Translations under genes and position numbers: made by a program
NCBI RefSeq assembly: GCF_900113955.1
Contig: NZ_FORH01000002.1
Location: 372,001 to 436,000, forward strand
Direction: 5' to 3'
DNA: 64,000 nucleotides
Source: Celeribacter neptunius
GTDB lineage: Bacteria > Pseudomonadota > Alphaproteobacteria > Rhodobacterales > Rhodobacteraceae
The notes under the pieces: model-generated
Databases searched by the model: none
What the model was told of the DNA's origin: nothing
What the model saw: the letters and a program-made list of their open reading frames with translations, nothing else
Shown here: positions 1-64,000 of the stretch, in pieces
How the letters are laid out: each line of letters begins with the position of its first letter
Position numbering within the stretch: the stretch's first letter is position 1

Positions 1-1
1 G

Positions 2-721
<720 letters not shown>

Positions 722-740
722 GAGCGTCGATCGGCTCGGC

Positions 741-773
741 CCAAAGAGAAACGTCCGGCCAAAGGCCGGACGT
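741..773 (-). terminator. Intrinsic terminator, likely shared by the convergent genes
   Basis: Perfect 10-bp inverted repeat at 751-773 (ACGTCCGGCC, loop AAA or TTT). Read on the minus strand it is followed by the T-rich stretch TTCTCTTT, so it would end transcription of the minus-strand gene at 803-1306. On the plus strand it follows ldh but lacks a good T-run. Confidence 0.6.
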
Positions 774-802
774 CAAAATGAGGTGGAGGCTACAGAGCGC
801 TC

Positions 803-1306
803 TCAGACCGTCTGGCTCAACAGGGTGAGCGCGGTGACGGAACCATCGGCCACGGCCCCTGCGGCACCGGCATAGCCATTCACGGCGGTCACGACGCTCG
901 GATCGCTGGGCGGCGGCGGAGGTGGCGGTGGCGGCGCTTGCTCAAACGAGACCGATTGCTCCGCGGTTTGGGACTGCGAGGCCTGGGTCTGGGTGGTATC
1001 ATCCGAATCGGGCGCGGTCTCGACCGCCTCCTCGGAGGCGGCGGCCGCATCTGTCTCATTGGCGATGGCCGGTGTCGCAATCGCGGCGAAGACAGAACTT
1101 GCCTCGGCCCCGCGCGCGATGGCGGAGGCCACCATCCCCTGGACATTTTTCGGCAGCTCTGCCCCGGAGGCTGTCGCCTCGGTCGCGGCGGAATTCACGG
1201 CAGCCTTGGCCTGTTGGCCGACGGCCTCATCCGCGCTTCCGCGCCGCACAGCCGCAACGGCGGTCACCGAGGGAATAGGGCTCGTGGGAGACGAAACAAG
1301 GTTCAT
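803..1306 (-). CDS. Ala/Pro-rich hypothetical protein
   Basis: 167-aa protein of unknown function. The composition is low complexity: an Ala/Glu/Thr/Ser-rich N-terminal two thirds, an uninterrupted run of ten prolines around residues 125-135, and a short Gly/Ala/Val C-terminus ending in LLSQTV. No signal peptide or membrane segment is evident. The ATG is preceded by GAAAGGGGAACC, a plausible ribosome site. It is transcribed convergently to ldh and ends at a good terminator, which supports a real gene. The ORFs on the opposite strand across this region are arginine-rich shadows. Confidence 0.55.
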   Translation of the reverse strand: MNLVSSPTSPIPSVTAVAAVRRGSADEAVGQQAKAAVNSAATEATASGAELPKNVQGMVASAIARGAEASSVFAAIATPAIANETDAAAASEEAVETAPDSDDTTQTQASQSQTAEQSVSFEQAPPPPPPPPPSDPSVVTAVNGYAGAAGAVADGSVTALTLLSQTV

Positions 1307-1690
1307 ATGGTTCCCCTTTCACACAATACATTTCTAGAGACGCTAGGGGAACAATCTTGCCAGCCGATAAAGTGGCCGAATTTTTTATGGAAAGTTTACA
1401 TTAATTGCGGATCTGCGGCTGGGATGCCGAAAATCGGAGCCTCAGAAGCGAAGCAGCGCAGAGCCCGTTGGGGCGGTCCCCTTCTGACACGGAACAAGGC
1501 CAAAGACCGCCGCAACAGGCTTGCATCGCTCAGGGAATCCCCTAAAGCTCACCTCACGGACAGGCGATGGCGTCGCCACCGCAGCAGCGGGGTCCGGTTT
1601 TGATCTTCCTGAACGCCGGGACTTTTCTTTGCCACTTGCGCGGAGGGAGTCCCTGCCCCGCAAAGTGGCACTTCGACAAGGAGCCACGCG
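1307..1690. promoter_or_regulatory. Divergent intergenic region with a stem-loop next to the creatinase ribosome site
   Basis: 384 bp without a gene. It contains the divergent promoters of the minus-strand hypothetical and of creatinase. An imperfect inverted repeat GCCACTTGCG at 1631-1640 and CGCAAAGTGGC at 1659-1669 forms a stem ending a few bases before the ribosome site AAGGAG (about 1678-1683) of creatinase, so it could affect translation. The function is inferred from position only. Confidence 0.3.
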
Positions 1691-2890
1691 ATGGAGCGTC
1701 CGGAATTCTACCGTTTTCACCAAGGCGAGCGACAGCTGCCCTTCTCCGATACCGAATATGAGGCCCGTATTGCCAAACTCCGAGCCGAGATGGCCGGTCT
1801 CGGCGTTGAGGCGGCAATCCTCACCTCGATGCATGGCATCGCCTACTATAGCGGCTTTCTCTATTGTTCCTTCGGTCGGCCTTACGCGCTTGTCGTGACC
1901 GCCTCCGATGTGATCACCTTCAGCGCCGGGATCGACGCGGCGCAGCCCTGGCGCAGAGGCTATGGCGACAATATCACCTATACCGACTGGCAGCGGGATA
2001 ACTACTGGCGGGCGATCCGTTCCGTCATCGGTACGGGCAAGCGCATCGGCTACGAGGCCGATCACCTGACGCTGGCACAAAAGGCGCTGATGGATACCTT
2101 CCTCGCCCCGCGCGAGACCGCCGATATCGCCCCCGCCGCGATGCGCCAACGCATGCACAAGTCCGCCGCCGAGATCGCGCTGATCAAGGCCGGCGCCGCC
2201 GTGGCCGACGTCGGAGGCTATGCCATCAAGGAGGCCATTCGCGCCGGTGTGCGCGAGATCGACGTGGCCATGGCCGGGCGCGACGCGATGGAGCTGGAGA
2301 TTGCCAGGCGTTTCCCGCATGCCGAATATCGCGACACCTGGGTGTGGTTCCAGTCGGGGATCAACACCGATGGCGCGCATAACCCGGTCACGGGCCGCGT
2401 CCTGGAGCCGGGCGATATTCTCAGCCTCAATTGCTTCCCGATGATCTCCGGCTATTACACGGCGCTGGAACGCACGATGTTCGTCGAGCATGTCGATGCG
2501 GCCTCACGGAAGATCTGGGAGGCCAATGTGGCGGCACATGAATTCGGCATGAGCCTGTTGAAACCCGGCGTCAGCTGTGCCGCGGTAACAGAAGAGATCA
2601 ACGGCTTCTTTGCCGAGCGCGATCTCTTGCAATACCGCAGCTTTGGATACGGGCATTCTTTCGGTGTGCTGTCGCATTATTACGGGCGCGAAGCCGGGCT
2701 CGAGCTGCGCGAGGATATCGACACGGTGCTGGAACCCGGCATGGTGATTTCGATGGAACCGATGCTGACCATCCCCGAGGGCCAGCCCGGCGCCGGCGGC
2801 TATCGCGAACACGATATTCTGGTGATCACCGAAGACGGCAGCGAGAATATCACCGGCTACCCCTACGGGCCGGAATTCAACGTGGTGTGA
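1691..2890 (+). CDS. Creatinase (creatine amidinohydrolase)
   Basis: Hydrolyses creatine to sarcosine and urea; cytoplasmic homodimer of the M24 'pita-bread' fold. At 399 aa it is close to the roughly 403 aa of the Pseudomonas putida enzyme. Long stretches match what I know of that enzyme: FLYCSFGRPYALVVT, QPWRR, YTDWQRDNY, the block WFQSGINTDGAHNPVT with the catalytic His at about residue 230, LSLNCFPM, GYGHSFG, LSHYYGREAGLELREDID and GAGGYREHDIL. An N-terminal creatinase domain (about 1-155) precedes the catalytic domain. The ribosome site AAGGAG sits 7 nt before the ATG. No creatininase or sarcosine oxidase gene is adjacent, so it appears to be transcribed alone, ending at the hairpin at 2923-2946. 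Confidence 0.93.
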   Translation: MERPEFYRFHQGERQLPFSDTEYEARIAKLRAEMAGLGVEAAILTSMHGIAYYSGFLYCSFGRPYALVVTASDVITFSAGIDAAQPWRRGYGDNITYTDWQRDNYWRAIRSVIGTGKRIGYEADHLTLAQKALMDTFLAPRETADIAPAAMRQRMHKSAAEIALIKAGAAVADVGGYAIKEAIRAGVREIDVAMAGRDAMELEIARRFPHAEYRDTWVWFQSGINTDGAHNPVTGRVLEPGDILSLNCFPMISGYYTALERTMFVEHVDAASRKIWEANVAAHEFGMSLLKPGVSCAAVTEEINGFFAERDLLQYRSFGYGHSFGVLSHYYGREAGLELREDIDTVLEPGMVISMEPMLTIPEGQPGAGGYREHDILVITEDGSENITGYPYGPEFNVV

Positions 2891-2922
2891 CCGCGTCTGT
2901 AAAACTTAAACAAACCATGCAT

Positions 2923-2956
2923 AAAGGCGGTCCCATGACCGCCTTTACTGCCTTTT
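2923..2956 (+). terminator. Intrinsic terminator after creatinase
   Basis: Perfect 10-bp stem AAAGGCGGTC / GACCGCCTTT with a CCAT loop, followed by ACTGCCTTTT. Located 33 nt after the creatinase stop codon. Confidence 0.7.
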
Positions 2957-3019
2957 CCATCACTATTCAGCTATTCCGAAGTCGGTCATAGTAAAGTCCG
3001 GCATAGCGAATGGGTTGAT

Positions 3020-3228
3020 CTATTTGTCCTCGGCCTCCGCACCGGCGCGTTCGGCCTTGATCTGCGCTGCCGTTTCCCCACCGCCCCGCGTGCTCACGGA
3101 TCTCGCGGTATTTCCGGCGCCATAGCATCCGCGGCACTGTCCGCCTTTGCATTGGTCTTTACGCTTTCCGCATAAAGCGATGCGGTAAAGCATGCGGCCA
3201 GGACCGCAATCACAGCAAAGTTTTTCAT
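3020..3228 (-). pseudogene. Small secreted protein gene with a frameshift
   Basis: The minus strand has GAGGAAATC before an ATG at 3228, which starts a clear signal peptide (MKNFAVIAVLAACFTASLYA). The frame continues to ADAMA and then hits a TGA at 3096-3094 after 44 codons. Shifting frame by one base at about 3117-3121 restores a sensible hydrophilic tail, GNTARSVSTRGGGETAAQ, that ends EAEDK before TAG at 3022-3020. The total span of 209 nt is one base short of a 70-codon ORF, pointing to a single-base deletion, or a sequencing error, in a small periplasmic protein gene. The family is not recognised. Confidence 0.55.
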
Positions 3229-3331
3229 GATTTCCTCGTCAGCGCAGAAGCTTCGATCGGAAATATTTGATCAAACAATCAATATGAATGTGACTTTTTT
3301 CTGCGATTTCCCCCTTAGCGAAGACCCGTGT

Positions 3332-4129
3332 TCAGCCACGAAAGGCCGAGGGCGGCGCGCCGAGATCACGTTTGAAGGCGGCGATGAAGGCCGAGGGGCT
3401 GGAATAGCCCAGCCGGGCGGCAAGATCGGTGCTGCTTTCGCCCTGCTCGAGCCGCTCCAGCGCGAAAAGAATGCGTCGTCTCGCCCGCCAGTCGCGGAAA
3501 CTCTTGCCGGTCTCGCTGGTGAACAGACGCGCCAGCGTGCGTTCCGAAGTGCCGACCTGATGCGCGATTTCACCAAGCCCCCGGCGCTCTTCCGGGTGCC
3601 GCAGAAAGATCGCCATCGCCGCCACCAGACGCGGATCGCGCCCCCCGGGCAGATGCATCTGCGCCGGTTTCAGCCGACCGATCTCGTCCAGAGCCACCCA
3701 GGCCAGTCGCCGCGTCTCGGCACGGGACAAAGCGCCATCGACCATCCGCTCCACCACCCCGCGCAACAAGGGCGTGGTGCGCAGCACGGTCACCGATTGC
3801 GGCAGGCCGGCGCGGCGCACATAGGCCGGCGCAACATAGAGATGGTGGGTCAGCACCGGGCCTTGCGTGCTGAGCTGATGCTCCGCGCCCGATGGAATCC
3901 AGATCGCGTGTTTGTGCGGGATGATCCAAACGTCTTCGCCCGCCTGCAACCGCATCACCCCGTTGTAGCACATGGCCAGTTGCGCCCGCGGGTGGCTGTG
4001 CGGTTCGACCGTGTATCCGCCCCGGAACTCTTCGCGCCGCGCAATCACCGGACGGCCGGGGGTAAGATCGAAACCGATCCCGGTGGGCGGCGCATCGGCG
4101 TTTGGCAGGTATTCGACATGCTTTGGCAT
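3332..4129 (-). CDS. AraC family transcriptional regulator (cupin type)
   Basis: 265-aa DNA-binding regulator. The N-terminal part (about 20-100) is a cupin-like sensor domain with VEPHSHPRAQLA. The C-terminal part (about 165-265) is the AraC double helix-turn-helix, seen in IAHQVGTSERTLARLF and LAARLGYSSPSAFIAAFKRDLG. The layout resembles the NimR/YeaM type that controls a neighbouring efflux or uptake gene. It is divergent from the SLC13-type transporter at 4250, with a 14-bp perfect palindrome in the shared 120-bp intergenic region, so it probably regulates that transporter. The ligand is unknown. Confidence 0.88.
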   Translation of the reverse strand: MPKHVEYLPNADAPPTGIGFDLTPGRPVIARREEFRGGYTVEPHSHPRAQLAMCYNGVMRLQAGEDVWIIPHKHAIWIPSGAEHQLSTQGPVLTHHLYVAPAYVRRAGLPQSVTVLRTTPLLRGVVERMVDGALSRAETRRLAWVALDEIGRLKPAQMHLPGGRDPRLVAAMAIFLRHPEERRGLGEIAHQVGTSERTLARLFTSETGKSFRDWRARRRILFALERLEQGESSTDLAARLGYSSPSAFIAAFKRDLGAPPSAFRG

Positions 4130-4140
4130 AATGTCGCTCT

Positions 4141-4154
4141 ACCGCATATGCGGT
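4141..4154. promoter_or_regulatory. Perfect 14-bp palindrome between AraC regulator and transporter
   Basis: ACCGCATATGCGGT is an exact 14-bp palindrome lying 11 bp upstream of the AraC-type gene and 95 bp upstream of the divergent transporter gene. The position suggests an operator or autoregulatory site. This is inferred from symmetry and context. Confidence 0.45.
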
Positions 4155-4249
4155 ATTTTTCCTACATGTTTTCTCAGCCAAAGCGCCGCGCCCCATGCCC
4201 GACCGGTGCCTCTGCCAGCCCGTGATCTCAAGAGACGTCAGGACAGCAC

Positions 4250-5626
4250 ATGACCTATTTCAGAGAGGCCGTCATGGCGGCCATCACCCTGATCGCCGTG
4301 GCGATCGCCCTTCTCACCCCCGGCGCGATGTTGGCGCCGCAGGCGCTGACCTTCGGCATCATCCTGATCACGCTCGGCTTCTGGGCCACCGGGCTGGTGC
4401 CCGGTTATCTCGCCTCGCTGTTTCTCTTTGCCGGGCTGTTGCTGCCCGGGCTGGCCTCGCCCGATGTGGTGTTCTCCGGCTTCACCTCTTCGGCGATGTG
4501 GCTGATCATCGCCGGTTTCGTCATCGGGGCGGCGATCACCAACACCGGCTTGGGCGCCAGGATCGGCGAGGTGGCGCGGCCGCATCTGTCGAAAAGCTAC
4601 CCGATGCTGATCGGCGGGCTGATGGTGATCGGCATGGTTCTGGGCTTTGTCATGCCCTCCTCTTTGGGTCGTTCCGCCGTTCTGGTGCCCGTGGGCATGG
4701 CGCTGGCGGATATGCTGGGGCTCGAGAAAGGCTCCAAGGGGCGTACCGGCGTCGCCGTGGTGATCGCCATCGGCACCAATATGCCGAGCTTTGCCATCCT
4801 GCCCTCGAACATCCCCAACATCATCCTCTCGGGTCTGGCGGACAAGGCCTTTGGCGTCGAGTTCTCCTATGCCGATTACCTGCTTCTGCATTACCCGGTG
4901 CTGGGTCTGTTGAAATCCGCTTTCATCGTCGGACTGGTGCTCATCTTCTTCCCGGCGCGGGTCGCCCCGACGCCTGCCAAGATCACCGACGACAGCCCGA
5001 CCTCGTCGCGCAAACAGGGGCTGCTCATGGTGGTTCTGCTGGCCACCATCGGGTTCTGGGCCACCGACCAGCTGCACGGGATCAACGCCGCTTGGATCGG
5101 GCTGACCGCCTCGCTGGTGCTGTTGATCCCGCGTCTGGGGCTGGTGCCGCCGCCGGTGTTCAAAGGCGCGGTGGATTTCGGCATGTTGCTGTTCGTCGCC
5201 GGTGCCCTGGCGCTCGGCGCGGTGGTCAATGCCTCGGGGCTCGGCACGCTGATCGCCCATCAGGTGATCGCCGTGCTGCCCCTCTCAGACGGCAATGATT
5301 TCCTGAATTTCTTTTCGCTCTCCTCGCTCGGCATCGTCACCTCGATCTTCACCACCATGCCCGGCGTGCCCGCGGTTCTGACGCCCCTGGCCGGGGAGTT
5401 GTCGCAGGTCACCGGGTTCTCTCTGGAAGCCGTGCTGATGACCCAGGTCCTGGGTTTCTCCACCGTGCTCTTCCCCTATCAGATCGGGCCGCTGATCGTC
5501 GCCATGGGGCTCGCCGGTGAAAGCCCGAAACATCTGGTGAAGATGACGCTGGCGATCACCGCGCTGAGCTTCGTGATCTTCATCCCCCTCGACTTCCTGT
5601 GGTGGCAGGTGCTGGGCTGGATCTGA
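4250..5626 (+). CDS. SLC13/DASS-family anion:sodium symporter-like permease
   Basis: 458-aa inner-membrane protein with about 11-12 hydrophobic segments. It has the two-fold repeated organisation of SLC13/ArsB-type ion transporters: glycine-rich helices, and the motifs IAIGTNMPSFAILPSNIPN in the first half and TTMPGVPAVLTPL in the second half, which resemble the paired SNT-type substrate/sodium motifs of the DASS family. The likely substrate is a di- or tricarboxylate or another organic anion, but it cannot be fixed from sequence. It is divergent from the AraC regulator. Start chosen at ATG 4250 with AGGACAGCAC upstream; no partner subunit is adjacent. Confidence 0.78.
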   Translation: MTYFREAVMAAITLIAVAIALLTPGAMLAPQALTFGIILITLGFWATGLVPGYLASLFLFAGLLLPGLASPDVVFSGFTSSAMWLIIAGFVIGAAITNTGLGARIGEVARPHLSKSYPMLIGGLMVIGMVLGFVMPSSLGRSAVLVPVGMALADMLGLEKGSKGRTGVAVVIAIGTNMPSFAILPSNIPNIILSGLADKAFGVEFSYADYLLLHYPVLGLLKSAFIVGLVLIFFPARVAPTPAKITDDSPTSSRKQGLLMVVLLATIGFWATDQLHGINAAWIGLTASLVLLIPRLGLVPPPVFKGAVDFGMLLFVAGALALGAVVNASGLGTLIAHQVIAVLPLSDGNDFLNFFSLSSLGIVTSIFTTMPGVPAVLTPLAGELSQVTGFSLEAVLMTQVLGFSTVLFPYQIGPLIVAMGLAGESPKHLVKMTLAITALSFVIFIPLDFLWWQVLGWI

Positions 5627-5713
5627 AGCGGGGCGAGGGCGTGCGCCGGACCGTGGGCAGGCGCTGCAACTATTGAACGTTGCATTTTATCGCAGCCAAA
5701 TCCGTAAAAGATC

Positions 5714-5857
5714 TGGACGTTACGCGCGGGTCCAAATGCGCCTGACCGCCGGGACGGGTCATGCCGGAGGCATGCTTTCAGCATGACCGCACGCCCGGGC
5801 AACTCTCGTTGCTGTTCCGGGCGGTCTCGCATCGTTCGAACGTCCCCACCCTCCGCA
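5714..5857. repeat. Dispersed intergenic repeat, copy A
   Basis: Closely resembles the sequence at 28861-28998. The best-conserved part begins GACGGGTCA and runs through GAGGCATGCTTTCAGCATG, CCGCACGCCCGGGCAACT and GTTGCTGTTCCGGGCGG. It contains a hairpin (CATGCT-TTC-AGCATG) and a second nested inverted repeat (CGCCCGG...CCGGGCG enclosing GCAAC...GTTGC). It lies between the convergent transporter and murD genes and probably forms RNA or DNA structure at the end of the dcw transcript. It looks like a REP-like mobile or structural element of this lineage. Confidence 0.65.
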
Positions 5858-5877
5858 AATCGGACAGGCCCGTCAAA

Positions 5878-7275
5878 TCACCCGAGCTTTTCGACCTCGG
5901 CCGCGAAGGCCTCGCCACGTTTCTCGAAATTCGGGAACTGGTCGAAGGAAGCAGCGGCAGGCGCCAGAAGCACGGTGTCGCCCTCCTCCGCCTCAGCTGC
6001 CGCCTTGGCCACGGCAATCTCCATGGTCTCGCAAATCTCATAGGGCGTCTCGCCGATCTGCAGCGCGAAATCGCGGGCCGAGAAGCCGATGAGATAGGCC
6101 TTGGCGACCGAGCCGAGATGCGGCACGAGATCGGCAATGCCGCCCTCCTTGCCCAGCCCCCCGGCGATCCAGCGGATGCGCGGGAAGGCCTGTAGCGCCT
6201 TGGCGGCGGCATCGACATTGGTGGCCTTGGAGTCGTTGACATAGCGCACACCGTTCAGCTCGCGCACAAGCTGCGAGCGATGCGGCAGACCTTTGAACGA
6301 GGCGAGAGCGCTTTCGATCATCCGCGGCGGCAGATTGAGCGCGCGTGCGGCGGCATAGGCGGCACAGGCGTTCTGATGATTGTGCGCCCCGGGCAGGCCC
6401 ACCATCTCGCGCAGATCGATCGAAGCCACCTGTTTGCCCTTGCGATACTCGGAGAGGAAGCCCTTGCGGGCAAAGACATTCCAGCCCGGACCGGCGAGTT
6501 TCTCGCCGGAAGAAATCCGGATCAGACGATTGTCCTCAAACCCTTCGACCAGCTGGTTGGCAAGGTAACGCCCCTCGGGCTCATCGACACCGACGACGGC
6601 GCGATCCGGCCCGCCCTCGGCAAACAGGCGCCGTTTGGCGGCGAAATAGCCGCCCATGCCGCCGTGGCGGTCGAGATGGTCGGGCGAGAGATTGGTGAAG
6701 ACCGCGACATCGGGCGTGAGCGCGCGGGCCAGATCGGTCTGATAGGAGGAGAGCTCCAGAACGATCACCTCGCCATCCATCGGCTCGTCGATGTCCAGGA
6801 CCCCGCGGCCGATATTGCCGGCAAGCTGACAAGGCGTGCCATTAGCTTCGAAAATGTGATGAATGAGCGCCGAGGTGGTGCTCTTGCCGTTCGAACCGGT
6901 CACCGCGATGACCCGCGGCGGCGTGTCATGCATCATCCAGTCGCCCTGCCCCAGTGAGCGGAAGAACAGACCGATGTCATTGTCCACCGGCACGCCCGCC
7001 TCCCAGGCCCGGGCGATCACCTTGTTCGGCTCCGGGTAGAGATGCGGAATGCCGGGCGAAACGACGAGACAAGAGATGCCGTCGAACGCATTGCCCCTGG
7101 TGAGATCGTGGATGGTAAAGCCCTCGGCTTCGGCCTTGTCGCGCGCCTCGACCGAGTCGTCCCAGCACAGTGCCTCGGCGCCGCCCGCGACCAGCGCCCT
7201 GGCGGTGGCAAGGCCGGAGCGCCCGAGCCCAAGCACGGCGACTTTGCGCCCTTCGTAGCCAAAGACTGGAATCAT
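5878..7275 (-). CDS. murD: UDP-N-acetylmuramoylalanine--D-glutamate ligase
   Basis: ATP-dependent cytoplasmic ligase adding D-glutamate to UDP-MurNAc-L-Ala in peptidoglycan precursor synthesis. At 465 aa it has normal length. Visible are the N-terminal UDP-binding Rossmann region ([17 protein letters not shown]), the P-loop VTGSNGKST at about 125-133, [10 protein letters not shown], and the C-terminal domain with [11 protein letters not shown] and [12 protein letters not shown]. It is the last gene of this dcw block. Genes usually following in relatives (ftsW, murG, murC and so on) are absent; the next gene is convergent. Two unrelated genes separate it from mraY. Confidence 0.97.
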
Positions 7276-7354
7276 GGCGGCCCTCTTTTTCCCAAACGGT
7301 TTCGCTTGCGACGCACTATGTCCTGCGGCCCGGAGAATGACCAGAGGCCGGATG

Positions 7355-7873
7355 TCAGCTCCGCAGCGCGTTCATCAGGGCGAGAAGGCGCAGCTCATAG
7401 GCGCGCAGGGCCTGCAGCAGCGCGTTGTCCTTGTCCCTGGCCGCGCGGAACGCCAGGCCGGAGACAGAGAGGGACATATCACAGTCAGGAAAGCGCAGGG
7501 CCATATGGCTGATCGCGGTATCGGCCACACCGGTGGCGGGCGGCAAAGGCATCTCGGTCAGAGCGCCTGCGAGCACGTCGGCACCCTCGCGCAGGAGGGT
7601 TTCCGCCTCTTGCCGCGGGATCTCCGCCTGCTTCAGCACCGGGGTTGCGCTCTGCTCGTCGCCCATGGCGCGATAGATCACCTCCCCGGTGGCCCGGATC
7701 TGCATCAGCGGCAACTCGCGCAGCGGCCCGCCGGTGATGTCGTAGAAAAGGACACCACCGTCGCGATACGGACACAGGGCGGGATCGGAGCTTTGAGCCC
7801 CTGCGCCCAGAGCCCCCTGAGCGCCAAGCCCGAGCGCCAAGGCCAGCAGCGCGACGCAAGTTTTGCGGATCAT
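7355..7873 (-). CDS. Secreted hypothetical protein, translationally coupled to the M8 peptidase
   Basis: 172-aa protein with an N-terminal signal peptide ([20 protein letters not shown], then ALGAGA) and no recognised domain. The mature part has two cysteines (ALCPYRDG and FPDCDMS) and ends in a helical stretch rich in Ala/Leu/Arg. The ATG overlaps the TGA of the upstream metallopeptidase gene in an ATGA arrangement, so the two are probably translated together. A longer in-frame ORF extending upstream overlaps the peptidase and is not credible. It is most likely periplasmic, possibly a partner or inhibitor of the peptidase; that is inference from coupling only. Confidence 0.62.
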
Positions 7874-8688
7874 GCGGCCGATTTGCGAAGCCCTGCCTGT
7901 GCCCGGGTGTTGCGACGACGCAGGATGCCAAGACCAGCGACACCGCCCAACAGCATGGGCAGACCGCCCGGCAGCGGCACGGACGGCAGGTGGTCGGCGA
8001 CGATATAGCCGAGATCGGCAAAGGAGGCGACCGTGGTATAGGTCACATGGGTCTGATAGCCGAGCCATCCCGTCATCAGCGCGTCAGAGCCACAGGCCCA
8101 GCTCTCGGACCAATGCGCATCCGCGGTCCCTGCCCCGCCGTTGAGTTCGACGGGCACGAAAGTGGCGCTGGCATCGCATTCCGACTGATAGGCGGCCAGA
8201 GCGCTGGCACCCGTGTACTGGCCGGAGCCATTGACATAATCCCCGGTGAAATTCCAAAGCGTGCCAAACCCCAGCACATGCGCCATTTCATGAACGACCA
8301 CGTCGAACAGCGTGCCGTTGGCCTCCATGACATCGAGATCATAGGTGTCGAACTGCATGATCCCGGCGGTGGCATAAGCCCAATCCGCGCTGCCGTAGGT
8401 GCCACCATACCAGCCGTCGGTCCAGCCCGCCTGGCCCAGGATGCCGCCCGGGTAATCGATCGGGGTGCCACTGGCCTCAATGGTCAGGCCGTCGACATTG
8501 GGATTGTCATAGGCATAATCGAGGATCATGCTTTCCCAGAAGCTTTCGGCACCGGAAAACACCGCCTGCTGCGAGGCGCTGAGTCCGCCTGTGAACACGA
8601 TATCGATACCAAAAGTCGACGCCTAGATTGGCGCGGCGGCCAATCCGAAAATGGTGGCGAGCGCCGTAGCATGCAATTTGAGCGACAT
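7870..8688 (-). pseudogene. Leishmanolysin-like (M8) zinc metallopeptidase with in-frame amber stop in signal peptide
   Basis: An ATG at 8688, with GGGGAA upstream, begins a signal peptide (MSLKLHATALATIFGLAAAP). It is interrupted by TAG at 8625-8623 and then continues in the same frame as ASTFGIDIVFTGGL through the whole protein. The catalytic site HEMAHVLGFG, the later His in ADAHWSE and the LMTG Met-turn match the M8/metzincin pattern. The C-terminus VPLPGG followed by a hydrophobic helix and RRR is a VPLPA/PEP-CTERM-type sorting tail. A start inside the mature region (GTG 8598) would make a non-exported enzyme. Either it is a recently inactivated gene, the base is a sequencing error (CAG to TAG), or the stop is suppressed. 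Confidence 0.72.
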
Positions 8689-8816
8689 AGAAATTCCCCA
8701 CTGACATATACGAACCGCAGCGCGCCCAGAGGGGACGCGCCGTCAAGTTAACGCAACGTTAACAGATTCGTGAGGATTTCAGAACGTTCGTGTTCGCGCT
8801 GCGCGAAAAACCGAGT

Positions 8817-9899
8817 TTACCGCAGTTTCAGCGTCGCCAGACCAATGAGCGCCAGCACCAGCGAGATGATCCAGAAGCGGATCACGATGGTCGGTTCCGA
8901 CCAGCCCTTTTTCTCGTAATGGTGATGGATCGGCGCCATCAGGAAGACGCGCTTGCCGGTGCGCTTGAAATAGGCCACCTGGATGATCACCGAGAGCGCT
9001 TCGACCACGAAGAGCCCGCCGACGATGGCAAGCACGATCTCGTGTTTGGTGGCCACGGCGATGGCGCCCAGCGAGCCGCCCAGAGCGAGCGAGCCGGTGT
9101 CGCCCATGAAGACGGCCGCCGGCGGGGCATTGTACCACAGAAAGCCGAGGCCACCGCCAATGAGCGCGGCGGTGAACACAAGGATTTCGCCGGTCCCCGG
9201 CACGTAATGCAGGCCGAGATATTCGGTAAAGTCGACCCGACCGACGACATAGGCAATGGCGCCCAGCGTGCCGGAGGCGATCATCACCGGCATGATCGCC
9301 AGACCATCGAGCCCGTCGGTGAGGTTCACCGCATTGGCCGCGCCGACGATGACAATCATCGCAAAAGGGATGAAGAAGAAGGACATGTTGAACAGCACAT
9401 CCTTGAACACCGGCAGGGCGAGCGTATAGGACAGCTCATCGGGATGCACCATCGAGGCCCAGAGAGAGGCGATGAAAGCGATCACGAAGCCAAGCGCGAG
9501 ACGCACCCGGCTCGACACGCCTTTTGTATTCGATTTCGAGACCTTGGCATAATCGTCGGCAAAACCGATGAGACCATAGCCAAAGGTCACGAACATCACG
9601 ATCCAGACATAGGGGTTGTCGAGCCGCGCCCAGAGAAGCGTCGAGACCAGAAGCGCGGTGAGAATGAGCAACCCGCCCATGGTCGGCGTGCCGGCCTTGG
9701 CGAAATGCGTCTCCGGACCATCGTCGCGGATCGGTTGGCCCTTGCCCTGACGGCGGCGCAACATGTCGATCAGCGGACGCCCAAAGATCATCGCGAAAAT
9801 CAGCGCGGTGAAAAACGCCCCGCCCGAGCGCATGGTGATATAGCGAAACAGGTTGAACAGGTCGCCCCCGTCCGAGAGGCCCGAAATCCAATACAACAT
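8817..9899 (-). CDS. mraY: Phospho-N-acetylmuramoyl-pentapeptide-transferase
   Basis: Integral inner-membrane enzyme transferring phospho-MurNAc-pentapeptide from UDP to undecaprenyl phosphate, giving lipid I. At 360 aa with about ten membrane segments it has standard length. Diagnostic motifs are [14 protein letters not shown], the aspartates in [35 protein letters not shown] and the cytoplasmic histidine loop [12 protein letters not shown]. It lies 9 bp downstream of murF, in the dcw operon on the minus strand. Confidence 0.98.
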
Positions 9900-9908
9900 G
9901 TGCTCAAC

Positions 9909-11315
9909 TCACCCTTTCATTTCTTCCGGCTGGCCTTGTCCCAATTTGCGCAGCGCGTCAACCAGAAGGCTGACTTTCGAGCCTTTCGAGCCTTTGATCA
10001 GGACGACATCGCCGGGGCCGACGAGACCCGTCAGCGCGTCGCGCGCGGTCTGGGCGGTTTCGAACCATTGCCCGCGCCGGGCGTCCGGCAGGACCTCATG
10101 GAGCCCGCGCATCAGCGGACCGACACAATGCACCGCATCCAGGGCGGCAAACCACGGCAGCGCCGCGAGCCCGACGTGGATGGCCTCTTCCTGTTCCCCC
10201 AGCTCGAGCATATCGCCGAGGATGGCGATGCGTCGACCGGACACGCCCGGCTGGGCCTTGGCCAGCACTTCGAGCGCCGCGCCCATCGAGGTCGGGTTGG
10301 CATTGAACGCGTCATCGATCAGCTCGATCGTCCCGCCCCCCGGCAGGCTGAGGCTCTCGCGGGCACCACGGCCCGCCGGCGGCTGCCAGAGCGCCAGATC
10401 CGCAGCGGCTTTCTCGAGATCCGCGCCCAGGGCATGGGCGACGGCAAGACAGCCGACCGCATTGGTGGCAAAATGCCGCCCCGCGGTGGAAAGCGCGAAA
10501 TCGAGATGGTCTGTATCGACCGTGGCCGTGCCGCGCGTGGTGCCATCGTCCAGTTCGACCGACATCAGCCGCGCCGCGCAGAGCGCATCCTCGCCGAAAC
10601 GGATGGTTTCACCGGACCAGGCCCGGCTCAGAATGTCGATCACCTCGAGATCGCCATTGATCACCGCCACGCCGCCGGGCTCGAGCCCGTCAAAGATGGC
10701 GGCTTTCTCGCGGGCGATGCCTTCGAGGCTTTCAAAGGCCGCCATATGCGCCGGGGCGACGGTGGTGATCATCGCCACATGCGGCCGCGCGAGCCGCGCC
10801 AGCGGTGCGATCTCGCCCGGGTTGCTCATGCCGATCTCGATCACCGCAAAATCCGTGTCGGCGGGCATGCGGGCGAGCGTCAGCGGCACGCCCCAATGGT
10901 TGTTATAACTGGCTTCGGCGGCATGACATTTGCCCTGCCCCGAGAGGATCGCGCGCAACATCTCCTTGGTCGAGGTCTTGCCGACCGAACCGGTGACACC
11001 GATGATCTTGCCTTTGACCCGGGCCCGGGCGGCGGCGCCCAAACGCCCGAGTGCCGGCAGCACCTCGTCGACGATCAGCAGCGGCGCATCTTCGGCGACA
11101 CCTTCGGGAATATGCGACACCAGCGCAGCGGCGGCGCCTTTCTCCAGCGCCTGCGCCACGAAATCATGACCGTCGCGGACATCTTTCAGGGCAACGAACA
11201 GATCACCCGGCTGAATGCTCCGCGTGTCGATGGAAACGCCGGTGATCTCGAAATCCTGCGTTGCGCGACCACCCGTAGCCTGTGCCGCGTCTTGCGCGCT
11301 CCAAAGGACAGTCAC
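9909..11315 (-). CDS. murF: UDP-N-acetylmuramoyl-tripeptide--D-alanyl-D-alanine ligase
   Basis: Cytoplasmic Mur ligase adding D-Ala-D-Ala to the UDP-MurNAc-tripeptide. 468 aa, with the P-loop GVTGSVGKTSTKEML at about 110-125, EIGMSNPGEI, and the C-terminal IELIDDAFNANPTSM and GDMLELGEQE motifs. The GTG start overlaps the murE stop by 4 nt (GTGA), indicating translational coupling. Confidence 0.97.
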   Translation of the reverse strand: MTVLWSAQDAAQATGGRATQDFEITGVSIDTRSIQPGDLFVALKDVRDGHDFVAQALEKGAAAALVSHIPEGVAEDAPLLIVDEVLPALGRLGAAARARVKGKIIGVTGSVGKTSTKEMLRAILSGQGKCHAAEASYNNHWGVPLTLARMPADTDFAVIEIGMSNPGEIAPLARLARPHVAMITTVAPAHMAAFESLEGIAREKAAIFDGLEPGGVAVINGDLEVIDILSRAWSGETIRFGEDALCAARLMSVELDDGTTRGTATVDTDHLDFALSTAGRHFATNAVGCLAVAHALGADLEKAAADLALWQPPAGRGARESLSLPGGGTIELIDDAFNANPTSMGAALEVLAKAQPGVSGRRIAILGDMLELGEQEEAIHVGLAALPWFAALDAVHCVGPLMRGLHEVLPDARRGQWFETAQTARDALTGLVGPGDVVLIKGSKGSKVSLLVDALRKLGQGQPEEMKG

Positions 11316-12784
11316 AGCGCGCCATCCAGTGCAGCGACCGCCAGAGAGGCCTGTTCCACATCGTCGAACGGATAGGTGTTGTCACCAATCACCTGACCGC
11401 TCTCATGGCCCTTGCCACAGATCAACAGCGCGTCGCCCGCCTGCAACGCATCGACACCTCTGAGGATCGCCTCGGCGCGGTCGCCGACTTCCATCGCCTC
11501 GGGCGCACCGGCCAGAACTTCGGCCCGGATCGCGCCCGGATCTTCGGAGCGCGGATTGTCATCGGTGACGATCACCAGGTCGGCATGCTCGGCGGCGGCC
11601 TGCCCCATCAGTGGGCGTTTGGTGGTGTCGCGATCCCCGCCGGCGCCGACGATGGCAATGATCCGGCCCATGACATGCGGGCGCAACGCCGCAATCGCGG
11701 TGGCCACCGCATCGGGCGTATGGGCATAATCCACGAACACCGTGGCCCCATTGTCACGCGTCGCCGCGTGCTGCATCCGGCCACGCACGCCCGTAAGCTC
11801 GGGCAGGCAGGAGAAGACTTCCTCGGGATCGGCACCGCAGGCCATGACGAGTCCTGCGGCAGACATCACGTTCTCGGCCTGAAACCCGCCGATGAGATCG
11901 AGCCGGAGCTGATAGATATTGCCGACGAAATCGATGCGCAGATCCTGACCCGTGGCGTCAAAGCGCTGTCCGACGATGCGCAGATCGGCGGCATCGGACC
12001 GACCGACGCACATCACATCCATGCCCCGCTCGGCGCAGAGCCCTTCGAGTTCCATGCCCTTGGCATCGTCGATATTGATCACCGCCACGCCATCCTCGGG
12101 CAGAACCCGGGTGAACAGCCCCGCCTTGGCGGCGAAATAGGCCTCGAACGTGGCGTGATAATCGAGATGGTCCTGGGTGAAATTGGTGAACGCGGCCGCA
12201 GAAAGTCGCACCCCGTCGAGACGGCGTTGCGCCAGCCCGTGCGAGCTGGCTTCCATCGCGCCATGGCTGACCCCGGATTTCGCGGCCTCGGAGAGCATGC
12301 GATGCAGGGTGATCGGCTCCGGCGTGGTATGCGGGCTCGGCGCCTGCCAGTCGCCCTCGACCCCGGTGGTGCCGATATTGATCGCCTTGGCGCCCAGAAG
12401 CTGCCAGACCTGACGCGTAAACGTGGCGACCGAGGTCTTGCCGTTGGTGCCGGTGACGGCGACCATGACATCGGGTTGCGCGCCGAAAAACAGCGCCGCC
12501 GTGTAGGCCAGTGCCTGACGCGGGTCTTCGGCGATCACCAGAGCCGGATCGTATTCGGCGAGGGCCTCGGCGGCAATCTTTACGCCTTCGCGGTCGGTCA
12601 GAACCGCCTTTGCCCCGAGCTCGAGCGCCTTGCGGACGAATTCCGCCCCGTGCAGGCGCGCACCCGGCAGGGCAGCAAAGAGATGACCGCTCTCGGTCAG
12701 GCGACTGTCGACGGAAAGCCCCGTGATCTGCTCATCGCGCCCGCCCTGCGCGGTCAATCCCAGCTCCGATAGAGATTTCAACAT
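11312..12784 (-). CDS. murE: UDP-N-acetylmuramoyl-L-alanyl-D-glutamate--2,6-diaminopimelate ligase
   Basis: Cytoplasmic Mur ligase adding meso-diaminopimelate. 490 aa, with P-loop VTGTNGKTSVATF, EASSHGLAQRRLDG, NFTQDHLDYH and the C-terminal DNPRSEDP motif that in this family is associated with meso-DAP recognition. It is preceded by ftsI, with a 26-bp gap, and overlaps murF by 4 nt. Confidence 0.97.
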   Translation of the reverse strand: MLKSLSELGLTAQGGRDEQITGLSVDSRLTESGHLFAALPGARLHGAEFVRKALELGAKAVLTDREGVKIAAEALAEYDPALVIAEDPRQALAYTAALFFGAQPDVMVAVTGTNGKTSVATFTRQVWQLLGAKAINIGTTGVEGDWQAPSPHTTPEPITLHRMLSEAAKSGVSHGAMEASSHGLAQRRLDGVRLSAAAFTNFTQDHLDYHATFEAYFAAKAGLFTRVLPEDGVAVINIDDAKGMELEGLCAERGMDVMCVGRSDAADLRIVGQRFDATGQDLRIDFVGNIYQLRLDLIGGFQAENVMSAAGLVMACGADPEEVFSCLPELTGVRGRMQHAATRDNGATVFVDYAHTPDAVATAIAALRPHVMGRIIAIVGAGGDRDTTKRPLMGQAAAEHADLVIVTDDNPRSEDPGAIRAEVLAGAPEAMEVGDRAEAILRGVDALQAGDALLICGKGHESGQVIGDNTYPFDDVEQASLAVAALDGAL

Positions 12785-12810
12785 GCCCGCGCCTTCTTTC
12801 GGTGATTTGC

Positions 12811-14613
12811 TTACTCGTTCGAGCTCAGTTTTATCGCAGCTTGAGAGGGAGTTTCAATCGCGGGTCTGAGACCGAGCAGCGGCGCGGTGCGACGGATCAC
12901 CTCGGCGGCCACCGGCACGGCGGTCCAGCCGGCGGTGCGGCGCGGTCGCGCCCCGGTGGTCTCCACCGCCTCGTCGAGCGTCACGATCAGCACGTATTTC
13001 GGATCATTGGCCGGGAAGACCGCGGCAAAGGTGTTGATCGTCTTGTCATCATAATAGCCGCCGGTGGGTTTCGGCTTGTCGGCCGTGCCGGTCTTGCCGC
13101 CGATATTGTAGCCCGGAACCTCGGCGAAGGAGGCGGTGCCCGCGGGATCGGAGACCACCTCGCGCAACATCTTGCGCGCCGCCGCAGAGACCGCTTCGCT
13201 GACGATGCGCTCGCCTTTCGGCTGGGTGCCCCGATGTCTGATCAGCGTCGGTTCGACCCGCGTGCCGCCGTTCAACAGCGACGAATAGGCGGTGGCGAGG
13301 TGCAAGGGCGAGGCGGAGAGGCCGTGACCGAAACCGATGGTCAGCGTCGAAAGCTCCGACCAATGTTCCGGCAAAAGCGGACGGGCCGACCGGGCCTCCG
13401 AGAGCTCGACCGGGGTCGGCTCGAAAAAGCCCAGAGATTTCAAGAAGCTCTGTTGCCGTTCCACGCCGATCTGCTGGGCGATATGCGCCGTCGCCACGTT
13501 CGAGGATTTGACGATCATCCCGGACAGGCTGAGCTGTGGCCCGTAATTATGACCTTCGAATTCGCCGATCGTGTATTTGCCCCAGCGGAACGGCGGGGTG
13601 GCCGGAATGAGGGTCGAGGGTGTCGCGATCCCCAGCTCCATCGCCTGAGCCGCGGCAAAGATCTTGAAGGTCGAGCCGAGCTCATAGACCCCCTGCACCG
13701 CCCGGTTGAACCGCGGATTGTCAGCCGGGTCCTTGCCGGTAAAGGCGCCGGGGCGCGAGTTCGGATCGAAATCCGGCAGCGAGACCATGGAAATGATCTC
13801 GCCGGTGTCGACATCCATCATCACTGCGGCGGCACCGCGCGCATCCAACATGCGCATGCCGCCATAGAGCACTTCGCGTACCGTGGTTTGCACGGTGAGA
13901 TCGAGCGAGAGCTGCAGCGGCTTGTCGCCATTGGCAGGATCGCGCAGATAGTCGTCGCGGGCCTTCTCGATGCCGGACTGACCGACGATTTCGGCGCTCA
14001 TCACACCTTCGCGACCAAACTTTGTCCCGCCCAGAATATGCGCGGCCAGCTTGCCATTCGGGTAGAGCCGCTCTTCGCGCGGCCCGAACAACAGCCCCGG
14101 TTCGCCGATGTCATGCACGGCCTGCTGTTGCTCCGGGGCAATTTTCCTCTTGATCCAGAGGAATTTGCGCGTGCCGGTGAAATCCCGGATCAGACGGTCG
14201 TGATCGAGATCGGGGAAGATGCGCACCAGCTCGTCGGCGGCATGCACCGGATCGATCATCTCCTGTGGCTGGGCATAGAGCGAATTGGTCACCCGGTTGG
14301 TGGCCAGAATGCGCCCGTTGCGGTCAACGATATCGGCACGCTGCGCCAGGATCGGCGTCGACGAAGCTTCGGCACGGGGTTCCTCGGGCACGGTGGCGGA
14401 GACCTGCCCCATGCGGGCGCCAACGAGCACGAAGGCGGAGACGAAACACAACCCCAGAACCAAGAGCCGCCCCTCGGCTCTGAGCCGGGAGCGATCGCGC
14501 ATTTCCTCGTGACGCAGACGCAGGTTTTCGCGTTCGATGGCGTCGGGGTTCTCGCCCTTCTGCCGGGCTTCCAGAATACGGGCCAGCGGCCGGAGCGGGG
14601 TGCGCATCGTCAT
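12811..14613 (-). CDS. ftsI: Peptidoglycan D,D-transpeptidase (penicillin-binding protein 3)
   Basis: Class B penicillin-binding protein that cross-links septal peptidoglycan. 600 aa, with a short cytoplasmic N-terminus and one membrane segment at about 50-72 (LLVLGLCFVSAFVLVGA), a pedestal domain, and a transpeptidase domain. The three catalytic motifs are visible: STFK (after YELG), SSN (VKSSNVATAH) and KTG (GGKTGTADKP). The ATG overlaps the ftsL stop by 4 nt (ATGA), so it is coupled to ftsL. Confidence 0.97.
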   Translation of the reverse strand: MTMRTPLRPLARILEARQKGENPDAIERENLRLRHEEMRDRSRLRAEGRLLVLGLCFVSAFVLVGARMGQVSATVPEEPRAEASSTPILAQRADIVDRNGRILATNRVTNSLYAQPQEMIDPVHAADELVRIFPDLDHDRLIRDFTGTRKFLWIKRKIAPEQQQAVHDIGEPGLLFGPREERLYPNGKLAAHILGGTKFGREGVMSAEIVGQSGIEKARDDYLRDPANGDKPLQLSLDLTVQTTVREVLYGGMRMLDARGAAAVMMDVDTGEIISMVSLPDFDPNSRPGAFTGKDPADNPRFNRAVQGVYELGSTFKIFAAAQAMELGIATPSTLIPATPPFRWGKYTIGEFEGHNYGPQLSLSGMIVKSSNVATAHIAQQIGVERQQSFLKSLGFFEPTPVELSEARSARPLLPEHWSELSTLTIGFGHGLSASPLHLATAYSSLLNGGTRVEPTLIRHRGTQPKGERIVSEAVSAAARKMLREVVSDPAGTASFAEVPGYNIGGKTGTADKPKPTGGYYDDKTINTFAAVFPANDPKYVLIVTLDEAVETTGARPRRTAGWTAVPVAAEVIRRTAPLLGLRPAIETPSQAAIKLSSNE

Positions 14614-14966
14614 GGCTGCCCGGCCTCCTGTGTGCCGACCACACCGGTGACATCGGTCAGCTGCGACAACAGATCATCCTCGACCGGAAAAGCCACCTGA
14701 TCGACCCGGCCATATTGCTCCGGCTGAAACGGCAGCAGGCCAAGCCGGTCGAAATTGATCTCGGCCAGCTCCCGGAGCCGGTCGGGCCGGTTCAGATAGG
14801 CCCATTCGGCCTTGAGAACCGCCAGCTCCTCGCGCTGATGGCCGATCTCGCGTTGTATCTGGCTGACATCTTTCAGCACCGCCTGGGTGGCATAGTTTTC
14901 CTGATAGGCCCAGACGCCAAGCGCCATCACCACCAGACTGGCCACGATCATATAGAACCCACGCAT
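14610..14966 (-). CDS. ftsL: Cell division protein FtsL
   Basis: 118-aa bitopic division protein. It has an N-terminal membrane helix (MIVASLVVMALGVWAYQ) followed by a coiled-coil segment (about 30-60, VSQIQREIGHQREELAVLKAE) and the conserved NRPDRLRELA block. It sits between rsmH and ftsI, the canonical ftsL position, and probably forms the FtsQLB-type complex at the septum. The call rests on position and architecture because FtsL is poorly conserved. Confidence 0.9.
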   Translation of the reverse strand: MRGFYMIVASLVVMALGVWAYQENYATQAVLKDVSQIQREIGHQREELAVLKAEWAYLNRPDRLRELAEINFDRLGLLPFQPEQYGRVDQVAFPVEDDLLSQLTDVTGVVGTQEAGQP

Positions 14967-14968
14967 CT

Positions 14969-15958
14969 TTACTCTCGCCTCAATACAGGTTTCGGCAGTC
15001 GCATCGCCGCACGATCCACGGGGAGCGCCTCCGCCGTGGTGCGTCTGCCGACCCGAAGCCGCGCAGACCGCGCCCGCGGGTTCGCCTCCAATTCGTCCTC
15101 ATCGGGACCGATCGCCTTGGAGAGCTGCTCGAAACCGGGTGTTTTCACCTCTTGTTCGGGAGCATAGCGCGAGCCGCCACCGCCCGTCGAGGCCCTTTCC
15201 TGGAAGAAGCGCTTCACCACCCGGTCCTCTAGCGAGTGAAAACTCACCACCGCCAGTTGCCCGCCCGGCCTGAGCGCCCGCTCGGCGGCCTCGAGCCCCT
15301 TGATCAGCTCGCCAAACTCGTCGTTCACCGCGATGCGGATAGCCTGAAAGGTGCGGGTCGCCGGATGGCTCTGGCCCGGTTTCTTGCGCGGCAAGAGCCG
15401 CTCGACCAGCCCCGCCAATTGCAGCGTGGTGGTGAACGGTGCCTTCTCCACCCGATCCTTGACGATGGCGCGGGCGATTTTGCGCGACTGGCGCTCTTCA
15501 CCATAATGAAACAGCACATCGGCGATTTCGGCCTCATCCGCCGTATTGATGAAATCCGCCGCCGACATGCCGTCCTGCGACATGCGCATGTCCAGAGGAC
15601 CGTCTTTCATGAAGGAAAAGCCACGTTCGGCCTGATCGAGCTGCATCGAGGAGACGCCGAGATCGAGCACGACCCCGTCGAGATCGGAGGCGTATTCGTC
15701 CAGACGCGAGAATGTGCCCAGCACCAGATCGATCTTGCCGGCATAGGGCGGCTCGTTGATCCAGGCTTCGGCCATCTGATGCGCCAGCGGGTCGCGATCG
15801 ACGCCGGTGACGTGATCCGCGCCTTCGGCGATCAATCCTTTGGTATAGCCACCCGCCCCGAAGGTCCCGTCGAGCCAGCGGCCGGTGATCGGCGCGCATT
15901 CGCGCAACAGCGGGTTCAGCAGGACCGGAATGTGAGGTTTATCGACATCCGAGGCCAT
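14969..15958 (-). CDS. rsmH: 16S rRNA (cytosine(1402)-N(4))-methyltransferase
   Basis: SAM-dependent methyltransferase modifying C1402 of 16S rRNA in the decoding centre (MraW). About 329 aa, with HIPVLL at the N-terminus, the SAM motif [36 protein letters not shown], and [14 protein letters not shown] near the C-terminus. Start chosen at ATG 15958, preceded by GGAGG and 1 nt after the mraZ stop. An in-frame ATG 18 nt upstream lies inside mraZ and has no ribosome site. Confidence 0.97.
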
Positions 15959-15959
15959 C

Positions 15960-16460
15960 TCAGACCTCCAGATCATCCAGAAGGCTCAGGGGATCGAAAT
16001 CCTCGCCCTGCTCTTCCAGCCACTTGTCGGAGATCGCCGCATCGACCGCCTCATGGGTCTCCGGCTTCCAGATCTCGAAGGTTTCGCCCATGCCGGCGAA
16101 ATAGGCCACGCCGTCGAGATCGATCTTGTCGCGCAACGGCTGCGGCAGGACCAAACGGCCATCATTGTCGACCTCGGTCGGGCGGGCACGGTTGAGGATC
16201 ATGCGCTCCATGATCTTGCGCTTTTCCGAGCCGCGCGGCAGGCGCGCGATGTCAGCGGCAAGCGCCCGGTAGCCCTCATAGGTATGGACGATCAACTGTT
16301 TCTGTTTGTCGTGGCCATAGACGATGACCATGCGGGGACGACCGGTTTCCGCGGCCAGAGGATCGCCAAGCTCGAGTTCACGACGAAAATCGGCAGGGAT
16401 CGACACGCGTCCCTTTCCGTCCACCTTGAAGGTGTGTTCGCCGATGAACATGCCAACCAA
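15960..16460 (-). CDS. mraZ: Transcriptional regulator / division protein MraZ
   Basis: DNA-binding protein with two SpoVT/AbrB-like half-domains that in characterised bacteria represses its own dcw promoter by binding TGGG repeats. 166 aa, with [14 protein letters not shown] in the first half and [17 protein letters not shown] in the second, then an acidic C-terminal tail. A TTG at 16460 is 7 nt after AAAGGAG, while the first ATG (16451) is 16 nt away, so TTG is the better start. It is the first gene of the cluster, with about 800 bp of non-coding DNA upstream holding four TGGG half-sites at 17023-17055. Confidence 0.95.
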
Positions 16461-16529
16461 GTGGCGGCTCCTTTACTGTCCCTGCCCCGCCGCCTGTTCA
16501 CAAACTGCGAGGCCTTTTTAAGCGAAACG

Positions 16530-16830
16530 GCGGATCGAGCTGCTGCCACTGCTCAATCCGCCGCTCTCGTCCCGATGTTACGGGCTGTCCGGACTGCGCG
16601 CGCCACCTGGGGGGATGTCTGCTCGCTCGCGCGCCGGATCTCTTTGTTCTGGTGAGTGTGGGTGCCTGTATGAACCTGACTAAGGTCTTTGTTCGCGGTC
16701 TTTGATGCGCCGCTCATCTCCATCTCACCGGATGGAAACAAATTGCCATGGGATTTCATGGTAATCAATGGATTTATTCTCCACAGGCTATTTCGGAGCG
16801 CTGAGATAGCTCGAATTATTAAGGTATTTC
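16530..16830 (-). ncRNA. Candidate UpsM-type sRNA from the mraZ 5' leader
   Basis: In Rhodobacter sphaeroides the dcw cluster is preceded by an unusually long leader that yields the abundant sRNA UpsM. Here the same position holds hundreds of bases without a convincing gene. AT-rich promoter-like sequence lies at about 16800-16880 on the minus strand (TTAATAAT and TATATA elements). A strong hairpin at 16530-16561 (GCGGAT...ATCCGC with GAGC...GCTC) is followed by a moderately T-rich stretch that could be the termination point. The boundaries are estimates, and homology to UpsM is inferred from position only, not from alignment. Confidence 0.4.
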
Positions 16831-16973
16831 TGAAAAATTTTGACCTTAATCACCACATATAGACGCGATATATAAAATGTAACCAAATGTACGAGAGCAA
16901 AGCCCGCCCCTCATTAACCAAAAAAATTTCCACAGGTGTGGAAGAAATCCACAAATCCACCGAGTTATCCACA
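16777..16973. promoter_or_regulatory. Cluster of DnaA boxes in AT-rich dcw upstream region
   Basis: A perfect DnaA box TTATCCACA lies at 16965-16973. Near-matches are TTCTCCACA at 16777-16785, ATTTCCACA at 16926-16934 and AAATCCACA at 16945-16953, all on the same strand. Between them is an AT-rich stretch (16800-16890) in otherwise GC-rich DNA, and 16928-16943 is an inverted repeat TTCCAC-AGGT-GTGGAA. This may let DnaA control the dcw promoter; an origin-like role is less likely because the usual flanking origin genes are absent. Confidence 0.5.
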
Positions 16974-17022
16974 GACTCGTGATTCGTTCGTGAGGATATC
17001 CTGCGGCGCGAGGCCCGCCTTA

Positions 17023-17055
17023 CCCATGAATTCCCAGATTTCCCATGAAGTCCCA
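17023..17055 (-). promoter_or_regulatory. Probable MraZ operator: four TGGG half-sites
   Basis: On the minus strand TGGG occurs four times, as CCCA at 17023-17026, 17033-17036, 17042-17045 and 17052-17055, at spacings of 10, 9 and 10 bp. MraZ is known to bind direct TGGG repeats with about 10-bp period upstream of dcw clusters. A further TGGG with a degenerate partner lies at 17101-17113. The array is about 565 bp upstream of mraZ, consistent with a promoter far upstream and a long leader. Confidence 0.6.
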
Positions 17056-17158
17056 TAAGGCTCCCTTCCATGGTGTCCAGTCACGGCCGCGTCACCTGTG
17101 CCATGAAATCCCAGCCCGCCTCCCGGCCCCGGTTCACCCGCCCCGGCCCGGCAAAAAA

Positions 17159-17190
17159 TCGGCCCGGCATGAAATCGGCCCGGCATGAAA
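17159..17190. repeat. Two tandem copies of a 16-bp unit
   Basis: TCGGCCCGGCATGAAA is repeated exactly twice in tandem, directly before the BCCT terminator hairpin. A partial third copy may precede it (CCGGCCCGGCAAAAAA). No function is apparent. Confidence 0.7.
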
Positions 17191-17213
17191 AAAGGGGCCC
17201 GAAGGCCCCTTTT
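17187..17213 (-). terminator. Intrinsic terminator of the BCCT transporter operon
   Basis: Stem AAAAGGGGCC / GGCCCCTTTT with a CGAA/TTCG tetraloop. On the minus strand it ends in a run of T (TTTTTT), 57 nt after the transporter stop codon. Confidence 0.8.
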
Positions 17214-17269
17214 CTCGTTCGCTTTTCCAGCCAGGTCGTCATCCTCATCCAGAGGTGAGACCCCGGCGG

Positions 17270-18883
17270 TCATTTCGGCTCGCTGCGCAGGCCCTGCCAT
17301 GTGGCATAGCAGGCCAGAAGCAGCACGATGGTAAAGGGAAAGCCGGTCGAAACCGCCATCGCCTGCAACGCCCCGAGGCCACCGCCCAGCAGCAGCGCGA
17401 TGGCAACGAGCCCTTCGAAACTGGCCCAGAACACGCGTTGCGGCACCGGGGCGTCGACCTTGCCGCCTGCGGTGATCGTGTCGATCACCAGCGACCCGGA
17501 GTCGGACGAGGTGACGAAGAACACCACGACCAGAACGATCGCGATCAGCGAGGTGATGGATTTCAGCGGCAGCGCCTCGAGCATGGCAAAGAGCTTGAGC
17601 TCGAGCGCGGCATCGGTCACCGCCGTGTAGCCGTCATTGACGATCTGGCTGATCGCCGTGCCGCCAAAGGCGGTCATCCACAGCACAGACACGAGCATCG
17701 GCACGATCAGCACGGCCACAAGGAATTCGCGCACGGTGCGACCGCGGGAGACCCGGGCGATGAACATGCCGACGAACGGCGACCAGGAAATCCACCAGGC
17801 CCAATAGAAGGCGGTCCAGCCCTGACGGAAATTGTCATCCGCACGCCCGAAGGGATTGGACAGGGCCGGCAGCTCGACCACATAGGCTTTCAGATTGGTG
17901 AAGAACCCGGTCAGGATCGCCATGGTCGGGCCAACGATGATCACGAAGATCAGCAGGAGCGCGGCGAGCGCCATGTTGATCTCGGACAGGCGTTTCACCC
18001 CGGCATCCAAGCCCGCCACCACGGAGAGCAGGGCAAACCCTGTGATCAGCGCAATCAGCAGCACCTTGGAGACATCGTTGACCGGCACACCGAACAGGTG
18101 GTTGAGCCCGGCATTGGCCTGCTCCGCCCCGAAGCCCAACGAGGTCGCCAGGCCGAAAAGCGTCGCGAACACCGCCATGATATCGATGATATGGCCGGGC
18201 CAGCCCCAGACGCGCTCGCCGAAAATCGGGTAGAACACCGAGCGCACCGTGAGCGGCAACCCCTTGTTGAAGGAGAACAGCGCCAGCGAGAGCGCCACCA
18301 CGGCATAGATCGCCCAAGGGTGCAGCGCCCAGTGGAAAATCGTTGCCGCCATGCCGAGATGGCGTGCGGCCTCTGCATCGCCCGGCGCACCGGCCAGCGG
18401 CGCCCAGCTTTCGGGCGCACCGGCGTTCTCGGCGAAAGAGGACGAGAAATGCGAGATCGGCTCGGACACGCCGTAGAACATCAGACCGATGCCCATGCCG
18501 GCGGCGAACAGCATCGCGAACCAGCCGCTATAAGAATAGTCCGGGCTCGCTTCCTGGCCGCCGATCCGCACCTTGCCATAGGGCGAAACGATCAGGAACA
18601 GGCAGAAGATCACGAAGATATTGCCGGCCAGCAGGAAGAACCAGTCGAAGGTTGCGGTCAGCCAGTTGCGCAGGTCGGTAAAGAGCGCACCGGCCTGTTC
18701 CTGAAACGCCAGCGTCGCCAGCACGAAGATCACGATCGAGAGGCCGGAGACCAGAAAGACCGGGTTATGGATATCGAGCCCGAAAGGCCCGACCGTTGTG
18801 GTGATATTGTCCTGACCGATCTCATACTCTGTGTCGATCAGGGCGGCGTCGCCCTCCGGGGCGGGAATGCCGTCGTCACTCAT
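17270..18883 (-). CDS. BCCT family betaine/choline/carnitine transporter
   Basis: Inner-membrane sodium- or proton-coupled uptake system for quaternary ammonium compounds or similar osmolytes. About 537 aa with 12 hydrophobic segments. Family motifs are GMGIGLMFYGVSEPISHF, FHWALHPWAIYAVVAL, and the tryptophan-rich signature FYWAWWISWSPFVGMFIARVSRGRTVREF. Start chosen at ATG 18883, preceded by GAGGAG at 7 nt; an upstream in-frame extension lacks a ribosome site. It follows a universal stress protein gene by about 90 bp in the same direction, an arrangement seen with osmolyte transporters. The exact substrate is not determinable. Confidence 0.93.
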   Translation of the reverse strand: MSDDGIPAPEGDAALIDTEYEIGQDNITTTVGPFGLDIHNPVFLVSGLSIVIFVLATLAFQEQAGALFTDLRNWLTATFDWFFLLAGNIFVIFCLFLIVSPYGKVRIGGQEASPDYSYSGWFAMLFAAGMGIGLMFYGVSEPISHFSSSFAENAGAPESWAPLAGAPGDAEAARHLGMAATIFHWALHPWAIYAVVALSLALFSFNKGLPLTVRSVFYPIFGERVWGWPGHIIDIMAVFATLFGLATSLGFGAEQANAGLNHLFGVPVNDVSKVLLIALITGFALLSVVAGLDAGVKRLSEINMALAALLLIFVIIVGPTMAILTGFFTNLKAYVVELPALSNPFGRADDNFRQGWTAFYWAWWISWSPFVGMFIARVSRGRTVREFLVAVLIVPMLVSVLWMTAFGGTAISQIVNDGYTAVTDAALELKLFAMLEALPLKSITSLIAIVLVVVFFVTSSDSGSLVIDTITAGGKVDAPVPQRVFWASFEGLVAIALLLGGGLGALQAMAVSTGFPFTIVLLLACYATWQGLRSEPK

Positions 18884-18973
18884 GGGAATACTCCTCAAAA
18901 ATTGGATGTCATCTCGAACCGCGCGGAAATCCCGCCCCGAGAGGGGTGGAACATCGGCCACGGTTGCGGCGGC

Positions 18974-19390
18974 TCAGCCGCGCACGAGAAAGACGGATGC
19001 GTCGGTATGGGTTGCCAGCTTGCCGCCATGAGACGGCCAGAAATGATCCGCAACATTGGGAACATGGGTGGCCATGACCACCAGATCGGCGCCACACTCG
19101 GCAATCACCTTGGACAGTGATTTTTCGAGATCGACGGCCGGATCATGACTGACGACGGCGCGGGTTTCGGCTTCGAACCCGTGCAGCTTGCTCTGACCCA
19201 GAGCAAACTCGGCCAGATGTTTCGCATATTCTTGTGGATTATGCCCCAGAGATCCGGGGGTGGCGGCGGTGACGCCGACATAGACAACGGCGGCCTTGTA
19301 ATGCAGAGCGAGATCTGCCGCCGTCTCAAGTGCGCTGGACAGGTTGTCCTTATGTGCGAGGTCCACAGGGACCACGATTTTCTTAAACAT
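18974..19390 (-). CDS. Universal stress protein (UspA family)
   Basis: 138-aa cytoplasmic nucleotide-binding-fold protein with the UspA N-terminus FKKIVVPVDLAHKDNLSSAL and the central VVMATHVP strand. The usual C-terminal ATP-binding glycine signature is only partly kept (PSHGGKLATHTDASVFLV), so ATP binding is uncertain. It immediately precedes a BCCT transporter; by analogy with USP proteins encoded beside osmolyte transporters it may modulate that transporter. Confidence 0.88.
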   Translation of the reverse strand: MFKKIVVPVDLAHKDNLSSALETAADLALHYKAAVVYVGVTAATPGSLGHNPQEYAKHLAEFALGQSKLHGFEAETRAVVSHDPAVDLEKSLSKVIAECGADLVVMATHVPNVADHFWPSHGGKLATHTDASVFLVRG

Positions 19391-19572
19391 ATCGTCCTTT
19401 CGGGGAATGTATACGCGGGCTTGCCGGCCCGTCGGTTTCCTTTCACGAAAACGCTGCGCCCTGAAGATGGCTCAGGGCCAAGCGAGAGAGTTGAAACGCA
19501 ATGGCAAGATGCCTTTCACAGTCTTCACGATAATGAGAGCGTAAAGATTCTGCAAATTCTTGAGATTTCACG

Positions 19573-19603
19573 CAAAACGCGCGCCCTCCCGGACGCGCGT
19601 TTC
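19573..19603 (-). terminator. Intrinsic terminator downstream of mrp
   Basis: 9-bp stem AAACGCGCG / CGCGCGTTT with a 10-nt loop, followed by T residues on the minus strand. A second hairpin (GGGGCGTCACGCCCC, 19634-19648) lies directly after the mrp stop. Confidence 0.6.
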
Positions 19604-19652
19604 AACCTGCATCACCGGCCGCATACCGGTCGGGGCGTCACGCCCCGCCGGC

Positions 19653-20747
19653 TCAGGCGACCCCGAGCATGACCAGCGATCGCGCCAGATTGGCATAGGG
19701 CGCGGCGAGCGGGCTGTCGGTGGCAGCGATCGGCGTGCCCTCGTCACCGGCAATCCGGGCTTCGAGCGCCAGGGGAAGCTGCGCCAGCAGCGGCACATCC
19801 ATTTTCTTGGCCTCATCGGCGACGCCGCCATGACCGAAAATATGCGCCTCATGGCCGCAATTCGGACAGGTATAGGTCGACATATTCTCGATCAGGCCCA
19901 GCACCGGCACGTTCAGCTTTTCGAACATGGAAATGCCGCGGCGCGCATCGATCAACGCCACGTCCTGCGGCGTCGAGACCACCAGCGCACCGGTCAGCTC
20001 GGTCTTTTGCCCGAGTGTGAGCTGCACATCGCCGGTGCCCGGCGGCATGTCGATCAGCAGCACGTCGAGCTCGCCCCAGGCCACCTGCCCGAGCATCTGC
20101 TGCATCGCGCCCATCAGCATCGGCCCGCGCCAGACCACGGCCTCGCCATCCGGGATCATCAAGCCGATCGACATCAATGTGACCCCATGGGCGTGCAACG
20201 GTTCGATGGTCTGACCGTCCGGCGAAGCGGGCCGCTTGTTCACGCCCATCATCCGCGGCTGGCTCGGCCCGTAGATATCGGCGTCAAGAAGCCCGACCTT
20301 GCGGCCCTGTTTCGCCAGCGCCACGGCAAGGTTGGCCGAGACGGTGGATTTGCCCACGCCGCCCTTGCCGGATGCGATGGCAATAATGTGTTTCACCCCC
20401 GGCACGCCCTGCTTGCCCTGTTGCGGCGTCGGATGACGGCCGATCTTCAAGGAAGGCGGCTCGCCCCCCGCCGCGGCGGGTTTCGGGGTGGAGCCAGCTG
20501 GCCCATGGGCGGTGGTCACGATGGAAACCTTGCTGACGCCCTCGAGCGCCAGAAGAATCGTCCGGGCCTTTTCCTCGACCGGACCGAGGCTCTGCGCCAG
20601 GACGGAATCGGGGGCTTCGAGCACGAAACTGACCTCGCCGTTGCCAATTCGCAACGCCCGAACCAGGTCCGCATCGACCAAAGACTGGCCATTCGGCAGG
20701 ATCACGGCGCTCAGAGCCTTCATAATAGTGTCATGTGTTGCGGACAT
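19653..20747 (-). CDS. apbC: Mrp/ApbC/NBP35 family iron-sulfur carrier ATPase
   Basis: Cytoplasmic P-loop ATPase that carries or transfers Fe-S clusters to apoproteins. 364 aa, with an N-terminal DUF59/MIP18-like domain (about 1-85), a Pro/Ala linker, then the deviant Walker A GKGGVGKST at about 127-135, DADIYGPSQPRM, LLIDMPPGTGDVQL and the CPNC cluster-binding cysteine pair in NMSTYTCPNCGHE. Monocistronic on the minus strand, ending at paired hairpins. Confidence 0.93.
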   Translation of the reverse strand: MSATHDTIMKALSAVILPNGQSLVDADLVRALRIGNGEVSFVLEAPDSVLAQSLGPVEEKARTILLALEGVSKVSIVTTAHGPAGSTPKPAAAGGEPPSLKIGRHPTPQQGKQGVPGVKHIIAIASGKGGVGKSTVSANLAVALAKQGRKVGLLDADIYGPSQPRMMGVNKRPASPDGQTIEPLHAHGVTLMSIGLMIPDGEAVVWRGPMLMGAMQQMLGQVAWGELDVLLIDMPPGTGDVQLTLGQKTELTGALVVSTPQDVALIDARRGISMFEKLNVPVLGLIENMSTYTCPNCGHEAHIFGHGGVADEAKKMDVPLLAQLPLALEARIAGDEGTPIAATDSPLAAPYANLARSLVMLGVA

Positions 20748-21129
20748 AGGTTCCCCTTTTCACCGGCCTGTTCACAGGCCTTCACATCGCGGTATGGCCT
20801 TCGAAATAGGGGGATTCCTGACCTTTTTCCACTCCGCAATCGCATATCGGCCCCATATCCGGCGGGGGGCGCAACGGGATCACACACAAAATCTTGAAAA
20901 TAGGTCAGTAAGACACATGCATTTTCTGCATAGCGGCAATGCTGACAGGGAGGATTGTGCAATCGCAGCAATTCCCCAATATTAGTTTCAACAACAGCAG
21001 CCAAGGCTTGCACCTTTGACCGCCACTAGGTGGTACGCCCGAAACGGGATGCGGCAGACGCCCGAAGGATCAAGGCACGGCTCGACACGCGGACCCCGGT
21101 CCGAACGCATACTAAGGTTAAAAAGTCAG
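20748..21129. promoter_or_regulatory. Divergent intergenic region upstream of mrp and the DUF1127 gene
   Basis: 382 bp without a credible gene. The DUF1127 homologue with its sRNAs in Rhodobacter is driven by a heat-shock sigma (RpoHI/HII) promoter. A possible match is CTTGAAAA at about 20892-20899 with ACATGC some 14 bp downstream, and another CTTGCA occurs at 21007. Neither is convincing enough to fix a start. A minus-strand ORF here (about 97 codons from TTG) has no ribosome site and is rejected. Confidence 0.3.
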
Positions 21130-21342
21130 ATGGCTTACGCAAACGACATCCAAAGTGCCGCCCCGGCATCCGCTTCCTTCGGCGGCCTGTTCAAATCCCT
21201 GGCCGAGCGCGTTGCGCGCTACCGGGTGTACCGGGAAACCACGCTGGAACTTTCCGGCCTGAGCGATCGCGATCTCGCTGATCTCGGCCTGTCCCGCGCG
21301 TCGATCAAAGCCATCGCGTATGAGGCCGCTTACGGCCAGTAA
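21130..21342 (+). CDS. DUF1127 small protein (CcaF1-like)
   Basis: 70-aa basic protein ending in the DUF1127 module: YRVYRETTLELSGLSDRDLADLGLSRASIKAIAYEAAYG. In Rhodobacter sphaeroides the DUF1127 protein RSP_6037 (CcaF1) is encoded directly upstream of the CcsR1-4 sRNAs, is co-transcribed with them and acts as an RNA-binding factor in their maturation. The same arrangement exists here, with the first hairpin starting 14 nt after the stop codon. Start ATG 21130, with the weak AAGG upstream. Confidence 0.88.
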   Translation: MAYANDIQSAAPASASFGGLFKSLAERVARYRVYRETTLELSGLSDRDLADLGLSRASIKAIAYEAAYGQ

Positions 21343-21356
21343 AGAATAGACATCAC

Positions 21357-21424
21357 GGCCTCCTCCTCCTCCCTGAGGCCCTGATACCAGCGGCAACACC
21401 GTCCTCCTCCCTGGTGTTGCCGCT
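21357..21424 (+). ncRNA. CcsR/cuckoo-type sRNA unit 1
   Basis: Two stem-loops. Hairpin 1 (21357-21380) has arms GGCCTC/GAGGCC. Hairpin 2 (21389-21424) has perfect 12-bp arms AGCGGCAACACC/GGTGTTGCCGCT. Both loops expose CCTCCTCCC, the complement of the Shine-Dalgarno core. The weak-stem-then-strong-stem pair is the cuckoo RNA signature. The unit is co-transcribed with the DUF1127 gene and presumably released by processing. Confidence 0.85.
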
Positions 21425-21437
21425 ACAGATACCGGAA

Positions 21438-21510
21438 TTCGGGGTCCCTTCCTCCTCCCTTGGGCCCTGAAGACCAGAGCGGCGATGCGTCCTCCTCCCT
21501 GCATCGCCGC
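21438..21510 (+). ncRNA. CcsR/cuckoo-type sRNA unit 2
   Basis: Hairpin 3 (21438-21471) has a 10-pair stem including G-U pairs (TTCGGGGTCC with GGCCCTGAA). Hairpin 4 (21479-21510) has perfect 10-bp arms GCGGCGATGC/GCATCGCCGC. Both loops contain CCTCCTCCC. Confidence 0.85.
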
Positions 21511-21519
21511 ACCAATACC

Positions 21520-21545
21520 GGGGCTCTTCCCTTTGTCTGGGCCCC
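21520..21545 (+). ncRNA. Degenerate orphan hairpin within the cuckoo RNA array
   Basis: Hairpin 5 has arms GGGGCTC/GGGCCCC, but its loop TTCCCTTTGTCT lacks the CCTCC motif. Its stem resembles the first hairpins of units 2 and 4. It has no strong-stem partner of its own, so it looks like the remnant of a fifth unit. Confidence 0.6.
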
Positions 21546-21553
21546 TCGAAATG

Positions 21554-21627
21554 CGGTCTTCCTCTCCTCCTCCCTGGGAGGCCGTGACTGAAGGCGGCGG
21601 TGTCTTCCTCCTCCCTGACACCGCCGC
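21554..21627 (+). ncRNA. CcsR/cuckoo-type sRNA unit 3
   Basis: Hairpin 6 (21554-21584) has a 9-pair stem CGGTCTTCC/GGGAGGCCG with two G-U pairs. Hairpin 7 (21594-21627) has perfect 11-bp arms GCGGCGGTGTC/GACACCGCCGC. Both loops contain CCTCCTCCC. Confidence 0.85.
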
Positions 21628-21642
21628 ATTTCTTTTCTGATA

Positions 21643-21723
21643 CGGGTCTCTTCCTCCCTTCGGACCCGACAATGAGACGCTCGCACCCCCTCCTCCTCCC
21701 TGGGTGCGGGCGTCTTTTTTATT
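21643..21723 (+). ncRNA. CcsR/cuckoo-type sRNA unit 4 with transcription terminator
   Basis: Hairpin 8 (21643-21668) has arms CGGGTCT/GGACCCG and the shorter loop motif CCTCCC. Hairpin 9 (21676-21714) has a 13-pair stem GACGCTCGCACCC/GGGTGCGGGCGTC with one G-U pair and a CCTCCTCCC loop. It is followed by six T, so it serves as the intrinsic terminator of the whole DUF1127-sRNA operon. Confidence 0.87.
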
Positions 21724-21735
21724 TGGGAGGGGACG

Positions 21736-21876
21736 ATGCCTTCCGGGACAACTGAGCCGGAAACCGCTCGGCAGCGCATGAGGCCCCGCAAGGTCCCGCT
21801 TGAGCATCGGACAGAACTTCACGCAAACAAACATCCTGCAAACGACCCCGTGCCAAACCGCCGGAACGGCGGATGA
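21736..21876 (+). CDS. Possible 46-aa ORF behind a very strong ribosome site
   Basis: Directly after the array terminator the sequence GGGAGGGG (21725-21732) precedes an ATG at 21736 that opens 46 codons (MPSGTTEPETARQRM..., ending NRRNGG). The peptide is basic with no recognised domain. The purine-rich ribosome site is complementary to the CCTCCC loops just upstream, so it could be a target or decoy. Coding status is unproven. The remaining DNA to 22060 holds nothing else I can identify. Confidence 0.25.
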   Translation: MPSGTTEPETARQRMRPRKVPLEHRTELHANKHPANDPVPNRRNGG

Positions 21877-22060
21877 CCCGCGGCAGGCCATCAGTTCACC
21901 GCACAGATGGGATCTTCTGGCATCTCCGGCCGGTCTCTTCGGCCCGCGAAGGCGGCGTGCTCAGAGACATGCTCGGGGCAAGATTTCGGGGAAACCACAG
22001 AGCCCTCAGGCAGGGAGCAGAAACGAGGACAGACAGGGAGGGGCAAACACGCCCTTGCCG

Positions 22061-22783
22061 TCAAAGCGTTGCCATGGTCCGCCGCACCGTTTCGATCCGC
22101 TGCGCATTGGGCGGGTGCGAGCCCAGGAAACGATCGCCGGGGTCGGCGATACGGGTGAAATAGGCCGCGCCGCGCACCGGATTGTAGCCAGCGCGATAGG
22201 CGATCACCGTGCCGAGCTGGTCGGCCTCGAGCTCATAGTTTTTCGAATAGGTGCGTGCGCCGACAGTGGCGCCAAAATCCTGCGCCGCGTCGACCGCCGA
22301 GGCATCGCCGCCCATCGCCGCCACCAGCACCCCGCCCAACAGCGCGCCGGTCAGCGCGGTTTGCTGGGTGCGCTCGAGATGGCCGGCGATGTGATGCGCC
22401 GCCTCATGCCCCATGACAAAGGCGAGCTCATCGACATTCTCGACATCCGCGATCAGCGCAACGGTAAAGGTCAGCACAGGCCGGCCAGTGTCATCGATCA
22501 TCTGCCAGGCATTGGCTGGCGCCTTCGGGTCACTTTCGACCACGATCTTGAAATCGCAATTGGCGCCCGGCAGCTGTTGGCGACAGGTCCGCTCGGCCAC
22601 CGGTTCGACCCGAGCCACGACCGCGGCGAAATCTCTCACAGTGACATGTTTGCCCGAGGCACGCGACACGGGGGCGCTGGCCGGAGCGACCGGCGCCGGG
22701 GTTGGGCGCACCGTGGAAGTGGTTTCGACACAGGCAGAGAGCAGCCCGGCAAGGGTCAGAAAAACAACGGCATGTCGGCGCAA
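22061..22783 (-). CDS. M48 family metallopeptidase, lipoprotein
   Basis: 240-aa zinc metallopeptidase with a lipoprotein signal (VVFLTLAGLLSAC; lipidated Cys about residue 18), so it is probably anchored in the periplasm. The zinc motif is HEAAHH in FVMGHEAAHHIAGHLERTQQ. The third-ligand region YELEADQLGTVIAYRAGYNP and C-terminal GSHPPNAQRIETV are typical of M48B/LoiP-like quality-control peptidases. Start chosen at TTG 22783, 8 nt after AGGAG; longer in-frame ORFs overlap the divergent gene. Confidence 0.88.
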   Translation of the reverse strand: MRRHAVVFLTLAGLLSACVETTSTVRPTPAPVAPASAPVSRASGKHVTVRDFAAVVARVEPVAERTCRQQLPGANCDFKIVVESDPKAPANAWQMIDDTGRPVLTFTVALIADVENVDELAFVMGHEAAHHIAGHLERTQQTALTGALLGGVLVAAMGGDASAVDAAQDFGATVGARTYSKNYELEADQLGTVIAYRAGYNPVRGAAYFTRIADPGDRFLGSHPPNAQRIETVRRTMATL

Positions 22784-22909
22784 TTGGCGATCTCCTGTCA
22801 GGGCCTGCCCTGCCAAAATAGGGCCTTCGCAGAGACTATTCCAGTCACATGTCCGAGCGCCCGTATCTGGCGGCTTGCTTTTGCCGCTCCGCAGGTGCAG
22901 CATCGTCCC

Positions 22910-23155
22910 ATGTTTACCATCGAACACGATTTCGACGCCACCGTGGTGACTCTTGTGGATGAGGGGGAAGCTCCCCTCCTGGAAGACGTGATCATTTCCG
23001 CCTTTGCCGAATGCGTGACCGTCGAACAGCACGATCCGCGCACCGACCGGGTGCATAAAATCACCTTTTCGCTGCAACAGCTGCGCGATCTCGGCGCGGC
23101 GCTTGATCTGCCCGAAGGCGCCTATCGGCTGACCCCGCTGGACGACGAGGATTAG
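22910..23155 (+). CDS. Conserved small acidic protein
   Basis: 81-aa acidic protein starting MFTIEHDFDATVVTLVDEG, with predicted mixed alpha/beta character and no cysteine motif beyond a single Cys. I do not recognise a domain. It reads as coding because its base use matches its neighbours and it ends 12 nt before the convergent DUF167 gene. The larger ORF extending upstream antisense to the M48 gene is a shadow. The ribosome site CAGGTG is weak. Confidence 0.6.
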   Translation: MFTIEHDFDATVVTLVDEGEAPLLEDVIISAFAECVTVEQHDPRTDRVHKITFSLQQLRDLGAALDLPEGAYRLTPLDDED

Positions 23156-23167
23156 GCTCAGCGGCGT

Positions 23168-23431
23168 TCACCCGACGCGAAAGACCTTGTCGCGCGAGGT
23201 TTCGCCGCGCACCAGCGTGAGCGCGGATTTCGGACGGCCCATGGCTTTTGCCAGCAGTTTCACCACATCTTTCGTCGCCTTGCCGGCCTCCGGCACGGTG
23301 GTGACATAGACCCGCACCTGCCCGTCCTCGATCCTGATCGCGTTGCGTGAGGCTTTCGGCGTCACCCGCACGGCGAGGTGATCGCCTTCGATGGCGGCCT
23401 CGAGCGCGGCTTTCAATTCGTCCTTATCCAT
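23168..23431 (-). CDS. DUF167 (YggU) family protein
   Basis: 87-aa small cytoplasmic protein of the DUF167/YggU family, function unknown. Typical features are LAVRVTPKASRNAI, VYVTTVPEAGKATKDVVKLLAKAMGRPKSALTLVRGETSRDKVFRV. Start chosen at ATG 23431 behind AAGGAGG; the upstream in-frame extension lacks support. It is divergent from the nitroreductase gene. Confidence 0.9.
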   Translation of the reverse strand: MDKDELKAALEAAIEGDHLAVRVTPKASRNAIRIEDGQVRVYVTTVPEAGKATKDVVKLLAKAMGRPKSALTLVRGETSRDKVFRVG

Positions 23432-23510
23432 GCCCTCCTTATAGCGAGACGGTTGAATTTGCCCAGCAAAAGGACGACATGGAAGGAAACGCACAGGACA
23501 AAGGCCCGAC

Positions 23511-24089
23511 ATGCCCGATCTGAACCAAGCCGCTCTCGATTTCCTGCTGACCCGCCGGTCCCGCCCCGCCAAGACGCTCAGCGCCCCCTACCCTGACCGG
23601 GCAGCGCTGCTGCCGATCCTGACCGCCGCGGCCCGAACACCGGATCACGGCAAGCTCGAGCCTTGGCGCTTCATCGTGTTGCAAAAGCCGGCCCTGACCC
23701 GGCTGGCGGATCTCGTGGCACCGCTGGGCGAAACGCTCGGCGAAGCACCAGAGAAGATCGAGAAGGTCAAGCGCCAGTATCTCGACTCGGGGCTCGCGGT
23801 GGCGGTGGTGTTCTCGCCCAAGGAGAGCGAAAAAGTGCCGCAGATCGAACAGCTCTATTCCACCGGTGCGGTCTGCCTGTCGCTTCTGAACGCAGCGCTG
23901 GCCGCCGGCTGGGGCGCCAACTGGCTCTCCGGCTGGGTGTCGCACGAGCGCGCGTTTTGCGAACAGGGGCTCGGTCTCGCAGCACATGAGAGCATCGCCG
24001 GGCTGATCCATATCGGCACGGAGACGATTGCCCCGCCGGAGCGGCCGCGCCCGGATCTCGGCGAGATCGTGACATGGGTGAACGCCTGA
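23511..24089 (+). CDS. Nitroreductase family protein
   Basis: 192-aa FMN-dependent oxidoreductase-fold protein of the YdjA type. Visible are the FMN-binding LLTRRSRPAK near the N-terminus, the AARTPDHGKLEPWRFIV motif and GLIHIGTE near the C-terminus. The physiological substrate is unknown. Its TGA overlaps the ATG of the EI24-like gene (TGATG), suggesting a two-gene operon. Confidence 0.9.
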   Translation: MPDLNQAALDFLLTRRSRPAKTLSAPYPDRAALLPILTAAARTPDHGKLEPWRFIVLQKPALTRLADLVAPLGETLGEAPEKIEKVKRQYLDSGLAVAVVFSPKESEKVPQIEQLYSTGAVCLSLLNAALAAGWGANWLSGWVSHERAFCEQGLGLAAHESIAGLIHIGTETIAPPERPRPDLGEIVTWVNA

Positions 24090-24781
24090 TGTTCGGTGAT
24101 TTTGCCAAGGCCATCGGTCAATTGGGCGACAAGCGCTTTCAATCGGTGCTGCTGAAAGGGCTCGGGCTCACGGTCGCGCTTCTCGTGGCGATCTATCTCG
24201 TTTTCGTCTGGGTGATCGGGGTCTTTGTCCCCGACACGTTCACCCTGCCGCTGATCGGTCAGATCACCTGGGTCGACAACGCGCTCTCGATCGGCTCGTT
24301 TTTCCTGATGATCGGACTCTCCGTGTTCCTGATGGTGCCGGTGGCCTCGGCCTTTACCGGCATCTTCCTCGAAGAGGTCGCGGAAGCGGTCGAGGACCGG
24401 CATTACCCCGGACTGCCCGAGGTGCCGCGCCAGTCATTGATGGATATCGTCATGGATTCGCTCGGGTTTCTCGGCGTCATTGTCGCCGCCAACCTCGTCG
24501 CCCTGGTGATCTACCTGATCCTCTCGCCCGCGGCCCCGGTGATCTTCTGGGGGTTGAATGGCTTTTTGCTCGGCCGCGAATATTTCCAGATGGTGGCCAT
24601 GCGACGTCTGGGGCGCGAGGGGGCGAAAGCTGCACGCAAACGCCATATGCCACAGATCTGGCTGGCCGGTGCGCTGATGGCGGTGCCCTTGTCCGTCCCA
24701 CTGGTCAATCTGCTCATTCCGGTGCTGGGCGCGGCCACGTTCACCCATCTGTTCATGCGACTCGAGGGCGGGCGAAGCTGA
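24089..24781 (+). CDS. EI24/CysZ-like membrane protein
   Basis: About 230-aa inner-membrane protein with four to six hydrophobic segments. The EI24/CysZ pattern is visible in PVASAFTGIFLEEVAEAVE and GREYFQMVAMRRL. CysZ proteins facilitate sulfate uptake, but this family is broad and the substrate is unassigned. An earlier in-frame ATG at 24074 lies inside the nitroreductase gene; ATG 24089 in a TGATG overlap is preferred. Confidence 0.8.
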   Translation: MFGDFAKAIGQLGDKRFQSVLLKGLGLTVALLVAIYLVFVWVIGVFVPDTFTLPLIGQITWVDNALSIGSFFLMIGLSVFLMVPVASAFTGIFLEEVAEAVEDRHYPGLPEVPRQSLMDIVMDSLGFLGVIVAANLVALVIYLILSPAAPVIFWGLNGFLLGREYFQMVAMRRLGREGAKAARKRHMPQIWLAGALMAVPLSVPLVNLLIPVLGAATFTHLFMRLEGGRS

Positions 24782-24857
24782 GGCGCGACGGCAGGTGTGA
24801 CCGGGCGCTCTCCCGCCCCCGGAACACGACGGTCGCAACACCGCCTGAGCCGTGTTC

Positions 24858-26015
24858 TCAGGCCCCTGTGTCGATCAAGGAGACAAAGGCCGGCAGGCCC
24901 TTGAGCCCCGGCGCATCGAGATATTTACCGGGATCGAGATGATAAGGCCGCGCATGTTTGCGACCCCGCCTCAGGAACATCGCGGGCTTTCTCTCGGGGA
25001 CCCCCGCCACCCGATGCAACAGCCGCTGCCCCTCGCGCGGCGACAGAAGCGGCCGCGCCGGTTCCTGTGCCTTTGTGTCGGAAAACAGCGACAGAAAACA
25101 TTCGAGCGACCCCGCCTCGGCACCGTAAGCGCTCTCGCGCGCCAGCGGGGCCAAAACATCGCGGGCCACCTGGCCGAGATAGAGGCTTTCGCAGGCCACG
25201 CCCTGGCTGAACACCATATCATGCTCGGCGAGCAGCAGATGCACATAGGAGATCCAGTCCCGGGGGCGCAGCCGCACCGCGTGTCCATCGACGAAAGCCA
25301 CGGCCGGGATCAGCACCTGCGGCCCATATGTGTCCGCCATCTCTTCGGGTATCTCGAAGAGCAGGCGATGCTGTTGGCTGAGCACCAAAGGCGCGTCATT
25401 GCCGAGGCTGCCGGGCGCGAAGACCACCGGCGCATGCCGCCCCCAGCCGCGCACCCGCCGAGCGGCGCACCATGTCACCTCCTGCGCCCCGTGATCGAGC
25501 GTCATCACCCGGTCACCGGGGCGGATCTCACCGGCGGCACGCGCGCCCTCGGGCGTTTCGATCGGCATCGAGGCCTCGAAACAGACCGCCTGATAGGTGG
25601 TCGAGGCATCCTGATCGCTGTTGTAGAACTGCGGCGGCTCGCCACCACTGAAATTGTTCCAGTACCAGCTCTCGAGATCGAATTCCGGGGTCCAGACGAT
25701 TTGAGTCAGATCGCCGTTGCTGTCCAGCCCCTCGAACACCACGGCATAGCCCGTATCACCGCCATAATCGATATAGTCGGAGCGCACCACGGTGGCGTTC
25801 TGGATCGTGTCGCCGCCCTGACCGGTAAAGCTCAGCGTATAGGTGTCACCGGGGGAAAAGATATAAGGGCTGTCGTCGCCTGGTTGCGATTCGATCACGA
25901 GGCCCGAGGTCGACGCCGGCGGATAGTCAAAGGTCGACGTGCCGGGTCCCGAATTCACATTCGAGCCGGTCGATGCCGCAAATTGGCTATCGAGAGCGTT
26001 GATCGTAATGGTCAT
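24858..26015 (-). CDS. Hint-domain protein
   Basis: 385-aa protein. Residues 1-140 are an acidic, glycine/aspartate-rich beta region without a signal peptide. Residues from about 145 form a Hint (Hedgehog/intein) module of the type common in Rhodobacteraceae: the catalytic-type Cys in VCFEASMPIETPEGARAAGEIRPGDRVMTLDHG, then LVLSQQHRLLF and FVDGHAVRLRPRDWISYVHLLLAEHDMVFSQGVACESLY. Such proteins may self-process and are often exported without a classic signal. The function here is unknown. Confidence 0.82.
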   Translation of the reverse strand: MTITINALDSQFAASTGSNVNSGPGTSTFDYPPASTSGLVIESQPGDDSPYIFSPGDTYTLSFTGQGGDTIQNATVVRSDYIDYGGDTGYAVVFEGLDSNGDLTQIVWTPEFDLESWYWNNFSGGEPPQFYNSDQDASTTYQAVCFEASMPIETPEGARAAGEIRPGDRVMTLDHGAQEVTWCAARRVRGWGRHAPVVFAPGSLGNDAPLVLSQQHRLLFEIPEEMADTYGPQVLIPAVAFVDGHAVRLRPRDWISYVHLLLAEHDMVFSQGVACESLYLGQVARDVLAPLARESAYGAEAGSLECFLSLFSDTKAQEPARPLLSPREGQRLLHRVAGVPERKPAMFLRRGRKHARPYHLDPGKYLDAPGLKGLPAFVSLIDTGA

Positions 26016-26150
26016 TCGAAAATGATCCCAGGTGAGGTTTCCCGCACCTTAGGCCGGAGTGGTTAACACCCTCCAAATATGGCCAAATATGGGATTATTT
26101 ATTTCGCGGCGCTCTCTCTCGGTACAACGCGACCTCCTTCAGACCGTCCT

Positions 26151-28649
26151 TCAGAACGGCACATCACCGGCCTGATCCGCCGGCATCACGAAGCCCGCCA
26201 CAAGCTTCTTCGTGCCCGAATGATCGAACTCGATGGAGAGCTTGTCGCCCTCGATCTCCATCACCTCGCCATAGCCGAATTTCTTGTGAAACACCCGGTC
26301 GCCGATGGTGAAGCTGCTGGTCGCCTTGGCATTGATGGTGATCGGCGGTTTCGGCGAAGCATTGCGCTGCGCACGCTCCTGCATGCGTTTCCAGCCCGGC
26401 GAATTGTAGACATCGGCCTTGGCGGCCCGGCGTTCGAAGGTCGACGGGCTCTCCGCCATCGTCATGGACCCGCCGTAGCGCCCAGCCCCATGTCCGGCCA
26501 TGTGCCCCGCCATATGACCGGCCTGCCCGCCCAGTCCCGACGGCGCGGTGACATCGACATCCTCGGGCGACAGCTCATCGATGAAACGCGACGCGAGTTG
26601 CGATTGCCACTGGCCATAGACCCGGCGATTGGCGGCAAAGGAAATCGTGCAAAGCTCCTCGGCGCGGGTGATGCCGACATAGGCCAGCCGCCGCTCTTCC
26701 TCGAGCCCCTTGACGCCGCTCTCATCCATCGAGCGCTGCGAGGGGAACAGCCCCTCTTCCCAGCCCGGCAGGAAGACCACGGGAAATTCGAGCCCCTTGG
26801 CGCCATGCAGCGTCATGATGGTGACCTTCTCGCCGTCATTGCCGCTGTCATTGTCCATGATCAGCGCGACATGCTCCAGAAAACCCGCGAGGTTTTCGAA
26901 CTGTTCCAGCGCCTTGACCAATTCCTTGAGGTTCTCCAAACGCCCCGGCGCCTCCGGGTTTTTGTCATTCTGCCACATCGTGGTGTAGCCGGATTCGTCG
27001 AGGATCCGCTCCGCCAGCTCGATATGACCGATCTCGGCAGGATCATAGGCGACATCTTCGACGAGCGCGTCCTCATCCTCGACGCCATAGCGGATCTGCT
27101 GCACGTTCAGCGAGGTCCAGCGGTCGAGATCGGCGAGCAACTGCGCCACGCCGGACTTGGCCTTGCCCTTCAAAAGCCCGTCCGCCACCGCGATCCGCGC
27201 GCCCTCGACGAGATTCACCCCGTTGGAGCGCGCCGCGACCTGAATGTCCTGCAGTGCCTTGTCGCCGACGCCGCGTTTCGGCGTGTTGATGATGCGCTCG
27301 AATGCCAGATCGTCATCCGGCTGACAGACCACGCGGAAATAGGCCATGGCATCGCGGATCTCCATCCGCTCGTAGAACCGTGGCCCGCCGATCACCCGAT
27401 ACGGCAGGCTGATCGACAGGAACCGATCCTCGAAAGCCCGCATCTGATGCGAGGCCCGCACCAGAATCGCCATGTCATCAAGGGAATATTGCCGAAGCCG
27501 GGCCCGTGTGCCGCCATGCATCGCCTCGATTTCCTCACCGACCCAGCGCGCTTCCTCTTCGCCATCCCAATGGCCGACGAGGCGCACCTTTTCGCCCTCG
27601 GTCTCGGCGGTCCAGAGATCCTTGCCGAGACGGTCCTTATTGCCCGCGATCACCGAGGAGGCGGCGGCGAGAATATGCGGTGTAGAGCGGTAATTCTGTT
27701 CCAGACGGACAACCTTCGCGCCCGGAAAATCACGTTCGAACCGCAGGATATTGCCCACTTCCGCCCCGCGCCAGCCGTAGATCGACTGATCGTCATCGCC
27801 AACACAGCAGATATTTTTGTGCCCACCGGCCAGCAGCCGCAACCACAGGTATTGCGCCACGTTGGTGTCCTGATACTCGTCCACCAGGATGTATTTGAAC
27901 CAGCGCTGATACTGTTCCAGCAGATCGCCGTGTTTCTGGAAAATCGTCACCATGTGGAGCAGCAGATCGCCGAAATCGACGGCGTTGAGCGTCTTCAACC
28001 GCTCCTGATATTGGGCGTAGAGCTTGACCCCCAGCCCGTTGAACTCGGCCCCCTCGCCCGCCGACACATGGCCCGGGGTCAGCGCCCGGTTCTTCCAGCT
28101 GTCGATCATCCCGGCCAATTGCCGCGCTGGCCAGCGCTTCTCGTCGATGCCGGCGGCATTGATCAGCTGTTTCAACAGCCGGATCTGGTCATCCGTGTCG
28201 AGAATGGTGAAATTCGATTTCAGATCCACCAGTTCGGCATGACGCCGCAGCAGCTTGACACAGACCGAGTGAAAGGTCCCGAGCCAGGGCATGCCCTCGA
28301 TCTGATGACCCATGAGCGCGGCCACACGGTCCTTCATCTCGCGCGCGGCCTTGTTGGTGAAGGTCACGGCAAGGATCTCGTTCGGGCGTGCCCGGCCGGT
28401 ATTGAGCAGATGCGCGATACGGGCGGTGAGCGCCTTGGTCTTGCCCGTGCCCGCGCCGGCGAGCATCAGGACCGGCCCATCGAGGGTTTCGACCGCTTCG
28501 CGCTGCGCCGGGTTCAGGCTGTCGAGATAGGAGGTGTCCGGTGCGCCCAGCGCGGATTCCCGCGCCCCCTGCATCGCCAGTTGCGACAGGGAAAGGGACT
28601 GCGGCGCGGCGGCCGCCTCGAAGGCGTCATCTTCATTGAAACTGCTCAT
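26151..28649 (-). CDS. uvrD: UvrD/PcrA-type ATP-dependent DNA helicase
   Basis: Superfamily 1 3'-5' helicase acting in nucleotide excision and mismatch repair. About 832 aa. Motifs in order: Q-motif LNPAQREAV, Walker A LAGAGTGKT, AVTFTNKAA (Ia), VDEYQDTN (II), GDDDQSIYGWRGA (III), RLEQNYRST (IV), VTIMTLHGAKGLEFPVVF (V), and EERRLAYVGITRA (VI). The C-terminus ends in a short Tudor-like segment (FGYGEVMEIEGDKLSIEFD). ATG 28649 is chosen; an in-frame extension of 46 codons upstream is not conserved-looking. Confidence 0.95.
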   Translation of the reverse strand: MSSFNEDDAFEAAAAPQSLSLSQLAMQGARESALGAPDTSYLDSLNPAQREAVETLDGPVLMLAGAGTGKTKALTARIAHLLNTGRARPNEILAVTFTNKAAREMKDRVAALMGHQIEGMPWLGTFHSVCVKLLRRHAELVDLKSNFTILDTDDQIRLLKQLINAAGIDEKRWPARQLAGMIDSWKNRALTPGHVSAGEGAEFNGLGVKLYAQYQERLKTLNAVDFGDLLLHMVTIFQKHGDLLEQYQRWFKYILVDEYQDTNVAQYLWLRLLAGGHKNICCVGDDDQSIYGWRGAEVGNILRFERDFPGAKVVRLEQNYRSTPHILAAASSVIAGNKDRLGKDLWTAETEGEKVRLVGHWDGEEEARWVGEEIEAMHGGTRARLRQYSLDDMAILVRASHQMRAFEDRFLSISLPYRVIGGPRFYERMEIRDAMAYFRVVCQPDDDLAFERIINTPKRGVGDKALQDIQVAARSNGVNLVEGARIAVADGLLKGKAKSGVAQLLADLDRWTSLNVQQIRYGVEDEDALVEDVAYDPAEIGHIELAERILDESGYTTMWQNDKNPEAPGRLENLKELVKALEQFENLAGFLEHVALIMDNDSGNDGEKVTIMTLHGAKGLEFPVVFLPGWEEGLFPSQRSMDESGVKGLEEERRLAYVGITRAEELCTISFAANRRVYGQWQSQLASRFIDELSPEDVDVTAPSGLGGQAGHMAGHMAGHGAGRYGGSMTMAESPSTFERRAAKADVYNSPGWKRMQERAQRNASPKPPITINAKATSSFTIGDRVFHKKFGYGEVMEIEGDKLSIEFDHSGTKKLVAGFVMPADQAGDVPF

Positions 28650-28860
28650 GGGGGCAGGATACAGAAGTGACGCAGCGAGGGAAAGCACGTTCTGCAATTG
28701 TTCTCGCATCAAAATGGCCTCACGCAGTCTCGAAAACCCTCGGACTACGGGCGTCCGCCCAACTGCGCCCGGCACCAAGCCGATCAACGTCTCGGGCCCT
28801 CGCCCCCGCCATTCGCGTCCTCTGGGGCAGCCTGTCCGCCCTGCGGGACTTTCCTGCCAT

Positions 28861-28998
28861 TCGGACGTTGAGCAATCGGAGCGCTTGCGCCAGCCCGCCG
28901 AGACGGGTCAAGCCAGAGGCATGCTTTCAGCATGGCCGCACGCCCGGGCAACTGCGTTGCTGTTCCGGGCGGGTGCGCTACGTTCAAACCTCCCCAAA
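28861..28998. repeat. Dispersed intergenic repeat, copy B
   Basis: Second copy of the repeat at 5714-5857, in the same orientation relative to the window. The core GAGGCATGCTTTCAGCATG, CCGCACGCCCGGGCAACT, GTTGCTGTTCCGGGCGG is nearly identical, with divergence in the flanks. It lies in the 370-bp gap between uvrD and the marR gene, a non-coding stretch where I see nothing else. On the minus strand both copies encode a similar short peptide (MLKACL...DPSRR), probably incidental. Confidence 0.65.
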
Positions 28999-29019
28999 TG
29001 GCTCTCTCCGCCCCTCGGA

Positions 29020-29652
29020 CTACTCCGCCTTGCCCGGCTCCGACACGGTGGCCAGCGCGCCCGAGACATAGCGTGCAAACAAGCGGGAGAAATCTGCAAT
29101 ATCCTCGCCCGACCAACCGTCGAAGATCTGCGCCATCAGCCGCCATTTCGACAGGGTGAAGGCCCCGAGGAAGTCCCTGGCCTTGGGGGTGATCACCAGC
29201 ACGGATTTGCGCGCGTCCTCCTGCACCGCCTGCCGGGCGACATAGCCACGCGTCACCAGTTCGGAAACGATGCGCGAGGCGCGCGAAGGATCGACCGCCA
29301 TGACCTCGGCCACCATACCGATGGTCGGCGCCTCCGGACGGCCTCGCCCGATCCCGGCCGAGATTTGTGCCACCGACAGCAAGCCCTGCAGGATTGCGGG
29401 CTCGAGCGTCTCGGACATGCCGGCGAGCACCTTGCCCTTGAATTCGCCCTTCTCGGCCATGCGGCGCCATTGGAACATAGTGAGATCCAGCGCCAGAAGC
29501 GCCTCGACCGCCTCGGCGGAAAAGCCTTCGCCGACAAGGAAATCCGGCACGCCCGCGTGGACCCGCGGATCATGCGACGCCTTGGTCACAGGCCGGGTAT
29601 CCGCGTCAGAGGCGGCGTCGGAGACAGGTTTGGAACGGTCATGCGAATTCAT
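29020..29652 (-). CDS. MarR family transcriptional regulator
   Basis: 210-aa winged-helix repressor. The recognition region is GMVAEVMAVDPSRASRIVSELVTRGYVARQAVQEDARKSVLVITPKARDF. A poorly conserved N-terminal extension of about 60 residues precedes it. It is divergent from a DHA2 multidrug exporter, the classic MarR-pump pairing, and the 170-bp intergenic region holds inverted repeats, so autorepression and control of the pump are likely. Confidence 0.9.
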   Translation of the reverse strand: MNSHDRSKPVSDAASDADTRPVTKASHDPRVHAGVPDFLVGEGFSAEAVEALLALDLTMFQWRRMAEKGEFKGKVLAGMSETLEPAILQGLLSVAQISAGIGRGRPEAPTIGMVAEVMAVDPSRASRIVSELVTRGYVARQAVQEDARKSVLVITPKARDFLGAFTLSKWRLMAQIFDGWSGEDIADFSRLFARYVSGALATVSEPGKAE

Positions 29653-29681
29653 ATGCCGGATGTCTCATGTAAATGTGCGAA

Positions 29682-29743
29682 TGTCAATTATGTGATACTA
29701 ACATTTATGTGCTATTGACATATATGTGGGTTTAGCGCTACCT
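29682..29743. promoter_or_regulatory. Operator/promoter between marR-type gene and efflux pump
   Basis: Inverted arms TGTCAAT (29682-29688) and ATTGACA (29714-29720) flank ACATTTATGT. The perfect palindrome ACATATATGT occupies 29718-29727. TTGACA at 29715-29720 is a consensus -35 with a weak -10 (CTACCT) 17 bp downstream, so a repressor bound here would block pump transcription. The protein-site link is inferred. Confidence 0.55.
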
Positions 29744-29822
29744 CCGGCTCAAACGCCCCATTGCGAGCCGGCCAGAACCAGGACCGCGCCCAGACCAGGG
29801 CCTCAGGAGTTTCCGTATTTCC

Positions 29823-31379
29823 ATGTCACAAATGTCTCCCTCCACCCCGGCCAGCGCCACTTCAGCCCCAGCACCGGACCGCGCCGATACAGAAGCGCAT
29901 CCCCATAAGGAACATGGTTCCGTCCGTCTGGTGATCGCCTCTGTCGCGGTACTTTTGCTTTTGGCCTCGCTCGATCAAACCATCGTCTCCACCGCGCTTC
30001 CGACCATCGTCGCCGATCTCGGCGGGCTCGAGCACCTGTCCTGGGTGGTCACCGCCTATATTCTCGCCTCCACCGTGGTGGCGCCGCTCTATGGCAAGCT
30101 CGGCGATCTCTATGGCCGACGCAATGTGGTGATCGTCTCGGTCACGCTGTTCCTCTTCGGCTCGGTGCTTTGCGGTCTTTCCGGCTCGATGGGATTTCTG
30201 ATCATGGCCCGGGCGCTGCAGGGGCTTGGCGGCGGCGGGTTGTTCGTCCTGGCGCTGTCGATCATCGGCGATGTGATCCCGCCGAAAGAACGTGGCAAGA
30301 TCCAGGGCGTCTTTGCCGGGGTCTTTGGCCTTTCCTCGGTGGCCGGACCGCTCTTGGGCGGCTGGTTCGTCGATGCGCTGTCCTGGCACTGGATCTTCTT
30401 CATCAACCTGCCGGTCGGCGCGCTGGCGCTCTCGGGCTTTGTCTTCGGCTTCAAACCGCGCGGTGTCCGCACCCAGCACAAGATCGACTACCCCGGTGCG
30501 CTGACCCTGAGCCTGACGCTGTCGTCGCTGGTGCTTCTGACCGCTTTGGGCGGCAAGGAATTCGGCCTCACCGACCCGATCGGGCTCGGGCTGATGGCCC
30601 TGTTCGTGATGGCTCTGGTCAGCTTCGTGCGGATCGAGGGCAAGGCCTCCGAGCCGATCCTGCCGATCACCCTGTTCAAGATGAACATCTTTGCCGTCAC
30701 CACGGTGATTTCCTTCATTTCCGGCGCGCTGATGTTCGGCACGCTGACCTTCATCCCGATGTTCCTGCAACTGGCCAAGGGCGCCAGCGCGACGCAATCG
30801 GGTCTCCAGCTCATCCCGATGACCTTCGGCATCCTCCTGTCCTCGACAATCGCCGGGCAATATATGGGCCGGACCGGACGCTACCGGGTCCTGCCGATGA
30901 TCGGGCTGTCGCTGGCCTCCGTGTCGCTTCTGTCCCTGAGCCGCCTGTCGCCCGAAATGCCGTCCTGGCAGATCTGGCTGTCGCTCGCGGGCATGGGCGC
31001 CGGCATGGGCTGTATCTTCCCGGTGGTTACCACCGCCGTGCAAAACGCCGTGGAGCGGCATCAGATCGGCACTGCGACCGCGGCCGGGCTGATGTTCCGA
31101 CAGGTCGGGGCCTCGATTGCCGTGGCGCTGTTCGGCGCATTGTTTGCCGCCCGCATGGCTCGGCTGATGGGAGAAGCGCATGTCGAGGGGCTCTCCAATG
31201 TCGCGGAGCTCGGGCCGCAGATCCTCGCCACCCTGCCCGAAGACACCAAGGCGCTGATCGCCGAGACGATTTCCACCGCGCTGCACCCGATCTACTGGAT
31301 CGCCGCGGGGCTGGCGCTGGCCGGGCTGATGCTCTCTTTCTTCCTGCGGGAAATTCCACTGCGTTCGCGCGAAAGTTGA
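29823..31379 (+). CDS. DHA2-family MFS multidrug exporter
   Basis: 518-aa inner-membrane proton antiporter with 14 predicted helices. Motif C-like and motif A features are visible: LASLDQTIVSTALPTIVADLGG, SWVVTAYILASTVVAPLYGKLGDLYGRR, RALQGLGGGGLFVLALSIIGDVIPPKERG and GPLLGGWFVD, as in EmrB/QacA relatives. An N-terminal hydrophilic tail of about 40 residues is unusual. No HlyD-type adaptor gene is adjacent. Divergently regulated by the MarR protein. Confidence 0.92.
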   Translation: MSQMSPSTPASATSAPAPDRADTEAHPHKEHGSVRLVIASVAVLLLLASLDQTIVSTALPTIVADLGGLEHLSWVVTAYILASTVVAPLYGKLGDLYGRRNVVIVSVTLFLFGSVLCGLSGSMGFLIMARALQGLGGGGLFVLALSIIGDVIPPKERGKIQGVFAGVFGLSSVAGPLLGGWFVDALSWHWIFFINLPVGALALSGFVFGFKPRGVRTQHKIDYPGALTLSLTLSSLVLLTALGGKEFGLTDPIGLGLMALFVMALVSFVRIEGKASEPILPITLFKMNIFAVTTVISFISGALMFGTLTFIPMFLQLAKGASATQSGLQLIPMTFGILLSSTIAGQYMGRTGRYRVLPMIGLSLASVSLLSLSRLSPEMPSWQIWLSLAGMGAGMGCIFPVVTTAVQNAVERHQIGTATAAGLMFRQVGASIAVALFGALFAARMARLMGEAHVEGLSNVAELGPQILATLPEDTKALIAETISTALHPIYWIAAGLALAGLMLSFFLREIPLRSRES

Positions 31380-31647
31380 GCACGGACCACAGCTTAATCG
31401 CCGAGACGACACAGGTGATTCCCCCCACAGCACGTTTTGCAAACCGATCCGCACGTCAAAAATTGATTTGCTAAAATCATGAGTTTTGGGTGCAAATTTG
31501 CAAATTGTCCCGCCAAAACAGCGGCTCCCGCCGAAATCCTCCGCGCGGTCGCTTGCCGAAACGATATTCCGGGGTTTTGGGGATTTACTGCACCGCAGAA
31601 ATCCCTAACCTGATGAAAAAAGCAGCAAGGTAAGGGGAACTTGTGCC

Positions 31648-34600
31648 ATGGCCGACTTCAAGAAAGTCCTGATCGCCAACCGGGGGGAGATCGCGATCCG
31701 CGTCATGCGCGCGGCGAACGAACTGGGGAAACGGACCGTCGCGATCTATGCCGAAGAGGATAAGCTCTCTTTGCACCGTTTCAAAGCGGATGAGGCCTAT
31801 AAGATCGGCGAAGGCATGGGCCCGGTGGCCGCCTATCTGTCGATCGAGGAGATCATCCGGGTCGCGAAACTGTCGGGCGCCGATGCGATCCATCCGGGCT
31901 ACGGGCTGTTGTCCGAGAACCCTGACTTCGTCGACGCCTGCACCGCAGCCGGTATCACCTTTATCGGCCCGAAGGCCAAGACCATGCGGCAATTGGGCGA
32001 CAAGGCCTCGGCCCGCAAGGTGGCGATCGAGGCCGGCGTGCCGGTCATTCCCGCGACCGAGGTTCTGGGCGACGATTTCGACGCGATCCGCAAGGAAGCC
32101 GCCGAAATCGGCTTCCCGCTGATGCTGAAAGCCTCCTGGGGCGGCGGCGGGCGCGGCATGCGTCCGATCATGAATGCCGAGGAGCTCGAGGAAAAGGTCA
32201 AGGAAGGCCGGCGCGAAGCCGAGGCCGCCTTTGGCAATGGCGAGGGCTATCTTGAGAAGATGATCACCAAGGCGCGTCACGTCGAGGTGCAGATCCTCGG
32301 CGACAGCCATGGCAATATCTACCACCTCTACGAGCGCGACTGTTCGGTACAGCGCCGCAACCAGAAAGTGGTCGAACGCGCCCCTGCCCCCTTCCTGTCC
32401 TCGGCCCAGCGCGAGGAGCTGTGTTCCCTGGGCAAGCGGATCTGTGAATTCGTGAATTACGAATGCGCCGGCACGGTCGAATTCCTGATGGATATGGAGA
32501 CCGGCAAATTCTACTTCATCGAGGTGAACCCGCGGGTGCAGGTCGAGCACACGGTGACCGAGGAAGTCACCGGCATCGACATTGTGCGCGCCCAGATCCT
32601 GATTGCCGAGGGCAAGGCGCTGGTCGAAGCCACCGGTGTGGCCTCGCAATATGATGTGAAGCTCGACGGCCATGCGCTGCAGACCCGCGTCACCACCGAA
32701 GACCCGTCGAACAACTTCATCCCGGATTATGGCCGGATCACCACCTATCGTTCGGCGACCGGCATGGGCATCCGCCTCGACGGCGGCACGGCCTATTCCG
32801 GCGCGGTGATCACACGCTACTATGACTCGCTGCTCACGAAAGTGACCGCCTGGGCGCGCACGCCCGAGGCGGCGATCAAACGCATGGACCGGGCGCTTCG
32901 CGAATTCCGTATCCGCGGGGTTCAGACCAATATTGCCTTCGTCGAGAACCTGCTGAAACACCCGACCTTCCTGTCCAATGAATACACCACGAAATTCATC
33001 GACACGACGCCGGAACTGTTTGATTTCAAACCGCGCCGCGACCGGGCGACCAAGCTTCTGACCTATCTCGGCGACATCTCGGTAAACGGCCATCCGGAGA
33101 CCATCGGACGCGCCAAGCCCAAGGCGGATGCGCCCCGGGCGATTGCGCCGAAACTGCGCGGGGAGACCCCTGCCATGGGCACGCGTCAGCTCCTGGAAGA
33201 GCAAGGCGCCAAGGCGGTGGCCGACTGGATGCTCGACCAGGAAAAACTCCTGATCACCGACACGACGATGCGCGACGGGCACCAGTCGCTTCTGGCGACC
33301 CGGATGCGCTCCATCGACATGGTCAATGCCGCGGCCTCTTACGCGCATAACCTGCCCGGCCTGTTCTCGGTCGAATGCTGGGGCGGCGCCACTTTCGATG
33401 TGGCGTATCGCTTCCTGCAGGAATGCCCCTGGCAGCGCCTGCGCGACATTCGCGAGCGCATGCCCAACATCATGACGCAAATGCTGCTGCGCGCCTCGAA
33501 CGGCGTCGGCTACACCAATTATCCGGACAATGTGGTCCAGAGCTTCGTGAAACAGGCGGCCGAAACCGGCGTCGACGTGTTCCGCGTCTTCGACAGTCTC
33601 AACTGGGTCGAGAACATGCGCGTCGCCATGGATGCGGTGATCGAGAGCGGCAAGGTCTGCGAAGGCACGATCTGCTACACCGGCGATCTCCTGGACCCGA
33701 CGCGTCCGAAATACACGCTCGACTATTACGTCAAAATGGCGAAAGAGCTCGAGGCCGCCGGCGCCCATGTCCTTGGCCTCAAGGACATGGCGGGCCTGTT
33801 GAAACCGACGCAGGCCGGCATGCTGGTCAAGGCGCTCAAAGAAGAGGTCGGGTTGCCGATCCATTTCCACACCCATGACACCTCGGGCGCGGCGATCGCG
33901 ACCGTTCTGGCCGCGGCCGAGGCCGGGGTCGACGCGGTGGATGCGGCGATGGATGCGCTTTCGGGCAACACCTCTCAGCCGACGCTGGGCTCCATCGTCG
34001 AGGCACTCAGGTTCAACGACCGCAATACCGGGCTCGACGTGAGCGCAATCCGCGAGATGTCGAATTACTGGGAAGCGGTGCGGGCGCAATATGCCGCCTT
34101 TGAATCGAGCCTGCAGGCCCCGGCCTCCGAAGTCTATCTGCATGAGATGCCGGGTGGTCAATTCACCAACCTGAAGGCACAGGCGCGCTCGCTCGGGCTC
34201 GAAGAGCGCTGGCACGAGGTGGCCCAGGCCTATGCCGATGTGAACATGATGTTCGGCGATATCGTCAAGGTGACGCCTTCCTCCAAGGTGGTCGGCGACA
34301 TGGCGCTGATGATGGTGTCGCAAGGCCTCAGCCGTGCCGAGGTCGAAGATCCGAAGGTCGATGTCAGCTTCCCGGATTCGGTGATCGACATGATGCGCGG
34401 CAACCTCGGCCAGCCGCCGGGCGGTTTCCCCGACACGATCGTCAAGAAAGTGCTGGGCAAGGAGAAACCCAATCTGGAACGCCCGGGCAAACATCTCGAG
34501 CCGGTCGATCTCGAGGCGACCCGCGCCGAGCTCTGTGCCAAGTTCGATTGCGACATGATCGATGACGAGGATCTCAACGGCTACCTGATGTATCCGAAGG

Positions 34601-35091
34601 TCTTCTCCGATTACATGGAGCGGCACGAGCAATACGGCCCGGTGCGGACGCTGCCGACCAAGAACTTTTTCTACGGCATGCAGGAGGGCGAGGAGCTCTC
34701 CGCCACGATCGATCCCGGTGTGACGCTGGAGATCCGCTGTCAGGCGATTTCCGAACCGAACGAGGCGGGTGAGGTGAAGCTGTTCTTCGAGCTTAATGGT
34801 CAGCCGCGCACCGTGCGCATCAAAGACCGCTCGGCCGCCTCCTCCGTCGTCGCCAACGTCAAGGCGGATGCCGGCAACCCGAAACACATCGGCGCACCAA
34901 TGCCCGGCGTGGTCGCCACCGTGGTGGTCGCAGCCGGTCAGGCGGTGAAAAAGGGCGATGTGCTCCTGACCATCGAAGCGATGAAGATGGAGACCTCGAT
35001 CACCTCGGATCAGGACGGCACGGTCAAGGCGGTGCATATCGCCCCGGGCGCCCAAATCGACGCCAAGGACCTGCTGGTCGAGTTCGAGTAA
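31648..35091 (+). CDS. pyc: Pyruvate carboxylase
   Basis: Biotin-dependent enzyme carboxylating pyruvate to oxaloacetate, an anaplerotic reaction. At 1147 aa it has the full single-chain length. Domains: biotin carboxylase (about 1-455; ATP-grasp KASWGGGGRGMRP, RDCSVQRRNQKVVE, EVNPRVQVEHTVTEE), carboxyltransferase (about 530-800; TTMRDGHQSLLATR, FHTHDTSGAAIATVLAAAEAGVD), a tetramerisation region, and a C-terminal biotinyl domain with the biotin lysine in EAMKME. Preceded by about 270 bp of non-coding DNA and followed by a strong terminator. The antisense ORF along its length is a shadow. Confidence 0.97.
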   Translation: MADFKKVLIANRGEIAIRVMRAANELGKRTVAIYAEEDKLSLHRFKADEAYKIGEGMGPVAAYLSIEEIIRVAKLSGADAIHPGYGLLSENPDFVDACTAAGITFIGPKAKTMRQLGDKASARKVAIEAGVPVIPATEVLGDDFDAIRKEAAEIGFPLMLKASWGGGGRGMRPIMNAEELEEKVKEGRREAEAAFGNGEGYLEKMITKARHVEVQILGDSHGNIYHLYERDCSVQRRNQKVVERAPAPFLSSAQREELCSLGKRICEFVNYECAGTVEFLMDMETGKFYFIEVNPRVQVEHTVTEEVTGIDIVRAQILIAEGKALVEATGVASQYDVKLDGHALQTRVTTEDPSNNFIPDYGRITTYRSATGMGIRLDGGTAYSGAVITRYYDSLLTKVTAWARTPEAAIKRMDRALREFRIRGVQTNIAFVENLLKHPTFLSNEYTTKFIDTTPELFDFKPRRDRATKLLTYLGDISVNGHPETIGRAKPKADAPRAIAPKLRGETPAMGTRQLLEEQGAKAVADWMLDQEKLLITDTTMRDGHQSLLATRMRSIDMVNAAASYAHNLPGLFSVECWGGATFDVAYRFLQECPWQRLRDIRERMPNIMTQMLLRASNGVGYTNYPDNVVQSFVKQAAETGVDVFRVFDSLNWVENMRVAMDAVIESGKVCEGTICYTGDLLDPTRPKYTLDYYVKMAKELEAAGAHVLGLKDMAGLLKPTQAGMLVKALKEEVGLPIHFHTHDTSGAAIATVLAAAEAGVDAVDAAMDALSGNTSQPTLGSIVEALRFNDRNTGLDVSAIREMSNYWEAVRAQYAAFESSLQAPASEVYLHEMPGGQFTNLKAQARSLGLEERWHEVAQAYADVNMMFGDIVKVTPSSKVVGDMALMMVSQGLSRAEVEDPKVDVSFPDSVIDMMRGNLGQPPGGFPDTIVKKVLGKEKPNLERPGKHLEPVDLEATRAELCAKFDCDMIDDEDLNGYLMYPKVFSDYMERHEQYGPVRTLPTKNFFYGMQEGEELSATIDPGVTLEIRCQAISEPNEAGEVKLFFELNGQPRTVRIKDRSAASSVVANVKADAGNPKHIGAPMPGVVATVVVAAGQAVKKGDVLLTIEAMKMETSITSDQDGTVKAVHIAPGAQIDAKDLLVEFE

Positions 35092-35120
35092 CCGACCGGT
35101 GACCGGACTGGAAAACACGA

Positions 35121-35146
35121 AAGCCCCGCTCAGGCGGGGCTTTTTA
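35121..35146 (+). terminator. Intrinsic terminator of pyc
   Basis: Stem AAGCCCCGC / GCGGGGCTT with a TCAG loop followed by TTTTT, 30 nt after the pyc stop. Confidence 0.9.
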
Positions 35147-35457
35147 TTGGCAGCCATATCGGTTGAGCCGGTCGTTTCTTTGTCAGTGTCGTTTCTTTGT
35201 CAGTATTGCGGGATGGAGCGGACGTTTGAGTATTCGGCGCAAGCCGCACGTCGATGACGCGGGCGGTGGCGAGCCTACCCCGCGTGCCTCTCACTTTATC
35301 TCAGCAAAATTCGAAAAAGTTCAACACATTGTGCTGTCCTGACAAAATCGCCGCCGCGCGGGACGCGTCAGCGATGTGCGGCGGCCTGCGGCCTTGATTC
35401 CTCACGGGAGGCACGACGTTCAAATGTCTGGTAAGGGCTCATTCCGGACTGTCGTCC
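35147..35457. other. Non-coding stretch with a 17-bp tandem duplication
   Basis: About 310 bp without a gene between pyc and the convergent benE. It holds an exact tandem duplication of GTCGTTTCTTTGTCAGT (35171-35187 and 35188-35204) and an inverted repeat GCCGCCGC/GTGCGGCGGC around 35350-35387. No RNA family is recognised. Confidence 0.5.
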
Positions 35458-36621
35458 TTACCCCGTCTTCCGTGGCGTGAGCACCAGAGACGTCAGCCCG
35501 CCGAACAAGAGCGCCCAGACCGGGGCGCCGATGCTCATGAAGCTCAGCCCTGACACGGTGGTCATGAAGGTGACGAGCGCGGCATCGCGGTCCTTCGGAT
35601 CGTGGAGCGCCGCGCTCAGCCCCCCGGCGATGGTGTTCAACAGCGCCAGACCGGCGATGGTCACGACGAGCGCCTTGGGCGCGATCAGGAACAGCGCGAT
35701 CACCGCCGCGCCCAGAAGCCCGGTGACACAATAGAGCACGCCGGTGACGGCGGCCGCCTTCCAACGCGTCGCCGGGTTCTCATCGGCTTCCGGCCCGGCA
35801 CAGATCGCCGCAGTGATCGCCGCGAGGTTGAAGGCATAGCCGCCGAAAGGCGCGAGGATCAGCGTGGTCAGCCCGGTCACCGTGATCGCGCTCGAGACCG
35901 GCGGCTGATAACCTGCGGATTTGAGCGTCACCACCCCGGGCATGTTCTGCGAGGACATGGTGACGATATAGAGCGGCAGCGCGATGCCGATGAGCGCCGA
36001 CAGGGTGAATTCGGGCATGGTGAAGACCGGCCTGGCCAGTTCGAAGGTGAACGGCGCGCCCGTGGCGAAGGCGCCAGTCGCAGCACAATAGAGGATGCCG
36101 ACCGCGAGCACCGACGGGATCGCAAACCGCGCGAAGAACCGCCGCCCGGCAAGATAGGTGGCACACATCAGCGCCACGAGCGGCAGGTTCTCCTCCATCG
36201 AGGAAAACACCCCCAGCCCGAAGCGGAACAGGATGCCCGCCAACATGGCGTTGCCAATGGCGTCGGGGATCAGATGGGCGATGCGTTCGAACCAGCCGGT
36301 CACCCCGGTGAGCGTCAAAAGCGCGCCACAGACCAGAAACGCCCCGATCGCCTCGGGGGCCGAGACGCCGTCGAGGCTCAGCACCAGAAGCGCCGCGCCC
36401 GGCGTCGACCAGGCCGTCAGGATCGGCATTTTGAAGCGCAGTGTCAGAATGAGGGTCGACAGCCCCATGCCAAGCCCCAGCGCCAGCATCCAGCTGTTGG
36501 CCACGGCCTGCGGCACGCCCAGCACGTCGATGGCCTGAAAGATGATCGCAACGCTGCTGGTATAGCCCAGAAGCACAGCGATGCTGCCGGAGACGAGATG
36601 CGAAAGTTTCAGTCCGGACAT
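35458..36621 (-). CDS. benE: BenE family benzoate/H+ symporter-like transporter
   Basis: 387-aa inner-membrane protein with about 12 hydrophobic segments. BenE features include LLGYTSSVAIIFQA near the N-terminus, TAWSTPGAALL, PLYIVTMSSQNMPG and APFGGYAFNLAAITAAICAGPEA. No benzoate catabolic genes are nearby, so the substrate is open. It is divergent from an XRE-cupin regulator, with three palindromes between the genes, suggesting substrate-responsive control. Confidence 0.9.
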   Translation of the reverse strand: MSGLKLSHLVSGSIAVLLGYTSSVAIIFQAIDVLGVPQAVANSWMLALGLGMGLSTLILTLRFKMPILTAWSTPGAALLVLSLDGVSAPEAIGAFLVCGALLTLTGVTGWFERIAHLIPDAIGNAMLAGILFRFGLGVFSSMEENLPLVALMCATYLAGRRFFARFAIPSVLAVGILYCAATGAFATGAPFTFELARPVFTMPEFTLSALIGIALPLYIVTMSSQNMPGVVTLKSAGYQPPVSSAITVTGLTTLILAPFGGYAFNLAAITAAICAGPEADENPATRWKAAAVTGVLYCVTGLLGAAVIALFLIAPKALVVTIAGLALLNTIAGGLSAALHDPKDRDAALVTFMTTVSGLSFMSIGAPVWALLFGGLTSLVLTPRKTG

Positions 36622-36693
36622 GATGCGATCCCCATAAATAAAGAACTGCGACGCATTGGGCGCAGGTTTGGGTTTGAACCCCGGCGCATACGT

Positions 36694-36738
36694 GCGTTAT
36701 AACGCTCAAAGCCGCTATAGCGCATGGACGTTATAACG
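36694..36738. promoter_or_regulatory. Three phased palindromes between benE and the XRE regulator
   Basis: GCGTTATAACGC (36694-36705), CGCTATAGCG (36713-36722) and CGTTATAACG (36729-36738) are perfect palindromes with centres 18 and 16 bp apart. They share the pattern CG(T/C)TATA(A/G)CG. They lie between the divergent genes and are probably operators for the XRE-cupin protein. Confidence 0.65.
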
Positions 36739-36777
36739 CACAAGCCCGATTTTCGACATGCTGAACAGGATCTCCTC

Positions 36778-37392
36778 ATGGTCAACACCGATGGCAGAGA
36801 CGGCCCCAATGACAGCTCCGGTGAGGGCGGCGCGACGCCCACGATCCCGCTCAAGGCGATCCGCGGCAAGGCCGGGCTGAGCCTCGCACAGGCCGCCGAG
36901 CTGACTGGGGTGAGCAAGGCCATGCTGGGACAGATCGAACGTGGCGAATCCTCCCCGACGCTGATCACCCTGTGGAAACTGGCGAAAGGCTTTCACCTGC
37001 CACTCTCGGCCTTCATCGAGGGGCTGACGGAGCCGACCCAACCTCCCGCCACCTCGACCGGCGCACCGACACGCCCTGCCCGACCTGTGAATTTCGGCGA
37101 GAGCATCAGTTTTGACACGCTCTTCGCCTTCGATCCGGCCTTTGGCTCGGAAACCTTCCTGATCCACCTGAAACCGGGACAGACCCATGTGTCGCATCCG
37201 CATGACGCGGGCGTGGTCGAGGATATTTTCGTCACCGAAGGCGTGGTGGAGATCGAGCTCGACGGCGAATGGAGCCGATATCACAGCGGCGACGCGCTGC
37301 GTTTCAGGGCCGACCAGCCGCACAGCTACCGCAACCCGGGCCGCATCCCGGCCCGGTTCCACAATACCATCCACTACCCGCAGCGGGGCTGA
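36778..37392 (+). CDS. XRE family regulator with C-terminal cupin domain
   Basis: 204-aa regulator. Helix-turn-helix at about residues 20-75 (LSLAQAAELTGVSKAMLGQIERGESSPTLITLWKLAKG), then a Pro/Thr linker and a cupin sensor (about 115-200; HVSHPHDAGVVEDIFVTEGVVEIELDGEW, GDALRFRADQPHSYRN). This architecture is common for regulators of small-molecule transport. Start chosen at ATG 36778 behind AGGA; an in-frame ATG at 36724 would run through the palindromic operator. It is divergent from benE and probably its regulator. Confidence 0.9.
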   Translation: MVNTDGRDGPNDSSGEGGATPTIPLKAIRGKAGLSLAQAAELTGVSKAMLGQIERGESSPTLITLWKLAKGFHLPLSAFIEGLTEPTQPPATSTGAPTRPARPVNFGESISFDTLFAFDPAFGSETFLIHLKPGQTHVSHPHDAGVVEDIFVTEGVVEIELDGEWSRYHSGDALRFRADQPHSYRNPGRIPARFHNTIHYPQRG

Positions 37393-37613
37393 GCATTCCC
37401 CGGAGCACAGCCAGGACAGGCGCGGCAACCGGTCGCATCGGGCCTGACGCGCAGCACCTGTGCATCCGCGCGGGGGATCAAACACTTATATCTGAATACG
37501 TTATGATTAGATCTTGGGGATCTTGCACCCTCCGCACTTACCCGATCTGACCCCGGGCCGGCGCAAGACCGACACGATGCCAACAAGACGCCAACAACAA
37601 AGACGCATATCCC

Positions 37614-38000
37614 ATGACCCTGACATTGACTGCCTTCTACGCCGGGCTGGCCGGCCTGATGTATCTCTATCTCTCGATCTACGTGATCAAACAGCGCCTC
37701 AATATCGGCCAGGGCCTGGGCGATGGTGGCGATGACACGCTCAACCGCCGCATCCGCGCCCATGGCAATTTCGCCGAATATGCGCCCATCACCCTGATCC
37801 TGATCGCCGCGTTCGAGGCCCAGGGCGCCCCCGCCCTGCTCACCCATGTGATGGGGCTCACCTTGCTGATCTCGCGCGGGTTGCATGCCTACGGCATGCA
37901 GGGCAGCGACAAGGAATGGGGCCGCAAATACGGCATCCTGTCGACCTTCGGCCTGCTCCTCGTACTCTCCCTCGGCAATATCGGCATGGCGATCTTCTGA
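37614..38000 (+). CDS. MAPEG family membrane protein
   Basis: 128-aa protein with about four membrane helices. The MAPEG pattern is visible in the first loop, RRIRAHGNFAEYAPITLILIAAFE, and in LISRGLHAYGM. Eukaryotic relatives are glutathione S-transferases and eicosanoid enzymes; bacterial members are mostly uncharacterised and may be glutathione-dependent. It ends at a bidirectional terminator shared with the convergent flavoprotein. Confidence 0.9.
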   Translation: MTLTLTAFYAGLAGLMYLYLSIYVIKQRLNIGQGLGDGGDDTLNRRIRAHGNFAEYAPITLILIAAFEAQGAPALLTHVMGLTLLISRGLHAYGMQGSDKEWGRKYGILSTFGLLLVLSLGNIGMAIF

Positions 38001-38036
38001 GACGCTGACCCGACAAGTCTCAAATCCGAAGATGAC

Positions 38037-38066
38037 AAAAAGGGGCGCTTGCAGGCGCCCCTTTTC
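38037..38066. terminator. Bidirectional intrinsic terminator
   Basis: Stem AAAAGGGGCGC / GCGCCCCTTTT with a TTGCAG loop between the convergent MAPEG and flavoprotein genes. It has A/T runs on both sides, so it can act in both directions. Confidence 0.85.
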
Positions 38067-38091
38067 GTCCCCCCCTGTCCCGGCGCCGCCC

Positions 38092-39249
38092 TCAACGCCG
38101 GTATTCACGCAGGTAATGCCGCTCGAAAGCCCGTTTCATCCAGTGGAACAGCCGGCAATTCGGCAGGGTCAGCGAGATCCTGTGGTTGCGGAACACGAGG
38201 ATGCCCTTGTTCACCGAATCGACGATGCACACCAGCTCGGCCTTGAACTCATGGCTGGGCGCCTTGCCTGCAAGCTCGTCGCGGATATTGGCCACCGCCG
38301 CCTCGGCCTGAAGATCCGCCTGATGCGCCTGTTTGGCGAGCCAGTCGGGGCCGGGATAGGAGCCGGTATCGCCCACGACATAGGTCTTGGGCCAGCCGAC
38401 CACGCGGCATTGCGCATCCGCCTGGATGAACCCGCCCGGGCTGCGCGGCAGCTCGGTGTTGTCGAGCCACAAAGGCCCTGTGAGCCCGGACATGAAGAGC
38501 ACCAGATCGGCGGGGATTTCCTCGCGCTCGGTCACCACCTTGTCGGCTTCGATGCGGATCGGTTTGGCGCCGATGTGGATGGACACGTCGCGCTTGCGCA
38601 TCTCTTTCAACAGCCCGTCCACCGCTTTCGGCCCGAGCCGCTGACCGGGACGCTCGGCCCCGTTGAAGAACACCAGTTTGAATTTGTCACGCCGCCCCTG
38701 CTGTCGGAGCAGCGTGTCGATGCCGAAGAGGAACTCGAACATCGGCCCGCCGCGCACCGCCTGCGTCTCTTTCGGGTTGGTGCCGAAGCCCAGGGCAATC
38801 GTGCCGCCCTCCATGTCCCGGATGCGATCGTGGATCAGCTGGCCTTTGGCGGCCCCTTCGCAAGGAATGATCGCATGTTCGGCGAGCCCCGGCAGTTTCT
38901 TGAGATAGCGCCCGCCGGTGGCGATGATCAGCACATCGTTGCTCAGCGCCTCCGTGCCACTCTCTCCCTCGACATCAACCACCCGGCCTTCGTCGCGGAC
39001 ATTGACCACCCGGCCCTCGTGCCAGGTGACCTGTTCGCGGGCGAAGAATTTCGACAGGTCGACATCGATGTCGGCGGCCGTTCGAATCCCCGCGGGCATC
39101 CAGATCAGGCTGGGCAGATAGGTCAGATGATTGTTCGGCGAGATCACGGTGATCTTGGCGTTCATCCTGGCTTTGCGGATCTCGCGCACGGCGGTGAGTG
39201 CACCGAAACCGCTGCCGAGGATCATGATATGAGTGGAGCTCTGGCTCAT
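38092..39249 (-). CDS. FAD-dependent oxidoreductase of the sulfide:quinone reductase type
   Basis: About 385-aa flavoprotein with an N-terminal FAD-binding motif HIMILGSGFGALTAVREIRK, a second nucleotide motif around VLIIATGG, and the C-terminal GDTGSYPGPDWLAKQAHQ that places the flavin. The overall pattern resembles SQR/FCSD proteins. Cysteines occur at IIPCEGAAKG, DAQCRVV and ELVCIVD, but I cannot confirm the SQR redox pair. The substrate could be sulfide, quinone or NADH. Start chosen at ATG 39249 behind AAAGGAAAAG; the 32-codon upstream extension is not protein-like. Confidence 0.8.
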   Translation of the reverse strand: MSQSSTHIMILGSGFGALTAVREIRKARMNAKITVISPNNHLTYLPSLIWMPAGIRTAADIDVDLSKFFAREQVTWHEGRVVNVRDEGRVVDVEGESGTEALSNDVLIIATGGRYLKKLPGLAEHAIIPCEGAAKGQLIHDRIRDMEGGTIALGFGTNPKETQAVRGGPMFEFLFGIDTLLRQQGRRDKFKLVFFNGAERPGQRLGPKAVDGLLKEMRKRDVSIHIGAKPIRIEADKVVTEREEIPADLVLFMSGLTGPLWLDNTELPRSPGGFIQADAQCRVVGWPKTYVVGDTGSYPGPDWLAKQAHQADLQAEAAVANIRDELAGKAPSHEFKAELVCIVDSVNKGILVFRNHRISLTLPNCRLFHWMKRAFERHYLREYRR

Positions 39250-39497
39250 GGGACTTTTCCTTTGACGCCGATAGGGCGTGAAAACGAGGGATCTCGGGAT
39301 CGGATCAAAGCGCCTCGCGCCCGCGCCGTCCTTAATCCACATCAAAGATATATTTCAGAAATAGGTAATTTCACTGCGACAGGTTGACCGTTGTTTTTCA
39401 GGCGATCCCGCATGGCCTGAGAAAAAATCCGGGCCGGATCGCATTTTTCCCTTGCAGCCCCGCCGATGATTTCATATCTCACGCCTCACCCAAGGAA

Positions 39498-39572
39498 GCG
39501 GGCGTAGCTCAGGGGTAGAGCATAACCTTGCCAAGGTTAGGGTCGGGCGTTCGAATCGCCTCGCCCGCTCCA
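39498..39572 (+). tRNA. tRNA-Gly (GCC), copy 1
   Basis: 75 nt including encoded CCA. Acceptor GCGGGCG/CGCCCGC, D-arm GCTCAGGGGTAGAGC, anticodon stem TAACC/GGTTA with loop TTGCCAA (anticodon GCC), T-arm GGGCGTTCGAATCGCCT. Identical to the copy 96 nt downstream. Confidence 0.97.
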
Positions 39573-39668
39573 ATTTCCTCCCAGCCTTCGGGCAAAGAGG
39601 ATCGGGTAACATACCTCATGACCGTACCCCCGGTCACGTAACCGAGCCGACGGACAGGCTGGACGCGA

Positions 39669-39743
39669 GCGGGCGTAGCTCAGGGGTAGAGCATAACCTT
39701 GCCAAGGTTAGGGTCGGGCGTTCGAATCGCCTCGCCCGCTCCA
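39669..39743 (+). tRNA. tRNA-Gly (GCC), copy 2
   Basis: Exact duplicate of the tRNA at 39498-39572, with unrelated flanks. The two are probably co-transcribed and raise the dosage of the major glycine tRNA. A minus-strand ORF running across this copy is spurious. Confidence 0.97.
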
Positions 39744-40040
39744 ATTTCTCTCCACAGAGGCTTTTCGAAAGAGACCTTTCGACAACAAAGACCGGGCGGC
39801 ACCGGGCTTTCGACGACTCTGACAGCCGCGCAGACCGCGTCGCCTTGCCCCCTCTGGACACCACGCCGTTTCGCATCTCGACGCATGCCCACCCGCCGCC
39901 CTCGGATGCGCCTTCCTCGGACGTGCATTGCACCCCGCTTAACCCAAAAAGCGATTTCCAAGCGCTCTCAAGGGCTTGAGACTTGACGTTACGGCACAGA
40001 GACCGAAAACTGCGACCGGACAAAACGCGCGGATTCTTTC

Positions 40041-41981
40041 ATGGCTTTCAAAACCATCATGTCGCCGAAATCGGCGGCGCTCTACCCCATCCGGATCAAG
40101 GACTGCCTGATCACCACGGGACAGGAGGTCAAGGCCGAGGATCGGGTCCTGATCGCCGAGACCGCGCAGGGCAAGCGGATCGGGATCAAGGCCGGTGAGA
40201 CCGGACGGGTGATTCAGGCCCCGCCCAAGGATGCCATCCTCGACCGACGGCAGATGATCCTGGTGATCGAGACTTTCGAGCCTGCCGAAGCCGGGAGCGC
40301 CACGCCCGAAACCGACACGGGAACGCGCACGGAGACGCCCCGGCCCCGGGAACAGGAAGTGCGAAGAGAGCCGCAGCAGGAAACACAGCGAGAGCCAGGG
40401 CAAAAGCCGGAACGGGACCCGGAACGGGACCCGGAACCGGCGCCTTCCGCGCAAGCCAGCCCCCGTCGCCCTGCCGCCAAAAGCGCCAAGAGGACCAAGC
40501 GCGCCAAGACCGAGCCGCCGCGCGCAAACGCCGCGTCCAGCTCGGCTACCTCGAAAGCGCGCCCGAACCCTGACCGCAAGAAGATCACCTTCGGTCGCGT
40601 CCTGGGAAGCTACGGCTATTACGTCCTGCCGATTGTCGCGATCATCGTGATTCAGGCGGCCTTCCCCGGCTTTCTCGACAAGTTTTTCGACTCGGGCAGT
40701 GTCAGCTCCACGCCCCAGTCCGGCTCCGGCACCAATGCAGGCGGCACGACAAGCTCCCTGCCTGTGGTCAGCTTCCCGCGACCGCAGGACTATGCCTGGA
40801 TGGACGCTCCCGAAATGGAAAGCCTCACCCGCATGAGCCGCGATGGCGCCACGCGGTTCTTCGATATCGACATCGCCCCCGACGGCTCCGTTCTCATCGT
40901 CGGCGCGCGCTATGGCGACGGCTATGCCTTCAGCTTCGATAGCAGCCATACGATCCAGGGCGAATACTCCTCTTCGGGGCCGGTCAGCGACGGGTTCGCG
41001 CTCTACGACCTGTTCGACGCTTCGCGCAGCACGCTTTTTGCCTTCAGCAACGGCGCGCGCGACTCGAGCCGCATCTATACCGCCACCGACGATCTCGAGG
41101 ATGTCACCCGGACCTCCCGGATCGGCGATCTCCGGCTCGAGAATTTCCGCATTCTCAGCGCCGACCGCGCCGGCAATTTCGGCATGCTCTGGGGGGAATA
41201 TCTCGATCGGGACCCGGACAGCAGCCCGCCGATCGACCTGCCCTTTATCGTCGCCCTGTCCGCCGTGGGCGATGCCACACAGACCCAGTCGAACGGTGGC
41301 GCCGGGCGGTGGACCATCAACACCGCGGAATTGCCGGAAGGCTATGGCCCGACCGTCTCCGCCGGCTATAGCGATGCCGCCTTCTGGGGCGATCCGCCCG
41401 CGGCAAAATTCATCACTCGCACTGTCGGCTACAAGGATGGCGATTTCAGCATCGACACGATGGACACGATCGATCTCGATCTTGCCGATCTCATGCCCGC
41501 TGGCACGTTCTCCGGTTGGCGCGGCACAGTGGATGGCAAGGATGTCGGCCGGTTCGAGGCGGTGGCGCTCGAATATGATAGCGGCGGCGACTATTCGCTC
41601 TATGCCGGGCAATTCAGCGGCACGCGCGGCCAGCCCCTGCCCGAACATTTCGACGTTTTCCTCGATGTCGGCAAACCCGATGCGCCGAGCACCCGGCTTG
41701 TCCTTGCCCGCAATGACAGCCGAGCCTCGGACGGGCTGGAGGTCCGCGACGTGATGGCCCTGCCACAGGGCGGGTTCGCCGTGCTGATGCGCGAGGAAAC
41801 GGGCACGCCCTATACGGCGGTGGTCACGCTCAGCCGCGAGGGCGCCGTCCGCTCACAATATGTCCGCCGCGATCATGGTCTCGAAAGAATGGCCATCGGG
41901 CCGAATGGCAATCTGCATCTGGTCGGCTGGGATGTCGAAGAGAGCGGGAAAGAGGCTCTCTATCTGATCTTGCGCCCCTGA
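40041..41981 (+). CDS. Membrane-anchored protein with lipoyl-like N-domain and large extracytoplasmic domain
   Basis: 646-aa protein of unusual architecture. Residues 1-80 resemble the biotinyl/lipoyl hammerhead fold (LITTGQEVKAEDRVLIAET..., GETGRVIQAPP), but the usual modified lysine hairpin reads AETAQGKRIG, so attachment is doubtful. Residues 83-178 are a charged Pro/Arg/Glu-rich linker with ERDP repeats. A membrane helix follows at about 190-208 (YYVLPIVAIIVIQAAF). The remaining 430 residues are beta-rich with Asp/Gly repeats (DIAPDGSVLIVGARYGDG, GPNGNLHLVGWD), suggesting a periplasmic propeller. No family recognised. Confidence 0.7.
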   Translation: MAFKTIMSPKSAALYPIRIKDCLITTGQEVKAEDRVLIAETAQGKRIGIKAGETGRVIQAPPKDAILDRRQMILVIETFEPAEAGSATPETDTGTRTETPRPREQEVRREPQQETQREPGQKPERDPERDPEPAPSAQASPRRPAAKSAKRTKRAKTEPPRANAASSSATSKARPNPDRKKITFGRVLGSYGYYVLPIVAIIVIQAAFPGFLDKFFDSGSVSSTPQSGSGTNAGGTTSSLPVVSFPRPQDYAWMDAPEMESLTRMSRDGATRFFDIDIAPDGSVLIVGARYGDGYAFSFDSSHTIQGEYSSSGPVSDGFALYDLFDASRSTLFAFSNGARDSSRIYTATDDLEDVTRTSRIGDLRLENFRILSADRAGNFGMLWGEYLDRDPDSSPPIDLPFIVALSAVGDATQTQSNGGAGRWTINTAELPEGYGPTVSAGYSDAAFWGDPPAAKFITRTVGYKDGDFSIDTMDTIDLDLADLMPAGTFSGWRGTVDGKDVGRFEAVALEYDSGGDYSLYAGQFSGTRGQPLPEHFDVFLDVGKPDAPSTRLVLARNDSRASDGLEVRDVMALPQGGFAVLMREETGTPYTAVVTLSREGAVRSQYVRRDHGLERMAIGPNGNLHLVGWDVEESGKEALYLILRP

Positions 41982-42030
41982 GCTTGTGCCCCGATCTTGT
42001 GCCCTCGATTTCGCCTCTTCTGGCCCGCGC

Positions 42031-42555
42031 TCATTTATGGGAGCGCCCTGCCACCGAGGCCAGCTTCTCCGGCGCGACCACAGCCTCGCGATGACGGAAC
42101 AGCGGCAAGCGTTCGCCTTGCTGACAGGCCGCGCGGATATGACAGGTCTCACAGATCTGCGGCAGGATCTCGCTCGCCTGTCTGCAATCCTCGCCCGGGT
42201 TTTCGACGAACCCTTCCGCGATGGCCACGAGATCATCCGCCGGCGTCTGACACCCAAGCACACAGCGCAAGCTCGAAAGCCGTGCGAACATGTCGCTGTG
42301 AATATCCGGCTCGCGGCTGCTGACCAGCATGGTCACGATATGCGGCTGATGGAACTCGGCCATCAGCGCCACGCCAAGACCGCTTTCCGAGCCGACGAGC
42401 AGATCAAAGATCAGAACGTCGAATCTTTCCTCCCGCAATCTGCGGATCGCCCCGTCGGAGCTCCGGCTGCGGCGGACATAATGCGACCGGCAGCCGAAAG
42501 CGGTCTGCCATTTGGTCGAGGTTTCGATATCTTCGTGCCACACCAAAACGCGCAT
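42031..42555 (-). CDS. Receiver-like protein with C-terminal WhiB-like cysteine motif
   Basis: 174-aa protein. The N-terminal 110 residues read as a CheY-like receiver: MRVLVWHEDIETS with the acidic pair, FDVLIFDLLVGSESGLGVALM with the phospho-acceptor Asp, and TMLVSSREP at the switch position, although the conserved Lys is not obvious. The tail holds Cys at 124, 135, 138 and 144 (C-x10-C-x2-C-x5-C; ICETCHIRAAC), a spacing and local sequence reminiscent of the WhiB Fe-S motif CxxCPVRxxC. It could bind a cluster or zinc. No histidine kinase is adjacent. Start ATG 42555, with GTG 42564 as alternative. Confidence 0.65.
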   Translation of the reverse strand: MRVLVWHEDIETSTKWQTAFGCRSHYVRRSRSSDGAIRRLREERFDVLIFDLLVGSESGLGVALMAEFHQPHIVTMLVSSREPDIHSDMFARLSSLRCVLGCQTPADDLVAIAEGFVENPGEDCRQASEILPQICETCHIRAACQQGERLPLFRHREAVVAPEKLASVAGRSHK

Positions 42556-42804
42556 GGGATACACCGCTCACAGGGAATGGCGAGAGGGTGAGGAGGATTC
42601 CTTAAGAAAGTGTTAACGAACTATTAACAATTCGAACAATCACCCGTTGCCCCTCTTATTTTTTGCACAACCGCTCACACAATCACCCATCGCACATCTA
42701 TCGCGCGAGAAATCATCCGCGGCCGGGGCCGGCACCCTGCCCAGCCCCATTGGCAAAGCTGGCCCGGCATGCGTATAACCGACGCGAACCAAAGAGGGAT
42801 CGCC

Positions 42805-43392
42805 ATGCGCAAAGCCAGCATCACCCGCAACACGGCGGAGACCAAGATCACGGTCGAGATCAATCTCGACGGCACCGGCACATATGACAACCAGACGGGC
42901 GTGGGTTTCTTTGACCACATGCTCGATCAACTGTCCCGCCATTCGCTGATCGACATGGTGATCCGGGCCGAGGGCGACACCCATATCGACGATCACCACA
43001 CGGTCGAGGACACCGGCATCGCACTGGGTCAGGCTCTGGTCAAGGCGGTGGGCGACAAGAAGGGCATCTATCGCTACGGGCATTTTTCCCTGGCCATGGA
43101 TGACACCCAGGTGGCATGCGCGCTCGATCTCTCGGCGCGGCCCTTCCTGGTCTGGAATGTCGAGTTTCCGACCGCCAAGATCGGCACGTTCGACACCGAG
43201 CTGGTGCGCGAGTTCTTTCAGGCGCTCTCGACCCACGGCGGTATCACGCTGCATGTCGATAAGGTGCACGGGATCAATTCCCACCATATCGCCGAAGCGG
43301 CGTTCAAATCGGTGGCACGTGCCCTGCGCATGGCGGTCGAGATCGATCCGCGCATGGCCGACAGCCTGCCCTCGACCAAGGGCGCGCTGTAA
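42805..43392 (+). CDS. hisB: Imidazoleglycerol-phosphate dehydratase
   Basis: Monofunctional dehydratase of histidine biosynthesis (IGP to imidazole acetol phosphate), Mn-dependent, cytoplasmic. 195 aa, with [21 protein letters not shown], the metal-binding [13 protein letters not shown] and [13 protein letters not shown] motifs, and the C-terminal STKGAL. Start ATG 42805 behind AGAGGG. It is the first gene of the his cluster here. Confidence 0.97.
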
Positions 43393-43483
43393 ACACTTCA
43401 GCGTAAGAATTACGTTGCGGGCAGACGCCCCGCAACGCCCCACCTCGGACCGGCACTTGCCCGGTCGATGAAAGACCAAAGAC

Positions 43484-44122
43484 ATGCTGACAGCACTCGT
43501 CGATTACGACAGCGGCAATCTCCACTCGGCCCACAAGGCCTTTGAACGCATGGCGCGCGAGCGCGGCTCCGGCACCATCGTGGTGACTTCGGAACCCGAC
43601 GTGGTGGCCAAGGCCGATCGTATCGTGTTGCCGGGCGACGGCGCTTTCCCGGCCTGCAAGAAACAGCTGTTCGACTACACCGGACTGTTCGACGCAATCT
43701 CCGAAGCGGTGACCCGGAAGGGCCGTCCCTTCATGGGGATCTGCATCGGCATGCAGATGATGGCGACGCGTGGGCTCGAGTATGAAGAAACCATGGGATT
43801 CGACTGGATTCCCGGCGAGGTGGTCAAGATCACCCCCGCCGATCCGGCCCTGAAAGTGCCGCATATGGGCTGGAATAACTTGTACGTTTCGAACAATCAC
43901 CCGGTGCTCGACGGCATCCAGACGGGTGATCATGCCTATTTCGTACATTCCTACCATTTCAAGGTCGCAGAGCCGGCGCATCGTCTCGCCTATGTCGACT
44001 ATGGCGAGGAGGTCACCGCCATCGTCGCCCGCGACAACATGATCGGCTGCCAGTTCCACCCGGAAAAGAGCCAGAGCGCCGGTCTCAGGATCATTTCCAA
44101 CTTTCTCGGCTGGGCGCCCTAA
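43484..44122 (+). CDS. hisH: Imidazole glycerol phosphate synthase, glutamine amidotransferase subunit
   Basis: Class I glutamine amidotransferase that supplies ammonia to HisF. 212 aa, with the nucleophile Cys at about 87 in FMGICIGMQMM, VPHMGWNNL, YFVHSYHF and the catalytic His/Glu in GCQFHPEKSQ. Its partner HisF is encoded about 2.5 kb downstream. It ends at a hairpin terminator that separates it from hisA. Confidence 0.97.
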   Translation: MLTALVDYDSGNLHSAHKAFERMARERGSGTIVVTSEPDVVAKADRIVLPGDGAFPACKKQLFDYTGLFDAISEAVTRKGRPFMGICIGMQMMATRGLEYEETMGFDWIPGEVVKITPADPALKVPHMGWNNLYVSNNHPVLDGIQTGDHAYFVHSYHFKVAEPAHRLAYVDYGEEVTAIVARDNMIGCQFHPEKSQSAGLRIISNFLGWAP

Positions 44123-44146
44123 GCCCTTAAAAATTCGCAACAGGAC

Positions 44147-44171
44147 AAAGGGGCCCACGAGGCCCCTTTTG
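44147..44171. terminator. Bidirectional terminator between hisH and the DUF2147 gene
   Basis: Stem AAAGGGGCC / GGCCCCTTT with a 5-nt loop CACGA, located between convergent genes and followed by T on the plus strand. Confidence 0.8.
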
Positions 44172-44198
44172 CATCTCTTCAAACGGCTACGCGCGTGC

Positions 44199-44585
44199 TT
44201 ACTGCAACCGGGTCCAGGTCTGCCCCTTGCAGATCGGTCCGACACAGCCGGAAACCTTCAGGCTATTGCCCGTCAGACTCATCTTCGAATTGTAGACCTT
44301 GCCGGTCGAGGGCTGCCAGATCTTGCCCTGTTTGTAGGAGCCTCCGCCCTGGGGCACCATGTCCCAGACGATCGGCTTGCCGACATTTTCAGATTGCACC
44401 GGACCATTGGCGTCGAAGGCCTTGGCGATCGTGCCACAGATCTGCGCGCCACAGGCGGCGATCTTGATATGAGCATAATGGCCATCGTCAACCTGGGTCT
44501 TCCAGGTCCCGATCACCGGATCGGCGGCAAAGGCCGGCGCGGCCATGGTCAGGGCCGTCATAGCGGCCAAAGCGAGTTTCTTCAT
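44199..44585 (-). CDS. DUF2147 secreted protein
   Basis: 128-aa periplasmic protein with a signal peptide (MKKLALAAMTALTMAAPAFA). The DUF2147 core starts GTWKTQVDDGHYAHIKIAACGAQICGTIAKAF and ends GCVGPICKGQTWTRL, with two cysteine pairs likely to form disulfides. Function unknown. GGGAGGAA precedes the ATG. It lies on the opposite strand inside the his cluster, interrupting the operon. Confidence 0.88.
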   Translation of the reverse strand: MKKLALAAMTALTMAAPAFAADPVIGTWKTQVDDGHYAHIKIAACGAQICGTIAKAFDANGPVQSENVGKPIVWDMVPQGGGSYKQGKIWQPSTGKVYNSKMSLTGNSLKVSGCVGPICKGQTWTRLQ

Positions 44586-44738
44586 TCCAGTTCCTCCCTG
44601 AATGGGCACATCCTGAGGCCAAGCCCCGATTTGAGGCAAGTTTAACGCAACGGCACTTTTCACCAAAGCGGGTTTTGCATTTGCCCCATAATCATGCCAA
44701 AGGGAGCGCATTGACTTCACGACAGGAGCCCGAGCGCC

Positions 44739-45461
44739 ATGATCCTCTATCCCGCCATCGACCTGAAAGACGGCCATGCCGTGCGCCTCTACAAAGGCGA
44801 GATGGAAAAGGCGACCGTGTTCAACGAGAACCCGGCGGCGCAGGCATTGGAATTCGTCGAAGCGGGCTGTGAATGGCTGCATCTGGTGGACCTGAACGGC
44901 GCCTTTGCCGGTGAGCCGGTCAACGCCACCCCGGTCGAGGAAATCCTCAAACAATGCAAGGTGCCGGCGCAGCTGGGCGGCGGCATTCGCGACATGGCAA
45001 CGATCGAGATGTGGCTCTCGAAAGGGCTCGAGCGCGTGATCCTCGGCACCGTGGCGGTGGAGAACCCCGATCTGGTGCGCGAGGCGGCGCGTGCCTTTCC
45101 GGGCCATGTCGCCGTCGGCATTGATGCGCGCAAAGGCATGGTCGCGACCAAGGGCTGGGCCGAAGAGACCAATGTGAACGCCACCGATCTGGCGAAGTCC
45201 TTTGAAGACGCAGGTGTTTCGGCGATCATCTACACCGACATCAACCGCGATGGCGCGATGCAGGGGCCGAACGTGGAAGAAACCGCAGCACTCGCCAATG
45301 CCGTGTCAATCCCGGTGATCGCCTCCGGCGGCGTCTCCTCGATCAAAGACCTCGAGAATCTCAAAGGCTGTGGCGCGCCTTTGAATGGCGCCATTTCCGG
45401 CCGGGCACTCTATGACGGTGCGATTGACCTGAAAGAGGCGCTCAAGGTGATGAAAGGGTGA
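44739..45461 (+). CDS. hisA: Phosphoribosylformimino-5-aminoimidazole carboxamide ribotide isomerase
   Basis: TIM-barrel Amadori isomerase of histidine biosynthesis. 240 aa, with catalytic Asp in [33 protein letters not shown], the second catalytic Asp in [14 protein letters not shown], and ASGGVSS for phosphate binding. Its stop overlaps the GTG of a small membrane protein gene. Confidence 0.97.
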
Positions 45462-45742
45462 GACGGCGCTGGTACGCCCTCCTCTCCCTCGGTATCGCGC
45501 TCTGCCTCTCGCCGATGGTTGCGGTGTTCTGGGCCGACGGGTTTGCCGCGCGGCACGGCTGCCGGCTCGACGAGGCCGGCATCTATCCCTGTGTCGTGAA
45601 CGGCCATGATTGGGGCACCACACTTGGCACCGCATTTCTCTCCGGCTGGCTCATGCTGTTCACCCTGCCCCTGGCCGGGCTCTTGTCGGTCGTGATGCTG
45701 ACCCTCATGCTGCGCGCCCGGTTGCGTCGTCGCAAAAGCTGA
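45458..45742 (+). CDS. Small membrane protein, paralogue of the gene at 46272
   Basis: 94-aa protein with two membrane helices and a short periplasmic loop containing [20 protein letters not shown]. The pattern Gly-Cys ... Cys-x-(V/I)-x-Gly-x-(D/E)-Trp-Gly recurs in the 87-aa protein at 46272-46535, so the two are paralogues. The GTG start overlaps the hisA stop by 4 nt. The C-terminus is strongly basic (RARLRRRKS). Function unknown; the loop cysteines may form a disulfide. Confidence 0.75.
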
Positions 45743-45822
45743 CCCTGCGACATCTTTGCCCTTCCCTTTGTCGCCCGACTGTCTCTAAGTGAAGAGAGTT
45801 AACATAGCGCACAGGTTTTTCG

Positions 45823-46275
45823 ATGGCACAGGTTTCCCACACGCCGCTTCCCCAACAATCCCGGCTCTGGGGCAAGGTCTCCGACGGCGATTTCATCGAT
45901 GGTTATGCGGTGGAGAGCCTGCTTTCCCCGCGCGAAGCGGCCGACATCGGCCTCACCATGCCCGGCTGGGCCGATGCGCTTTTGCGCCTGCGCAACACAC
46001 TTGTGAAACCACTTGGCCTGAAAACGGAAAGCACCGATACGGGCGACGGCGCGATTTTTCCGGTGGAGTATGAAGGGGCAGACGAGCTGATCCTCGGCAC
46101 GGATGACCGGCATCTGAATTTCCGGATCTGCCTGCGCCAGGACGCGGGGCGGGTGCATATGGCCACATGGGTACATCGCAACAATGTGCTGGGGCGGGCC
46201 TATCTCATGCTGGTCATGCCGTTTCACCGGCTGATCACCCGTGACGCCATGCGCCGGATCGCGCGCGCCTCGTGA
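45823..46275 (+). CDS. DUF2867 domain protein
   Basis: 150-aa cytoplasmic-looking protein with features I associate with DUF2867: DFIDGYAVESLLSPREAADIGLTMPGWADALLRLRN, then VHMATWVHRNNVLGRAYLMLVMPFHRLITRDAMRR. Function unknown. Its TGA overlaps the GTG of the following small membrane protein, so it is translationally coupled to it and part of the his transcription unit. Confidence 0.8.
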   Translation: MAQVSHTPLPQQSRLWGKVSDGDFIDGYAVESLLSPREAADIGLTMPGWADALLRLRNTLVKPLGLKTESTDTGDGAIFPVEYEGADELILGTDDRHLNFRICLRQDAGRVHMATWVHRNNVLGRAYLMLVMPFHRLITRDAMRRIARAS

Positions 46276-46535
46276 AACGCGCGCTTTCGATCTTTCTCTT
46301 CCTCTGGGCCTTGCCCATCGTGACGGCTCTGATCTCGGGGCTGTTAAGCCTCCTCACAGGCTGCGGTCTGGTCAATGATATGTTCGAACCGCTGTCGTGC
46401 AAAATCGCCGGGAAGGAATGGGGCGTGGCGCTCTATTTCGGTTTCGCACCGGTGTTTGTCACGCTTCTTCTGAGCCCGCTCGCCCTGATTGCCGGCGTCC
46501 TGCGCCTCTGGTTGGCCCGTCGCGGCACCTCCTGA
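46272..46535 (+). CDS. Small membrane protein, paralogue of the gene at 45458
   Basis: 87-aa protein with two hydrophobic helices. The loop between them reads GCGLVNDMFEPLSCKIAGKEWG, matching the loop pattern of the 94-aa protein encoded on the other side of the DUF2867 gene. The GTG start overlaps the DUF2867 stop by 4 nt. Function unknown; its position suggests a module of two membrane proteins and DUF2867 inserted between hisA and hisF. Confidence 0.72.
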   Translation: MKRALSIFLFLWALPIVTALISGLLSLLTGCGLVNDMFEPLSCKIAGKEWGVALYFGFAPVFVTLLLSPLALIAGVLRLWLARRGTS

Positions 46536-46609
46536 TGTTGCATCAGCCGCGCGGGCGCAGTAAGTCGCAATAAGTCGCTGTTCCCCGAGGCCAACCAAAA
46601 GGCGCGCCC

Positions 46610-47407
46610 ATGCTCAAGACCCGCATCATCCCCTGCCTCGACGTGGCCGATGGCCGCGTGGTGAAAGGCGTCAACTTCGTCGATCTCATTGACGCGGGCG
46701 ACCCGGTCGAGAGCGCACGCGCCTATGATGCCGCCGGCGCCGACGAGCTGTGTTTTCTGGACATCCATGCAACGCATGAGAACCGCGGCACGATGTATGA
46801 TCTGGCGACGCGGACCGCCGAGCAATGTTTCATGCCGCTGACCATCGGCGGCGGCGTGCGCACGACCGAGGATGTGCGCAATCTCCTGCTGGCGGGGGCC
46901 GATAAGGTCTCCTTCAATTCCGCCGCCGTGGCCGACCCGGACGTGATCGCACGCGCCGCCGATCACTTTGGCAGTCAATGCATCGTCTGTGCCATCGATG
47001 CCAAAACCATCGAATGGGACGAGGACGGCACACCGGTGAAATGGGCGATCTTCACCCATGGCGGGCGCAAGGCTGCGCTCGATGCCGAAGGCCATCCGAT
47101 CGATGCCGTCGAATTCGCCAGGCTGATCGAGAAGAAGGGCGCGGGCGAGATCCTTCTGACCTCGATGGATCGCGATGGCACGCGCGCGGGCTTCAATCTC
47201 GAGATGACGCGCACGATTGCCGATGCGGTGAACATCCCGGTCATCGCCTCCGGCGGGGTCGGCAATCTTGACCATCTCGTCGAAGGTGTCACCAAAGGCC
47301 ACGCCAGCGCGGTTCTCGCCGCCTCCATTTTCCATTTCGGGGATTACACCATTCAGGAGGCCAAGGAATACATGGCCTCCAAAGGCATCCCCATGCGCCT
47401 AAATTAA
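46610..47407 (+). CDS. hisF: Imidazole glycerol phosphate synthase, cyclase subunit
   Basis: TIM-barrel cyclase producing imidazole glycerol phosphate and AICAR with ammonia from HisH. 265 aa, slightly longer than the usual 253. Motifs are [52 protein letters not shown] with the catalytic Asp, and [10 protein letters not shown]. Followed 24 bp later by hisE. Confidence 0.97.
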
Positions 47408-47431
47408 TGCGTCTAAACTGAGGAGCCGCCC

Positions 47432-47743
47432 ATGTCCGTTTTGCACGAACTCGAACAGGTGATCCTGTCCCGCAAAGACGCCGATCCGGAAAGCAGCTGG
47501 ACCGCGAAGCTTCTGGCCAAAGGCCCGGAGAAATGCGCCGAGAAATTCGGTGAAGAAGCGGTCGAGGCGATCATCGCGGCGGTGAAGAACGACCGCGACA
47601 ACCTCACCTATGAGGCCGCCGATGTGCTCTATCACATGCTGGTCATGTTGGCCGCGCGCGATGTGGCATTGGATGATGTGCTTAATGAGCTGGCCCGGCG
47701 TCAGGGCCTGTCGGGGATTGCGGAGAAGGCGTCGCGCGGCTGA
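47432..47743 (+). CDS. hisE: Phosphoribosyl-ATP pyrophosphatase
   Basis: Second enzyme of histidine biosynthesis, hydrolysing PR-ATP to PR-AMP. 103 aa, with the all-alpha NTP-PPase motifs SWTAKLLAKGPEKCAEKFGEEAVEAIIAA and YEAADVLYHMLVML. It is monofunctional (no HisI fusion). Last gene of the cluster. Confidence 0.96.
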   Translation: MSVLHELEQVILSRKDADPESSWTAKLLAKGPEKCAEKFGEEAVEAIIAAVKNDRDNLTYEAADVLYHMLVMLAARDVALDDVLNELARRQGLSGIAEKASRG

Positions 47744-48018
47744 GGCCGCAGGCAAATGGCCGCTTTCCGGGACGAAGGGAACGCTGGCCTTCTTGGTGCT
47801 GAGCCGTGACAAGCCTGCCTGTAGGATGGCGCTTCGATCTAAGAGGTCTACGCTTTATCTCTGCCAAACCCGTGGAAGTTCAATCTCTTGCGCGCGGGTG
47901 ACAATGCGCCAGCCTGCGAGGACAGGCAGGCGCAGGCGCGGCGGCTTCGCCTTGTTCCGCGCCAAGAACGCCAACGTCTCCAAGGGCCTCAAACCCGCCA
48001 TTTACTGCAAGCGCCGCC
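47744..48018. other. Intergenic region, no gene recognised
   Basis: 275 bp between convergent hisE and the CoA-binding protein gene. Short ORFs exist on both strands: a 48-codon minus-strand one from about 48003 begins MAGLRPLETLAFLARNKAKP. None has a clear ribosome site or family. It could be a degraded gene. Confidence 0.3.
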
Positions 48019-48450
48019 TCAAAGCCCCAACCTTGGGATCTCGATCGCCGGGCAGCGGTCCATCACCACTTCTGCGCCCTGGGCACGGGCCAGCGCGGCG
48101 GCTTTCTCGTTGACGATATCGAGCTGCATCCAGACGTATTTGAGGCCTTTCAAGGCATGCAGCGCCTCGTCGACCACATGTTCGATCTCATCGGCGCGGC
48201 GAAAGATATCGACCATATCGACCGGCTCGGTGATGTCGGAGAGCCTGGCGACACAGGTCTGACCAAAGAGCTCCCTGCCCGCCTGACCGGGGTTGACCCC
48301 GATCACCTTGACGCCACGCGCGGCCATGAATTGCCCGACCTGATGCGACGGGCGTTCGGGGCGTGGCGAGGCGCCCACGAGGGCAATCACCTTGGTGTCC
48401 TGAAGGATGCGGATGATATCGGCGTCGGAGAGATGATCTACATGTTGCAT
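48019..48450 (-). CDS. CoA-binding domain protein (YccU type)
   Basis: 143-aa Rossmann-fold protein with the CoA-binding pattern TKVIALVGASPRPERPSHQVGQFMAARGVKVIGVNPGQAG and DMVDIFRRADEIEHVVDEAL, YVWMQLDIVNEKAAALARAQGAEVVMDRCPAIE. Cytoplasmic, role unknown. Start ATG 48450; longer in-frame starts run into low-quality upstream sequence. Convergent with hisE. Confidence 0.88.
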   Translation of the reverse strand: MQHVDHLSDADIIRILQDTKVIALVGASPRPERPSHQVGQFMAARGVKVIGVNPGQAGRELFGQTCVARLSDITEPVDMVDIFRRADEIEHVVDEALHALKGLKYVWMQLDIVNEKAAALARAQGAEVVMDRCPAIEIPRLGL

Positions 48451-48770
48451 GGCCAAACCATAGCGCGATTCACCGGCTTTCGCGATGAATTTCATACGAA
48501 ATTCATTGTAACGCGCCTGTTTCGCCGCTCTGCGGCACGGCCCCGCCCGCCCCTGCGCCGGTCGCTGACGGACAGATCGGGCGGCCAGAAAAAAGCCCGG
48601 GCAAAAAGCCCGGGCAAAGTTTTGGAACGAGGGACAGTGAGAGCAACGCGCGTGTTCCAAACTGCGCGTCTCACAATCATAGATAGGTGCGCCCTGCCGG
48701 ATTGAAAGGGGCGGTCAGGAAAATGTGAACGGAGGGTGAACCTGCGCCGAAGCTGCGCTGCGCGAGAGGC
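48451..48770. other. Intergenic region between CoA-binding gene and rlmB
   Basis: 320 bp. It holds the rlmB terminator hairpin (48589-48615) and the promoter region of the CoA-binding protein gene. I see no other gene or RNA. Confidence 0.4.
48589..48615 (-). terminator. Intrinsic terminator downstream of rlmB
   Basis: Two copies of the palindrome GCCCGGGC separated by five bases and followed on the minus strand by TTTTTT. It lies about 155 nt after the rlmB stop. Confidence 0.75.
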
Positions 48771-49568
48771 TCAGCGCCTCGACGCTGCATATAGGGCGAC
48801 GGCGGCGGCATTCGAGACGTTGAGCGAGCCGAAATCGCGGGCGAACTCGATTTTCACCAGCTTGTCGACCGTCTCCTTGGTCTTTTGCCGCAAGCCCGGC
48901 CCCTCGGCGCCCATGACCAGCGCCACCGGGCGACCGGCGAGCGCCGCCATCGCGGTGTCGATCGTGTCCTCGGCCTCGCCATCGAGCCCGAGACAGGTGA
49001 AGCCCAGCCCTTGCAGCTGAACGATCGTGTCGGCAAGGTTGCGCACCCGCAGGTAGGGCTGGCGTTCGAGCGCGCCCGAGGCGGTCTTGGCCAGCGCCCC
49101 GGTCTCGGGGGCCGCGTGACGCGCGGTGGCGATCACCGCCTCGGCGCCGAACACCTCGGCGGAGCGCAGAATGGCGCCGACATTATGCGGATCGGTGACC
49201 TGATCGAGCACCACCACCGTGGGCGCCCCCTCGCCCGCCGCCAGACAGACCTCTTCCACAGAGCCCCATTTCAGGGGCTTCACTTCCAGAAGCGCGCCCT
49301 GATGCACCGAGGCCGGATCGACCGGCACGCCGTGATTGCGCGGATCATGGAATTTGCGCGGATCGATCTCTTCGAACGCCATGCCCGCAGCGGCGATATC
49401 CTCAGCCAGTTTCGCCTGGGCATTCTTGGTCACCAGAAGCCGCAGCTTCTCGCGTGCCGGGTTTCTGAGCGCATCGCGCACTGCATGCAGACCAAAGAGC
49501 CACACGGTCTCCTGCGCGGCTTTGCGTTTGGCTTGCTCTTTTTCGACGACCCATTTGGGTTTTTTCAT
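48771..49568 (-). CDS. rlmB: TrmH/RlmB family RNA 2'-O-methyltransferase
   Basis: SPOUT-class methyltransferase, most likely acting on G2251 of 23S rRNA. 265 aa, with an N-terminal substrate-binding domain beginning LFGLHAVRDALRNP and a C-terminal trefoil-knot domain with the three signature motifs VVLDQVTDPHNVGAILRSA, ALVMGAEGPGLR and SLNVSNAAAVALY. Divergent from the tRNA-Tyr gene at 49724. Confidence 0.93.
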   Translation of the reverse strand: MKKPKWVVEKEQAKRKAAQETVWLFGLHAVRDALRNPAREKLRLLVTKNAQAKLAEDIAAAGMAFEEIDPRKFHDPRNHGVPVDPASVHQGALLEVKPLKWGSVEEVCLAAGEGAPTVVVLDQVTDPHNVGAILRSAEVFGAEAVIATARHAAPETGALAKTASGALERQPYLRVRNLADTIVQLQGLGFTCLGLDGEAEDTIDTAMAALAGRPVALVMGAEGPGLRQKTKETVDKLVKIEFARDFGSLNVSNAAAVALYAASRR

Positions 49569-49716
49569 GGCTCAGATGTCCCGGATTGAAAGGCTGACCC
49601 TTCTTGGCGCAGGCAATCTCGAAGGACAAGCAATTTTCCTGTTGACGCCCCCGGCGCTCAAATGTATCCACCGCCCACACAACGCGAAACGGACGTGTCA
49701 ATGACACGACAATCGC

Positions 49717-49813
49717 GGAAAGTGGGCGACGGGCTGCAAGGTGCGGCAGCGGACTGTAACTCCGCCGAGGAGACTCATGCCTGGTTCGATTCCAGGGTCG
49801 CCCACCACTTCTC
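49717..49813. repeat. Left 97-bp direct repeat (attachment site) of the genomic island
   Basis: Identical over 97 bp to 58998-59094. The repeat spans the entire tRNA-Tyr-like gene, 7 bp before it and 6 bp after its CCA. An integrase gene begins 48 bp downstream, the standard arrangement of tRNA-targeted integrative elements. Confidence 0.95.
49724..49807 (+). tRNA. tRNA-Tyr (GTA), left copy
   Basis: 84 nt with encoded CCA. Acceptor GGGCGAC/GTCGCCC, anticodon stem GCGGA/TCCGC with loop CTGTAAC (anticodon GTA), a class II variable arm (GAG-GAGA-CTC) and T-arm CCTGG-TTCGATT-CCAGG. The D-arm region (GGGCTGCAAGGTGCGGCA) is atypical and lacks the usual U8. This copy keeps the host-side upstream sequence, so it is the one likely transcribed from the original promoter. 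Confidence 0.82.
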
Positions 49814-49841
49814 AATAAAATCAAGGGCTTACTCACTCCAA

Positions 49842-49849
49842 TGTAAGGG
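49842..49849. promoter_or_regulatory. Candidate integrase arm-type site at left end
   Basis: TGTAAGGG occurs here, between the left repeat and the integrase start, and again at 58891-58898 near the right end. The sharing of a short motif just inside both ends fits arm-type binding sites for the integrase or an excisionase. Inferred. Confidence 0.35.
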
Positions 49850-49861
49850 AGATGAGAAAAT

Positions 49862-51193
49862 ATGGCCCGTACAACGCTTCCCAAAGGCATCTTCAAACGC
49901 GGCAACACCTATGCTCTGCGGTTTTCCGTGCCAAAGGAATTGCAACAGCTCGTCGGTAAGAAGGAAATCGTTCGTTCTCTCGGAACATCTGAACTGAGCG
50001 AAGCCCTTGAGAAAAGCCCAGAAGTCCAGAGAGAAATAAAGGCCTCCCTCTTTGGGAAACATGAGCTTCGCCCAGCGCAACCCAAACGGCTCCAAGCCAA
50101 TCACACTGTGAAGGCAACGGCACACAAATGGCTCGCGGAGAGTGACGGCCTCAAACAAGCGACACGCCACCGCTATCAGCGCATCCTAGAACGCTTCGAA
50201 AAGTTCTCTGAGAACACCGAGGTAACCAAGATCAATCGGGCAATGGCGCTAGAATACATTGATCACCTTAGGACCACACCCTCGCAGCGTACGGGTACTT
50301 CTCTATCGCACCGAACCCTTGCCACCCATCAAATCTGTCTAGCATCGTATTGGCGTGTCCTTGAGCATTGGGGGCTCGTAGATAGCGATATGAAGAACCC
50401 ATTTTCTTCTTTGCTTAGGCGCATGGCAGGTCAAAAGAAGAAAGCCGACCCAAGGCGCAAAACCCTCCGCCCCGTTACCCGCGATGAGGCAGAAGACCTT
50501 CTCAGATATATCGCCACGAATTCTCGCCTGAAGTATCAATTCGAAATGTTCGCGACTGTGCGGCTACTTTGGACCACCGGATGCAGACTTGGAGAAATCG
50601 CAAAGCTTCACTTGAAAGACATTGTGGACCACAAGGATCACATCCGGCTGAATATCAGGGATGCGAAGACCGAAGCGGGTAACCGGGTTGTCATGCTCGT
50701 AGGGGAAAGCGACTGTGAGCTCATCCGAGAGGCTGTGAGGCGCTCGCAGGAAGCTGTGCCATCCTGCAAGGAAAATTGTGACGTCCTATTCCCTAGAATT
50801 CAGCGGGGAGGGTATGATCGCTCCCTTACACACTATATCGGCAAAGCCCTCGAAAGTGCTCGCAAGAAATTTCCCACCTGCAACGAATGGGACATGCATT
50901 CGTTCCGACGAGCAGCCATCTCCGCCCTTATCAACGCGTCTGTTCCCAAAGAAGCCAGAAATTTGGTCGTGGGCCATTCCAATAGCGAAGACATAGGTCT
51001 GTCCGTTTACGCCAAACACGGTGACCTCAGTGAGATCATCAAGTCTACCTTTACCTCGCTCTACAACGAGCAGGGAGGAGAGTTGCTAGGCTCCTATCCG
51101 TTCGCAACCATTTCCAAGCGCATACACCATGAAGAGAGGCTCGAGTACGACCAAAAATTACCACAGCGTCGCCTTGAGACCCAGAGATTCTAA
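49862..51193 (+). CDS. Tyrosine recombinase/integrase of the island
   Basis: 443-aa phage-type integrase. N-terminal arm-binding part begins PKGIFKRGNTYALRFSVPKELQQLVGKKEI; a SAM-like core-binding domain occupies about 75-165. The catalytic domain shows Arg242 (TTGCRLGEIAKL), His346 and Arg349 (DMHSFRRAAIS), His372 (VVGHSNSEDI) and nucleophile Tyr383 (LSVYAKHG). Encoded just inside the left attachment repeat, reading inward. AAGGGAGATG sequence upstream provides the ribosome site. Its less GC-rich codon use differs from the flanks. Confidence 0.96.
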   Translation: MARTTLPKGIFKRGNTYALRFSVPKELQQLVGKKEIVRSLGTSELSEALEKSPEVQREIKASLFGKHELRPAQPKRLQANHTVKATAHKWLAESDGLKQATRHRYQRILERFEKFSENTEVTKINRAMALEYIDHLRTTPSQRTGTSLSHRTLATHQICLASYWRVLEHWGLVDSDMKNPFSSLLRRMAGQKKKADPRRKTLRPVTRDEAEDLLRYIATNSRLKYQFEMFATVRLLWTTGCRLGEIAKLHLKDIVDHKDHIRLNIRDAKTEAGNRVVMLVGESDCELIREAVRRSQEAVPSCKENCDVLFPRIQRGGYDRSLTHYIGKALESARKKFPTCNEWDMHSFRRAAISALINASVPKEARNLVVGHSNSEDIGLSVYAKHGDLSEIIKSTFTSLYNEQGGELLGSYPFATISKRIHHEERLEYDQKLPQRRLETQRF

Positions 51194-51435
51194 CCAACGA
51201 AATCTCATAGGATGATGCCCCCCCCCCTTGGCTCTCCCCTCGTCCGCGAGGCTAAAAATGTAACGATAATGGTTCGCTAAAGAAGGGACCAACCATTCGC
51301 TATGCTCACACATTGGTTGTTTCCCCTCAAATGAGCTCGGCCCGAAGACCCCCAGAACTTAGGTATTCGCGCCAAAAACCAACCCGCCGTCTTCGTCAGC
51401 TTCGAAGGCGGCCCTTCATTATATGGAGCCCCAAA

Positions 51436-51777
51436 ATGGACATCGATCAAGCCGTAAAAAAAATCGGCAACGGCAATAAGTCCTATCCCTACACCAGCAC
51501 TGAAACCTTGGTTTTGGGAAGCTTTATGACCGCACACGGCGAAGACTACACCTCAACGAAACTTGAGGGTTGGAGCCTGCAGAAAAATCATCCTCAAATC
51601 GCGGCGATCCCGCCCAATTTTCGTAGTGACGCAGCATATATCTATCGGTTGCATCGTGACCATAAAGACGAGCTACTCGAAGCCCTCCGCATATCCCACC
51701 TTTGCGACTACTACACGCCACATCCAACCATGATGAGAAGAGCTTATCGAGAGTGGGCGAGTCAGCAGACCCGGTAA
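51436..51777 (+). CDS. Island hypothetical protein
   Basis: 113-aa protein beginning MDIDQAVKKIGNGNKSYPYT, mixed charged composition with several Tyr/His residues and no recognised domain. GGAGCCCC precedes the ATG at a good distance. A longer in-frame extension upstream is basic and not credible. It lies between the integrase and a zinc-finger-like gene, all in one direction. Possibly a regulator or an accessory factor of the island. Confidence 0.6.
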   Translation: MDIDQAVKKIGNGNKSYPYTSTETLVLGSFMTAHGEDYTSTKLEGWSLQKNHPQIAAIPPNFRSDAAYIYRLHRDHKDELLEALRISHLCDYYTPHPTMMRRAYREWASQQTR

Positions 51778-51792
51778 CTGATCAAAGCAATC

Positions 51793-52314
51793 ATGGCCTC
51801 GGCGCACTCGCTCCGGGGCTTTTTTCTCACTCAGTCGGAGACCAATTCATTGTCCAAAAATCGGAAAACATGCCCGTATTGCCGAGGGTCGTTTGTCACA
51901 ACGCGTCGCAATCAAAAATTTTGCACTCCAAAGTGCAGAAAACTATCGAGCCAAAGAGAAATTCGGGAGAAATCACCAATCAATTCCACAAATAGTCATC
52001 AAAAGTGGCGAGAAAATGTAGAAATTTTCGATAAGGCCCTTCGATGGGCTGAGATGTACTACACGATGCCCCCATCGGACCGCTCCGCATTTCTAGACAC
52101 GCTTCTCGACTGTGCAGCTAATAACATACCCAAGGTACGAACAATCCTTGGAATGCCCAAGTTGCTACGTGCCAACCGAGAAGAGCCAAATCTGTTCTGG
52201 CGCAAATGCCCTGCCGCACATCGAACCATCTCTCAACTTGTAAGTGCTCATTGCAGTGAACGTTTCGGAATAAGCTACAAGACCTGGATCAAAGGCGTTC
52301 AAGCCTCCGTTTAA
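51793..52314 (+). CDS. Island protein with a CxxC...CxxxC zinc-finger-like motif
   Basis: 173-aa protein (fewer residues if a TTG near residue 20 is the true start). KTCPYCRGSFVTTRRNQKFCTPKCRK near the N-terminus is a four-cysteine treble-clef-like zinc site (CPYC and C-x3-C). The remainder is helical and charged without known homology. It could bind DNA. It starts 16 bp after the preceding gene's stop, suggesting co-transcription. Confidence 0.6.
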   Translation: MASAHSLRGFFLTQSETNSLSKNRKTCPYCRGSFVTTRRNQKFCTPKCRKLSSQREIREKSPINSTNSHQKWRENVEIFDKALRWAEMYYTMPPSDRSAFLDTLLDCAANNIPKVRTILGMPKLLRANREEPNLFWRKCPAAHRTISQLVSAHCSERFGISYKTWIKGVQASV

Positions 52315-53002
52315 GAGCAAAGCGTCTTCACCATATGTAATAACGCTGAGTAACCTTGTGCGAACCTGCGAGAGATGCTCATTGTGCTTGAACCACCATA
52401 GACCGAGCTAAAGGTGTGTCGGTCTATGGAACCATCTTCCTTCGAAACCAACGATGTTCTACCCCAATCATGAACATCTAAAATTCATATACTCAAAGGC
52501 AATTACACCCCGATCTCCTTTAGACTCGGTCTAAGCCAAGACATCAAAGCATGGACCGTTTCCAAGACCTCGACACTGAGTGATTTGACTTCTCTGGATA
52601 TGCTCGATCACAGACGCAAAGGCTTGGTAGTCCACTCTATTATGTCGGTTTAGGGGATATAAGCTAACGCTCGACCAAAGGCAGATATGTGCGCCACATG
52701 AAAGTGCCCTTTGGTTCATAGTTAGAAAGCTCACCTCTTTGGCCAGCAAAAATTCAATCAAAACTCAATAATACATAATAATAAACCCCATCTTTTTTGA
52801 AGTGCCTTTCAAACACCCCCGCCCCCCTTTGAATGCCAAAAAAACTCCGTGATCTCTTGGCCTTACATCTCTGCCAATAGACCTTGGTCCTGTGTCATGC
52901 CCAGCGCATGGTGCGATAGCCGGACTATGGAGTGGTCTCCGCCTTTTGGCAGACCCACTGCCGCAAACTCATAGACATCATTGGCAGATTAGGAGGGCAG
53001 CT
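52315..53002. other. Island non-coding region upstream of the serine recombinase
   Basis: About 690 bp of AT-richer DNA. A minus-strand ORF of 76 codons (52531-52761) lacks a clear ribosome site and a recognised domain and is left uncalled. TTGGCAGA occurs at 52946-52953 and 52981-52988, just before the recombinase gene, and may belong to a recombination or operator site. I see nothing else. Confidence 0.35.
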
Positions 53003-53551
53003 ATGCTCATCGGCTACGCACGCACATCGACATTGGAACAGATCGCAGGCTTGGAGGCTCAGAGAGAGTCACTGATGGCCATCGGGTGCGAAAGGGTATG
53101 GGAGGAACAAACAAGCTCTGTAGGCCGCCGTACGGGCCTCTCTGAGGCTCTGGAGTACCTTCGAGAAGACGACAGCCTCATTGTCACCAAATTGGATCGT
53201 TTGGCCCGCTCCGTGAGACACCTCGGAGAGATCGTAGAGACCTTGGAGGCCAAGAAGGTCGGACTTCGCATTCTCGATCTCGGATTGGACACATCCAACG
53301 CCACAGGCAAGCTCATGCTAAACGTCTTGGCCTCTGTGGCGCAGTTTGAACGCGAGATGATGCTGGAGCGTCAGAAAGAAGGGATCGCGAAAGCCCAGAG
53401 GGAGGGGAAGTACAAAGGGCGAGCCCCCACCGCCCAGCGCATGGCTCCACAGGTCCACAGGATGCTCTCAGAGGGCATGACCAAGCGAGCTATCGCAGAG
53501 GCACTGGGTATCTCTGAGAGGTCTGTTTATCGGGTTACCAATATGTCCTAA
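53003..53551 (+). CDS. Serine recombinase (resolvase/invertase family)
   Basis: 182-aa small serine recombinase. The N-terminal catalytic domain starts MLIGYARTSTLEQIAGLEAQ with nucleophile Ser9. Further motifs are LIVTKLDRLARSVRHLGEI and the Arg-rich FEREMMLERQKEGIAKA. The C-terminal helix-turn-helix (about 145-180) reads MLSEGMTKRAIAEALGISERSVYRV. AGGAGGG lies 7 nt before the ATG. It may resolve, invert or move the island, or derive from a transposon; no inverted repeats or transposase were seen. Confidence 0.92.
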   Translation: MLIGYARTSTLEQIAGLEAQRESLMAIGCERVWEEQTSSVGRRTGLSEALEYLREDDSLIVTKLDRLARSVRHLGEIVETLEAKKVGLRILDLGLDTSNATGKLMLNVLASVAQFEREMMLERQKEGIAKAQREGKYKGRAPTAQRMAPQVHRMLSEGMTKRAIAEALGISERSVYRVTNMS

Positions 53552-53850
53552 CAGCAATCGAGGGAGAGCAATCCGAGGGGGCGTGGCAGAAAGCTATTGC
53601 GTCGCCCTCTCTGACAACGACTGCAGAATTCGCCCCATAGACAGAACGCCTTGATGGACGAATTTGTTTGGAAGCATGAAACCCCGAAGGGATGGCTAAC
53701 TACTACTGCGTTGCGGAATGGAACGATGGGCGGGAAGCTGCCATTCGCTGCGCATACAACAGGGTCAACATGCATGACCAAAAGCAGCCAATCACCAAAC
53801 ACGCACCAACACTATTTTTACGTTCTTCCAATGGTAGCTTGCGGCTTTGT
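53552..53850. other. Island intergenic region between convergent genes
   Basis: About 300 bp between the serine recombinase and the end of qatD. Small plus-strand ORFs of 60-67 codons occur here (for example from about 53651), but they lack ribosome sites and are not called. Confidence 0.3.
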
Positions 53851-54564
53851 TTAGCCGACCAATCTTGCCAGATTTGATTTCAAGGTATTTTTTGTCTCTG
53901 CGGTATCCATGCGCCAAACGTTCGAAAGTCCACGAGTTGCCTTGCTCAATGATGAAAGTACATCGTTGCTTGCAAACGGTGCATCGGTTTCAGTCAAGAT
54001 ACGCTCTCTTGGCATCAAAGATACGGCAGCTTTACCTTTCGCACTTCGCAGCATTGGCGCACCCACTGAGAACCAGCATCCAAGTTTGATCGCTCGCTCC
54101 AGTTCAGCACGGCTTCCCGTGAACCAATGTAGAACTGGAATACCACAACCAGGATGCTCTTCAATTTTATCAAGCACTGCATCCGCAGCATGGCGACTGT
54201 GAATGGAGATGATTTTGGTTCTTTCAGTTCGGCATAATGAAAGAATCTCAGCGAAAACCTTGGCCTGAGCTTCTTTCGAACCAACAAACTCTTTCCCCCC
54301 GTCTAAGCCGACTTCACCGACATATCGGGTTTCCCGAAGTAATCTTTCAAACAGCGGCATCTCGTTGGGTCGTTCACCAACAAGCTGTGGGTGATAGCCG
54401 AGAGCGGTTCTAATTCGACTATCCTTTTTCACCAACCGGGATGTCTTCGGATACGCCTTAGGAATGGTCGTCACTGATAACACGTAAACTTGTGCAGCCT
54501 CCAGTTCCTGAATGGTACTGGTCCGGTCTTCCATCAAATCGAGGTGGCAATGAAAATCGATCAC
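53851..54564 (-). CDS. qatD: QatD: TatD-like metallohydrolase of the Qat anti-phage system
   Basis: 237-aa TatD-family nuclease/hydrolase. The metal-binding N-terminal MIDFHCHLDLM, ALGYHPQLV, GEVGLDGG, IISIHSRHAADAVL and the C-terminal ILTETDAPFAS fit the family. In the Qat system QatD is required for anti-phage defence together with QatA, QatB and QatC. It starts at GTG 54564, 9 nt after the qatC stop, and is the last gene of the operon. Confidence 0.9.
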   Translation of the reverse strand: MIDFHCHLDLMEDRTSTIQELEAAQVYVLSVTTIPKAYPKTSRLVKKDSRIRTALGYHPQLVGERPNEMPLFERLLRETRYVGEVGLDGGKEFVGSKEAQAKVFAEILSLCRTERTKIISIHSRHAADAVLDKIEEHPGCGIPVLHWFTGSRAELERAIKLGCWFSVGAPMLRSAKGKAAVSLMPRERILTETDAPFASNDVLSSLSKATRGLSNVWRMDTAETKNTLKSNLARLVG

Positions 54565-54573
54565 AGTATCACA

Positions 54574-55890
54574 CTAGATGCCTTGGCTTTTGAGAAAATC
54601 ACCGAGTTCCTTAAGACCGCGCTCGTAGACGGCGAGCCATTGGTCTCGCTCGGCGACATCGATTGGAAGAGGGCCGGATTTCAGTGCATTTTTTAGACGT
54701 TGTTTCTTTGACTTTGGTTGGGCAGCCCTTACCACTGCCATCAGGTCGTCTTTCTTAGTGCCATCATACTCAGCGAAGTTTTGCGGTATTGAATAGGTAT
54801 ACGGTGTGTTGTCGGCAATACCCGCTTTGAGGAAAGAAGCCCTTCGGATGAGACAAGGTATACAGCGACCACATTGCTCACTCTTTCGTTTCCACTTACC
54901 ACAGGACACGGTTTGGCTGGCGTATCGCTGATCACTCGCGCTTAGAGATGCGGCGACCATCATTTCGCCTTTGGTCATGGTCCAGAAAGGGTTTTCGATA
55001 ATCGCTTTGATGCCGACGCGTGAAAACAACTCTTGCATCTGCGACAAATAGTTTGGATGGGCTGTACGAGTACTATGCGACCCTATCCGTCGTGGTGTTA
55101 AAGGTGCATTCAAAGCAATAAAGCCATTTTCCGGTATGTATAAAGGTACATTACCTAGCCCGTTGAGCTCGGCCACAGCATCCGCACATACGGCCGCCAT
55201 TGCCAGAAAATTGAAGCTTCTGCCTCGCATTGTTGTGTCGTTTGAACTGCCAGATTGCCTTGGGCTTGCGTTGAAAGCAAACCGCTGAAGTGGTTGCCCC
55301 AAGCGATCATACAGATAGTTCTGTCGTTGCGAGTCTTGAGGATAAGAGTGACTGACTAGGATGGGGTTGTTTCCGTTTGCAATCAGATTTTTTGCGCCGA
55401 GCCAACTGTCCAAACCGCCCGAGTACAAACAAACACTATCAACGCTCAGCAAATTTGACTTTTTTCTAAGTCGGCCACCAATGGCGTTTGGTTTGGGAGG
55501 GCCATTCTGTAGAAACGTAAACTGCCAGTGATCGCCTGTCAGGAAGTTCAGGATTCTCTGTAGCAACGGTCTTGCCGCTGTCCATTTGTCTGGCTGCACA
55601 ACAGGAACATGTAGATCGAAATCTCGCGCCCAACCATTGTCAGAAACATCTTCTCTGCGGAAGAAAGTATCTGCAGCAGTGACCGCCATCGAAATCGTGA
55701 GAAAATCGAACGCGGTAGTGCTGGTCGGTGCCCCCAAACGTTCGACCCTGTCAGGTAGGGTTTTGCCAATGTAGCCTGCCTTATCAATGTTGTGGCAAGT
55801 TCCATATAGCCTGACTATGCGGGAGTTGTCCGCAATGGTCACAGTTGGCGAGATTTCTTCGGTTTGAAAGTGAAGAATGCACTTAGTCAT
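54574..55890 (-). CDS. qatC: QatC: QueC-like protein of the Qat anti-phage system
   Basis: About 438-aa protein. The PP-loop of the QueC/adenine-nucleotide alpha-hydrolase type is seen in VCLYSGGLDSWLGAKNL at about 190-207. A QueC-like zinc cluster follows: TVSCGKWKRKSEQCGRCIPCLIRR. QueC makes a 7-deazaguanine precursor, so QatC may modify a nucleobase or protein. Start ATG 55890 overlaps the qatB stop by 8 nt; the longer in-frame ORF lies within qatB. Confidence 0.92.
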   Translation of the reverse strand: MTKCILHFQTEEISPTVTIADNSRIVRLYGTCHNIDKAGYIGKTLPDRVERLGAPTSTTAFDFLTISMAVTAADTFFRREDVSDNGWARDFDLHVPVVQPDKWTAARPLLQRILNFLTGDHWQFTFLQNGPPKPNAIGGRLRKKSNLLSVDSVCLYSGGLDSWLGAKNLIANGNNPILVSHSYPQDSQRQNYLYDRLGQPLQRFAFNASPRQSGSSNDTTMRGRSFNFLAMAAVCADAVAELNGLGNVPLYIPENGFIALNAPLTPRRIGSHSTRTAHPNYLSQMQELFSRVGIKAIIENPFWTMTKGEMMVAASLSASDQRYASQTVSCGKWKRKSEQCGRCIPCLIRRASFLKAGIADNTPYTYSIPQNFAEYDGTKKDDLMAVVRAAQPKSKKQRLKNALKSGPLPIDVAERDQWLAVYERGLKELGDFLKSQGI

Positions 55891-56641
55891 CAAAGCGCTC
55901 CCAAGTTTGCCAAACATGTCGAGCTGCTGTGCGCATGTATCTTTCGACTGCATCTGAGCCAAGTTTGATGCCCGCTTGCTGCACTTGTGATGCAAATGAC
56001 TGCTCAACATGCTCTCTTGTCAGGTCCAAAATCTCAGTCTCACATTTGGCGGTCGTCACCACATCATCAGATCGGTTCCACGAATTTCCCGCTTCATTGA
56101 CAATTATCTGAAATATCGACTGGGCGAGGTATTCAATCATGATTTGTGTAATGTTATCGTCGGTTAGCGAGTTCGGGTCAAAGTTGGCATCAAAATCAAG
56201 CACATGTTCAATAGCTTCCTGAACTGCCACGTTGATGGCGTCGGCGTCCGGACTATCCCCACTTACGTGTTCAGCGATAGCTTGGGCAAATTGATCTACT
56301 GTTTTGCCTGTGTAGCGATCGGGATCAAGTCCTGTGACGTCGTTGCCATCGGCAATTGCTTTCAGGGTTTCCCCGAATGCGCCACCTGCTGTAATAACTT
56401 GACCAAGACGTCTCGGGCCAACAGCAGCTCCTCCCGAAGCTTGCCGTGCGAATTTACCTAAAGATTTCTGAAGAGGGGCTTTTCCGCCGCCACCAGAAAC
56501 ATAGTCACCAAAGCTTTTTCGAAAGGATCGGTATCGGTTGGGATCAGATGGAGGAATTGGAGCTCCAGGTTGATCGTCTGCCCAGTCAGGAACCAATGGA
56601 TTGCGGCCACGACCGCCTTTGGAAGATGCAGAAGTTCCCAT
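55883..56641 (-). CDS. qatB: QatB of the Qat anti-phage system
   Basis: About 252-aa protein of unknown biochemical role. The N-terminus MGTSASSKGGRGRNPLVPDWAD, followed by a Gly/Ser/Pro-rich basic segment (KSFGDYVSGGGGKAPLQKSLGKFARQASGG), fits the QatB type; the rest is helical and acidic. Start chosen at ATG 56641, 6 nt after AGGAGG and overlapping the qatA stop region (TAATGATG). Neighbouring qatA and qatC make the assignment firm. Confidence 0.88.
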   Translation of the reverse strand: MGTSASSKGGRGRNPLVPDWADDQPGAPIPPSDPNRYRSFRKSFGDYVSGGGGKAPLQKSLGKFARQASGGAAVGPRRLGQVITAGGAFGETLKAIADGNDVTGLDPDRYTGKTVDQFAQAIAEHVSGDSPDADAINVAVQEAIEHVLDFDANFDPNSLTDDNITQIMIEYLAQSIFQIIVNEAGNSWNRSDDVVTTAKCETEILDLTREHVEQSFASQVQQAGIKLGSDAVERYMRTAARHVWQTWERFDD

Positions 56642-56643
56642 CA

Positions 56644-58401
56644 TTAACCTCCTTTCTGCAATGTCTCGATCAGGCTTCTGAGCCATGCCGCAGGCTGTTG
56701 AACACTTGATAGGAAGCGCAACAGATCATCTTTTGTTTCCGGGTGCTTGGTTGCAAGAATGACAGCGCCGTTGACATCTGCCCGCTTGCGAGACCAATCA
56801 CCGTCTTGGCGCAGTGTATTGATTAGCTCACTCATCGCCGCCGACCTTTCGTCCAACGGTATTGTATCTATTGCAGTCCCCGCAGCCTTAGATACTCGGG
56901 TGGAAATCTGGAGAAGCGCTGCAATTGCCTTGATCGTTTCTGGGGAAAGGGTCGCATTCGTAATTTGAAGGGGTAAAGTTTCCCGTGCCAAGTAAACTGC
57001 CGCGCGCAAGTCTACTTTTGAAAGCTCTGGAGATAACTGTCCCCACTCGGCGATAAATTCTTTGTGGTCATGCCAACTCTCAGGAAATCCAGTTGTGGAT
57101 GTTCCAATCTTTTCCAAGTCGGTTGATGAAAGTTTCTTGACCTTTCCTTTCGGAGAAGCATTCACCATCTTTAGCAGATCACCGAAAGCTCGGTCGCTTG
57201 TACACCTTTCGAACAGCGAAATTTTTGCGATCACAGCCTCGTCCAAGTTCATCTTTCGTCTTTTAGCAAGACCATGACGCATACGAACGGTGTTCATCAT
57301 CCTCTTAATTATCCGAGGGTTCCCTAAGACCGCTTTTGATTGAGCAAGCGTTGGTGCTATTCGCAGGACGTTTTCGAGCTGCGTTTTCAGATCTGCGTTC
57401 GCAGAAACTATCTTAGACAGTTCATCCAGCGAGAACCGTCCGCTTTCTGACCAAGAGTTTTGAATTGTCTCCAGCAAGTAAGTGCGGGCACTTTCCAAAG
57501 CTGCTGCATTCACAGCCGAGGAGCGAGATAAGACCAACATACAAAGGAAAGCTTGCACTTCTTGTAGGCCAAGCCTCGGAACAGCCACGGGGAATTGGAC
57601 CAGTTTATCCAGATAGTCTTCGACATGCTTCTTCGAGACTCCCGAAAAATGGGTGGCGACAGCGTGACGAACCATATCTACATCTGCGGCAACGACGAAT
57701 GCGGTGTTCGGGAGGGAAAGGAACAGTCGCATTGCCTCGAGGTTTTCGATTGCAGTTTTCGGAAGGCAGCGGTCAAGGTTATCTACAAAGACAACCAAAC
57801 GTTTATCTAGGCCTTCCAACAGAGCCGAAAACTCTGCCTTAAATGCGGCGATTTCTTCTGGCGGAGATTGAACCTCTTTGGGATCAATCAGTCCTTTCAA
57901 CTTCCCGGTTGCCGTATCTACGCCATCCTGAATGGCTATTAAATCCTCCGCGTCTCCTTTGCCGGCAATTGCATCACCGCCAGATTCAATAGCCTTTGAC
58001 ACAAAACCGAACGTGGGCAAACCGAGAGCAGCCATCCCTGCTTCTGCGCCAAGACCTAGGAGTCTGAGTTTGTTCACTCGTCGGAAAAGCCCTTTTGCTT
58101 TCTCTTTCAGGTCTTCGGGCGCTTCCGTTATCAGGGCTTGAGAAATAACGGTCATTAAGGCCGATTTTGCTTCATCAAAACCTTGGTACAACCATGCGTC
58201 GAACTCGATTACGATTGTATTCCCATCGTCGGTAAGACGTTTGTTTACCAACTGTAAGATGCTGGACTTTCCAACACCCCATCCGCCGTAAACCCCAACG
58301 GATAATGGTAGCAACGTATCATCTGAGATCATGTCGCAGATCATTTCGGCGACTTCAGAATGGTTCAAATAATCGATGTCAGTTTCGTTGTCGGACCACA
58401 T
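56644..58401 (-). CDS. qatA: QatA: KAP-family P-loop ATPase of the Qat anti-phage system
   Basis: 585-aa KAP NTPase. Walker A YGGWGVGKSSIL is at about 40-51, and Walker B is in KRLVVFVDNLDRCLPKTAIENLEAMRLFLS. An inserted hydrophobic/glycine segment (about 110-145) lies between them, as in KAP proteins. It is the first gene of the operon qatA-B-C-D. AAGGTATTTCC precedes the ATG, and the 10-bp palindrome CGAACGTTCG lies 24-33 bp upstream (58425-58434). KAP ATPases probably power assembly or sensing in the defence complex. Confidence 0.93.
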   Translation of the reverse strand: MWSDNETDIDYLNHSEVAEMICDMISDDTLLPLSVGVYGGWGVGKSSILQLVNKRLTDDGNTIVIEFDAWLYQGFDEAKSALMTVISQALITEAPEDLKEKAKGLFRRVNKLRLLGLGAEAGMAALGLPTFGFVSKAIESGGDAIAGKGDAEDLIAIQDGVDTATGKLKGLIDPKEVQSPPEEIAAFKAEFSALLEGLDKRLVVFVDNLDRCLPKTAIENLEAMRLFLSLPNTAFVVAADVDMVRHAVATHFSGVSKKHVEDYLDKLVQFPVAVPRLGLQEVQAFLCMLVLSRSSAVNAAALESARTYLLETIQNSWSESGRFSLDELSKIVSANADLKTQLENVLRIAPTLAQSKAVLGNPRIIKRMMNTVRMRHGLAKRRKMNLDEAVIAKISLFERCTSDRAFGDLLKMVNASPKGKVKKLSSTDLEKIGTSTTGFPESWHDHKEFIAEWGQLSPELSKVDLRAAVYLARETLPLQITNATLSPETIKAIAALLQISTRVSKAAGTAIDTIPLDERSAAMSELINTLRQDGDWSRKRADVNGAVILATKHPETKDDLLRFLSSVQQPAAWLRSLIETLQKGG

Positions 58402-58997
58402 GGAAATACCTTTTTTAAACTCTCCGAACGTTCGCTTAAAAAGTGTGCCTATGAAAGTGGGAATATTGTGAGATGCAGTTATTTCTGAGGAGATGTATCA
58501 ATAGCCCCTCCAGGAGACCTAGGCTACATGTGTGTACGGATCGCAAAAAAGATGTCTCAGGTGAACTGGTGTCAGTGGCTGCTTTAGGAAAGCTGCGGCG
58601 TAGCACTTGACGACACCAGCAAGGTCCGGTTTGGGCCGAAAATCAACAAGCGCACACAACAACTTTTTGAATGCTTAAATTTGTGGACGAGCCTACCTCC
58701 GAAGCATCGCATCCTTCTTGCCTTTGGCTCTTTAGAAAAAAGCAAACGCGCTCGGGCCTTGGCACAACCGCTCAGGTTGCCTGTATCGCCCTGCTATGAG
58801 TGCCCCAAGTGGCAGCGTATCGCTACCGCTATCAGATCAAACGCCACCAAACTTCACCCAATACGATCGCCGAAGAAGTTGTAAGGGTAGTGTAAGGGTT
58901 GACTGGCGTTTTACCCTTACAGTATTCAGCCAATTCTAAGCAACCTAGGGTAAGCCTTTAGGTGAATTGGGAAATGTCAAATTCCTGAATAAAATCA
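58402..58997. promoter_or_regulatory. qatA promoter region and right end of the island
   Basis: About 600 bp without a credible gene. CGAACGTTCG (58425-58434) just upstream of qatA may be an operator. Near the right end GTAAGGGT occurs twice in direct orientation (58881-58888, 58892-58899; 11 bp apart) and once inverted (ACCCTTAC, 58913-58920), resembling integrase/excisionase arm sites. AATAAAATCA directly before the right repeat also follows the left repeat (49814-49823). Confidence 0.45.
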
Positions 58998-59094
58998 GGA
59001 AAGTGGGCGACGGGCTGCAAGGTGCGGCAGCGGACTGTAACTCCGCCGAGGAGACTCATGCCTGGTTCGATTCCAGGGTCGCCCACCACTTCTC
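58998..59094. repeat. Right 97-bp direct repeat (attachment site) of the genomic island
   Basis: Perfect copy of 49717-49813, containing a complete tRNA-Tyr gene. Host sequence resumes immediately after it with a dienelactone hydrolase gene. Confidence 0.95.
59005..59088 (+). tRNA. tRNA-Tyr (GTA), right copy
   Basis: Identical in sequence to the tRNA at 49724-49807. Its upstream sequence is island DNA, so its expression depends on whether the island supplies a promoter. The 3' side is host DNA. Confidence 0.8.
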
Positions 59095-59201
59095 CCTCAT
59101 GATGACATAGGCAGCAGGCGGACAGAGAGCGCTCTCGTTTCAGCCCTTGCAACTCCCCGCGATTGCCCCAGACTATGCGCAAACGATCAAGGGAGAACGC
59201 C

Positions 59202-59936
59202 ATGGCATTGCAACGCAAGGAAATCCGTTACGACGGCCTCAATGGCGATACGGGCGGCCCATTCATCGGCAGCCTGCATTGGGACGATGCCCTCGATGGT
59301 CCCCGCCCCGGCGTGCTGGTCGCCCATGCCTTCAGCGGCCGCAAGATGTTCGAGGAACAGCGCGCGCAGGAACTCGCCGCCCTGGGCTATGTCGGCTTTG
59401 CCGTGGACTATTATGGCCAGGGCTGGACCACCGATGATCCGGCCGAGGCTCATGCCGCCAAGGACAGGCTCGACAAGGATCGCGCCACATTGGCCGCGCG
59501 GATGGAAGCCGCGTTCAAGGCACTCGCGACGCAGGAACTGGTCAATGAAGATCTCATTGCCGGGATCGGCTATTGTTTCGGTGGCAAGGCCGTGTTGGAT
59601 CTGGCGCGCCAGGGCGTCGACATCAAAGGCGTCGTGTCCTTTCACGGCATTCTCGACCGGGCCGAGACCGCCCCGGATGTGAAAATCCCCGCCGAGGTGC
59701 TGGCGCTGCATGGCTGGGACGATCCGCTGGCCCGCCCCGAAAGTGTTCTGGCCTTCGGTCAGGAGATGACCGAGCGCGGCGCACGCTGGCAACTCCACGC
59801 CTATGGTCACACCGGCCACGCGTTCACCAACCCGGCGGCGAAACCCGGGGCGCAGCCCGGCTTCGGCTTTGACGTCAAGGCCACCGCGCGCAGCTGGCGC
59901 GCCATGGTGGATTTCCTGGCCGAGGTGTTACGCTGA
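59202..59936 (+). CDS. Dienelactone hydrolase family protein
   Basis: 244-aa alpha/beta hydrolase of the DLH family. Catalytic triad candidates are Cys125 in IAGIGYCFGGKAVLDL, the Asp in LHGWDDPLA and the His in YGHTGHAFTNP. The N-terminal RPGVLVAHAFSGRKMFEEQRAQELAALGYVGFAVDYYGQG is characteristic. Start ATG 59202 behind AAGGGAGAACG; the upstream in-frame ATG lacks this site. Substrate unknown. Confidence 0.9.
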   Translation: MALQRKEIRYDGLNGDTGGPFIGSLHWDDALDGPRPGVLVAHAFSGRKMFEEQRAQELAALGYVGFAVDYYGQGWTTDDPAEAHAAKDRLDKDRATLAARMEAAFKALATQELVNEDLIAGIGYCFGGKAVLDLARQGVDIKGVVSFHGILDRAETAPDVKIPAEVLALHGWDDPLARPESVLAFGQEMTERGARWQLHAYGHTGHAFTNPAAKPGAQPGFGFDVKATARSWRAMVDFLAEVLR

Positions 59937-59957
59937 AAGCCGCGCCCGGCACGGCGA

Positions 59958-60395
59958 TCACTGGATCTCCACCGCCTTGCGCTCGTAATGCGCCGCCTCG
60001 GTGGAACCATCATCGAAGGTCACACTGACATCGATGGTCCGCACCGTCTCGGGCGGGAAGCTGACCAGAATCGCATCGAGGCTCTCGGCCTTGAGCGCAT
60101 TGGGGGTCGCCGTGTTCTCGTAACAGGGCTCGGGCTCGAACACCGTCATCTCGCCGCCATTCACCGCATATTGAATACCCGAGAGGCCGCAACGCCAGCT
60201 CAGGAGATTGGTGAAATACAAAAGATCCTTGCCGTCATAGAGGCGCACCGCGACCCATTGCGGCTTGGTCGCGGTGAGGATCGGCTTGACCTCCGCCGCC
60301 GTGGTGAAATTTTCCGCGGATGCCGGCATGGCCAGAGCTGAGAGCGCGACAAGCCCCAAGAGGTATGAGCGCCGGCTGGATTTTACTCGTCCCAT
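59958..60395 (-). CDS. Secreted hypothetical protein
   Basis: 145-aa protein with a signal peptide (YLLGLVALSALAMPASA after a basic start) and two cysteines in the mature part (WRCGLSG and PEPCYEN), likely disulfide-bonded in the periplasm. No domain recognised. AAAAGGA precedes the ATG. Convergent with the dienelactone hydrolase gene and divergent from the glycosyltransferase-like gene. Confidence 0.7.
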   Translation of the reverse strand: MGRVKSSRRSYLLGLVALSALAMPASAENFTTAAEVKPILTATKPQWVAVRLYDGKDLLYFTNLLSWRCGLSGIQYAVNGGEMTVFEPEPCYENTATPNALKAESLDAILVSFPPETVRTIDVSVTFDDGSTEAAHYERKAVEIQ

Positions 60396-60517
60396 AAAAA
60401 AATCCTTTTAACTGCACGGGAATTCACGTCTTTTGGTCGAAGATGAACAGCCCTATAGTCGGGGCAAATGTTCCGCGTGACACCCGTATTCCCAAACCAA
60501 CAGAGTTGGCCCTCCGT

Positions 60518-61522
60518 ATGACCAGTAAGCCCGAAAATCCTGTCCCATTCAACATTCTCATCATCGGACAGGACGGGCGCCTGATGTATGAGGCGCTGCT
60601 CTTCGCCGCCTCATTGCGCGCCAAGGACCCGGATTTCAAAGGCCGGCTGTTTATCGCCGAACCGCAGCCGGGCCCGAAATGGCACGGCGACCCGCGGATG
60701 AAACAGGCGGATCTGCTGGCGGCCTTCAAACGTCTGGGGGCCGAGATCCTGCCGTTTGAGAGCCGGCATTTCGGCCAGAGCTACCCCTATGGCAACAAGA
60801 TCGAAGCCCTTCTGGCCCTGCCCGAGGGCGAGCCTTTCGTGTTTTTCGACAGCGACACGCTGATCACCGGGCCGCTCTCGAAAGTGCCCTTCGATTTCTC
60901 CAGACCCTGCGCCTCGCTCAAGGTCGAGGGTACATGGCCGGAGATCGAGCTTTACGGTCCGGGCTATGCCGAGATCTGGAAATCGCTCTACGATCGGTTC
61001 GGCCTCGATTTCGAGAGCACGCTCGATCTGTCGCAGCCGGACGAATACTGGAAACGCTATCTCTATTTCAACGCCGGGTTCTTCTTCTTTGAATGCCCGC
61101 GCAAATTCGGTCAGCGGTTCCTGGAGTATGCGCTCGAGATCCGCGACAACCCGCCAGAGGCGGCTGCGCTTCAGACCTTTGATCCCTGGCTCGATCAGGT
61201 TGCCCTGCCGCTGGTGATCCATTCCTTTGGCGGCGCCCGGCGCACCCTTCCGGAAGACACGCTCGATGGCGAGATCTCCTGCCACTACCGCACTTTTCCG
61301 CTCTTGTTCGCACGCGAGGGGGACCGCGTGGTCGAGGTGCTGCGCGAGGTCGCCGCGCCGAATTGGATCAAGAAGGTGCTGAAGAAATACGACCCGATCA
61401 AGAGGCTGGTCTATCAGCCGAAAGGTCAGCGCATTCGCGACATGTTCGATCGCGATCACCTGCCCCGGCGCGAAAAGATGATCCGCAACAGGATCAAAAA
61501 GGCCGGGTTGTGGATGCGTTGA
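60518..61522 (+). CDS. Glycosyltransferase-like protein with a DxD motif
   Basis: About 334-aa soluble protein. The N-terminal NILIIGQDGRLMYEALLFAASLRA resembles a nucleotide-sugar binding start, and FVFFDSDTLITGPL contains a DxD metal motif, as in GT-A glycosyltransferases. The tail is basic (KKVLKKYDPIKRL, RREKMIRNRIKKAG), as for membrane-associated transferases. Start uncertain: ATG 60518 is preferred because the 25 codons from ATG 60443 have poor GC at third positions. The acceptor is unknown. Confidence 0.6.
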   Translation: MTSKPENPVPFNILIIGQDGRLMYEALLFAASLRAKDPDFKGRLFIAEPQPGPKWHGDPRMKQADLLAAFKRLGAEILPFESRHFGQSYPYGNKIEALLALPEGEPFVFFDSDTLITGPLSKVPFDFSRPCASLKVEGTWPEIELYGPGYAEIWKSLYDRFGLDFESTLDLSQPDEYWKRYLYFNAGFFFFECPRKFGQRFLEYALEIRDNPPEAAALQTFDPWLDQVALPLVIHSFGGARRTLPEDTLDGEISCHYRTFPLLFAREGDRVVEVLREVAAPNWIKKVLKKYDPIKRLVYQPKGQRIRDMFDRDHLPRREKMIRNRIKKAGLWMR

Positions 61523-61676
61523 GCCAGCGCCGAAGCGCGCAAGCGCCAAAAACCGGCAAGGTTTCGCCACCCGGACAGCGTGCCACGGGTCGGTGGCGAG
61601 GGTTTCACTTTGCACACCCCGAAAGCTGCGTTAGGGTGGCCCGACCAAGACGAGCAGACCAAGCCAGCACACGGAA

Positions 61677-64000
61677 ATGAAACCGAATTTCGCCCTGAAC
61701 CTGAGCCATGACGGGATCACGCTTTTGCATCGCGCCTCTGCGGGATGGCATGTCATGGGCGAAGTGGCTTTGGACGCGCCCGATATGAGCGACGCGCTGG
61801 CACAGCTCAGAGAGCGCGCCACCTCGGTCTCGACCGCCGGGCTGGCCACGAAACTGGTCATTCCGAACAGCCAGATCCTCTATCGCAGCCTGCCCGATCC
61901 CGGACCGGCCGGGCGTGACGCCGCCATTCGCAGCGATCTGGAGGGGGCGACCCCCTACACGCTCGATGAGCTGATCTGGGACAGCAGCAGCGACGGCGCG
62001 ACCTTGCAGGTCGCGGTGATTGCCCGCGAAACCCTTGAGGAAGCGGAAAGTTTTGCCACGGAACACCGGTTCAACCCGGTCTCTCTCGTGGCGCTTCCGG
62101 AGGCCGGAAGCTTTACCGGCGAGCCGTTTTTCGGCCGCGCCAAGGCCGCCGACCGGCTGATCGGTGCCGGCACGAAAATCGACCCCGACACCGAGGCGCT
62201 GCAGATCCTGCCGCAACGGCCCCTGCCGCCGGAACCGGTCGCAGCGGAGCCCCCGGCGAGCCCGGAGCCGGTCCCGGTCCCCGACACGATGGAAACCGCA
62301 GCGGGGTCTCAACCGGAGACGCTCGCACCCGCCGTCGAAGAGAGCCTCGATGCGGAGACCGCAAAAGCCCCGTCCCCCGAAATCCTCGCGGATCAGCCGG
62401 CACCGACGAAGACGAAAGCGAAGTCCCCGGCAGAAACCGCAGAGACTGCGGCAGAGGTCGCCGAGGAGATCACGGAAAAGGTCTCAGAAGAGACCGGCGA
62501 GACCGCTTCCGAAACGCCGGCCGAACCGGAGATGGAGGCGGAGGACCCCGCCACGGCGCAGGCCTCCGGGTTTTCCTCCCGGCGTGCGGTCGCGACGCGC
62601 TCCGACACTGACACTGACACTGACACTGACACGGAGACCCCTTCGGAATCGCGCCTGAAAGACCGCCCTTCCCGGGTCCTTCTTTCCAACGCCTCGGCCG
62701 CCGAAGCCGCTCAGGCCCCGCAGGCGGAAGACCAGGCAGAAGACCGCGCCGAAACGCCGATCCAAACGGGTGCGGATCAGAAGACCACCTCCGATGCGGT
62801 CGAGCACCCGCATGCCGCCGTCACCGCCGGCGATGTACCGCTCCTGCCCGAGACCGAAGAGGCGCCGAAACCGAAAGCCCCGCGGCTGCGCGCAGATCCT
62901 CTGCCAGAACCGCCGCCGATGCCCACCGCACCGGTGGCCGCGAAACGCGTCGCGCAGCAGGAAGCATCGAAACTGGGGACATCGAAACCGGGGAAGGGCA
63001 GCCGCGCCCTCGGAGCGTTGAAATCTCTCTCTGCCCGCAGCGGCTCGAAACGCGACAAGCCGGCCCCCGAGACAGCCGCCGAGGCGGCGGCGCCCGCAAC
63101 AGCAAAGCCCGAAACCGCAAAAGCAGAAATCGCAAAGCCCGCCACTGCGAAACGCGCCCGGCTGCCCAGGCTGACTGCCCCTCAAATGCCTCCGGAGGCG
63201 GGACCGGCATCCGCCAAGGCGACCAGCGATCCGGTCGATCTGGCATCTGCCGCCCTGCCGACCGCAGGTGAAGAAATTCAGCCCCTCTCGGATCGTGCCG
63301 CCGGGCTCGACCGGGTGGAGAACACCCGCGACGAGGCCGAAGCCCTGACCATTTTCGGCGCCCGCCGCCGGGCCCGCGGCGGAACGGGCAAGCCGCGCTA
63401 TCTCGGGCTGGTCCTGACCGGTGGCTTGATCCTCGTGTTGCTTCTGGCCGGCCTCCTGCTCGGGCGCAGCCCCGAAACGGCACCGGAGACCAGCTCCGGC
63501 GCCGCTCCCGAAAGCGCGCAACGCGTCACGGACGCGACCGCGGCCTCCTCTGCGCCGAGCACCGAAATCGCCACCGAGATCGCAGAGGCCGAAGCCCCGA
63601 CAGAGGTGAGCACCGCCGAGGAGGCCGCGGACGACCTGGCCGAGGCCGATCTCGCCGCGGAAGAAGACATGGTTCAGGCGCAGGAAACGGGGCTGGAACC
63701 TGAGGCCGAGCCCACGCCTGAGCTCGTGGCGCAAACCGCCGTGCCGGCGCCCCCCGGCAATCTCAACGATCAGCCGGAGATCGATCGCGAGGCGCTCGAG
63801 GCGACCTATGCCGCCACCGGCATCTGGCCTCTGGCGCCGGAAAACGGCACGGGCGAGAGCGTCGAAGACGATCTCAACGCACTCTACAGCGCCTCGATCG
63901 ATCCGGTCATCGCCTCGCAGGATGCCGGCGCCCTGCCCGATCCGGCTCGCCATCTGGGCGACAGTACCCCGCGCGCCGCCCTGCCGCCGGCCCCACCGGG
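61677..64000 (+). CDS. Large Ala/Glu/Pro-rich single-pass membrane protein (3' end outside window)
   Basis: Open from ATG 61677 to the window end (at least 774 codons). Residues 1-180 look like a folded domain (MKPNFALNLSHDGITLLHRA..., LEGATPYTLDELIWD), reminiscent of the actin-like cytoplasmic domains of PilM/GspL-type proteins. Residues from about 180 to 570 are low complexity, rich in Ala, Glu, Pro, Lys and Thr, with an in-frame hexanucleotide repeat encoding (Thr-Asp)n near residue 310. A membrane helix lies at about 575-597 (LGLVLTGGLILVLLLAGLLLG), followed by another acidic region. Antisense ORFs here are shadows. Confidence 0.75.
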   Translation, partial: MKPNFALNLSHDGITLLHRASAGWHVMGEVALDAPDMSDALAQLRERATSVSTAGLATKLVIPNSQILYRSLPDPGPAGRDAAIRSDLEGATPYTLDELIWDSSSDGATLQVAVIARETLEEAESFATEHRFNPVSLVALPEAGSFTGEPFFGRAKAADRLIGAGTKIDPDTEALQILPQRPLPPEPVAAEPPASPEPVPVPDTMETAAGSQPETLAPAVEESLDAETAKAPSPEILADQPAPTKTKAKSPAETAETAAEVAEEITEKVSEETGETASETPAEPEMEAEDPATAQASGFSSRRAVATRSDTDTDTDTDTETPSESRLKDRPSRVLLSNASAAEAAQAPQAEDQAEDRAETPIQTGADQKTTSDAVEHPHAAVTAGDVPLLPETEEAPKPKAPRLRADPLPEPPPMPTAPVAAKRVAQQEASKLGTSKPGKGSRALGALKSLSARSGSKRDKPAPETAAEAAAPATAKPETAKAEIAKPATAKRARLPRLTAPQMPPEAGPASAKATSDPVDLASAALPTAGEEIQPLSDRAAGLDRVENTRDEAEALTIFGARRRARGGTGKPRYLGLVLTGGLILVLLLAGLLLGRSPETAPETSSGAAPESAQRVTDATAASSAPSTEIATEIAEAEAPTEVSTAEEAADDLAEADLAAEEDMVQAQETGLEPEAEPTPELVAQTAVPAPPGNLNDQPEIDREALEATYAATGIWPLAPENGTGESVEDDLNALYSASIDPVIASQDAGALPDPARHLGDSTPRAALPPAPP
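62604..62632. repeat. In-frame hexanucleotide repeat (GACACT)n
   Basis: Four full GACACT units and a partial fifth, encoding alternating Asp-Thr. The unit is six bases, so slippage would change length without shifting the frame. Confidence 0.9.

Follow-up and report, generated by a model that had tools for sequence, protein, structure and literature searches.

Known CcsR-Type RNAs and Related Regulons

Among the closest described systems is the ccaF1-CcsR operon of Rhodobacter (Cereibacter) sphaeroides. The parts of the publications drawn on here report the maturation, function, and stress induction of its CcsR RNAs (PMC10253847, PMC8625941, PMC8307010, PMC7866481), describe a promoter of the RpoHI/RpoHII type for the operon (PMC10253847), and attribute the cleavage of the CcsR precursors to RNase E (PMC8625941, PMC7866481). 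The RNAs are reported to target the flhR mRNA (PMC8307010) and to affect the pyruvate dehydrogenase complex (PMC8307010, PMC8625941). In S. meliloti, anti-Shine-Dalgarno (aSD) loops, as in NfeR1, silence mRNAs (PMC10746234). As far as these excerpts go, co-transcription, maturation by RNase E together with CcaF1, the RpoHI/II promoter, and aSD silencing by NfeR1 are thus known in relatives. A second line leads to the LysR-type transcriptional regulator (LTTR) VtlR of Brucella, whose main targets in the available text, regulated positively, are three DUF1127 genes and AbcR2 (PMC12595884); hence, a link between VtlR and DUF1127 genes is already known in that genus.

Identity of the Locus

The window, i.e., the whole 64-kb stretch of Celeribacter neptunius DNA analyzed here, contains a locus of the same kind. 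Positions 21130–21342 (+) encode a CcaF1-like protein of 70 residues that matches DUF1127 (PF06568, 9.3e-12) and lies directly upstream of the hairpin array on the same strand, in agreement with the preliminary description. NCBIfam gave no match for this protein, and its best named relatives among the matches listed are from Celeribacter species (81–85% identity). As in CIN1, the DUF1127 gene stands upstream on the same strand, and the paired hairpins have CCUCCUCCC loops and a conserved structure. As in the cuckoo/ar14 RNAs, by the characters given in the available part of PMC3927594, CCUCCUCCC loops sit on variable stems and the number of modules varies. The gene order and the loops therefore place the locus with the CIN1/cuckoo kind of Alphaproteobacteria, and the DUF1127 gene, the paired CCUCCUCCC-type loops, and the conserved units all support the CcsR/cuckoo reading put forward earlier. 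Judged from its sequence, it is almost certainly a ccaF1-CcsR (CIN1, cuckoo RNA) type operon of Celeribacter; an array of this kind (CcsR/cuckoo type) is in itself already known.

The covariance search proposed as a check gave a divided answer: the Rfam CcsR1 model matches all four two-hairpin units, but each score remains below the gathering score of 65.3 bits. With a best value of 46.0 bits against that threshold, strict membership of RF02791 does not apply, and the locus is classed as CIN1/cuckoo type rather than as an RF02791 member. The ar14 model (RF02344) matches two stretches with 47.4 and 46.3 bits and does not reach its gathering score of 58.8 either; in the Rfam scan of the window, two tRNAs alone reach theirs and nothing at this locus does. 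In another Rhodobacteraceae genome, the first unit of the locus L177 attains 94.1 bits with CcsR1, above the gathering score, and, as in the window, the box (here with one mismatch) is followed there by the promoter element, the DUF1127 gene, and the array.

Architecture of the Hairpin Array

When base pairs are limited to 60 nt, the stretch 3′ of the DUF1127 stop codon folds into nine hairpins (H1–H9, all on the forward strand), the number given previously. The earlier loop counts hold as well: seven loops carry CCTCCTCCC, that of H8 has CCTCCC only, and that of H5 has neither. Four two-hairpin units can be distinguished, every one of which is matched by the CcsR1 model. Unit 1 (21352–21424; 46.0 bits) joins the weak H1 (21352–21385, −12.5 kcal/mol) to the strong H2 (21389–21424, −22.1 kcal/mol), both with CCTCCTCCC loops. 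Unit 2 (21434–21510; 35.2 bits) consists of H3 (21434–21475, −17.3 kcal/mol) and H4 (21479–21510, −19.1 kcal/mol), again with CCTCCTCCC in both loops, and its start overlaps the heptamer CGGAATT. After the motif-less H5 (21520–21545, −12.3 kcal/mol), unit 3 (21553–21632; 40.4 bits) pairs the weaker H6 (21553–21585, −15.2 kcal/mol) with the strong H7 (21590–21632, −24.7 kcal/mol), both with CCTCCTCCC loops, and unit 4 (21643–21716; 31.4 bits) pairs the weak H8 (21643–21668, −9.1 kcal/mol), with its CCTCCC, with the strong H9 (21674–21716, −27.6 kcal/mol), which carries CCTCCTCCC. The alternation of weak and strong stems described before is clear in units 1, 3, and 4, slight in unit 2, and broken by H5. 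H9 is indeed the last hairpin and is followed by TTTTTT, as read from the sequence, so that 21674–21722 is presumed to form an intrinsic terminator; a terminator scan that admits loops of 3–8 made no call at H9, whose loop is 13.

The motif CCTCCTCCC occurs seven times in the window, always on the forward strand and between 21365 and 21700, as compared with 0.75 expected copies and a maximum of four in 100 shuffles. Across the genome, CCTCCTCCC-N20-40-CCTCCTCCC has four matches, all of them within the array. The fold of 21343–21722 amounts to −174.2 kcal/mol, as compared with −121.9 ± 5.5 kcal/mol for shuffles (z −9.6). In a single unrestricted fold of 21340–21740, H1 is absent from the listing and H8 persists as a 3-bp remnant, which shows that these weak hairpins are marginal on their own. 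A minus-strand ORF of 257 aa overlies the array.

Conservation of the Array

A DUF1127 homologue is present in all 20 Celeribacter genomes searched, and in all 20 an array with at least four CCTCCTCCC motifs follows the best DUF1127 copy, so the pairing of gene and array is observed directly. The alignment comprised 13 of the 21 Celeribacter arrays (L119–L139) and excluded the divergent L128 and L133–L138 as well as L139, the second copy in genome G298. In it, the eight motif hairpins retain pairing in 95.2% of the pair cells. Both partners have changed in 20 of the 89 pairs, compared with a mean of 10.3 in shuffles (none of 500 as high) and 1–5 for slid structures. RNAalifold, on its own structure, gave both-sided changes in 15 of 91 pairs. 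One of five covariation measures, the number of further pair types, showed no excess (53 vs. 53.7 in shuffles). Most loops are unchanged, with H7 of L131 and the H8 loops as exceptions, and the stems vary with compensation. The preliminary description had named a failure of the hairpins to be conserved as paired units in relatives as the finding that would speak against it; this loss did not occur, since the units keep pairing with compensatory changes. The heptamer CGGAATT (21433–21439), in the linker of units 1 and 2, is invariant in all 13 aligned arrays.

These data also bear on the simplest alternative, that the array is a stabilizing or terminating 3′ UTR of the DUF1127 mRNA that does not act in trans. 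Its position directly behind the stop codon and the terminator-like hairpin at its end would suit such a part, yet nearly invariant loops on stems that vary with compensation argue against it, as does the trans action of related RNAs reported in the available parts of PMC10746234 and PMC8307010. This alternative is regarded as very improbable.

Beyond the genus, at least one pair of CCTCCTCCC motifs 20–40 nt apart occurs in 216 of 295 sampled Rhodobacteraceae genomes, a figure to be read against a reversed-pattern control that matches a minority too. Forty-seven loci were parsed: 20 from Celeribacter, L177, and 26 (hand-picked, most of them matched from the N-terminus) of 80 named loci. The latter are the best 80 of at least 90 found and are therefore close relatives of the DUF1127 protein of the window. 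The number of motif hairpins per parsed locus runs from 2 to 17, so four units are not a fixed trait. At L178 (G165:C1:333600-336800), 20 motif pairs were counted, with no Rfam match at gathering score in the array; many of the listed pairs are near identical, which suggests a recent tandem amplification.

Spacer Hairpin H5

The preliminary description listed H5 among the nine hairpins as the one without the motif. The alignment corrects this view: at the position of the 26-nt H5, all 12 other aligned Celeribacter arrays have a hairpin of 12–14 nt, often GGGCGAAAGCCC, without an aSD motif, and the homology of these hairpins is directly supported. A decayed regulatory hairpin, another origin considered for H5, was ruled out on the same observation. 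Furthermore, among the 58 linkers of at least 22 nt in the 47 parsed loci, 57 hold a non-aSD fold with a free energy of at most −4 kcal/mol, as compared with a shuffle expectation of 39.1, and 38 reach p ≤ 0.05 against 30 shuffles; the 22-nt cut favors linkers with extra sequence, and some of these linkers (e.g., in L034) contain a degenerate main hairpin. On account of the alignment homology and of the frequent non-aSD folds in linkers, H5 is interpreted as a spacer hairpin between units 2 and 3. From the RNase E cleavage of the R. sphaeroides precursors described in the available parts of PMC8625941 and PMC7866481, we infer a role for H5 in processing.

A recognition element common to the DUF1127 leader and the spacer hairpins, through which CcaF1 might bind both, was also considered and rejected for the window (p = 0.955). 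The corresponding value was at most 0.05 in five of 20 Celeribacter loci (L131, L132, L134, L136, and L137) and 0.055 in L135, and none of 18 other loci reached 0.05. A Celeribacter subgroup (L134, L136, and L137) has a CGGGC-NNAA-GCCCAC-like hairpin both in the leader of the DUF1127 gene and in the linkers of the array, which may represent a shared recognition site.

Conserved Promoter Box

Upstream of the DUF1127 gene, positions 20927–20941 (+) hold TGCATAGCGGCAATG, a box of the VtlR/LsrB-like LTTR type that is an exact match to TGCATRGCNGCAWTG. A second element, TTGTGCA-N3-GCAGCA (20955–20970, +), lies 28 nt from the first position of the box and overlaps the presumed −35 region of a promoter tentatively read as ATTGTG-N16-CCAATAT (20954–20982, +). 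Compared by eye, the latter resembles the S. meliloti RpoH1 consensus CTTGAA-N16-CCTATAT, as given in the available part of PMC8844928; a sigma-70 scan found no promoter. The stretch AAATAGGTCAG at 20898–20908 represents a further conserved motif, AATAGGTCAG, which most of the displayed Celeribacter upstream regions contain about 18 nt 5′ of the LTTR box.

Nineteen of 20 Celeribacter genomes contain exact copies of TGCATRGCNGCAWTG, one to three each and 26 in total: 20 before a DUF1127 gene (19 genomes, with two copies in G298), four before a SorY-like sRNA, and two elsewhere. At the 20 DUF1127 places, the distance from the box to the start of the matched gene is about 150–245 nt. Genome G310, which is 85% complete, has no exact box, and its locus L138 is without one. 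Among the best 80 of at least 90 named loci, where an array was taken as at least two TCCTCCC in a chain behind the gene, the box with at most one mismatch was found at 40 of 46 array loci vs. one of 694 control windows, at eight of 20 loci without an array, and at none of 14 Methylobacterium loci. Since it also precedes DUF1127 genes that fail the array test (8/20), the box is tied to the gene and not to the RNA. L030 and L064, which have the box and fail the array test, contain one unit with shorter motifs each. In L084 (Nioella), an LTTR box with one mismatch is present, and two inverted repeats, discerned by eye and with loops lacking CCTCC, take the place of the unit. Within the same best 80 of at least 90 loci, the second element, with at most one mismatch and at a distance of 27 or 28 nt to the best box, is found at 43 of 46 array loci and nine of 20 loci without an array; 38 of the 46 array loci have both box and second element.

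The Brucella VtlR motif is given in the available text of PMC12595884 as CAATGCAGCCATGCA. Its reverse complement differs from the box at three of 15 positions in the window, where it lies upstream of the promoter as in the VtlR/LsrB regulon, and at one of 15 in L121, L122, and L124. For the S. meliloti LsrB sites, the excerpts give GCAT-N3-TG-N3-T at abcR1 (−61 to −49; PMC8844928) and TGCA-N6-GCAT at nfeR1 (PMC10746234). GCAT, G, and T of the abcR1 form recur in the window box, which has a G in place of its T. Conservation of the box and its likeness to the VtlR motif are direct observations; activation through it is a proposal.

The same stretch could be read as the promoter of a plain CcsR operon served by RpoH-type sigma factors alone, the box being either the site of another regulator or a part of the core promoter architecture. 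The operon of R. sphaeroides was, after all, described with an RpoHI/RpoHII promoter in the part of PMC10253847 at hand, and the second element overlaps the presumed −35 region and keeps a rigid 27/28-nt distance to the box, as core promoter parts do. However, the box begins some 28 nt before the −35 region, has the T-N11-A form of LTTR sites, and resembles the VtlR motif (PMC12595884, available part), and the sole other exact box in this genome adjoins a LysR-type gene whose relatives show VtlR/LsrB-like synteny. Regulation by RpoH-type factors alone seems unlikely. The reading preferred here, in which the operon, besides having an RpoH-type promoter as in Rhodobacter, is activated by a VtlR/LsrB regulator, a known redox sensor, is somewhat probable on these sequence features.

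Candidate Regulator and SorY-Like sRNA

The exact box occurs twice in this genome, once before the DUF1127 operon and once between a LysR-type gene and a presumed purL (locus L150). The second copy immediately precedes an sRNA-like gene, whose SorY score of 62.4 bits stays below the gathering score of 111. In L150, this SorY-like sRNA occupies 1361–1438 (−), with its own LTTR box at about 1508–1523 (−) and the LysR-type gene at 1705–2643 (−). The combination of box and SorY-like sRNA was found in four of 20 Celeribacter genomes, i.e., in this one and at L154, L171, and L156, which were viewed over 120 nt before and 260 nt after the box; within the same limits, the exact sites L165 and L175 showed no SorY-like sRNA.

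Close homologues of the L150 LTTR (E ≤ 1e-70) are present in 42 of 77 Alphaproteobacteria. Of 30 such loci fetched, 27 had a placed start, and in 21 of these a TrxB-type CATCDG motif, which we take to be the TrxB active site, lies just upstream of the LTTR homologue. A TrxB gene followed by the LTTR is the published order for VtlR/LsrB, according to the excerpts used. At both LTTR loci from the same family (L150 and L211), no TrxB motif was found within 1.5 kb, and at L211 a box is missing even when two mismatches are allowed. An AbcR-type sRNA at the LTTR loci was considered and dropped, as no Rfam family, AbcR-type included, reached its gathering score in the 20 loci scanned of the 30. In NCBIfam, none of the 25 families displayed (of 56) reached the cut-off with the LTTR. 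From the box beside the gene and the synteny in relatives, the L150 LTTR is proposed to be VtlR/LsrB-like. This assignment conflicts with a section title in PMC11975290, the part of that source at hand, in which LsrB is called an LTTR unique to Rhizobiales, unless the naming differs.

Proposed Mode of Action and Candidate Targets

In the mechanism proposed, a VtlR/LsrB-type LysR regulator bound at 20927–20941 would activate an RpoH-type promoter. A single stress-induced transcript would then encode the small DUF1127 protein and carry four two-hairpin sRNAs in its 3′ part, the last of which would end in the terminator. Cleavage of the linkers by RNase E, aided by the DUF1127 protein, would free the units; spacer hairpin H5 lies in the linker of units 2 and 3. 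Translation would be blocked by base pairing between the exposed CCUCCUCCC loops and purine-rich ribosome sites such as GGAGGAGG, pdhA mRNA being the best candidate target. By analogy with the Rhodobacter relatives, as the preliminary description suggested, the array RNAs may sequester or regulate mRNAs and the DUF1127 protein may affect their maturation. The aSD mode of action is considered quite likely, and operon identity and mode of action, taken jointly, form an account that is likely to hold.

In the genome, GGAGGAGG-N3-9-ATG fits 38 places, as compared with two for the reversed pattern. The 38 include the array, read on its minus strand, and of the 30 places fetched, several open short frames only. 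Ten of the proteins, run on Pfam, include an E1 dehydrogenase component, a mesaconyl-CoA hydratase-like, and an HMGL-like protein, as well as pyruvate:ferredoxin oxidoreductase, CcmE, and GlnE. We read the E1 dehydrogenase component as probable pdhA. All 19 Celeribacter loci have GGAGGAGG ahead of pdhA; elsewhere in the family it is rare at this place (one of 28 other loci with a start found; in one further locus, no start was found). The gene is a sensible candidate because the CcsR RNAs of R. sphaeroides are reported to act on the pyruvate dehydrogenase complex, as noted above, and it is the best candidate, if a rather doubtful one.

The loops might instead serve as a general brake or sponge that masks many ribosome sites, or titrates an RNA-binding protein, without aiming at a few mRNAs. 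The motif is identical in seven hairpins, its copy number ranges from 2 to 17 over 47 loci as a dosage effect predicts, there are 38 genomic places that fit GGAGGAGG-N3-9-ATG, and the loops presumably resemble the end of 16S rRNA, which we count in favor of this explanation. It is set against the unchanged GGAGGAGG before pdhA in all 19 Celeribacter loci and against the flhR mRNA as a reported target of the R. sphaeroides CcsR RNAs (PMC8307010, available part), and it appears improbable on balance.

Implications

Beyond the preliminary description, the new points are the interpretation of H5 as a spacer hairpin and the conserved VtlR/LsrB-like promoter box; the box is the one most worth following, with the spacer hairpins second. 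Possibly, the Rhodobacteraceae CcaF1-CcsR operon belongs to an ancient VtlR/LsrB circuit, in which a LysR regulator switches on a DUF1127 protein, as it does in Brucella, with an aSD array attached behind the gene of that protein, the neighbor of the regulator is a SorY-like sRNA with a CCUCCC stretch, and spacer hairpins are processing signals that time the release of the units. This wider picture is tentative. If the promoter reading is right, the VtlR/LsrB regulon, with its DUF1127 proteins and AbcR/NfeR1 sRNAs, is joined with the CcaF1-CcsR stress RNAs of Rhodobacter, which would help explain the co-occurrence of DUF1127 genes and aSD sRNAs. No paper tying CcaF1-CcsR to VtlR/LsrB was found in a set of 14 publications that lay outside the primary CcsR papers; PMC12501420 alone contains terms from both sides, LsrB once and in a reference.

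Comparison with Known Systems

Set against published descriptions and L177, the locus shares with CcsR1-4/ccaF1 of R. sphaeroides (RF02791) the DUF1127 gene, the two-hairpin CCUCCUCCC units, and the terminator, but its stems differ, H5 is longer, and all four units score below the threshold. L177, which passes the CcsR1 threshold, has 13 motif hairpins by parsing vs. eight in the window, and likewise contains TTGTGCA-N3-GCAGCA and the box with one mismatch. The Rhizobiales cuckoo RNAs ar14/NfeR1 and SmelA075/SmelA099 (RF02344) have the same CCUCCUCCC loops on variable stems, according to the available parts of PMC3927594 and PMC10746234. The ar14/NfeR1 sRNAs comprise three or four hairpins each, whereas the units here have two, and the word DUF1127 is absent from PMC3927594; NfeR1 is activated by LsrB, as stated in the available part of PMC10746234. 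The VtlR/LsrB regulon of Brucella, Agrobacterium, and Sinorhizobium resembles the present case, as far as the excerpts describe it, in an LTTR that activates DUF1127 genes (in Brucella), in sRNAs of the aSD/AbcR type, in a similar box, and in a regulator gene that adjoins sRNA genes, as the L150 LTTR does. In contrast to that regulon, the neighboring sRNA in Celeribacter scores best as SorY, below the threshold, and not as AbcR, and the DUF1127 target bears an sRNA array.
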